NCBI GenBank assembly: GCA_947625105.1
Contig: CANQMZ010000002.1
Coordinates: 1 to 40,855, forward strand
Length of the DNA stretch: 40,855 nt
DNA from: an uncultured Parasutterella sp.
GTDB taxonomy: Bacteria > Pseudomonadota > Gammaproteobacteria > Burkholderiales > Burkholderiaceae_F
Reading direction: 5' to 3'
The notes beneath the pieces were generated by a model. It was not told the DNA's origin, did not search any database, and saw only the letters and a program-made list of their open reading frames with translations. The number at the start of each line of letters is the position of its first letter. Positions within the stretch are counted from its first letter, which is position 1. Below, in pieces: positions 1 to 40,855 of this stretch. Both the position numbers and the translations under genes were made by a program.

Positions 1-117
1 GGTGTTGAAGGCCATTTAAGCGAAAACCTGCTGGGTTGGTTTAATGCAGGTTTGCGCGTAGGCACCAAGGGCTACCATGATGAAATGGTGGCAGTAGGTG
101 TCAAGTACATGTTCTAG
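1..117 (+). CDS. C-terminal end of an outer-membrane beta-barrel / autotransporter-like protein (5' truncated by window)
   Basis: Frame 1 reads GVEGHLSENLLGWFNAGLRVGTKGYHDEMVAVGVKYMF*; alternating pattern and terminal Phe typical of outer-membrane barrel C-termini. Confidence 0.6.
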   Translation, partial: GVEGHLSENLLGWFNAGLRVGTKGYHDEMVAVGVKYMF

Positions 118-203
118 TTGAGTCTATTGGCAAGAGGGAGGATAAAGAATCTTTCCTTATTGCCGAAAGGCCGAGACAATAAACTAGAAAATTGCGTTGT
201 TTG

Positions 204-241
204 ATCTTGGGATGTCTGGGGGAGGTGTCCCAAGATTTTTT
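204..241 (+). terminator. Rho-independent terminator after the outer-membrane protein gene
   Basis: Stem ATCTTGGGA / TCCCAAGAT (9 bp) followed by a T run. Confidence 0.85.
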
Positions 242-564
242 CATGCTCCCTGTGTGGGTTTCCAGAATGTCCAATCACCGTCTAAACCAGAGGGATCTTT
301 ACAAAAACTTTTCTAGGGAATCTGACCATAAGCCTAATTAGCCACGGGGTAATATGCTTCACTCTTTGCCATTAAATACTCTTGCAAGGTCTCCGAGCTA
401 ATTTACGAAGGCGGTAACGGTTGGAAACAGAGTACAAGGCTACGGAATAGCCGTTTAAAGCAAAGTTTCTCTCATAGAATATTAGGGTAAGTACCCATTT
501 TTCCGTAACGGATTGGGCGTTGTTGTTAGTTAGTCTACCGTAGAGGCAGGATTCGGAGAAAAAA

Positions 565-2403
565 TTGATCGATACAAAAGAAGAACGAGCCAAGGCGTTG
601 GATCAATTAAAAACTCTTTGTGAGTTTTTACAGAACAGGGTGATTAAAGGACCGGCTGAAGAGGCCTTGAGGGAATTTAATAAATCCACTCGTCAGTGGG
701 TATCTGTCACCTATAAGGAACTTTCGCAAAAGATTCTTGCTTGGCAAAAGGCTTTTGCTTCCATTGAGCTTTCACGCGGAGATCGTGTGGCCATGCTTTT
801 GCCAAACGGTGTTAATGCCGTCTGCTTTGATCAGGCGGCAATGGCAAACGGTTTGGTGCCAGTACCTCTCCATGCGATTGATACTGCCGCCTCGAGCGCT
901 TATATCTTGCAAGACAGCGGAGCCAGCGTCCTCGTGACTAACCGTAAGAGTAAGTGGGATCTCATCAAAGAATGCAAGTTTGACCTTTCTGCCATTAAAA
1001 GAGTTGTTATTACTGAGGAAGACTCCGAGGATGACGGCTTGGTGATCGGTTTAAGAACATGGTTGCAGAAAGCTAAGCAAGATATCAGACTTCCTGAACC
1101 GCCCACAGAAGAGGATCTTGCCTGTATCGTCTATACCTCCGGGACAACGGGTTTGCCAAAAGGAGTAATGCTCACACATAAAAACGTGGCGAGCAATGTT
1201 CGTTCAACTCTCGCCCATGTCAAGCCCAATATCGGCGATGTGTTTTTGTCCTTCTTGCCACTTTCTCACATGTTTGAAAGAACTGCGGGTTACTACCTCG
1301 CTTTGGCAACGGGCTCCACCATTGTCTACAACAGATCACTTCAATATTTGGCGGAAGATTTCAAAATTGCGAAACCGGATGTTCTGATTTCTGTCCCTAG
1401 AGTCTACGAGCGAATTTACGCCAAACTCAACGAAGCATTGGCTAAAAAGGGAAAAGCCTCAAAACTGCTTTTTGGTCTTGCGGTCAATTCTGGTTGGAGG
1501 GCCTTTTGTAAGCGCAACAAGATTCAGACTCCGGCAATTAAGTTTCCATTGGTCGATAGTTTGGTTTTAGGGACAGTGGGTAACAAAATTTCCAAGATGC
1601 TTACTTCCCAATTCGGCGGCAAACTTCGTGTGGCAATCAGCGGGGGCGCTTCCCTTAACCCTAAGGTTGCCAAGGTGTTTTGTGGTCTGGGTTTGCCAGT
1701 GATTCAAGGTTACGGAATGACGGAGACTTCTCCGATCATCTCCGGCAATAATGTCACTGATAATGATCCCGCAACGGTCGGCCGTGCACTGAAGGATGTT
1801 CAAATTTGTCTTGGCGACAAGAACGAGATTTTGGTCAGGGGCGATCTGGTCATGAAGGGTTATTGGAAGCGGGAAAAGGATACCCGGGATGCAATTACTG
1901 CGGACGGATGGCTTAAAACCGGTGATCAGGGACAATACGATGAGCAGGGCAGGCTGAAGATCGTCGGAAGAATTAAAGAGATTCTTGTAACCTCCACCGG
2001 GGAGAAAATTTCTCCCGTGGACATCGAAAGCGCAGTCGAAACTTTACCTTTGGTTAACCAGTGCTATGCGGTTGGAGACGGGAAACCATACATTGCTGTC
2101 CTTGTTTCTTTGAATAAAGATTTTTGGGCAAACCTTTGCGAAACGCTAAATCTTGATCCCAACAATCCCGAGTCTTTGAAAGACACGAAAGCTCGACATG
2201 AGGTTCTCTCGCAGGTAAAAAAGGCTTGTGGTGCTTTTCCTAATTACGCGGTGCCTAGAAATGTCTCTTTGACGCTTGATGAATGGACAATCGAAAATGG
2301 ATTGCTCACTCCGACATTAAAACTCAAGAGAAAACCTATGGAAGAAAAGTACGAAAAACTCCTTGCCGAAATGTATTCGGGCATCCGCAAAAGTAAAGCT
2401 TAA
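565..2403 (+). CDS. AMP-dependent long-chain fatty acid-CoA ligase / acyl-CoA synthetase (TTG start)
   Basis: 612 aa; AMP-binding motif YTSGTTGLPKGVMLTHKN, GYGMTETSP, GWLKTGDQG; GGAG upstream of the TTG. Confidence 0.9.
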   Translation: MIDTKEERAKALDQLKTLCEFLQNRVIKGPAEEALREFNKSTRQWVSVTYKELSQKILAWQKAFASIELSRGDRVAMLLPNGVNAVCFDQAAMANGLVPVPLHAIDTAASSAYILQDSGASVLVTNRKSKWDLIKECKFDLSAIKRVVITEEDSEDDGLVIGLRTWLQKAKQDIRLPEPPTEEDLACIVYTSGTTGLPKGVMLTHKNVASNVRSTLAHVKPNIGDVFLSFLPLSHMFERTAGYYLALATGSTIVYNRSLQYLAEDFKIAKPDVLISVPRVYERIYAKLNEALAKKGKASKLLFGLAVNSGWRAFCKRNKIQTPAIKFPLVDSLVLGTVGNKISKMLTSQFGGKLRVAISGGASLNPKVAKVFCGLGLPVIQGYGMTETSPIISGNNVTDNDPATVGRALKDVQICLGDKNEILVRGDLVMKGYWKREKDTRDAITADGWLKTGDQGQYDEQGRLKIVGRIKEILVTSTGEKISPVDIESAVETLPLVNQCYAVGDGKPYIAVLVSLNKDFWANLCETLNLDPNNPESLKDTKARHEVLSQVKKACGAFPNYAVPRNVSLTLDEWTIENGLLTPTLKLKRKPMEEKYEKLLAEMYSGIRKSKA

Positions 2404-2462
2404 AAAAACTTATCACCTAAACATATAATTGGGTCTGTAGCAATTAATTAAAAAAAAGAAAA

Positions 2463-3803
2463 GTGCGTTCCACAGAAACGATAAAAGCGGCGTACAAGGG
2501 TACTGAAAAGCATGAGCGTTCGGAAGCAATGGCTCCCGAATGGATGCTTCATGCAACCGATATGGTGATGCAGTATTACCTAGATAGGGAGTTGGTCCTT
2601 GATCATTGCGTTTTGCGTAAATTCCCAAAGCCGCAAGACAATCACAGATACATGCTTTATGCGCATGTTCCTTTTTGCCGCACGCTGTGTTCTTACTGCA
2701 CTTTCCATAGATTTCTGTTTAAGGAATACAAGGCTCGTGAATACTTCATCAATCTCCGAAAAGAAATGACGGAGGTTCATGATTTGGGCTACGACTTCAC
2801 TTCGATGTACATCGGAGGCGGTACGACAACCGTCTTGATGGATGAACTGGTTAAGACTATCGAGCTCGCAAGGAAACTCTTCCCCTCAATGAAAGAAGTC
2901 TCTTGCGAAACCGATCCTCAAGCCATGGGCGATCCGAGCATTAAGCTGCTGAAGGGCTTAGTTGATCGCATGTCCATCGGTGTGCAAAGTTTCAATGACG
3001 ATATTTTGCGCATGACCGAAAGGGATAAATTCGGTACCGCAGAACAGGTGTTCGAGTACATCGCCAAGGCCAAAGAGGACTTCCCCATTTGCAACGTTGA
3101 CATGATGTTTGGTTTCAGAGGGCAGACTGATGAAATCTTGCAGCATGACATGGATACGGTTTTAAAGCTTCTTCCTCGCCAAATCACTACTTACCCGTTA
3201 ATGGTGACTAGCCAGACTAGGCGGAGTGTTAAGGACAAAATTGCTGCTCCGACTAGCATTCTGGCCCGTCAATACAGAATCATCTTGGATACGCTAAGCA
3301 AGGAATACACCCAACTGTCTTCCTGGGCTTTCGGTCAAGCCACCAATGAGGGCTTTGACGAGTACGTGATTGACAATGACGAATACCTAGGCATCGGCTC
3401 CGGCGCTTTTAGTTTCTTGGGCGATAGCCTATACGTCAATACATTTTCGTTACGGCGCTATAGCGAAAGGCTTCGTGAAGGTCACTGCGGAGTGGAAAGA
3501 AAGAGAACATTTACCAAGCCCAATATTCTGCGCTACAGGTTGCTTTTATCGCTATTTGCCGGAAGGCTTACCCGGAAGTATTTTAGGCAGGTTCACCACG
3601 TGTCGTTGGATCGGGTGCTCTTCAAAGAGATGGCCGCATTGAAGCTTATCGGTGCTATCAAGGAGAATCCAGACGATAAAGACCAACTCATTGTGACCGA
3701 TCGCGGAAAGCTGATTGGACTTTTCATGATGAAGGATTTCTATTCGGCGATGGATAACATCAGGGCCGAGTTAAGAAAGCCTCTGAAAGAGTCCGATATG
3801 TAA
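2463..3803 (+). CDS. HemN-like radical SAM protein (coproporphyrinogen III oxidase family); start uncertain (GTG 2463 or ATG 2529)
   Basis: CxxxCxxC motif in HVPFCRTLCSYCTF; YIGGGTTT; MSIGVQSFNDDILRMTER. Confidence 0.8.
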   Translation: MRSTETIKAAYKGTEKHERSEAMAPEWMLHATDMVMQYYLDRELVLDHCVLRKFPKPQDNHRYMLYAHVPFCRTLCSYCTFHRFLFKEYKAREYFINLRKEMTEVHDLGYDFTSMYIGGGTTTVLMDELVKTIELARKLFPSMKEVSCETDPQAMGDPSIKLLKGLVDRMSIGVQSFNDDILRMTERDKFGTAEQVFEYIAKAKEDFPICNVDMMFGFRGQTDEILQHDMDTVLKLLPRQITTYPLMVTSQTRRSVKDKIAAPTSILARQYRIILDTLSKEYTQLSSWAFGQATNEGFDEYVIDNDEYLGIGSGAFSFLGDSLYVNTFSLRRYSERLREGHCGVERKRTFTKPNILRYRLLLSLFAGRLTRKYFRQVHHVSLDRVLFKEMAALKLIGAIKENPDDKDQLIVTDRGKLIGLFMMKDFYSAMDNIRAELRKPLKESDM

Positions 3804-3887
3804 AGGTTTGTTACCTTAATTTTTGTTGGGTTTGTTTTAAGAAGTTTTTCGGGAGGAAAATATCCCAGTAGTCGTTTCCTTTTTTCT

Positions 3888-6566
3888 ATGCTATTTCTAG
3901 ATCTGTATAGTCGTTTGCGGTGCAACCTCAGGGATGCGTCCAGGTTTCTACGGCATAACTGCCGTGGACAGTGGAGCTATTGGATCAATTTTTTGTTTTT
4001 AATGTTGGCATGGCTTTTACTGCCGCTTGAAAACAGGTTTTTTAAAAAACTAATCAAAAACAAAGAGTTTTATTTCCCTCAAATCAATTTCCAGGCCCTA
4101 AGACCACTCGATGGGATAAGGATGTTCATTCAGGTTTTGTACCTGTTGATTTTTTCTGTTAGTAAGGCTTCTGCCGCCTCCAGGGTTGGAAAAAAACGCG
4201 CAAAAAGATTCTTTGTCTTTGCTTGGTTCACCAAATTCCGACTGAAGTTGATCAATAAGCTTAGAAGCCAATCTCAATTGCTTTCTAAGCAGTTGCTTTC
4301 AGAAAAGGCAACTGGCCACGCTTCAGGACCCAAAATCAGCATTTTTAAAAAGATCATTATTGGGTTGCTTCTTGCTATAGGGTTGGTGCTTTACGTCGTT
4401 TGCGTCACTCAACCGTTCAGTTTGGAAGAGCAGATCATATTTCTGATGATTCTTTGGCTAAGCGCCCTGCTGCTTTTCCAGGCCCAAACAAGACTGACGC
4501 TGTTGATGTTGATGGTGATCTCGATTATTGTGTCTTCCCGTTACATGTGGTGGCGCTATAACGAGACCCTCAATCCTAATAGTTATCTTTCAGTCATCTT
4601 CACATGGATGTTGGTTTTGGCTGAAACCTACGCTTTTGTGGTCATGCTCTTGGGGTATTTTCAGGTTTGTTGGGTCTTAGATAGGAAGGCCCGGTCAATG
4701 CCTCCGGACCCGACCACCTGGCCGCATGTGGATATTTTTATCCCGACATACAATGAGCCGCTTGATGTGGTCAAACCTACGGTTTATGCGGCCCTTTGCC
4801 TAGATTGGCCTAAAGAGAAGCTTCATGTCCATGTGTTAGACGATGGGAGCAGAAAGGAATTTGAGGATTTTTCCAGAGAAATCGGCGCCAATTACATCAA
4901 AAGGGAAATCCACAACCACGCTAAAGCAGGCAATATCAACCATGCGATGGGAGTCACTCATGGTGAATTTATTGCGATTTTTGACTGTGACCATGTGCCG
5001 GTAAGATCTTTTTTGCAGAAGACGATGGGTTGGTTTTTGAAGGATGAGAAGATCGCTCTCGTGCAAACGCCTCACCATTTTTATTCTCAAGATCCTTTTG
5101 AGAAAAATCTTCACTTTAAGGAAAATGTTCCAAACGAGAATTCCTTATTTCATGACTTTATCCAAAAGGGTAACGACACATGGAACGCCACGATGTTTTG
5201 TGGCTCTTGTGCTGTAATAAGGCGTAAGGCTTTGGAAGAGGTTGGAGGTATTGCGGTCGAGACGGTGACAGAGGATGCTCATACTTCATTGAAATTAAAT
5301 CGCAAGGGCTGGTCTTCTGCATTTTTGAGTACTCCGCTTTCTGCGGGATTAAGCACGGAGACGCTAGCCGCGCATATCGGTCAGAGGATCCGTTGGGCAA
5401 GAGGAATGGTTCAGATCTTCCGATTGGATAATCCTCTTTTTGGCAAAGGCTTGAGTATTCCGCAACGGCTTTGCTTTCTTAATGCCATGATCCATTTTTT
5501 CCACGGCTTGCCAAGGATCATCTTCTTGATAGCGCCTTTGCCATTTCTCTTCGCCAATATCTATGTCATTTACGCCAGTGCGGTGGCTATATTCGTTTAT
5601 CTGATACCCCATATGGTTCATTCAACCATGACCACTTATGCGATTCATCGTGGTTATCGGTTCCCTTTTATTAGTGCGCTTTATGAAACCATTCTGTCTT
5701 GGTACATTTTTGTGCCTACCTTGGTTGCTATTTTTGCTCCTCATAAAGGGAAATTTAACGTCACCGCCAAGGGTGGAGTTATTGATAGAGCCTACCTGGA
5801 TTGGTCGATTACCAAGCCGTATTTGTGGTTATTAATTCTGAACGTGGCCGGATTCGTCATTGGTCTGTACAGAATGATTGGCTCTAGCCCCTACGAGATG
5901 GTCATGTTAGGTATCAATGTGGGATGGATAGCCTATAACCTTTTAATCTTGTTTGCCGCAATCGCAGTTTCGGTGGAAAGCGTCCAACAAAGGAAATTCC
6001 CCCGTGTTTCCTTTACAGAAAGCGTGAGATTAAAGATTGGAGAGGAGCTGGTTAATGGTACTCTGACAGCCTTTTCCCAGAAGGATTGTTTGGTTCAAAT
6101 CAAGCCGGCGGATTTGGAACTAATTCCTGAAGACCGAAGTGTTGAATTGATTTTTGGGTCAAAATCAAAAGAGGTGCGTTTTAATTGCACCGTGACAACC
6201 ATGTTTTCCAACGGGATTTTGGAGCTGCTCGTTCACCAAGAAACTTTAGCTAAAGAAATGCAATTTACTGCTTGCACTTTTGGTACCCCGGAGATTTGGA
6301 TACAAAAGCAAAGCAAAGTTAGAGGCTACGGAATGCTCGATGGTCTAGTCGCTTTGCTGCGGATGGCTAGGCTTGGAGTAAGTGCCTTCATTGAGTATGC
6401 TCCTCGTAACACTAGTTTGTTATTCCGTATCTTCGCAGGTTCGCTCGGGTGGACGATGAGTTTCCTTCCTCGCTATCCGACACTGAAAGTGAACAAATCA
6501 GGCAATTGCTTTGAGCCTCAGGGCGTCAGATATCCTCTTTTCCGACCTAATCGGAAAATACTCTGA
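3888..6566 (+). CDS. bcsA: Cellulose synthase catalytic subunit with PilZ domain
   Basis: 892 aa; LDDGSR, FDCDHVP, VTEDAHTS, QRIRWARGMVQIFRLDNPL, FNVTAKGG gating loop; RKFPR (RxxxR) start of PilZ. Confidence 0.97.
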   Translation: MLFLDLYSRLRCNLRDASRFLRHNCRGQWSYWINFLFLMLAWLLLPLENRFFKKLIKNKEFYFPQINFQALRPLDGIRMFIQVLYLLIFSVSKASAASRVGKKRAKRFFVFAWFTKFRLKLINKLRSQSQLLSKQLLSEKATGHASGPKISIFKKIIIGLLLAIGLVLYVVCVTQPFSLEEQIIFLMILWLSALLLFQAQTRLTLLMLMVISIIVSSRYMWWRYNETLNPNSYLSVIFTWMLVLAETYAFVVMLLGYFQVCWVLDRKARSMPPDPTTWPHVDIFIPTYNEPLDVVKPTVYAALCLDWPKEKLHVHVLDDGSRKEFEDFSREIGANYIKREIHNHAKAGNINHAMGVTHGEFIAIFDCDHVPVRSFLQKTMGWFLKDEKIALVQTPHHFYSQDPFEKNLHFKENVPNENSLFHDFIQKGNDTWNATMFCGSCAVIRRKALEEVGGIAVETVTEDAHTSLKLNRKGWSSAFLSTPLSAGLSTETLAAHIGQRIRWARGMVQIFRLDNPLFGKGLSIPQRLCFLNAMIHFFHGLPRIIFLIAPLPFLFANIYVIYASAVAIFVYLIPHMVHSTMTTYAIHRGYRFPFISALYETILSWYIFVPTLVAIFAPHKGKFNVTAKGGVIDRAYLDWSITKPYLWLLILNVAGFVIGLYRMIGSSPYEMVMLGINVGWIAYNLLILFAAIAVSVESVQQRKFPRVSFTESVRLKIGEELVNGTLTAFSQKDCLVQIKPADLELIPEDRSVELIFGSKSKEVRFNCTVTTMFSNGILELLVHQETLAKEMQFTACTFGTPEIWIQKQSKVRGYGMLDGLVALLRMARLGVSAFIEYAPRNTSLLFRIFAGSLGWTMSFLPRYPTLKVNKSGNCFEPQGVRYPLFRPNRKIL

Positions 6567-6642
6567 ATGCGGATAAGTAATTAAAATAAGGAAATTAGTC
6601 TGATTTTTTAGAAGTTAGAACCTTTTTCGAAAGAAATTTTTA

Positions 6643-8913
6643 ATGGAAATGGCGACCAGAAAAAAGCTGACAAATAACTTGAGAATCTCGTTATCAACAG
6701 CCCTTATTTGTTGTTTATCTCTTTGTTGTCTGAATCTTGGTGCCCAAGAGACAAAGTACTCAAGAGATGTTATCCCGAACTACCGCACGGATGTCATTCC
6801 TGTTATCAAGAAAGATACGCCGCTCTTTAACTACTCTACTGAGGGCGCGATTGAACAGATCAAGATGACGGGTATCTACAACGAGAGAAGTTTTCGGTTT
6901 TATTCAACCAAAAATGAAGTCATTTCCAAAGCTTCGGTGACTGTTCGTTATACCCCCTCTCCGGCACTGATCCCACAGCAAAGCCAACTCAATGTTTATT
7001 TGAATGGTCAACTGCAGAAAAGTTTGCCGATAACTAAGGAACAGTTGGGTAAGCAAGTATCTGAGACCGTTGAATTTAATCCTAAGCAGATCGAGGATTC
7101 AAACAGGATTACCTTGGAGTTCGTTGGACAATACACAACGGTATGCGGCACTATTGCCAATCCCGCCCTTTGGCTTACAGTGGATAAATCAAGTTATCTC
7201 ACTTTGAATACCCAAAAGATCAGACTGGCCAACGATTTATCGCTTTTTCCAATTCCCTTTATAAATACTCAGAATCCCTCTTCAACCTCTCTTCCGATCG
7301 TTTTTGCTAATAAACCGAGCGATTTGATGAAGACTGCGGCTGCGGTATTTGCTTCCATGGGCGGGGTTAAAGCCCAGTGGCGCGGTATCGAATACCCCGT
7401 CTACATTAACGAGCAGCCCTCTGAACAGAACTACGTGGTCTTCGCGACTAATTTGGACCGACCCGAATTTCTTAAAAACCTGCCTAAAGTCCAGGCTCCG
7501 ACCATATCCATCATTGATGCGCCCAACAGCCTTTATGCCAAGATTTTAGTGATTTCAGGTCGAGACGAGGCCGATCTGATCACGGCAACTCGATGGCTTG
7601 CTACAGCCGACAAAGGCCTGGCTGGTGACACGGTCAGCATTGTCGGATTCAAAGCCCTGCCTGACAGGCTTCCTTACGATGCGCCCGACTGGATCAGAAC
7701 TGATAAAAAGGTAAGCTTTGATCAAATTGCCAAGTACAAGGGGCAATTGACGAGCTCGGGTTTCCATCCGGCTCCCATCAAGCTGGAATTGAAGTTGCCG
7801 CCCGATCTCTTCATGGTCAATCAAAGCAATGTGAATCTAGATCTGCGCTATCGCTACACCAAGCCGACAACGGGCGAGCCGGCACAGATGAGATTCCTCC
7901 TGAATGATCACTTGGTTGAATCTTATGATCTGAGTCCTAAGAGTACGAGTAGCTCCTTTAATTCCCAGTTCTCTTTGTTAAACGGATTAGCCAACCTGTG
8001 GAATGGGACGTCAATCCCTAGCGACATGCTTTCCCCGGAAAACATGCTCACTTTTGACTTTCAGTACGGATTGGCTGTCGCAGGTGGTTCTCCTGAAAAC
8101 TGCAAATCAGTGGCGCTTATTCCCAACCAAGTTGAGGTTGATCCCAATTCTACGATTGATTTCAGTGGCTTCTACCACTTCGCGAAACTTCCCGATTTGA
8201 AACTGTTTACGGTAAGTGGTTTCCCATTTACTAAGTATGCAGACTTGTCACAGACTCTTGTGCTGATTGAGGAAAATGCCCCGGCAAACGTTTTATCAAC
8301 CCTGTTTACCGCCTTGGGTCGCCTGTCTGCGCAAACTGGCTACCCGGCGACCAAAGTGACTGTCGCCTCTTCCGTCAGCAAGGATAATGCTAAGGACAAG
8401 GATATTTTGGTCATTGCTGAGACAGACAGAAAAATCGGTACGATGGATAAGGCCGATCCTCTCATTATTCTCGATGCGTTGAGGCAGAAATTAAAGAGTA
8501 CGTTTTCTCCGGATGCTGACAAGGTGGCCTACAGCACTTACGCTGAAGATACGGGCATTGCGGCTATGGTGCAGTATGAGTCCCCATATAGCTCGGAAAG
8601 GTCAATAGTCGGCCTGTTCGGTGACGGCCAGGATGGAAGTTTCTTGCTCAATAAGCGCCTGATGAATCCGGGAGATTTAAAGCAGATCGGCGGAGCGGTG
8701 GCGATTATTAAACCGAACGCGGAACCGGCTAGCTATATGGTCGGAGAGACGTATTTTTCTGGTTCCCTGCCTTGGCATCAAAGAATTTGGTACTCGTTGC
8801 TTGATCAACCTTTGCTGTTGGTGCTCTTCTCTCTGATCTGCGCGTTGCTGATTGCCGGTGGTGTCTTCTACATCATGCACTCGGTTATACGGTTGCGTAG
8901 CCGTCGTCACTAG
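6643..8913 (+). CDS. bcsB: Cellulose synthase periplasmic regulatory subunit BcsB
   Basis: 756 aa with signal peptide, C-terminal TM helix, position between bcsA and bcsZ, BcsB-like jelly-roll/ferredoxin-type sequence. Confidence 0.93.
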   Translation: MEMATRKKLTNNLRISLSTALICCLSLCCLNLGAQETKYSRDVIPNYRTDVIPVIKKDTPLFNYSTEGAIEQIKMTGIYNERSFRFYSTKNEVISKASVTVRYTPSPALIPQQSQLNVYLNGQLQKSLPITKEQLGKQVSETVEFNPKQIEDSNRITLEFVGQYTTVCGTIANPALWLTVDKSSYLTLNTQKIRLANDLSLFPIPFINTQNPSSTSLPIVFANKPSDLMKTAAAVFASMGGVKAQWRGIEYPVYINEQPSEQNYVVFATNLDRPEFLKNLPKVQAPTISIIDAPNSLYAKILVISGRDEADLITATRWLATADKGLAGDTVSIVGFKALPDRLPYDAPDWIRTDKKVSFDQIAKYKGQLTSSGFHPAPIKLELKLPPDLFMVNQSNVNLDLRYRYTKPTTGEPAQMRFLLNDHLVESYDLSPKSTSSSFNSQFSLLNGLANLWNGTSIPSDMLSPENMLTFDFQYGLAVAGGSPENCKSVALIPNQVEVDPNSTIDFSGFYHFAKLPDLKLFTVSGFPFTKYADLSQTLVLIEENAPANVLSTLFTALGRLSAQTGYPATKVTVASSVSKDNAKDKDILVIAETDRKIGTMDKADPLIILDALRQKLKSTFSPDADKVAYSTYAEDTGIAAMVQYESPYSSERSIVGLFGDGQDGSFLLNKRLMNPGDLKQIGGAVAIIKPNAEPASYMVGETYFSGSLPWHQRIWYSLLDQPLLLVLFSLICALLIAGGVFYIMHSVIRLRSRRH

Positions 8914-8922
8914 GAGTTAGTC

Positions 8923-10023
8923 ATGAAAGTAAAGCAATTCTTGATTTTTCTCTTTTGTGCCCTCCTCAGCACGAGCGTTTTTGCTTGGGACCTTTGGGAC
9001 GAATTCAAGGCGGTCAATGTGACCGAAGAGGGGAGAGTGGTTGATTACTCGGATACAAAACTCATCACCACTTCTGAAGGTCAATCCTACGGTATGTTCT
9101 TTGCACTGGTGGCCAATGACCGTCAGTCTTTTGACAAGATACTTCAGTGGTCGGAAAAGAATCTCGGAGAAGATCAACCTGCATGGCTGTGGGGAATCCC
9201 CGACGGTAAAAAAGACGGGCAGGGAAAAATCCTTGACACTAACAATGCCACGGATGCCGATATGTGGATCGCTTACAGTCTTCTTGAGGCGGCCCGCATT
9301 TGGCACGAACCAAAATACATGAGTTTGGCTAACAAATATTTGGCAAAACTCAAAGAGATGGTTCGTGATATACCGACGATAGGGAAGGTGATTCTTCCCG
9401 GAAGAGTGGGTTTTGAAGATAAGGGCATTATCACTCTTAACCCAAGCTACTATCCGCCTCACATCTTGAGAAGGTTTGCTGAGCATGATTCCTATTGGTT
9501 GCCTGTGCTCGAGGGATCGATAAATGCCATGATCAGATCGGCTCCCACTGGAGTTGCCCCGGACTGGTCCAAATTTAATGCCGAGGGTGTTCTTATCGAC
9601 GAAAACAAAATGATCGGTAGCTACAACGCCATCAGAACCTATCTGTGGGCTTCGATTCTCTCGCCGAAAGACCAAAACTATCAGGTACTTGCCAAATTGT
9701 ATGCCCCGATGATCGGAATCGTAAGGCAAACGAACATACCTCCCGAGGAAGTGAACATTTCGGATATGACCGTTAGCACGAGGGATGTTAATGCCTTCGG
9801 TGCATGTTTTTTACCATATCTCAGTAACGAGAAAAGCGGTGGAATTATCCGCACGGTGCTGACCGCGAGCAAGATGAAAGGTGATAACTACTACCGCAAC
9901 GTGTTGACGCTGTTTGGCCTAGGCTTCGACTACAAGCACTACGCCTTTAATGAAAAAGGCGAGTTGTTCTTCCCGAAAGTCGACTTGATGGTCCAGGGCG
10001 ATACACCCAAAGCCAATGAATAG
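8923..10023 (+). CDS. bcsZ: Periplasmic endo-1,4-beta-glucanase, GH8
   Basis: Signal peptide; TTSEGQSYGMFFALVANDR, NATDADMWIAYSLLEA, YLWA, VLTLFGLGFD motifs; AGGAG SD. Confidence 0.95.
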   Translation: MKVKQFLIFLFCALLSTSVFAWDLWDEFKAVNVTEEGRVVDYSDTKLITTSEGQSYGMFFALVANDRQSFDKILQWSEKNLGEDQPAWLWGIPDGKKDGQGKILDTNNATDADMWIAYSLLEAARIWHEPKYMSLANKYLAKLKEMVRDIPTIGKVILPGRVGFEDKGIITLNPSYYPPHILRRFAEHDSYWLPVLEGSINAMIRSAPTGVAPDWSKFNAEGVLIDENKMIGSYNAIRTYLWASILSPKDQNYQVLAKLYAPMIGIVRQTNIPPEEVNISDMTVSTRDVNAFGACFLPYLSNEKSGGIIRTVLTASKMKGDNYYRNVLTLFGLGFDYKHYAFNEKGELFFPKVDLMVQGDTPKANE

Positions 10024-10033
10024 GAGCGGCTAA

Positions 10034-11674
10034 ATGGCAGAAACAAGAAGGAGATCAATCAAGTGGACGGGACTTGGTCTCTGGAATGTTTTTTTCATTT
10101 CTGAGTTTTTGCTTTCTAGCTTTTCCTACCTGTCGCTCAATTTTCAATACAACATCATCCTGATAGCCTTTGTTCTTTTTCCTGTCGGGAATCGTTATTT
10201 GCATTGGCTAAGGAATTTCATTGCCATTATCGCTGCGGTTGCTCTTGTCTACAACGAGAGTTGGCTCCCCGGGATTGACAGCATTCGCGGCAATTTCCAC
10301 AATCTTGTGGCGATGGATACCAGCTATTTGTTGGAGTCGGTCTACAACTTCATCAATTGGCAGATGGTGGGGATCGTACTGGCATTGATTATTTTCTATT
10401 ACGCCCTCAGGGATTACATTCGCGTTACCACCTTCACCATCGCTTATTTTCTGATACTTTTTTGCGCTCCGCTGTGGCAGCCTTGGTTTGAACAAACGCC
10501 CCAGGTGCAAACGGCTCAGGTGGTTGAGCCCGTCCACCAAGTTGCCGAACAACAACCCGCTCAAAAGAGCTCTGACTTGATACCGCAAAACGAACCGGCC
10601 AACTCCAAGAATTTAAGCGAGTGGCTGAGGGCTTTTTATTTTTCCGAAAAGGAAAGGCGTGCGGTTTGGCCTGAGCAACTCGGTAAGGAAGATACCCCGT
10701 TCGATATTCTGTTGCTGAACATCTGCTCTTTGTCAAATGATGATATGGCGGCCGCAGGCTTGGATAAGCACCAGGTTTTATCCAAATTTGATATTGCTTT
10801 CGATAATTTCAATTCCGCGACGTCCTATTCAGGTCCCGCTGCTCTAAGGCTATTGAAGTCGGCTTGCGGGCAACCATCGCACGACGATCTCTATGAGGCT
10901 AGAAATCCTGACTGCGAAATAATGAACCGTTTAGCCAGACTCGGATACAACCAATACGTTTTTATGGACCACAGCGGTCAATACGATAATTTTTATCAGA
11001 GTCTCAGGCATCTTGCCGGTCTGAGTCCTCAGTTAAAACCAATGACTTATCCCAAGGCCTACGACTCTTTTGATGAAGAACCGATTGGGAATACGAAGGC
11101 TGTTTTTCAAGACTGGGAAAAGAGCCTGCAAGCCAACAAAGATCAAAGGACCGTTACATTTATAAATCTCATCGCTTTGCATGATGGCAACCGCTTTGCC
11201 GGAAAGAGGAGGCTGGCCGCTTTCAAACCCCGAGCCCAAACCATGCTGGATGATTTGGACGCCCTTATTTCGGATGTGCAGAAGACGGGTAGAAAAGTGA
11301 TGTTGGTGGTCGTGCCGGAACATGGTGCGGCGGAAAGAGGCGACAAGGTCCAAGTTGCTCACCTTAGGGATATTCCCTCTCCCGCGATCACCAAGGTACC
11401 TGTTTTAATCAAGTTTATCGGCCTCACACCGAAGGGTGCTCCTGTCCAGGTTAAGGAACCCACGAGCTATTTGGCGCTCAGCACCCTAATCGGAAGAGTT
11501 TTACAGACAAACTATTTTGCTAAGCCGGAAGGTGAGATCCCATTGACAGACCTCGTTAAGGATCTTCCGCAGACGTATCCGGTTTCTGAAAACGCCAATG
11601 CCGTTGTCCTCAAGTACCAAGATAAGGTCTTCGTCAAGATGGACAAGGGAGATTGGAGAGAATACGCAAAATAG
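10034..11674 (+). CDS. bcsG: Cellulose phosphoethanolamine transferase BcsG
   Basis: N-terminal TM bundle (GLWNVFFISEF...NESWLPGIDSI...FINWQMVG) and catalytic region NICSLS / SATSYSGPAALRLL / VVPEHGA / RDIPSPAIT recognised as BcsG. Confidence 0.95.
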   Translation: MAETRRRSIKWTGLGLWNVFFISEFLLSSFSYLSLNFQYNIILIAFVLFPVGNRYLHWLRNFIAIIAAVALVYNESWLPGIDSIRGNFHNLVAMDTSYLLESVYNFINWQMVGIVLALIIFYYALRDYIRVTTFTIAYFLILFCAPLWQPWFEQTPQVQTAQVVEPVHQVAEQQPAQKSSDLIPQNEPANSKNLSEWLRAFYFSEKERRAVWPEQLGKEDTPFDILLLNICSLSNDDMAAAGLDKHQVLSKFDIAFDNFNSATSYSGPAALRLLKSACGQPSHDDLYEARNPDCEIMNRLARLGYNQYVFMDHSGQYDNFYQSLRHLAGLSPQLKPMTYPKAYDSFDEEPIGNTKAVFQDWEKSLQANKDQRTVTFINLIALHDGNRFAGKRRLAAFKPRAQTMLDDLDALISDVQKTGRKVMLVVVPEHGAAERGDKVQVAHLRDIPSPAITKVPVLIKFIGLTPKGAPVQVKEPTSYLALSTLIGRVLQTNYFAKPEGEIPLTDLVKDLPQTYPVSENANAVVLKYQDKVFVKMDKGDWREYAK

Positions 11675-11695
11675 AAATTAAAGAAGGGCAGTCAA

Positions 11696-12910
11696 TTGTC
11701 AAGTCTTAACGAGACGCCTAAGGGCTCAAGAGTTCATATAGGTATTTTTGGAAGAAGAAATGCCGGTAAGTCGAGTCTGATCAATCGATTGACAAAACAA
11801 AGCATCGCGCTAGTCAGTGAGGTGGCTGGAACGACTACCGATCCGGTGTTTAAAGCAATGGAGCTCTTGCCGGTGGGCCCGGTCATGTTGGTGGACACCG
11901 CCGGCATTGACGATGTTGGTGATTTGGGAAAACTTCGAATTGCTAAGACCCGACAGGTGATGGGGCAGATTGATATTGCTCTGCTCGTGATAGATGCTAC
12001 TGGCGAGTATTCCGAGTTCGAGGCAACTTTGCTCAAAGAGCTTCATGCTCTCGGAGTTGAGACTATTGTGGTACTCAATAAAGCAGATATCGCCGCAAAT
12101 ATCGAGATCAAGGCCACAGAAATCAAAAATCGTGCAAACGAACCGGTCTACATCGTCAGTGCCGAGAAAGACACTGGTTTTGACGATTTGAGGGCAAGGA
12201 TTGTTGAGTTGGCCCCTAGGGCCTTTGATGATGCCCCGCTGTTAAGAGATTTGCTACGCCCCGGAGATACGGTAGTTTTTTGCGTTCCTATTGATACCGC
12301 CGCACCGAAAGGAAGATTGATCCTTCCTCAGGTCCAGGCAATAAGGGATACGCTAGACGCAGGTGCCAACGCTCTTGTCGTAAAAGAAAATCAGTTATCA
12401 GGGCAACTGGCAAACCTAAAAAATCCGCCTTCTTTGGTTGTTACCGACAGCCAAGTTTTTAAGGCAGCTAATGAGATGACGCCGCCAAATATTCCGCTTA
12501 CATCTTTTTCGATATTGATGGCAAGGAAAAAGGGGGATCTAAGCGCATTGGTTGATGGCGCAAAAGCGATCGAGCGTCTCAAGCCGGGAGACAAGGTGTT
12601 AATTGCCGAGGCCTGTACTCACCAATGTCAGGCCGAAGATATCGGTCGGGTAAAAATTCCGAATTGGCTTCAAAAATATGTAGGTGGAAAGTTGGACTTT
12701 GATTGGTACACCGGAGATTCTTTTCCCGAAGAGGTTAGCCAGTACAAGTTGGTTATTCATTGCGGCGCATGCATGATTAATCGCAGAGCCATGCTGTGGC
12801 GGCAGAGGAAATGTTTGGCTAGCGGTGTCCCGATGGTCAACTATGGGGTTTTGATAGCCAAACTTCATGGCATATTGCCTCGAGTATTGTCTCCGCTGAA
12901 CAAAAGTTGA
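11696..12910 (+). CDS. hydF: [FeFe]-hydrogenase H-cluster maturation GTPase HydF (TTG start)
   Basis: G1 GRRNAGKSS, DTAGIDDVG, NKAD; C-terminal CTHQC...HCGACM (CxH...HCxxC Fe-S ligand set). Confidence 0.92.
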   Translation: MSSLNETPKGSRVHIGIFGRRNAGKSSLINRLTKQSIALVSEVAGTTTDPVFKAMELLPVGPVMLVDTAGIDDVGDLGKLRIAKTRQVMGQIDIALLVIDATGEYSEFEATLLKELHALGVETIVVLNKADIAANIEIKATEIKNRANEPVYIVSAEKDTGFDDLRARIVELAPRAFDDAPLLRDLLRPGDTVVFCVPIDTAAPKGRLILPQVQAIRDTLDAGANALVVKENQLSGQLANLKNPPSLVVTDSQVFKAANEMTPPNIPLTSFSILMARKKGDLSALVDGAKAIERLKPGDKVLIAEACTHQCQAEDIGRVKIPNWLQKYVGGKLDFDWYTGDSFPEEVSQYKLVIHCGACMINRRAMLWRQRKCLASGVPMVNYGVLIAKLHGILPRVLSPLNKS

Positions 12911-12956
12911 TCGGGGCCGGGAAGCCGAATTTGCACACCGGACCGACCACCGTTCT

Positions 12957-12976
12957 AACCGGAGTTGCGGTTTTTT
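12957..12976 (+). terminator. Probable Rho-independent terminator downstream of hydF
   Basis: AACCG gagttg CGGTT followed by TTTT; short 5-bp stem. Confidence 0.5.
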
Positions 12977-12985
12977 AGAAGGAAT

Positions 12986-14593
12986 TCAGAGTGTTTGCCC
13001 GTGTTCACGAGTCGTATGGAATTCGACTTTTGGCCAATGCTTTTGTGTAGTTTGCAGGTTATAGACACTCGTAGCCAAATAAACAATATTGCCGTCAGCA
13101 TCGGTGGCTAATCGGGCTGATTGCTCTTTCATGAAATCTTTCTTGGTTTGCTCATCCGGGAAAACCAACCATCTGGCGGTGGAAACCGGGGTGTTCTCAT
13201 AGAGGGCATCCACTTTGTATTCGGTTGCCAAACGCTGTGCGACGATCTCGAACTGCAAGGGACCGACTGCGCCAATGAGTAAACCACCCAGCTCGTCCTC
13301 AAAAACCTGAATGGCGCCTTCCTCTCCAAGCTCCTTAAGCCCTTTATGAAGCTGTTTGGCTTTAAAAGGATCTTTAGCTCGGGCAACGCGGAAAAGCTCT
13401 GGAGCAAAGTAGGGGATGCCCTTGAAGGTCAGAGCCTCCCCTTCAGTCAAGCTATCTCCAATGTGGAGTTGCCCATGGTTATAGATGCCGATAATGTCGC
13501 CGGCTACGGCTTCATTCATGATGACTCTGTCGTTAGCCATGAAGGTAAGCGCATTGGGGATTTTCATCTCTTTGGCTTCTCTTACATGGAAGCATTTCAA
13601 ACCGGACTTGTATTTTCCCGAACAGACACGGAAAAACGCGATTCGATCCCTGTGCTTGGGATCCATGTTTGCCTGGATTTTGAAGACAAAACCGGAAAAC
13701 TTGGCCTCGTCAGGTTCAACCATTCGAAGTTCGCCGTCTCTCGGTTGAGGGATAGGAGCCCAGTTGACTAACGCTTGGAGCACATCTTCCACACCGAAGT
13801 TATTGACCCCGGAGCCAAAAAATACGGGAGTCTGTTCTCCTTTGAGAAATCTTTCCAGTGAAAATGGTTCACTGGCACCTTGGACTAATTCAACACTCTC
13901 CCTAACGAATCCCATCTCCAAAGGAAATAGTTCATCTAATCTTGGATTGTTCAACCCTTTGATAATTTCCACGTCATCGGTAAGTTTTTCTCCACCGGGA
14001 GTGAAACGCTTGAGTTTGTCGTCGAGCAAAGAAAAAACTCCGCGGAATGTTTTTCCCATACCGATAGGCCAAGTAATGGGAGCGCAATCAATCTTCAATA
14101 CGTTTTCGATTTCGCCTAACAATTCGATGGGATCTTTAACTTCGCGGTCGAGCTTATTGATGAAAGTGATGATTGGTGTGTTTCTCAGGCGGCAAACCTC
14201 TAGAAGTTTGATCGTTTGGGCCTCGACACCTTTGGCGGCATCAATGACCATGACTGCGCAGTCCACGGCCGTCAATACTCTGTAGGTGTCCTCAGAAAAG
14301 TCTTCGTGTCCCGGCGTATCCAACAAGTTGATGACGTGGTCTTGATATTCGAACTGCATCACCGAGCTACTCACTGAGATTCCGCGCTGTTTTTCCACTT
14401 CCATCCAGTCACTAGTGGCGTGACGGGCGGCCTTACGTCCTTTGACGGCTCCGGCCAATTGAATGGCTCCCCCGAAAAGCAGAAGCTTTTCCGTAAGAGT
14501 GGTCTTACCAGCGTCAGGGTGGGAAATGATGGCAAAAGTTCTCCGCCTGTTTACTTCCCTGTCTAGTTCGGTGTTTATCGCAGTCATAACCAT
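12986..14593 (-). CDS. prfC: Peptide chain release factor 3
   Basis: [41 protein letters not shown]; 535 aa full-length RF3. Confidence 0.96.
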
Positions 14594-14719
14594 AAAATGA
14601 AATTCTTAAAGTCTGCGAATTTTAATGCACTGGTAGGGTAGGAATTCTCCCTGATACAAGCAGATTCAGAAAAAGTGTGTTTCCAGCTTTTAAAATTCGG
14701 GAAACCCTTGGAGAAACAA

Positions 14720-16012
14720 ATGTCGAAATCGTATTTTCCTTCATGGACATTAAAGACTGAAGGCGTCATTGCTCCCGATGAAAGACTGCCGGCTCATCAG
14801 ACCTTTGCCATGGGTCTGCAGCATGTGGTGATCATGTTTGGATCAACGGTTCTCGCTCCGTTAATCATGGGGCTTGATCCTAACGTGGCGATCCTTATGA
14901 GCGGCATTGGTACCTTGATTTTTTTCTTTATGGTCGGAGGCCATGTCCCGAGTTATTTGGGTTCTAGTTTTGCCTTTATTGGCGTGGTAATCGCGGCAAC
15001 CGGCTACAGCGGTTCAGGGCCTAACCCGAACATTCCGATTGCGATGGGAGGCGTGATCGCTTGCGGCATGGTTTACGCTTTCATCGGTTTAATTGTTATG
15101 GTCGTTGGCGTCCGTTGGATTGAAAAACTGATGCCTCCAATAGTTACCGGCTCCATTGTGATGACAATAGGTCTGAATCTGGCTCCTGTGGCCATCAAGG
15201 GTATGGGCACAACACAATTTGAACAGTGGTACGCCTCAGTTGCCGTTCTGATCATCGGCTTTATGGCAGTCTACCTCAGGGGCTTTTTGCAAAAGATGCT
15301 GATTCTTGTAGGCATTGTGGTTTCCTACATTCTCTATTGGTTGCTTACCAATATAATGGGACTCGGAAAGCCTATTGATTTTCGTCCTTTGTTTGATGCT
15401 TCCTGGATTGGAGTACCTCAGTTTTCGGCGCCGGTTTTCCAATGGGAAGCGATCATTCTCATTGTTCCTGTTGTGGTCATCCTCGTTGCTGAAAATCTAG
15501 GTCATATCAAGGCAGTCAACATCATGACACACAGAAATTTGGATCCCTATCTCGGTCGTTCCTTCTTTGGCGATGGTATCGCTACGATTGTGGCCGGCTG
15601 TTTTGGTGGCCCTGGTGTTACGACATACGGCGAGAACATTGGCGTGATGGCCGCAACCAAGGTTTATTCCACGCTGATTTTTCCGGTAGCTGCTTTCTTC
15701 GCTATTTGCCTTAGTTTTTCTCCGAAATTCGGTGCGTTGATTCAGACGATTCCCGGTCCGTTGTTAGGCGCTGTCTCGGTTGTGGTTTTTGGATTCATTG
15801 CCGCCGCAGGCGTCCGAATCATGATCGATAATCGACTGGACTTATCTACCAGCCGAAATTTAATCATCGTGGCGGTAACCTTGATCGTGGGTGCCGGAGA
15901 TTTCAGCTTAAAAGTTGGCAGTTTTTCTTTAGGTGGAATAGGAACTGCCACATTGGCCGCGATCCTCTTAAATCTAATCATGGGAAAGGGAAGTACTAGA
16001 TCTCAGGAATGA
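14720..16012 (+). CDS. NCS2-family uracil/xanthine permease (UraA/RutG-like); ORF track begins at 14675 but ATG 14720 follows a GGAG
   Basis: AMGLQHVVIMFGSTVLAPLIMG, LAENLGHIKA, GGPGVTTYGENIGVMAATK. Confidence 0.9.
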   Translation: MSKSYFPSWTLKTEGVIAPDERLPAHQTFAMGLQHVVIMFGSTVLAPLIMGLDPNVAILMSGIGTLIFFFMVGGHVPSYLGSSFAFIGVVIAATGYSGSGPNPNIPIAMGGVIACGMVYAFIGLIVMVVGVRWIEKLMPPIVTGSIVMTIGLNLAPVAIKGMGTTQFEQWYASVAVLIIGFMAVYLRGFLQKMLILVGIVVSYILYWLLTNIMGLGKPIDFRPLFDASWIGVPQFSAPVFQWEAIILIVPVVVILVAENLGHIKAVNIMTHRNLDPYLGRSFFGDGIATIVAGCFGGPGVTTYGENIGVMAATKVYSTLIFPVAAFFAICLSFSPKFGALIQTIPGPLLGAVSVVVFGFIAAAGVRIMIDNRLDLSTSRNLIIVAVTLIVGAGDFSLKVGSFSLGGIGTATLAAILLNLIMGKGSTRSQE

Positions 16013-16221
16013 TTGTGAAGGAAAGGTTCCGGAGCGGGATACCTGGATATTCACCACATGAGCTTTATTTTGTTTTCCGGTGCGTCAATAATATGTGATT
16101 CGAGCTTTATGCTAAGTTCGTATGCAAGATATAAAAAAGAGCTAGGTGGAAAACGGTCTGCCTTTAATTTTCCATCAATTTCTATCGCTATATTTTGCGT
16201 TATTAAAAAGGTGTCGCAACC

Positions 16222-19110
16222 GTGTCAGGTGACTCAAAGATGAGAACATTGACTCTAAAACAACAAAAGGCTGCTGCTAAGGAATTTGCTGATAAGTGGC
16301 TTGAGATAAAACCGAAAGAAATTGAATCAGACCAGAAATTTTGGGAAGAACTGTTGGAAAAGGTTTTTGGGCTTGAACGTCCTTACGAATACCTGCAATT
16401 TCAACATACTGTAAAACTTGGAGGGAAGAAAACAGGACGACCGAATATTTTGGTTGGAAAAGATGTTGTTAGGGTGCTCGTGGAGCAGAAAAGTTATAAC
16501 GTTGACTTAAAAGCTGAGGAAAGAGGTGGGCGCCTTACACCTTATGAGCAGGCAAAAAGTTATTGGAACAACTACGGTGGAAGCCAAAAGCCGAGGTGGA
16601 TTGTCACTTGTAATTTTCATGAATTTCACATTTATGACATGGATTCAGCTTCCGATCCAGAACCGACAATCGTTTATTTAAAAAACTTTGAGCGTGAGTA
16701 CAAGTATCTTTCCTTTTTGGTCAATCCTAAAAATGACAATATTAGAAAAGAGCATGAACTCTCTGTAGAGGCAGGAAAAATTGTCGCAAAACTCTACGAA
16801 ACCCTACTTCATCTTTATGTGGATGACGAAAAAAGAACCATGCTCGCCAATAGGTTAATCGTAAGATTAGTATTTTGCCTGTATTCAGAAGATGCTGGAC
16901 TTTTTCACAGTAACGATGCTTTTTACCGATATTTAAAGGATGTTGCCCCTGATAGATTCCGATCGGCTATTAAGGAGTTATTTAGGATCCTTAACACTAA
17001 GGAGGAAGATAGAGATCCAAACGAAGACCCCAAACTTTCGCAATTTCCCTATGTAGATGGGGGACTTTTTAAAAATGCGGAAGAGGGGATATCGAATTTT
17101 GATAAAAAAGCTGTAGACATACTATTAAACGAATGTAGTCGTGGGTTTTGTTGGAGCGATATAAATCCCACCATTTTCGGGGCCGTTTTCGAAAGTACAT
17201 TAAACACTGAAACTCAAAAGAAAGGAGGGATGTACTACACGAGCATAGAAAATATTCATAAAGTTATTGATCCTCTCTTTTTAGACGGATTCAAAGCAAG
17301 ATTCCAAAGAGCACGTGCCCTGAAAAAGCACTCTGAGAGGAAGAAAGCTCTTGAAGCGTTGCGTGAAGATATGGCAAGCCATGTCTTCCTAGATCCAGCT
17401 TGTGGAAGTGGGAATTTTCTGACCGAAACATATCTTTGCTTAAGGAAAATTGAAAACGATATTCTGCGAATTTTGGAGCCGTACCAAATAAAAATGATGC
17501 TCGATAATCCAGTCAAAATAGATATTTCTAACTTCTATGGTATAGAAATAAATGATTTTGCCTGTGCTGTCGCAAGAACGGCTTTGTGGATTGCGGACTC
17601 ACAGATGAAGAAGGAAACTCTAGATATTGTCAGCACAGAAAATTTAGATTTCTTTCCGTTAACCACATCGGCTCATATTCTAGAAGCTGATGCCTTGAAG
17701 ACAGATTGGAGTGAATTTGTTCCATTTACGAAAGGGAAAGCGTATATCGTAGGCAATCCACCTTTCATTGGTGCTTCCAATATGGAACCTGATCAGAGAA
17801 ATACTGTGGCAAAACTTTTTCACGAGAAAAGCTACAGTCACTCCTTGGATTATGTGTGCGGTTGGTACAAAAAAGCTTCAGAAATGATAAAAATTCACTA
17901 TTGCGAAGCGGCGTTTGTTTCCACTAATTCTATTACCCAGGGAGAACAGGTATATCCGCTGTGGTCAGAACTGTTTGGAGATGAGATAAAAATAAATTTT
18001 GCTCATCGGACGTTTAAATGGGAAAATGGGATCAAGGGAAGTAACAGTGCGGCGGTCTACTGTGTGGTGATAGGTATTGGTCCAATGGATAGGAATGATA
18101 AAAAATTGTTTATCTATAAGACACCTACCTCTGCGCCCGAAATAAAATGCGTGGATTACCTCAGCCCTTATCTGTGTGAACTTAGTGCTGATACAGCTAA
18201 GGTATTGGTCCAATCCCGTGGCAAATCTCTTTTTAGCCCATTAAAAACAACAATGGGAAATAAGCCGGCTGACGATGGAAATTTCATTTTGAGTGAAGAG
18301 CAAAAGAACGCCATAGAAGGCGAAACACCTGCCATTAAGCCATATATCAGACGTTATGTTGGCGCAAAAGATTTTCTACATGCGAGCAAACAGGAGACAC
18401 GTTATTGTCTGTGGCTCAAGGACGCTCCTGTCGGTCTTATAGAAAGTAACAAAGAGGTAAAGAGAAGGATTCGTAACATAAGGCAATTCCGCCTTGATTC
18501 CGAAGCGGAACCAACTCAAAAAAAAGCCGAATTTCCAATGGAATTCTTCTCTAATCCCCAGAGGGAACGGGATTTTATCGCAATCCCTAGGGTGTCCTCC
18601 GAAAACCGCAAGTACATACCGATGGCTTTTGAGAAGAGCGATGTCATAGCAGCTGATTCATTGTCCATCATAGCAAATGGCGACCTTTTTATTTTCGGCT
18701 TATTAAACTCTTCAGTCCATATGGTATGGGTGCGGGCTATAGCAGGCCGGTTAAAGGGAGATTACCGTTACTCCGGCCATCTCGTATTTAATAACTTTCC
18801 TATTCCGATGGATGCCACGGAAGAACAAAAGAAAAAAATCAAAGAAACAGCGGAAAAAATTCTGAGGGCGAGAAAAACGGAAATGGCCAAGCAAAAAGTA
18901 GATCTAGCTAGTCTGTACGATGTAGATCTGATGCCTAAGAATCTCAAATTGGCGCACAAGGCTAATGACAAGGCAGTTCTTCGCCTTTATGGCTTGGATC
19001 TTCGGTCATCCGATGCAAAGATTTTTGAGACATTACTACGGGCGTACAAGTCGCGATTGGAAGAGATACAGCAAGGTCGCAAAAAGAAAAGCAAGAAACC
19101 AACCATCTAG
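16222..19110 (+). CDS. Single-chain type IIG-like restriction enzyme/DNA adenine methyltransferase (MmeI/YeeA-like architecture); GTG 16222 or ATG 16240
   Basis: N-terminal ...VLVEQKS nuclease-like motif; motif I FLDPACGSGNFLTETY; motif IV IVGNPPFIGA; C-terminal TRD-like region. Confidence 0.88.
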   Translation: MSGDSKMRTLTLKQQKAAAKEFADKWLEIKPKEIESDQKFWEELLEKVFGLERPYEYLQFQHTVKLGGKKTGRPNILVGKDVVRVLVEQKSYNVDLKAEERGGRLTPYEQAKSYWNNYGGSQKPRWIVTCNFHEFHIYDMDSASDPEPTIVYLKNFEREYKYLSFLVNPKNDNIRKEHELSVEAGKIVAKLYETLLHLYVDDEKRTMLANRLIVRLVFCLYSEDAGLFHSNDAFYRYLKDVAPDRFRSAIKELFRILNTKEEDRDPNEDPKLSQFPYVDGGLFKNAEEGISNFDKKAVDILLNECSRGFCWSDINPTIFGAVFESTLNTETQKKGGMYYTSIENIHKVIDPLFLDGFKARFQRARALKKHSERKKALEALREDMASHVFLDPACGSGNFLTETYLCLRKIENDILRILEPYQIKMMLDNPVKIDISNFYGIEINDFACAVARTALWIADSQMKKETLDIVSTENLDFFPLTTSAHILEADALKTDWSEFVPFTKGKAYIVGNPPFIGASNMEPDQRNTVAKLFHEKSYSHSLDYVCGWYKKASEMIKIHYCEAAFVSTNSITQGEQVYPLWSELFGDEIKINFAHRTFKWENGIKGSNSAAVYCVVIGIGPMDRNDKKLFIYKTPTSAPEIKCVDYLSPYLCELSADTAKVLVQSRGKSLFSPLKTTMGNKPADDGNFILSEEQKNAIEGETPAIKPYIRRYVGAKDFLHASKQETRYCLWLKDAPVGLIESNKEVKRRIRNIRQFRLDSEAEPTQKKAEFPMEFFSNPQRERDFIAIPRVSSENRKYIPMAFEKSDVIAADSLSIIANGDLFIFGLLNSSVHMVWVRAIAGRLKGDYRYSGHLVFNNFPIPMDATEEQKKKIKETAEKILRARKTEMAKQKVDLASLYDVDLMPKNLKLAHKANDKAVLRLYGLDLRSSDAKIFETLLRAYKSRLEEIQQGRKKKSKKPTI

Positions 19111-19159
19111 GTAGAGGAGGCGGATTGTCGAAAGATTCATCCAACGGTGGGGCCATTGT

Positions 19160-19223
19160 CTCTAGATTGACTCTACTAGAGGTTGAGACTGTTCAAGCTC
19201 TCAACCTCATAGGATTTCTAGAG
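19160..19223. repeat. Nested inverted repeat in convergent intergenic region
   Basis: Outer CTCTAGA (19160-19166)/TCTAGAG (19217-19223); inner GAGGTTGAGA (19179-19188)/TCTCAACCTC (19199-19208). Confidence 0.75.
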
Positions 19224-19251
19224 TAAGGAGTTTGATGAAGGAAGAGGTTAT

Positions 19252-19272
19252 TTTCAGAACGTTATGGTTTTT
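19252..19272. repeat. Direct repeat copy A flanking the 488-aa gene
   Basis: tttcagaacgttatggttttt; parts recur at 20885-20896 and 20930-20939. Confidence 0.6.
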
Positions 19273-19315
19273 CGTTCTGTTGAGTACCGAATCCTATGCA
19301 TCCACAGTCAAATAC

Positions 19316-20782
19316 CTAATCGAACATTGAGGCCAGGCAGCAAAACAGTTGCCATCTAGGATCAAAGCTTTTTCCTTGGCTGTCTTCCCAAGTTTCCATA
19401 AACTTGTCTAGGTCTTCCTGAGGCCCATCTAGTAGCACTTCTCCAAGGTAAGCTCCATACAGATAAAGTCCTCCCTCGTAGTCGGGATCTGCCTCCTCAA
19501 AATAGATGGGCATGACTTTGGTGTTATGCAAATTTTTTGAGATCCATTCCAAAATGTCTTTTCTTCCCGGAATCTCCTCTATGTTGCAGGATTCAGGATT
19601 ATCCCTATCTAAGGCAAAATCAAAACGTAACCAGTACATATCCCGGTCCGGATTTTCTTTATGCCAAACCAAAGAGCTTATGGCATCTTTAGGCAGAAGA
19701 GAACGGATTTTTTTCTGATCCTGTCTGCTCTCTTCATCGGGATCGATCTTGACTTTGGACTCAATTGGGCGAACTCTGTTAAAAGCAATACGATCCAAAC
19801 GGTCCAAATCAGCTTCATCGTCATTGAGGATCCTTCTGTCAAAGATAGTATCAAGCGGAGCTATAAGAGTCGCATTTTGGAGTGCCTCGTTGATCATGTG
19901 AACTCTGTCCCTTTCGTTGTTGGTGTAGGTACGATAAGGAATAATCTTTAAAGTACTTTCAGGCAATAAACTGATAGTTACTACACCTTTCCAACGCTCG
20001 GCAATCCAGTCCATTAATCTCACAAGCTGCGGATTTAAAAATACATTTTGAGATATCCACAGTTCGGTCTGAGTCTTTCTCAATTCGTTAAAACAAAAGT
20101 AATTACTCACTTCGTCGATGAACTTGTCCACGTCGCCCGCTTTGCCAGTGATCCGGTAAGCAAAATGACCGTTATCGTAGGTTCGTATTTGGTAGATGAT
20201 TCTATTAATTTTTTTGATCAACACCAAAGCCAAACTCTTAAAGGGGTAATAACGCTTGTCTATCATCAGTTCGGCAATTGCACACCACCTTCTGTAGAGC
20301 TTGTCAAAGCACATATTAGGCAGTGGCCGTTCGTCTTGAATTTCGAGAGTGTCATAAAACGTGTCGCACTCAGCTATACAACGGATAATTCTGTAGATTT
20401 GAGGAAATTTGTCAGGGTTCGGTTCCTTCAAGCTCTTAATGCTGTAGAACTTTGAACATCGTTTAGCTAAAGTGACAACATAGCGATCTACTCCTTTCCA
20501 GTTGGTTGATTTTGGGAGATCTGCGAGTAAAGTGGCAGCTACCTGAGTTTGTGTTCCTTCGTTTTGAAAAAGCATCAATTCTGCTGCTCGCAAACGAGTT
20601 GCCATATCGGGTTGTGGATTTTTGGCAAGCCACGATATCGCTTTGAGAATTGGTCCATCCAAGTTGGCTAAAGGTTCATGAGGAGGCGACACCCTGATTC
20701 CGCCGTTCAATAGTTCAGTACCGAGCGCAATAGGACGAAAGAATCGTCGATAGGCTTTTTTGAATAGATAAAAGCGATTCAT
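19316..20782 (-). CDS. Hypothetical protein, 488 aa, no family recognised
   Basis: Long ORF with natural-looking composition, AAGGA upstream of ATG, not antisense to any recognisable gene. Confidence 0.8.
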   Translation of the reverse strand: MNRFYLFKKAYRRFFRPIALGTELLNGGIRVSPPHEPLANLDGPILKAISWLAKNPQPDMATRLRAAELMLFQNEGTQTQVAATLLADLPKSTNWKGVDRYVVTLAKRCSKFYSIKSLKEPNPDKFPQIYRIIRCIAECDTFYDTLEIQDERPLPNMCFDKLYRRWCAIAELMIDKRYYPFKSLALVLIKKINRIIYQIRTYDNGHFAYRITGKAGDVDKFIDEVSNYFCFNELRKTQTELWISQNVFLNPQLVRLMDWIAERWKGVVTISLLPESTLKIIPYRTYTNNERDRVHMINEALQNATLIAPLDTIFDRRILNDDEADLDRLDRIAFNRVRPIESKVKIDPDEESRQDQKKIRSLLPKDAISSLVWHKENPDRDMYWLRFDFALDRDNPESCNIEEIPGRKDILEWISKNLHNTKVMPIYFEEADPDYEGGLYLYGAYLGEVLLDGPQEDLDKFMETWEDSQGKSFDPRWQLFCCLASMFD

Positions 20783-20830
20783 AATCGTGTAAATCCTTAT
20801 AGCTGAATTTCCAAAAGATAACTTCAGAAA

Positions 20831-20860
20831 TTCGTTTTTTATCGAGTAATCAAAAACGAA
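20831..20860 (-). promoter_or_regulatory. 9-bp inverted repeat upstream of the 488-aa gene
   Basis: TTCGTTTTT (20831-20839) / AAAAACGAA (20852-20860). Confidence 0.5.
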
Positions 20861-20884
20861 ATCTCGTATTTCTAGCGGTACTCG

Positions 20885-20939
20885 TTTCAGAACGTTTTTG
20901 GGCTTGGCTGGGGAGAAATCCCTTAACCCTATGGTTTTT
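20885..20939. repeat. Direct repeat copy B, split by ~33 bp
   Basis: tttcagaacgtt at 20885-20896 and tatggttttt at 20930-20939. Confidence 0.55.
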
Positions 20940-21173
20940 TTGATGGATCTACTTTTCGCCGCTGTTCAACGCAATTTGACTGTTAGAACAATCGGTTTTC
21001 AAATTTTGACCTTTAGAGCGGTAGGTTTAATTTTTAAGTGAGATCGAATTTTGGTTTCACTTTTTGAAGGCGGTTGTTCAATCCACAATTTACTGGCATT
21101 TTCCGCTAATAAAAAGAAGTTCAACGATTAAAATAGCCGAATTATTTGATAAGTAGAAATTCTCACAAACACT

Positions 21174-22076
21174 ATGATTACCTTTCAAGAAGTTATCCTG
21201 CGCCTTCAGGAGTACTGGAACAAGCAAGGTTGTGCGTTATTGCAACCTATTGATGTTGAAGTTGGCGCAGGAACCTCGCATACGGCTACTTTTTTAAGGG
21301 CCTTAGGGCCCGAACCTTGGCGGGCAGCCTACGTCCAACCTTCTAGACGACCAAAGGATGCGCGATACGGAGAAAATCCAAATCGTCTTCACCAGCATCA
21401 CCAGTTTCAGGTGGTACTCAAACCGGCGCCGACCGATATTGTTGATCGCTATCTTGAGTCCCTGCGCGCTTTAGGTATTGATACGGAAGTCAACGATATC
21501 CGCTTGGTAGAAGACAACTGGGAAAATCCTACGCTAGGGGCCTGGGGTCTTGGTTGGGAAATTTGGATGAATGGCATGGAAATAACTCAATTTACCTATT
21601 TCCAGCAGGTGGGAGGTCTTGAATGTAAGCCGATTACCGGAGAGATTACCTACGGTCTAGAGCGCTTGACCATGTACTTGCAACACTGCGATAACGTTTT
21701 TGATCTTGTCTATACCCGTTGGCATGACGCCCGTGGCGAGCACAAGCTTACTTATGGCGATGTGTTCCATCAGAACGAAGTTGAACAGAGCCACTATAAC
21801 TTTGAGGCATCAGATCCCGAAAAACTTCTGAAACAGTTCGATTACTTTGAAGGGGAAGCCAAGCGTCTGATGGACTTGAATTTGGCTTTGCCTGCTTATG
21901 AAATGGTTTTAAAAGCAGGTCATACCTTCAACTTGTTGGATGCGCGGGGAGCGATCAGCGTCACCGAAAGAGCTGCCTATATCAGCCGCATCCGGCAAAT
22001 CTCAAGGGCTGTCGCCCAAAGTTACTATGACTCAAGAGAAAGACTTGGGTTCCCAATGTGTCAAGACAAGCGATAA
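21174..22076 (+). CDS. glyQ: Glycyl-tRNA synthetase alpha subunit
   Basis: [47 protein letters not shown]. Confidence 0.98.
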
Positions 22077-22090
22077 GAGGTGCGGATATT

Positions 22091-24181
22091 ATGGGTTCAT
22101 TATTAATTGAGATTCAAACGGAAGAGCTGCCACCGAAAGCGCTAAAAAAACTGTCAGACGCTTTTGCGAAGAACCTGTCGGATGAGTTGAGAGCACAGGA
22201 CTTTTTGGAGCCCTTTTCTGTCGTTACACCTTTTGGTTCACCGAGAAGACTTGCGACTTTGATTTCGGATGTCAGTGAGCGCTCACCTGATAAGCCTTTT
22301 AGACAAAAACTCGTGCCGGTTAAAGTGGGTTTGGATGCTGAGGGCAAGCCGACAGCGGTATTGCAAAAAAAACTTGCGGCGTTGCATTTGGATGTCAAAC
22401 CCTCGGATCTGATCGTGGTTAACGATGGTAAACAGGATCAGCTCGTCTATGACGGCGTTAAGCCCGGGGTCAAATTAAAGGAGGCCCTCCAAAGCACATT
22501 GGAAAGGACAATCAAGAAGCTTCCTATTCCCAAGATGATGACCTATCAGCTTGAGGACGGAAGCACCGTTGAATTTGTCCGGCCGGTTAAGCATGTGGTG
22601 GCCTTGTATGACACAGAGGTTTTGCCGATCAAGCTCTTTGGGTTGGAATCTGGAAGGTTTACCCGCGGTCACCGTTTCCATACAAAGAACGAAATTGAAA
22701 TTGATGGCGCTAAACAGTACTCTGAGCAATTAATCCTCAAGGGTAAGGTGATGCCTTCTTTCCCGGCCCGCCAACATAGGATGGTTGAGGAGCTGAAGAA
22801 GAAAGCGGAGTCTTTGAATTCTGTTCTGATCATGCCAGAGGATTTGGTTGAGGAGGTGGCAGCTCTAACCGAGTGGCCAGTCGTCTACGAATCAATTTTT
22901 GATAGAGAGTTTCTCTCGGTTCCCGAAGAATGCTTGATTTTGACTATGCAGCAAAATCAGAAATATTTTGCGCTTCGGGATAAAAATGGCAAGTTGACCA
23001 ACAGATTCCTAGTGGTCTCGCAGATTGAAGCTAAAGACGGAGGAAAGGCGATCAGTGAAGGAAACACCCGCGTTGTCCGAGCCCGTTTGGCTGATGCCAA
23101 ATTCTTCTACGACCAAGATAGACAGAGCACGCTCGAATCTCGTGTTCCCGGTCTTGAACATGTCGTTTACCACAACAAGCTTGGCAACCAATTAGAAAGA
23201 AGCGAAAGAGTTCGTAAAATTTCAAGCCGAATCGCTAAAAAGATTGGCGCTGATCCGATGATGGCCGAACGAGCGGCTAAGCTCGCAAAGGCGGATTTGA
23301 GAACCTTGATGGTCGGAGAGTTTCCCGAACTTCAAGGAATTATGGGCGAGTACTACGCCAAACACGACAGAGAAGACGAATCGGTGGCTTTGGCTATTAA
23401 GGAGCACTATCAGCCTAGATTTGCAGGAGATGCGCTCCCATCCACGAGAGTAAGTCTTTCGGTTGCTTTGGCCGACAAAATAGAGACGCTCGTAGGGCTT
23501 TTTGGAGTGGGACAACTGCCTACCGGCGACAAAGATCCGTTTGCCCTACGTAGACATGCGTTGGGTATTTTACGTATGCTCGTTGAAAAAGAGCTTCCCA
23601 TCTCTTTGGATGAACTCATTCAAATCGGCACCGAAGAAGAATCTGTTGTTCCTACCGTAAAGGATGCATCCAAGGAGCTAAAGGCTTTCTTCATGGATCG
23701 ACTCCGTGTCATGCTCCGAGATCAGGGCTACAGCGCTTTGGAAATCGAGGCGGTTATTCAGACCGAACCGGATTTGTTGCTTGACGTGCCACGCCGGTTG
23801 CGAGCTGTTCGCCAATTTATGACGCTTCCTGAAGCTGATTCTTTGGCGGCAGCCAACAAGCGTATTGAGAACATTCTCAAGAAGAACGCGGAGAAACTTA
23901 CAGACGCTGTTAATCCCAAGCTCTTTTCCGAAAAAGAGGAGCAAGCGCTTTGGGATGCATTGCAAAAAGTCCGTGTCGAAGTAGATGAAGACTATTTATC
24001 TGGTCGATACGAGGCTGTGTTAAAAGCACTGGCACCGTTGAAAGAACCCGTAGATAAGTTTTTTGATAAGGTGATGGTGAATGTGGAAGACGAGAAGGTG
24101 CGTAAAAACAGGCTTGCACTTTTGAGTACCTTACACACTACGATGAACCAGGTGGCTAAACTTTCCTGCTTAGCTTCGTAA
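22091..24181 (+). CDS. glyS: Glycyl-tRNA synthetase beta subunit; ATG 22091 preferred over track start 22058
   Basis: MGSLLIEIQTEELPPKALKKL; adjacent to glyQ; AAGAGG SD. Confidence 0.97.
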   Translation: MGSLLIEIQTEELPPKALKKLSDAFAKNLSDELRAQDFLEPFSVVTPFGSPRRLATLISDVSERSPDKPFRQKLVPVKVGLDAEGKPTAVLQKKLAALHLDVKPSDLIVVNDGKQDQLVYDGVKPGVKLKEALQSTLERTIKKLPIPKMMTYQLEDGSTVEFVRPVKHVVALYDTEVLPIKLFGLESGRFTRGHRFHTKNEIEIDGAKQYSEQLILKGKVMPSFPARQHRMVEELKKKAESLNSVLIMPEDLVEEVAALTEWPVVYESIFDREFLSVPEECLILTMQQNQKYFALRDKNGKLTNRFLVVSQIEAKDGGKAISEGNTRVVRARLADAKFFYDQDRQSTLESRVPGLEHVVYHNKLGNQLERSERVRKISSRIAKKIGADPMMAERAAKLAKADLRTLMVGEFPELQGIMGEYYAKHDREDESVALAIKEHYQPRFAGDALPSTRVSLSVALADKIETLVGLFGVGQLPTGDKDPFALRRHALGILRMLVEKELPISLDELIQIGTEEESVVPTVKDASKELKAFFMDRLRVMLRDQGYSALEIEAVIQTEPDLLLDVPRRLRAVRQFMTLPEADSLAAANKRIENILKKNAEKLTDAVNPKLFSEKEEQALWDALQKVRVEVDEDYLSGRYEAVLKALAPLKEPVDKFFDKVMVNVEDEKVRKNRLALLSTLHTTMNQVAKLSCLAS

Positions 24182-24213
24182 CTGACAAGGTGAGGCTTAA
24201 GCCTCACCGTCAG
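24182..24213. repeat. Perfect 20-bp palindrome with flanking CTGAC/GTCAG arms
   Basis: ggtgaggcttaagcctcacc at 24189-24208. Confidence 0.85.
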
Positions 24214-24221
24214 AGAATTTA

Positions 24222-24977
24222 TTGATTCAAGTTGCCCGAAATTTGACTATGGCATTTATTCGATCTGCTTTCTTTTGGCTGGTCTTCAGCGTGGTGATCG
24301 TGGTCTACGGCTTCGGCTTGTTCATCATGATTCCTTTTTCTTCAAGAGAAGTGAGGTATGGCATTATTCGTGCCTGGTGCGCCTTGGTGATTAACTTGAT
24401 GAAAAACATCTGCGGGCTTCGCTACAGGTTTATTAATACTGAAGAGATTCCAAAGAGCGGCCCGATTATTCTTTTGTCTAAACATCAATCAGGCTGGGAA
24501 ACCTTGGCCTTTACAGGCTTTTTGCCAAGAAAACTGAGCTTTGTGTATAAAAGGGAACTCCATAGGATTCCGGTTTTCGGTTGGGGTTTGGCTTCTCTCG
24601 GAATGCTCAGTATTGATCGCTCCAAGGGTAAGCTCGCTTTTGAGCACTTGAAGCAGCAAGTTCCCTCTTTTTTCTCCAAGGGGTGGGCTCTAGTCCTCTT
24701 TCCTGAAGGTACTCGTACAAGGCCCGGCAAAACGGTTAAATATAAGAGCGGCGGGGCGAGAATTGCCATTGATACCGGGACTGAAGTTATTCCGGTAGCG
24801 CTAAATTCTGGGGAATTTTGGCCTAAGGGTTCTTTTGTGATCCATCCCGGCGAAATCAAGGTTGTTTTCGGCCCGAAAATCAATCCTCAGGGTCTTTCCA
24901 CACATGAACTTAACGATAAAGTTTCCGCTTGGATTGAAACTGAGATGAAAAAGATCAGCCCGAAGTATTACAAATAG
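24222..24977 (+). CDS. plsC: 1-acyl-sn-glycerol-3-phosphate acyltransferase; start TTG 24222 or ATG 24249
   Basis: SKHQSGWE (HX4E), FPEGTRTRPG, IPVALNSG. Confidence 0.9.
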   Translation: MIQVARNLTMAFIRSAFFWLVFSVVIVVYGFGLFIMIPFSSREVRYGIIRAWCALVINLMKNICGLRYRFINTEEIPKSGPIILLSKHQSGWETLAFTGFLPRKLSFVYKRELHRIPVFGWGLASLGMLSIDRSKGKLAFEHLKQQVPSFFSKGWALVLFPEGTRTRPGKTVKYKSGGARIAIDTGTEVIPVALNSGEFWPKGSFVIHPGEIKVVFGPKINPQGLSTHELNDKVSAWIETEMKKISPKYYK

Positions 24978-24985
24978 CGGTAGTT

Positions 24986-26125
24986 TTGATGAGTAACCCC
25001 GTTCACTCATTTTTTAAGCAACTGGAACTGTTTCTTGCCGGATTTGTCAATGGTATTCCCACTGACCCGAAAGAAGATAAAACTCCGGTTGTGCCTCAAA
25101 AACCACAGCCAGAAGGAATGGACCGACAGTCGCCTTCTCCGTCGGGACCTCTTATGGTAACTATCGGGGACCAACTGGTCTCATATGAATTGGTCAGAAA
25201 TGCCAAAAGAAAATACCTAGCTCTGGAAATAGGTTTAGATGGTACCCTTGTTGTTAGGGCTCCTAGGAATGTGACGATTGAATATGTAGAGCAGGTTTTA
25301 AAAACCAAGGCGGACTGGATTTTGGAAAGACTCAAAGAACAGAGCAGTCAAAGGCCGGTAACGCCACTTTATGAAAGCGATTGGGATTGCATCAGAGACG
25401 ATGCGATCCTTATTGACAACGATTGGGTGCCATTGGTTTTTGAGAAAAGCCCCAGAAGACGTTCTGTTTCTATGGTGGTTAGGAATAATACGGTTATTGT
25501 GCATATCCCGGCAAGACAAAGTATCAAGGAGGTCAGAAACTGGGTAATAAGACAAAGAGTCTGGATAGAAAAGCATTACAGGCAACAAAAACAAGTTTCT
25601 GAAACACGGGCAGACACTAGAGAGCAATTTTTTAAAAATCCCCAATTGACCTTGTTAGGAAAAGAATACGAAGTTATTAAAAAAGTGGAAAAAGGTAAAG
25701 ACAGGATTGAGGGATATCAAATTCTGCTTTTCTTTGAACCGATAAATATTGACGACCAAAAAGTTTTTGAAGGCAAATTGGTTGCCGTGTTAAAGGATTT
25801 TGCCCGGCAAGCTTTGGAAAAAGAAATTCGTTTGGTCATGGGGCAAATTCCCTTGATTGGTAGGCAATATCGCCAGATGAGACTGTCTTCTGCTAAAACG
25901 CGATGGGGCAGTTGCTCTTCCCGAGGAGTGATCTGTTTGAACTGGCGCCTGGTTTTGTTGGACTTGGAACTTGTGCGATATGTGATATGCCATGAGCTGG
26001 CTCACTTGGCTCAAATGAATCACAGCAAAAATTTTTGGCAGCTTGTTGGTACTTACTATCCAAATTACAAAGAGGCAGAGAAACGCTTAAAGGCGATCAG
26101 CCTCAAGGATTTTCCTTTGGGCTAG
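24986..26125 (+). CDS. YgjP/DUF45-type (M48-like) metallopeptidase with extended N-terminus
   Basis: TRWGSCSSRGVICLNWRLVLLDLELVRYVICHELAHLAQMNHSKNFW (HExxH). Confidence 0.88.
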   Translation: MMSNPVHSFFKQLELFLAGFVNGIPTDPKEDKTPVVPQKPQPEGMDRQSPSPSGPLMVTIGDQLVSYELVRNAKRKYLALEIGLDGTLVVRAPRNVTIEYVEQVLKTKADWILERLKEQSSQRPVTPLYESDWDCIRDDAILIDNDWVPLVFEKSPRRRSVSMVVRNNTVIVHIPARQSIKEVRNWVIRQRVWIEKHYRQQKQVSETRADTREQFFKNPQLTLLGKEYEVIKKVEKGKDRIEGYQILLFFEPINIDDQKVFEGKLVAVLKDFARQALEKEIRLVMGQIPLIGRQYRQMRLSSAKTRWGSCSSRGVICLNWRLVLLDLELVRYVICHELAHLAQMNHSKNFWQLVGTYYPNYKEAEKRLKAISLKDFPLG

Positions 26126-26943
26126 TTCCTTTTTTCTCCGGGAAGCGGAATTTCGATGCCTTTTTCCGCTACCACTTTCGTTAGCTGCACGTACTGCTCA
26201 AGCGTGATTGTTTCTGCTCTGGCAGAAGGATCTATGCCAACACCGATAAGAATTTCGTTGGATATCCAACGACCTAGATTGTTTTTCAGGGTTTTTCTTC
26301 TCATCGAAAAAGAGGCGGCTACAACTCTATTAAATACAAAATCATCAATCGGTTCCGGATGCTCTACGGGAACCATCCTGACGACCGATGAAGTGACTTT
26401 TGGCGCGGGGTTGAACGCTTCGGGAGGCACGTCAAAGAGTTTCTCCATCCTGTATTTTCTTTGCAAAGAGACAGACAGTCTGCCGTAATCACGGCCTCCA
26501 GGCGAGGCGACCATCCGATCCACGACCTCTTTTTGGAGCATGAAGTGTTGGTCCAGAACATTTTGAGAAATGGTCGAAAGCGTAAATAACAGCGGACTGG
26601 AGATGTTGTAGGGCAGGTTACCGACTATCCGAAGTTTGGAACCGGCACAGTATTCTGACCAATCAAACTTCAAGGCATCTGCTTCAAAGATGGTTAATTC
26701 TTCGGGAGGAAATTGTTTTCTTAACCAACTTACTAGATCCCGATCTATTTCTACACAATCAATGTGGTGTGTCTTTTCAATCAATAGTTTGGTTAAAGCA
26801 GCCTGACCCGGTCCTATCTCAACGATTTTTTCTCCTACGACCGGATGAATGGCCTCGGCAATTTTCCCGATCCAAAAATCGTCGACAAGAAAATTCTGAC
26901 CGAACCTCTTTCGGGCGTGGTGGTGTTTCAGTACGTCAGCCAT
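26122..26943 (-). CDS. rsmA: 16S rRNA (adenine1518/1519-N6)-dimethyltransferase
   Basis: KRFGQNFLVDDFWIGKI, EIGPGQAALT, VGNLPYNISSPLL. Confidence 0.97.
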   Translation of the reverse strand: MADVLKHHHARKRFGQNFLVDDFWIGKIAEAIHPVVGEKIVEIGPGQAALTKLLIEKTHHIDCVEIDRDLVSWLRKQFPPEELTIFEADALKFDWSEYCAGSKLRIVGNLPYNISSPLLFTLSTISQNVLDQHFMLQKEVVDRMVASPGGRDYGRLSVSLQRKYRMEKLFDVPPEAFNPAPKVTSSVVRMVPVEHPEPIDDFVFNRVVAASFSMRRKTLKNNLGRWISNEILIGVGIDPSARAETITLEQYVQLTKVVAEKGIEIPLPGEKRN

Positions 26944-26951
26944 AGGGTAGA

Positions 26952-26986
26952 AAAAGGCGCCTTAAATTACAGGAGAACTTAAGGCG
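26952..26986 (-). terminator. Hairpin with T run in the surA-rsmA gap (terminator or attenuator)
   Basis: Minus strand CGCCTTAA-13 nt-TTAAGGCG followed by CCTTTTT, just before rsmA ATG. Confidence 0.6.
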
Positions 26987-26994
26987 TCACGAAA

Positions 26995-28383
26995 TTAATC
27001 CGGCTCGGGTTTGTTGATACGTTTTTCCACATAGGCCTGGTCAACGAGTCTTTGTTCCCAATCAATGACGGCATCATTAAGTTTCTGTTGTCTGAGGGAT
27101 TCTCGGGCCTGCTGACGCAGTCTTTCATTTACTCCGCTTTGCGAACGTCTATCTAGGACTTGGAATATGTGCCAGCCGTAAGGAGTTTTAATGGGTTCGC
27201 TAATTTCACCCTTCGAGAGCTTCTTAATCTGATCTTCCATCTCAGGAGGGACATCACCCGGATAGAGCCAACCAAGGTCTCCGCCACGTGTGCCGCTAGG
27301 GTCTGCCGAATGCAACCGTGCCAGCGTTTGGAAATCGGCATCTCCCTTATCTAAACGATCTTTAAGATCTTTTAATCTCTGGATAACTACATTTTCCGGA
27401 GTGACATCGGTCGGCCTCATCATGATATGACGAACGTGAGTTTGTTCAACGGACTGATTTTCGATGCTACCCGGATCACGAACAGCGTTGATCTTAAAAA
27501 TCTGGAAGCTGTTATTGGTCCTAACAGGGATAATGTCGCCTGTGTTTCCTTTCTTGATGGCTTCCAGAATCAGCGGGGGAAGGTTACCCGCCGCAATCCA
27601 TCCCATTTGTCCTCCTTCCATAGCCTCAGGAGCTCTGGAGTAACGGGCGGCAAGTTGTCCAAAGTTAACGCCTCGATTGGCCTGATTTAAGACATTGTTA
27701 GCCAAATCTTGGGCTTCTTGTAATTTTGCCTGGCTCGGATTTTGAGGGAAGGCGATGACAATTCTTGAGAGCTGGTACTCGCGCCGTTTCTCTGGTCCCA
27801 ATTGGTCTTTGATGTACTGGTCAATTTCGCTTTCAGGAATCTGGATGGTTTCATCAACATCCTTTTCCCTGAGGCGCTGAGTCAGCAGATCGTTATAGAC
27901 CTGGTTTTTGAATGCGTTAAACGAAATTCCGTCTTGTTTCAGTCGTTGTTCAAGCTGCGGAACGGTAACCCCGTTGTTGTGTGCAATTTGCTCAATTGCG
28001 CCGTTAAGCATTGAGTCGTCAATTCTCAAACCTGTTTCCTTAGCTTTTTGGGCAATGACTCGTTCAACGATCATGCGTTCAAGCACCTGATCTCTGAGAG
28101 CCTCCATTGGCGGCAGTTGAATTTTCTGACGGCGGAGGTTCAAGGCCATCTGGTGAACTCTTTGTTGAAGTTCAATTTCAGTGACAACGTCGTTGTTGAC
28201 TACTGCGGCAATTCGGTCAACTGGGATGGGGCCGCTTTTAGCCGGCTGAGTTTTGGTAGCAGCCTTGGAGTTGTTCTTCTGAGCAAAGGCATTGTCAGGG
28301 CTCAAAGAGCCAAGTAGGCACACCGCACCGAGGGCGAAGATGAATGCGCTAAGTTTTTTCATATGTTTTGACAAGTTATTCAT
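26995..28383 (-). CDS. surA: Periplasmic peptidyl-prolyl isomerase/chaperone SurA (ORF open to 28506; likely start near 28383 or 28362)
   Basis: Signal peptide MKKLSAFIFALGAV..AFA, two parvulin domains, overlaps the lptD 3' end. Confidence 0.93.
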   Translation of the reverse strand: MNNLSKHMKKLSAFIFALGAVCLLGSLSPDNAFAQKNNSKAATKTQPAKSGPIPVDRIAAVVNNDVVTEIELQQRVHQMALNLRRQKIQLPPMEALRDQVLERMIVERVIAQKAKETGLRIDDSMLNGAIEQIAHNNGVTVPQLEQRLKQDGISFNAFKNQVYNDLLTQRLREKDVDETIQIPESEIDQYIKDQLGPEKRREYQLSRIVIAFPQNPSQAKLQEAQDLANNVLNQANRGVNFGQLAARYSRAPEAMEGGQMGWIAAGNLPPLILEAIKKGNTGDIIPVRTNNSFQIFKINAVRDPGSIENQSVEQTHVRHIMMRPTDVTPENVVIQRLKDLKDRLDKGDADFQTLARLHSADPSGTRGGDLGWLYPGDVPPEMEDQIKKLSKGEISEPIKTPYGWHIFQVLDRRSQSGVNERLRQQARESLRQQKLNDAVIDWEQRLVDQAYVEKRINKPEPD

Positions 28384-30700
28384 AGTAGTCATAACGTCCC
28401 ACTTCAACCGGCTTCGGTCCAACCGGTTGGTAACCAATGATCCCTTCTCCGATCGCTTTAATCGGGCTCGAACCAAATGAACCGAGACCAACGAGCTCCA
28501 ATTCAAGGAAGAAGTTTGTTGTCGTTCGATTCTCAGTTCTCACGTAACGTTGCACTGCAGCTCTAAGTATCCAACAACCCGCGCGATATTCAAAGCCCAG
28601 TAACGATTCGATAATCTTTTTACTTCTCAAAGAGTAGTTATAACGGCCTACAGCAAACAGATCTTTAACCACCGGCCATTGGAAACCAAGGTCGATTTGT
28701 TTAATGTTGTAATAGTTATCGTACTCGGGACGATTATCAAACGTCGGATTGTAGTTGTATTGGTAGTACAGCGATATGGTCGAATGTTCTTGAGGATGGT
28801 AGCGGAAACCGGCCATAACCTTTGCTAGCTGGGACCAAGCTGAAGAGTACTGGATGGATGCTTCTGCTTTCAATCCCTTTACCAAGGTAAATTGTGTGGC
28901 AGCCAAAAGGTCGCTCTTATTCTGCGTGTTTGCCACTTGTCCCCACCACAGCCCAACTTTCTGATCGTCAAAATAATACCGTTGCCCTATGGTGGCATTA
29001 AACCATTCTTCCCCGGTATCTGCGTCAATGAATCGCGTCGTAATCGTGCCGGATAACTGATTGGCATTACTGATTCTGTCGTAACCGGAATACAGGTTTG
29101 GAGAGAACAGTTCAGCGAAGTTTAGGTCGGCCGCGGAACTCTCGAAGTTAGGCATTCTGCTTTGATTCCGGTAAGGAATATAAACATAGTAGAGCCTAGG
29201 CTCAATGGTCTGATCCATGGCCTTGCCAAAGATATTTGAATTACGTTCAAACACTAATCCGCCATCAATTGAGAAAATTGGCAACATTCTCTCGGAATGC
29301 TCGTCAATCCCACGGGCCTGATTTTTTAGATTGCTGTACCAGGTCATGCTGTATTCAGCTTTCGGGATTAAATGCCAAAATGAGCCTTGAAGAGGGTAGG
29401 AGATTGTCGAATTGATCATCGTCCTGTCGCCATCTCCACTATTTGCCCGATAAGAGGTGTTTTTGTACCCTCTCTTGAATCTGGTGGCCGTCAAGCGGCT
29501 TGAAAGTTCAAAACCATGGAAATCTGCAACGAAAGCACTGAGATTGAACTGAGGTTCTCTCTCATAGGGTTTCTCAACGTATCGTCCCTCCGGTCTTAAG
29601 GTTTGGTTTTTGTAAACACCTAAGGAAGTGCTCCAATAAGTCCTATTAAAACTTAACCACACGTTTTGTGGAAGCACATCTTCACTGGATTCTCTAAGGT
29701 CTGTGGAGAAATCCGAAATAAAATCATCATCCGAGACTTTTTGATAGTCCACTCCTAAATGCGGACCCGATTTGCCAAAACGCTGGTAATGCTTGAAATC
29801 CAATGCGTATCGGTAGTGCTTAGTCTCTTTGTCTTTAAAAAGAACATCATACTTGACGGTTCCGCCAAATGACGGCTGTAAATATCTGAACTCGTTTCCG
29901 ATCATCAACCCGCGCTTTGTCATCGGTTTGGCGGTGATTGTATAGTCGTAGTTAGGCGCGATGTTCCAGTAGTACGGAATCTCAAAGTTCACACCTAAAT
30001 TGGAGTTCATGCCAAAGGTTGGTGTCAACAGCCCTGATCTTCGTTTTTCGCTAATCGGGAATGTCAGATACGGTGAGTAAATAACAGGGATGCCACCGAT
30101 GTAAAGCGCAGAGTTATAAGCGGTTCCCGATTCGTCTATCTGATTCAAATCCAATGTGTCTGCACTAATCCACCAAGCTTTACTGCCTTCTTCGCAGGTG
30201 GTGATGATCGCGTTACACATTTTTGCCTTCCCATCTCCTTCGAGCTCAATTTTCTCTGATGTTCCTCTCATGGAGTTGGGGAGATATCGGAATTTTGCGT
30301 CTGGCATTTCACCGGTTTCGGCGTCTAGCTTGTAAGTGAGCCAAGGACCTTCGAATATCGTTCCGCCTTTGGCGACAAGAGCATGTCCGTTTGAGTAAAC
30401 CTCATCACTGGAAAAAGTGTAGGTAATGGTGTCACCTCGAAGTACTACTCCGCCCCTGCGAACCTCGGCATCATCAATGAGCTTTATGATTTCGTTGGGA
30501 GTGCCAATCTGTTTGAAAGCGGAAAAATAAGTCGGACTGTCATCTTTTTCGGTCGGCGAACCAATATCCAAGCGTCTGGCCAAACTCAGGTCAAGAGCCT
30601 TATTGGCAGAATCTGCCGTTTCCGCGGCAAAAAGACCGTCCGTGGCGACAGCAGCCGCTAGCACGGAGGCATAAAAACAAATAAGGCGAAACCGAGACAT
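28376..30700 (-). CDS. lptD: LPS-assembly protein LptD
   Basis: 774 aa; signal peptide, GDTITYTFSSDEVYSNGHALV, YFPISEKRRSGLLTPTFG-type motif, followed by surA. Confidence 0.95.
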   Translation of the reverse strand: MSRFRLICFYASVLAAAVATDGLFAAETADSANKALDLSLARRLDIGSPTEKDDSPTYFSAFKQIGTPNEIIKLIDDAEVRRGGVVLRGDTITYTFSSDEVYSNGHALVAKGGTIFEGPWLTYKLDAETGEMPDAKFRYLPNSMRGTSEKIELEGDGKAKMCNAIITTCEEGSKAWWISADTLDLNQIDESGTAYNSALYIGGIPVIYSPYLTFPISEKRRSGLLTPTFGMNSNLGVNFEIPYYWNIAPNYDYTITAKPMTKRGLMIGNEFRYLQPSFGGTVKYDVLFKDKETKHYRYALDFKHYQRFGKSGPHLGVDYQKVSDDDFISDFSTDLRESSEDVLPQNVWLSFNRTYWSTSLGVYKNQTLRPEGRYVEKPYEREPQFNLSAFVADFHGFELSSRLTATRFKRGYKNTSYRANSGDGDRTMINSTISYPLQGSFWHLIPKAEYSMTWYSNLKNQARGIDEHSERMLPIFSIDGGLVFERNSNIFGKAMDQTIEPRLYYVYIPYRNQSRMPNFESSAADLNFAELFSPNLYSGYDRISNANQLSGTITTRFIDADTGEEWFNATIGQRYYFDDQKVGLWWGQVANTQNKSDLLAATQFTLVKGLKAEASIQYSSAWSQLAKVMAGFRYHPQEHSTISLYYQYNYNPTFDNRPEYDNYYNIKQIDLGFQWPVVKDLFAVGRYNYSLRSKKIIESLLGFEYRAGCWILRAAVQRYVRTENRTTTNFFLELELVGLGSFGSSPIKAIGEGIIGYQPVGPKPVEVGRYDYYE

Positions 30701-30833
30701 GAGTTTGAGCGTTTTTCTTATCTAGTCAGTAAAATTGCACAGAACTATTTTTTGTGAACGGAATTATAGTTTAAAGGGCTTTAATAACCGATTAATGTCT
30801 CTGTTTAGCAATTTCTTTTAAAGAGGACGTTTC

Positions 30834-31841
30834 ATGACCGATCGCAAAGGGCAACTCGATAGCTGGTTGAAGCGAATAGGACCAAAATACCACTTGAAGC
30901 TCGAATCAATGACCCGAGCTTCATCGGATGCCAGTTTTAGAAGCTATTTCAGAATTCTGTCAGACGAGGGAAGCTATATTGTGATGGATTCTCCTCCCCC
31001 GATGGAAGATGTCAGCCCATTTATCAAAGTGGATCTACTGATGCAGAAGGCAGGGTTAAACGTCCCGAGGATTTTTGAAGAGGACAGAGCCAACGGTTTT
31101 CTTCTGTTGTCGGATTTGGGAACCAAAACTTATCTTGACGTTTTGAGCAAGGACAATGCCCCAAGACTCATGTCAGACGCTACAGATGCTTTGGTGAAGT
31201 TTCAGAAAGCAAGCCAAGAAGGTGTGTTGCCGCCTTACTCGGAGAAGTTACTGAGAACCGAGTTGGAGCTTTTCCCCGAATGGTATGTGAAAAAACATCT
31301 TGGCTGGGAGATATCGAAGGAAGACAGATCAATGTTTGACAAGATGTTTGATCTGATTATCAAAAAGAACCTCGATCAGCCAATGGTTTACGTTCATCGT
31401 GATTACATGCCTCGAAACCTCATGCTAACTGAGGAGAACAATCCGGGAATTTTGGATTTCCAGGATGCGGTCTATGGACCGATCAGCTACGACATCGCAT
31501 GCTTGTTTAGAGACGCCTTTATCTCGTGGACTGAGCCCGAGGTCCTCGATTGGACTATCCGTTATTGGGAAAAGGCAAGGCGGGTAGGTTTACCCGTCAG
31601 GGAAGATTTTGGAGCGTTTTGGGAGGATGTTGAGTGGATGGCCATTCAAAGGCACCTTAAAGTGCTCGGCATCTTTGCGAGAATCAATTATCGGGACGGC
31701 AAACCGAAGTACCTTGGTGATACACCTCGCTTTATTGGCTATGTGAAGACTGTAGCTGGCAGATTTGATGCACTTAAACCCATTGCGAGATATTTTGACC
31801 GGATCACAAATACGGAGCAGAAAGCAGGTTACACGTTCTGA
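30834..31841 (+). CDS. amgK: N-acetylmuramate/N-acetylglucosamine kinase (aminoglycoside phosphotransferase family)
   Basis: RASSDASFRSYFRI, VHRDYMPRNLML, GILDFQDAVYGPISYD; followed by murU; divergent from lptD. Confidence 0.88.
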   Translation: MTDRKGQLDSWLKRIGPKYHLKLESMTRASSDASFRSYFRILSDEGSYIVMDSPPPMEDVSPFIKVDLLMQKAGLNVPRIFEEDRANGFLLLSDLGTKTYLDVLSKDNAPRLMSDATDALVKFQKASQEGVLPPYSEKLLRTELELFPEWYVKKHLGWEISKEDRSMFDKMFDLIIKKNLDQPMVYVHRDYMPRNLMLTEENNPGILDFQDAVYGPISYDIACLFRDAFISWTEPEVLDWTIRYWEKARRVGLPVREDFGAFWEDVEWMAIQRHLKVLGIFARINYRDGKPKYLGDTPRFIGYVKTVAGRFDALKPIARYFDRITNTEQKAGYTF

Positions 31842-32548
31842 TGAAAGCGTTAGTTTTAGCCGCAGGGCGCGGCAAAAGAATGAGGGAATTGACCGCTAAG
31901 AACTGCAAGCCGTTGCTTGCAGTTTGGGGTCGCCCCATGATTGAGTGGCAACTGCTTCAGTTGGAGAAGGCAGGTTTCAAAGATGTTGTTATTAATGCTG
32001 CCCACTGCAGCCACCTGTTGAAAGAAAAATTTGCTTCTGGTCGCTTTTCTTCTTTGAATATAGAGCTCTCGATTGAAGGGACTCGTTATGAAGACGCCTT
32101 GGAAACAAGAGGAGGAATTGCCAAGGCCCTGTCGTTGTTAACCGATGGTCGAGAGCCGTTTCTTGTGGTCTCAGGTGACATTGTGACCGACTTTGATTAC
32201 CACAGCCTATTGAAAAAAGCCGGAGAAATTAGAGCGGGACGTTTTCTTGCCCACTTGGTCCTAGTGCCGAATCCTGATTATCATCGCAGGGGTGACATGG
32301 GACTGGTTGACGGTAGAGTCGCTCGTGAACCCAAAGAATTCACCTATGGAAATATCGGAGTGTTTTCTCCCTCGTTATTTGAAGGAATTAAGCCTGAATT
32401 TGCGCCTCTTTTTCCTTGGCTCTATGGTTTCGTTGAAAGGGGCTCGGTGAGTGGAGAACTTTACGAAGGCTCATGGGCTAATGTCGGAACACCGGAAGAA
32501 CTGGCAAAAGTTGAAAACCAAGGTTCTTTCTTAGGACAAAATGGCTAA
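31841..32548 (+). CDS. murU: N-acetylmuramate alpha-1-phosphate uridylyltransferase
   Basis: MKALVLAAGRGKRMRELT, KPLLAVWGRPMIEWQ; TGATG overlap with amgK. Confidence 0.88.
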   Translation: MKALVLAAGRGKRMRELTAKNCKPLLAVWGRPMIEWQLLQLEKAGFKDVVINAAHCSHLLKEKFASGRFSSLNIELSIEGTRYEDALETRGGIAKALSLLTDGREPFLVVSGDIVTDFDYHSLLKKAGEIRAGRFLAHLVLVPNPDYHRRGDMGLVDGRVAREPKEFTYGNIGVFSPSLFEGIKPEFAPLFPWLYGFVERGSVSGELYEGSWANVGTPEELAKVENQGSFLGQNG

Positions 32549-33527
32549 TCAAGGTATCGCAATCGGCAATGTGAAACTCACCGGTAGAGTTTTTCTGGCA
32601 CCTATGGCCGGGTTCAGCGACCTTCCTTATCGTCGTATTTGTAGGAGCTTCGGGGCGGCTTATGCACCAGGAGAAATGGTTGCGTCCCAAGCCAACTTAA
32701 GAAAAACTTCCAAATCAAGTTTCCGCTTTAAGTTGGGTTCTGAGGAACACCCGAGAGCAATACAACTGCTAGGTGCAAACGAAAACGATCTGGCTGAAAC
32801 TGCTCGCTTCGCTATTGAATGCGGAGCGGAAATTATCGATTTCAATGGGGGCTGCCCGGCTAAAAAAGTTTGTTCTGCCGATTGTGGAGCCGCCCTCTTA
32901 AAAGAGCCGGAGAAATTGTTCAAATTGCTAGGGGTTTTAGTCGAAAGTAGCTCGGTGCCGGTAACCCTGAAATTTCGTACGGGTTGGGATCAACAACATA
33001 AAAATGCGGTAGAAGTGGCTAAAGTAGCAGAGGGGCTAGGAATCCAAATGCTCACACTTCATGGACGTACCGCTTCTGATGCATTTAAAGGAGCGGTGGA
33101 CTATTTAAGCATCAAACAAGTCAAAGAAGCGGTGCGGATTCCTGTGGTTGCCAACGGGGATATTGATACGGGCGTAAAAGCTAAGGAGATCGTTGCCAAA
33201 ACCGGAGCTGATGCTGTCATGATTGGAAGAGCCGCCCTGGGGAATCCCTGGATATTTCGAGAGATAGATTGTGTGTTAAAAGGGGTAAAACCTCCCAAAG
33301 TGACAAAAGAAGATATCGCAAAAACAATAAATAAGCATGTTGAAACGCATCTATCTTTTTACGGTGAGGCTAACGGTTTGCGATCCATCAGAAAGCACCT
33401 TATTTGGTACTTCAAACGTTTAAACTTAGAGACTAGTTTTGTGACAGAAAATATTCAGGTAACCGATGGAAAGGTCTATTTGTCCAGGCTGTCGGATTAC
33501 CTTGATTTAAAACTCTCGGATACATGA
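32541..33527 (+). CDS. dusB: tRNA-dihydrouridine synthase B
   Basis: LAPMAGFSDLPYRRICR, DFNGGCPAKKV, TLHGRT, VVANGDI, MIGRAALGNPWIF. Confidence 0.92.
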   Translation: MANQGIAIGNVKLTGRVFLAPMAGFSDLPYRRICRSFGAAYAPGEMVASQANLRKTSKSSFRFKLGSEEHPRAIQLLGANENDLAETARFAIECGAEIIDFNGGCPAKKVCSADCGAALLKEPEKLFKLLGVLVESSSVPVTLKFRTGWDQQHKNAVEVAKVAEGLGIQMLTLHGRTASDAFKGAVDYLSIKQVKEAVRIPVVANGDIDTGVKAKEIVAKTGADAVMIGRAALGNPWIFREIDCVLKGVKPPKVTKEDIAKTINKHVETHLSFYGEANGLRSIRKHLIWYFKRLNLETSFVTENIQVTDGKVYLSRLSDYLDLKLSDT

Positions 33528-33558
33528 CAAACACACTTTCCATAAGGAATAAGCACAG

Positions 33559-35118
33559 ATGAAAAAACAGGCCCTGATCAGTTGTTCGGATAAATCCGGT
33601 GTTGTTGAATTCGCCAAGGACTTGGTCGATTTGGGTTATCACATTCTGTCTACCGGAGGAACTGCCCGCTTGATCGCGGAAGCAGGCATCCCCGTTCAGG
33701 AAGTAGCTGACTACACAGGCTTTCCTGAGATGCTTGACGGTAGAGTTAAGACCTTGAATCCCAAGATCCACGCTGGCATTCTTGCGCGTCGTCCCGTAGC
33801 GGAACACATGCAGGCTTTGAAAGAACACGGTATTGAGCCTATTGACATCATCGCCGTCAATCTTTACCCGTTTGAACAGGCGATTGCCAATCCGAAGTGC
33901 ACTTTTGAAAACGCCATCGAAAACATTGATATCGGCGGACCGACAATGATTCGTGCGGCAGCTAAAAATCACGAGAGCGTCACAGTCATCGTTTCTCCTT
34001 CCGATTACCGGAAGGTCATTGATGAAATTAAGGCCAAAGGAGAGGTTTCCAAAGAGACAAGACTGGAACTTGCCAAGAAAGTCTTTGTCCATACGGCTCA
34101 CTACGATGCGATGATCTCCAACTATCTCACCAGCATGAAAGGTGATGATGTAACGACAAGGACGAAATTCCCGGAAAGCCTCACTCGCCAGTGGGTAAAA
34201 GTCCAGGACATGCGCTATGGCGAAAATCCCCACCAAGAAGCCGCTTTCTACAAAGAAAGGAGCGTGGCCCCGGGGTTGCTTGCCGGATATGAGCAACTTC
34301 AAGGCAAGGAACTCTCTTACAACAATATCGCCGATAGTGATGCGGCTTGGGAGGCTGTAAGAAGTTTCGATAGTCCCGCCTGTGTCATCATCAAGCACGC
34401 TAATCCTTGCGGTGCCGCCATCGGAATGGATTCTGCCGAGGCCTATTTGAAAGCATTCAAATGCGATCCGACTTCAGCTTTTGGTGGAATCTTGGCCTTT
34501 AACAGTGTTTTGACCGGACCGGCGGCCGAAGAGATTTCCAAGCAGTTTGCAGAGGTGATCATTGCTCCTGAGTTCAGCAAAGAAGCTCTTGAAATCTTTA
34601 GCAAGAAGAAAAATCTTCGCTTGTTGACGGTTGCGTTAGGTCACGCAAGAAATGACTTTGACATGAAGAGAATCGGCGGTGGATTGTTGGTTCAAACTCC
34701 TGATTCACAGTTAGTCAAGGAATCTGATTTGAAGGTCGTTACTAAGATCAAACCGACGAGCGTACAGATTTCCGACATGATGTTTGCCTGGCGTATTGCC
34801 AAGTTTGTCAAATCCAACACGATTGTCTTTGTCCGCAACGGTATGACGCTTGGTGTTGGCGCTGGTCAAATGAGCCGCGTTGACTCCGCAAGAATTGCCT
34901 CTATCAAAGCTAAAGAGGCGGGACTTTCACTCAGAGGTAGTGTTGCCGCTTCTGACGCGTTCTTCCCGTTCCGTGACGGCTTGGATGTCATCATCGATGC
35001 CGGGGCTACTGCGGTTATCCAGCCGGGCGGCTCCATCCGTGACGATGAGGTGATTGCGGCAGCCGATGAACGACAAATTACCATGGTCTTTACTGGCGAA
35101 CGCCACTTCCGTCATTAA
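33559..35118 (+). CDS. purH: Bifunctional AICAR formyltransferase / IMP cyclohydrolase
   Basis: [59 protein letters not shown]. Confidence 0.98.
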
Positions 35119-35197
35119 ACCGGCGATTTTGGCGCAGGGGATAGGGTTGGTATTTCGTTTCTTTGAAACTAATTTTTACGTTTAGTTTTGAAGGTTC

Positions 35198-35226
35198 TTG
35201 AAAAGGCGCGCTCTATCCCTTTATAT
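35198..35226 (+). promoter_or_regulatory. Candidate sigma70 promoter for tolB-pal-cpoB
   Basis: TTGAAA - 17 nt - TTATAT. Confidence 0.4.
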
Positions 35227-35270
35227 TGTCGGAAAATATGTTTTAGCCGAACGTAAAAAGATGGGATTTT

Positions 35271-36572
35271 ATGAACGCTCAGGAATACCTTTTTAAGAGA
35301 AGACTTTTATTGAAAGCCGTGGGCTTGGCAGGGATGGCAGTGGCCATGCCTGCAGCTTATGCTCAACTTCAGGTTGACATCCTGGGAGTTGGTGCTAACC
35401 AATTCCCAATCTCTGTTGAACCGTTTGCAAATAATTCCGAGGCGCCAGAGGATATGGCCAAAATCGTTGGTGGCGACTTGATGCGCTCCGGCGTGTTTAG
35501 GTTGGTAGGAGAACATAGTGGGGCTCCAAGCTTTGACGCTACCCCTAACTGGAAGGAATTAAACTCGATTGGAGCTCAGGCCGAGGTCGTGGGTGAAATC
35601 AAAAAAACGCCGGATGGTCGCTATGAGATTAAGTACAAGCTGTTTGACGTGGTCAAAAAACAGGAAATCGATCAGGCAAGTTTCTTGAGTCCGGTGGAAG
35701 ATCTTAGGCTTTATGCCCATAAGATTGCAGACCGTATCTATGAGCGTATTAGTGGTGAAAAAGGAGACTTTGCGTCTCGCATTGCCTATGTGACACAGAA
35801 CGGTCCGAAGAGCTTTGGGATCATGGTTGCCGATAGCGATGGGCACAATGCTCAAACGGCGTTAAGAAGTCGCGAGCCGATCATCTCCATCACATGGTCT
35901 CCCGATGGCAGGCAGATCGCCTATACGACATTCGAGACGGGGAAGCCAACGGTTTGGGTTCATGACCTGAGTACCGGTAAAAGGCGCCAAGTGGCTGCTT
36001 TCAAAGGTAATAACAGTGCTCCTGCTTTCAGTCCTGACGGAGATACGTTGGCGGTCGCCCTTTCCAAGGACGGTCCTACCAAGATATATCTGATGGACGT
36101 CAACGGCCAAAATGTTCGTCGATTTACCAGCGGTGACTCCATTGATACGGAGCCGGTATTCTCTCCGGATGGACAGTACATTTACTTTACGAGCGACAGG
36201 GGCGGGAATCCGCAAATATATCGACAGGCAGTGTCCGGAGGTTCTCCGCAGAGAGTTAGTTTTGGGAACGCCTACGCCATTAGTCCTGCCATAAGTCCTA
36301 AGGGAGATCTGATCGCCTACATTGTTCGCAGTGGCGGAGCGTTTCAACTGGTTCAACAGGATCTAGCCACGGGTAACTTGATTGCTCTTTCCCAACTCGG
36401 GAAAAACGAGTCGCCAAGTTATTCCCCGAATGGAAATATGATCATATTTGCTACCGATACCGGCGGCAAAGGTGTTCTTTCAACAATATCTTCCGATGGC
36501 AGCGCCCGAACACGTTTGTCCGTTGGAGCCGGTGATATCCGGGAGCCTGCATGGGGTCCGGTAATTCGATAA
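35271..36572 (+). CDS. tolB: Tol-Pal system protein TolB
   Basis: Signal peptide; PF..N....; beta-propeller repeats SPDGRQIAYTTFE, FSPDGQYIYFTSDRGGNPQIY. Confidence 0.97.
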   Translation: MNAQEYLFKRRLLLKAVGLAGMAVAMPAAYAQLQVDILGVGANQFPISVEPFANNSEAPEDMAKIVGGDLMRSGVFRLVGEHSGAPSFDATPNWKELNSIGAQAEVVGEIKKTPDGRYEIKYKLFDVVKKQEIDQASFLSPVEDLRLYAHKIADRIYERISGEKGDFASRIAYVTQNGPKSFGIMVADSDGHNAQTALRSREPIISITWSPDGRQIAYTTFETGKPTVWVHDLSTGKRRQVAAFKGNNSAPAFSPDGDTLAVALSKDGPTKIYLMDVNGQNVRRFTSGDSIDTEPVFSPDGQYIYFTSDRGGNPQIYRQAVSGGSPQRVSFGNAYAISPAISPKGDLIAYIVRSGGAFQLVQQDLATGNLIALSQLGKNESPSYSPNGNMIIFATDTGGKGVLSTISSDGSARTRLSVGAGDIREPAWGPVIR

Positions 36573-36585
36573 AAGGAATAACAAA

Positions 36586-37077
36586 ATGCATTTTGAGAAA
36601 ATTTTTTTAGGTTTGGCAGTTGTGGCGGCTTCTGTTTCTTTGACAGCTTGCTCAACCGTTGATTTGGATAAAGACAAGGATTCTGCAAGTGAGGAAAATG
36701 TTGAGGCGATGCTCAACAGCAAAGACGGTGTTCTCTCAAAGCGTGAAATCCACTTTGACTTTGATAGTTACACGGTTTCTCCACAGGAAATGCCTACTGT
36801 TAACAATCATGCCCAATTTCTTGCAAGACACAAAAACGTGACGATTCGTCTTGAAGGAAACACTGACGAACGAGGCGGCCGCGAATACAATTTGGCCCTC
36901 GGTCAAAAGAGATCTGAAGCAGTAAAACAAAGGATGACTTTGCTTGGTGTCTCCCCTGATCAAATTGAAACGATCAGTTTCGGGAAGGAAAAACCAAGAG
37001 CTCTTGGACACTCTGAGGAGGATTATTATCAGAATCGAAGAGTCGATATTAACTATCAGATTAAAAACAAACAGTAA
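36586..37077 (+). CDS. pal: Peptidoglycan-associated lipoprotein Pal
   Basis: Lipobox LTAC; IHFDFDSYTV, LEGNTDERGGREYNLALGQKRSEAVK. Confidence 0.97.
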   Translation: MHFEKIFLGLAVVAASVSLTACSTVDLDKDKDSASEENVEAMLNSKDGVLSKREIHFDFDSYTVSPQEMPTVNNHAQFLARHKNVTIRLEGNTDERGGREYNLALGQKRSEAVKQRMTLLGVSPDQIETISFGKEKPRALGHSEEDYYQNRRVDINYQIKNKQ

Positions 37078-37089
37078 CCGTTTTTCAAT

Positions 37090-37782
37090 ATGAATCGCTT
37101 AGCACTATCTACGTTAGCTGCCGTTTTTGTATTAACGGCTGCGCCCGCCCATGCGCTTTTTGGCGATGACGAAGCTCGTCAGGCTATCCTGGAATTGCGC
37201 GAACAGTTCAAATCTCAGCAGGAAATGCAGATGAAGCTCTATGAGAGGGTTGAACAGCTGTCCAAAGAAGTCCAGGAACTTAGAGGGCAAGTGGAAGAGA
37301 TGTCCAACTCGCTTGGAAAGGACAGAGTAAATGCAAAAAATCTTTATGGCGACCTCACCAATCGTCTTGATCAGATGGACCCAAAGGCCAGGGCGGCAAG
37401 AGCGGCTAGCGACCGTGAGATAGCGGCTAACCAGGAGTTCGGTACTTGCACCGGATACTTCCAGAAGAAGGAAACAGACAAGGCTATTAAGTGCTTTGCC
37501 GACTTTGGTAAAAAGTATTCAGGTACTAAACTCTACGCCGATTCACTTTATTGGCTCGGAAGCGGCTACTACATAAAAGGTAATCTTGCCAAAGCCGTAG
37601 AAACCGAAAATAAGATGGCCAATACCTATCCAAAGCACGCTAAAGCAGCCGATGCTTTGTTGATTGTCGGTATGGCTCAGATGGATCAGAAGAAGACAGC
37701 AGAAGCTAAAAATACCTTCAATTCATTAATCAAGCGCTACCCCAAGAGCAGTGCGGCAAAAATGGCCAAAGACCAGTTGTAA
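37090..37782 (+). CDS. cpoB: Cell division coordinator CpoB (YbgF)
   Basis: Signal peptide, coiled coil, TPR region; position after pal. Confidence 0.92.
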   Translation: MNRLALSTLAAVFVLTAAPAHALFGDDEARQAILELREQFKSQQEMQMKLYERVEQLSKEVQELRGQVEEMSNSLGKDRVNAKNLYGDLTNRLDQMDPKARAARAASDREIAANQEFGTCTGYFQKKETDKAIKCFADFGKKYSGTKLYADSLYWLGSGYYIKGNLAKAVETENKMANTYPKHAKAADALLIVGMAQMDQKKTAEAKNTFNSLIKRYPKSSAAKMAKDQL

Positions 37783-37806
37783 CAGTCAGCTTCTAAAAGC
37801 GAAAAG

Positions 37807-37855
37807 AGAACTGAACGAAGTCGGTTTCCTCCGACAGATGACAGTTCTTTTTTTT
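37807..37855 (+). terminator. Rho-independent terminator of tolB-pal-cpoB
   Basis: AGAACTG ... GTCGG tttcct CCGAC ... CAGTTCT followed by TTTTTTT. Confidence 0.88.
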
Positions 37856-37950
37856 ATGTGGGGGACTGTTTCAAGGAAATTGATGACTTCGTCCGATAGT
37901 GCCTTTTTGTCACTCGACTATAGTTACTGTTTGTATATTTAGGAATATTT

Positions 37951-37971
37951 CGTTTTCACAAAGTGAAAACG
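37951..37971. promoter_or_regulatory. Perfect dyad CGTTTTCAC-AAA-GTGAAAACG upstream of ClC gene, possible operator
   Basis: 9-bp arms, 3-nt spacer. Confidence 0.6.
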
Positions 37972-38122
37972 CTGTCAAGGATACGCTGTGGCAGTCGGAG
38001 CGCCGATTTTTACCAAGGCGCCTTTTGGCTCAAATTGCGTGCCTATCTCTAAAAATCCCAAACTTTGTAGTTAAGCTTAAGCAAAAGACAGTGTCCGGGT
38101 TAATTCGGACAAAGGGCTCGAA

Positions 38123-39460
38123 ATGAAGATAGAGAAGCAAACCCTTGAACAGAAATGTTGGTTTTATCTTGTATGCATTTTAGCCGGGCTTTTTACTGGC
38201 CTTGTCGGAGGCTATTTTCAATATTTCCTCCACAAAGCAGACGCATTGCGGTCACTTCTGTCCAGTTGGGGACATGAAACTGGCTGGTTGGGATTTGTCA
38301 CCATACTTGTAGTCTGTTTCCTTTGTGCGGCAGTTGCTCGTTTTTTGGTTCGTTTTGCTCCCACGGCCGAAGGAAGCGGTATTCAGTTTGTAGAAGCCAT
38401 TTGGCGTGACGAAGTGCCTCAAGAGCGGTTCAGAATTGTCGTTGTTAAATTTATCGGCGGTCTTCTTAGTCTGGGTAGTGGCATGGCTCTTGGTCGAGAA
38501 GGGCCGACGGTTCAGATGGGGGCGGCTATTGGATCAACATTCGGTCGTTTGGCACTGCGTTTCAGACCTCTTGAGCTGAAATGCCTTACCATGGCTGCGG
38601 CCGGTGCAGGTCTTGGAGTGGCCTTTTCTGCTCCGCTTGGCGGAGCCATGTTTACATTGGAAGAAGTGACCGAGGATGTTAAGGCTACTCTTTCAATCCC
38701 GACTCTTTTATGCGTTTTTGCGGGTTGTTCGGTTTCAATGACAATCCTTGGAATGCAACCCGACTACATGGTTTTGGACCGAGTGTTCACCATCCCGTCC
38801 GTCTTGACAGCTATCGGGTTTATTCTGTTTGGCATCTTTTTGGGATTTATGGGTACGCTTTACAACCAGATCGTGCTCCTGCTCCTCAATGCCAATGCCT
38901 ACTTCGAAAAAATTCTCCCTGAAATCAAGGCTGGAATCGTAGGAATCGTTGTTGCGTTGCTCGTTTGGTTCGCTCCGGATTTGACCGGCGGCGGGGATGC
39001 CTTAGCCCAGAACATGCTCAATTACTCATTTCCGATTTTGACCATTGTCGTGATCGGAGTAATCCGTTGGCTATTTGCTCCTCTCTGCTATTCAACAGGA
39101 GTTCCGGGAGGTCTTTTCTCTCCATTGTTGCTTATGGGCGGAATATTGGGGCATTTATTCGCATGGTTTTTAAATTTGTTTGGGATGGACTTGAATCCAC
39201 TCGCTTTCTGTGCGGTGGGAATGAGTGCGTTTTTTGCTTCAACTATTCAGGCACCCGTGACTGGAGTTCTGTTGATCCTTGAAATGACCGCGTGTTGGGA
39301 TTTAACACTGCCAATGATATTGGCAACGGCCTTTTCATTTGCGACGGTGAAAGTGACCGGCTGCTTGCCGATTTACACGCTACTTCGCTTGAGAATACCT
39401 GAAGTAAAGGCTTTGATGGCCAAAGGTGTAAATGTTTTAGACGAACCCGAAGAGGTGTAG
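38123..39460 (+). CDS. ClC-family H+/Cl- antiporter
   Basis: EGSGIQ, GREGPTVQMG, APLGGAMFTLEEV, GVPGGLFSPLLLMG. Confidence 0.93.
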   Translation: MKIEKQTLEQKCWFYLVCILAGLFTGLVGGYFQYFLHKADALRSLLSSWGHETGWLGFVTILVVCFLCAAVARFLVRFAPTAEGSGIQFVEAIWRDEVPQERFRIVVVKFIGGLLSLGSGMALGREGPTVQMGAAIGSTFGRLALRFRPLELKCLTMAAAGAGLGVAFSAPLGGAMFTLEEVTEDVKATLSIPTLLCVFAGCSVSMTILGMQPDYMVLDRVFTIPSVLTAIGFILFGIFLGFMGTLYNQIVLLLLNANAYFEKILPEIKAGIVGIVVALLVWFAPDLTGGGDALAQNMLNYSFPILTIVVIGVIRWLFAPLCYSTGVPGGLFSPLLLMGGILGHLFAWFLNLFGMDLNPLAFCAVGMSAFFASTIQAPVTGVLLILEMTACWDLTLPMILATAFSFATVKVTGCLPIYTLLRLRIPEVKALMAKGVNVLDEPEEV

Positions 39461-39560
39461 TTCAGGCTGTACAATCAAGTGGATATTCCTAGGAGCCTGC
39501 TGATTCAGAATCGGGCAGAGGCTTGGTTTTGGAATTAAAGTTATTTTTGGAGATTTGTTG

Positions 39561-40855
39561 ATGTCTAAGATTCTTACAGGAACGGCCGCTTTACGCGATC
39601 CTTATTTCACACAGGGAACAGCATTCTCAAAAGAAGCCAGAGAAAAATACAAACTCAGGGGGCTTTTGCCGCCTCGAGTGTTGACCATGGAATTACAGGC
39701 AAAACGGGTTATGGAACGTGTCCGAGCCACCGACAATGCCCTTGAGAAATATGAATTGTTGGACTCTTTGCGCCATCGTTGCCGTACGCTCTATTTCTAC
39801 GTCATTATTAACAACATTGACGAGTTGATGCCCATCGTCTATACGCCTACGGTTGGAAAAGCCTGCATGGACTTTGACCATATATTCCGTAACACAGACG
39901 GTTTATACGTCAGCATTGAGGACAAAGGACACGTGGCCGAGTGCATAGCTAATTGTCCACAGGAGAAGGTGGACATGATTGTGGTTACCGATGGTGAAAG
40001 AATTCTCGGCTTAGGGGATTTGGGAACCGGCGGTATGGGCATACCTAAAGGGAAATTAGCCTTATACACAGCATGCGCGGGAATTCATCCCGAAAGAACT
40101 CTTCCGGTTTGCATTGATGTTGGCACCAATAATCAGAATTTGTTGAAGTCTCCGCTGTATCTTGGGCTCCAACAGAACAGAGTCGACGGTGATCAATATT
40201 ACGAACTGCTTGAAGAGTTTATTACTGAAGCCAAAAAGCGGTGGCCCGATGTCATTATTCAGTTTGAGGATTTTGCTAACCGTCATGCTTTTGAGCTTTT
40301 AAGCCGTTGGAAAGATAAGATCACATGCTTTAATGACGATATTCAAGGGACTGCTTCGGTTGCCGTGGCCGGTTTCTATTCAGCCGCTCGTATCAAGGGA
40401 ACAAAGATCAGTGATGAAAGAATCTTGTTCCTCGGGGCAGGAGAGGCTGCTTTGGGTACCACAAAACTCTTGGTTGAAGCAATGGTTGCCGAGGGCCTAA
40501 CCGAAAAACAAGCTTGCGAGAGGATATTTCTTTTTGATTCCAAAGGGTTGGTCGTTGAAGGGCGCGAAGGCGTGACGGCTCAGAAGAAATTCTTTGCCCA
40601 CAAACTGGAACCGTGTACAACTTTCTTGGATGCTATCGAGTTGATCAAGCCGACAGCTATTGTTGGCGTGGCAGCTCAGACAGGAGCCTTTAACGCCTAT
40701 GTTCTTGGTGCAATGGCCAGAATCAATGATCAACCGATTATTTTTGCCTTGTCGAATCCAACATCGAAGGCTGAATGTACTGCCCGGGAGGCCTATACCT
40801 ACACGGATGGCAAATGTATATTTGCCTGTGGAAGTCCTTTCCCGCCAGTTGAGCT
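39561..40855 (+). CDS. NAD(P)-dependent malic enzyme, 3' truncated by window
   Basis: MSKILTGTAALRDPYFTQGTAF, YTPTVG, VVTDGERILGLGDLGTGGMGIPKGKL, FNDDIQGTA, FALSNPTSKAECT; reaches the window end without a stop. Confidence 0.95.
   Translation, partial: MSKILTGTAALRDPYFTQGTAFSKEAREKYKLRGLLPPRVLTMELQAKRVMERVRATDNALEKYELLDSLRHRCRTLYFYVIINNIDELMPIVYTPTVGKACMDFDHIFRNTDGLYVSIEDKGHVAECIANCPQEKVDMIVVTDGERILGLGDLGTGGMGIPKGKLALYTACAGIHPERTLPVCIDVGTNNQNLLKSPLYLGLQQNRVDGDQYYELLEEFITEAKKRWPDVIIQFEDFANRHAFELLSRWKDKITCFNDDIQGTASVAVAGFYSAARIKGTKISDERILFLGAGEAALGTTKLLVEAMVAEGLTEKQACERIFLFDSKGLVVEGREGVTAQKKFFAHKLEPCTTFLDAIELIKPTAIVGVAAQTGAFNAYVLGAMARINDQPIIFALSNPTSKAECTAREAYTYTDGKCIFACGSPFPPVE

Follow-up and report, generated by a model that had tools for sequence, protein, structure and literature searches.

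A rare orphan protein of an undescribed family, with a mobile C-terminal domain, in a low-GC islet of an uncultured Parasutterella

The locus described here raises the question whether a long reading frame of no recognisable family, lying next to a restriction-methylase gene in the genome of an uncultured Parasutterella sp., encodes a protein at all, and whether this protein serves the enzyme beside it or belongs to something not yet described. The whole stretch of DNA analysed, 40,855 nucleotides long, is called the window in what follows, and the protein is called P0001. A first-pass annotation had described a long minus-strand frame with a Shine-Dalgarno sequence and about 390 bp of non-coding DNA upstream. 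Both statements were confirmed: the start codon is an ATG at 20782, it is followed by a frame of 488 codons and preceded by AAGGA, and the distance from this ATG (20782) to glyQ (21174) is 391 bp. Promoter-like sites in that gap and terminator patterns were found at no more than chance level. The chance of 488 open codons at 41% GC is about 4e-14, and because such a frame is improbable and a homologue aligns with residues 16-480 of its product, the frame is coding. Computation from the sequence gave no transmembrane stretch in P0001.

Searches of Pfam, NCBIfam, PADLOC, PHROGs and the PDB with the whole protein returned no family up to an E value of 1, which bears out the earlier remark that no domain can be recognised, and P0001 had no similarity to the restriction-modification (R-M) families in the scanned libraries. 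No relatives were found in plasmids (DNA and protein) or phages (protein), nor in genome contigs when the single P0001 sequence was the query, while the same contigs searched with an alignment instead gave five loci of its C-terminal domain (C-domain). The one full-length homologue found (30% identity over residues 16-480, E 3e-62) is located in JAFTYR010000043.1, a Burkholderiaceae metagenome-assembled genome (MAG) from roe deer colon, here G016. Its neighbours are a transporter operon on one side and a gene for a transaldolase-like protein on the other, with no R-M gene beside it, and a free 133-aa copy of the C-domain is situated directly upstream of it, in tandem. C-domain carriers make up 3 of the 67 genomes of the family, and P0001 is absent from both genus-mates. 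Since only two full-length members are known, the N-terminal part offers no usable conservation signal. There is strong support for the conclusion that P0001 is a rare accessory orphan whose family is undescribed. The earlier view that the protein is something undescribed is upheld; both P0001 and its C-domain fall outside all of the scanned libraries.

The surroundings of the gene were also as first described, P0001 and the type IIG gene being situated between a permease, now seen to be uraA-like, and glyQ (Table 1). GC content over about 16.0-21.4 kb is 38-45%, compared with 45-49% around it. In both genus-mates prfC adjoins the permease and lnt stands directly before glyQ. Here the permease and glyQ border the islet on either side, and lnt is located on another contig. 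The islet therefore marks the re-joining of two blocks, prfC-uraA and lnt-glyQ, that are intact in the genus-mates, and synteny is broken on both of its sides. No long flanking direct repeats, tRNA genes or Rfam RNAs were found at the islet, and no recombinase was seen among the islet's reading frames. The GC drop, the absence from genus-mates, the three carriers in the family and the synteny break together agree with the suggestion that the gene is accessory cargo. Neither a housekeeping family nor a lack of R-M co-occurrence joined to species-wide conservation, which the first-pass annotation had named as speaking against that suggestion, was fully observed. Elsewhere in the window a cellulose-synthase-like (bcs) cluster was assigned by eye at 3888-11674, with genes for a glycosyltransferase, a cyclic-di-GMP-binding-like subunit, an endoglucanase-like protein and a membrane BcsG-like protein, likewise judged by eye. 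It is followed at 11696-12910 by a GTPase which, from the look of its sequence, we take to resemble HydF, the [FeFe]-hydrogenase maturase.

Table 1. Location in the window of the orphan gene, the predicted parts of its product, and the islet's other genes and borders.
Feature	Position	Strand	Remarks
uraA-like permease, left border	14675..16012	+	prfC-uraA block kept in both genus-mates
MmeI-type (type IIG/IIL) restriction-methylase, convergent with P0001, apparently intact	16222..19110	+	
Orphan protein gene P0001	19316..20782	-	488 aa; homologue alignment residues 16-480
Mobile C-terminal domain, residues ~365-488	19319..19690	-	also free ~135-aa proteins
Middle domain, residues ~206-273, predicted beta-alpha-beta-beta-alpha-beta (ferredoxin-like)	19964..20167	-	AF2
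Basic all-helical N-terminal domain, residues ~44-205	20168..20653	-	AF2 pLDDT about 46-76
Non-coding gap between P0001 and divergent glyQ	20783..21173	.	391 bp; no Rfam match
glyQ, right border	21174..22076	+	lnt precedes glyQ in both genus-mates, not here

The AF2 model of full-length P0001 is weak (pLDDT 62), and the layout given in Table 1 should be read with this in mind. The N-terminal half, noted earlier as helical, is helical in the model as well, at low confidence, and residues ~44-205 carry a net charge of +9. The acidic character ascribed to the C-terminal end is confirmed by a net charge of -15 over residues 367-488. Modelled alone, the C-domain gives an alpha/beta plait (pLDDT 84.7, pTM 0.79), which is its likely fold class as judged from the model, though no family is assigned. 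Foldseek, one of the checks proposed at the outset, found no match below E 0.001 for the full model, nor for the C-domain when it was compared with the PDB and with viral models; the C-domain matches obtained are mostly general alpha/beta-plait proteins with E 0.036 or worse and TM-scores of at most about 0.55. That the middle plait is a diverged copy of the C-domain was considered and is unsupported, there being no profile similarity to the C-domain branch. A profile of the N-terminal part had no match in the PDB; run over 399 genomes of the order, it picked up nothing beyond chance similarities within UvrC and GlyS. The helix pattern of this part and an A-x-L-L-A-D-L motif recall, by eye and as a lead only, the HD region of RelA/SpoT (RSH) proteins, so that the N-terminal half could be read as a degenerate RSH hydrolase domain and P0001 as an alarmone-related protein. 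However, hhalign against 27 RSH proteins gave a probability of 0.7%, with the wrong segment aligned and no better than shuffled controls, and P0001 has no match to Pfam HD_4. This reading, which we consider extremely unlikely, was rejected.

It is the C-domain that connects P0001 with other proteins. P0001 directly matches free-standing C-domain proteins with E values of 4.8e-13 and 8.9e-10, and tblastn matches go down to 1e-13. Free C-domain proteins of about 130-140 aa are present in Duodenibacillus (L013), in a MAG labelled Gastranaerophilales (L012) and in a gammaproteobacterial MAG recovered from the jejunum of dairy cattle (L014); Limnohabitans (L015) has a form with a C-terminal extension. 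The copy in L012 is nearly identical to that of Duodenibacillus, and this contig is possibly mis-binned. On a Pantoea plasmid the C-domain lies inside a TraG/ICE-type conjugation cluster, and conjugation-like genes are situated near the Duodenibacillus gene. Members of this close group share a W-E-x3-G-K-S-x-D-P-R-like signature. A wider branch (L018, L019, L021-L026) is joined to the close group with an hhalign probability of 97.7% (E 1.7e-12), and its relatives include genes on the IMG/VR virus contigs L077-L080. Two of these relatives, L077 5962-6441 and L078 6004-6525, are on contigs with PiT-like permease or BRCT/GIY-YIG-like genes. Searched against the family libraries, the C-domain relatives gave chance-level matches only. 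The C-domain belongs to an undescribed mobile family, found as free proteins of about 135 aa, on mobile elements and virus contigs, and in WYL/sirtuin accessory clusters; in several groups of proteobacteria its relatives occupy chromosomal islets as well as plasmids, conjugative elements and virus contigs. In Duodenibacillus a 262-aa protein (L006:8833-9621) is encoded directly after the free C-domain gene, and on a Megamonas plasmid a relative of that protein overlaps a HipA-domain gene, which suggests a toxin-antitoxin setting.

The gene company of these relatives shows a recurrent pattern. In 4 of 9 genomes a WYL gene lies within 7 kb of the C-domain gene, where 0.07 would be expected (P about 3e-7, a value overstated because few genomes were counted, the limit of 7 kb was chosen post hoc and random placement is assumed though accessory genes cluster). 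WYL regulators stand beside relatives in L015, L025, L027, L072, L073 and L074, and WYL neighbours were also found in two plasmids. A sirtuin gene is directly adjacent to the relative in L074 and L075 (in L075 the small free protein is at 5932-6387 and the sirtuin at 6387-7199), and in L073 one (75-1067; G202:C15, a 620-aa open frame) is about 5 kb away. The latter sirtuin is preceded in its frame by a WCX tail, the frame also matches WYL, and it is apparently fused to the end of a WYL/WCX regulator. A chance estimate for the sirtuin neighbours is rougher still than that for WYL, as it was built on assumed gene numbers. Other neighbours are an RNase_T exonuclease in L072 (with a sub-threshold match in L071), HD, GmrSD and cREC genes in L015, PP2C in L073, and DUF2779 in L072 (133-1083) and L073 (6973-8511), one of the two with a weak Cas4-like match. 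Relatives are also situated near restriction endonuclease, HD and WYL genes, or near helicase and PLD-nuclease genes. This WYL/sirtuin company belongs to free-standing, mostly wider-branch relatives, and the window gene has no such neighbours: the window gave no match to WYL, such genes of its genome (G000) being on contigs C31 and C37, and no sirtuin-like gene was seen on reading the window's reading frames. The earlier idea that P0001 is possibly related to mobile elements or defence has indirect support only, which comes from the company of the free-standing C-domain relatives and not from that of the window gene. What is new here is the C-domain family and its association with WYL and sirtuin genes, and these recurrent neighbours mark the C-domain as a candidate component of conflict systems of the NAD+/ADP-ribose or RNA-end type.

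The neighbouring enzyme was considered as a partner. The gene at 16222-19110 (+) has all five MmeI Pfam domains, matches the PADLOC IIG model at E 2e-298, and contains the motifs DPACGSG at 391, NPPF at 512 and an N-terminal EQKSY at 88. The genome of the window has a second strong MmeI-type methylase match (G000:C174:2201-3004). P0001 could be imagined as a partner or controller of the type IIG/IIL enzyme, being adjacent to and convergent with its gene, and an MmeI enzyme is likewise encoded in G016, where the full-length homologue is located. However, homologue and MmeI gene are on different contigs in G016, a genome with a free-standing C-domain (G036) has no MmeI gene, and the convergent arrangement excludes an operon. 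It is known that MmeI acts as a single polypeptide, which also argues against a partner or controller. Because the full-length homologue has no neighbouring R-M gene, coupling of P0001 to the methylase is unsupported. A conserved linkage with the R-M gene was thus not observed, and the reading which tied P0001 to the methylase is probably wrong. A link of P0001 to an R-M enzyme is unlikely, and its role as partner or controller of this particular one very unlikely.

Our best explanation, put forward tentatively, is that P0001 is an accessory protein, soluble and obtained by horizontal transfer, which works through binding, as an antitoxin, immunity protein or regulator, in conflict islands; its mechanism we can only infer. 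An islet of roughly 5 kb, with the MmeI-type R-M gene, would have been gained horizontally at a chromosomal re-joining point. The soluble product is predicted to begin with a basic and helical N-terminal domain, followed by a small alpha/beta plait and by the C-domain, which is acidic and itself an alpha/beta plait; the C-domain would be a binding module engaging a conflict-system protein or a nucleotide ligand. The N-terminal part may engage a second target or act as a platform for oligomerisation, and the carrier would be protected or regulated by stoichiometric binding, not by DNA cutting or modification. Speaking against a binding role, no toxin or partner gene was found to recur next to the full-length protein. 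P0001 might instead be a single-gene anti-phage defence protein with the N-terminal half as effector and the C-domain as sensor or partner-binding part. The shared islet with an R-M gene would fit this, as would C-domain relatives near GmrSD with WYL, restriction endonuclease/HD/WYL, and helicase with PLD-nuclease genes, but PADLOC has no match for P0001 or the C-domain relatives, P0001 lacks a recognisable effector fold, and wider-branch members on virus contigs fit counter-defence equally, which makes this account rather unlikely.

An enzymatic C-domain is possible in view of the polar residues conserved in the close group (around W-E-x3-G-K-S-x-D-P-R); to our knowledge these match no known catalytic set. 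An enzyme or nucleotide-binding accessory of an NAD+/ADP-ribose and RNA-end-processing network (sirtuin, cREC, WYL, HD, RNase T), with P0001 as a multidomain offshoot, is rather unlikely: WYL genes are companions of many kinds of accessory system, and sirtuin, WYL, cREC, PP2C, RNase_T and HD neighbours are all missing from the window. Such genes are nevertheless found beside wider-branch or free C-domain members, and sirtuin-cREC and WYL-regulated systems of like kind are described in PMC9503650. Distinctly unlikely is the version in which the C-domain would be a new and widely exchanged module in a conflict system with WYL and sirtuin links, carried also by viruses for counter-defence, and P0001 its fused stand-alone version; the module may then be, for example, a sirtuin-neutralising antitoxin or a sensor of ADP-ribose or nucleotides.

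Several known systems resemble parts of this picture. The beta-alpha-beta-beta-alpha-beta order of the C-domain model is common to the ferredoxin-like RRM, PII, S6 and acylphosphatase proteins, from which it differs in that its Foldseek matches are all weak (E 0.036 or worse) and place it in no family. Of the MmeI-type methylases it is the neighbouring gene that is a full-domain member, P0001 being separate from it. Sirtuin, cREC and WYL genes take part in NAD+/ADP-ribose and RNA-repair conflict systems, according to PMC9503650, and C-domain relatives likewise go with sirtuin, WYL, cREC, HD and exonuclease genes; however, the window gene lacks these neighbours and the C-domain is not among the families named in the portion of that paper considered here. 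For the preferred binding role, which is putative, a comparison can be drawn with polyimmunity loci and proteins (PMC3482391). P0001 differs from them in that no known Imm domain was detected in it and no toxin gene is linked to it. The likeness is drawn because in G016 a free C-domain copy stands beside the fused one, as in polyimmunity a free small domain stands beside a larger protein carrying the same domain, and the C-domain is, in a similar manner, scattered, mobile and without a fixed toxin partner.
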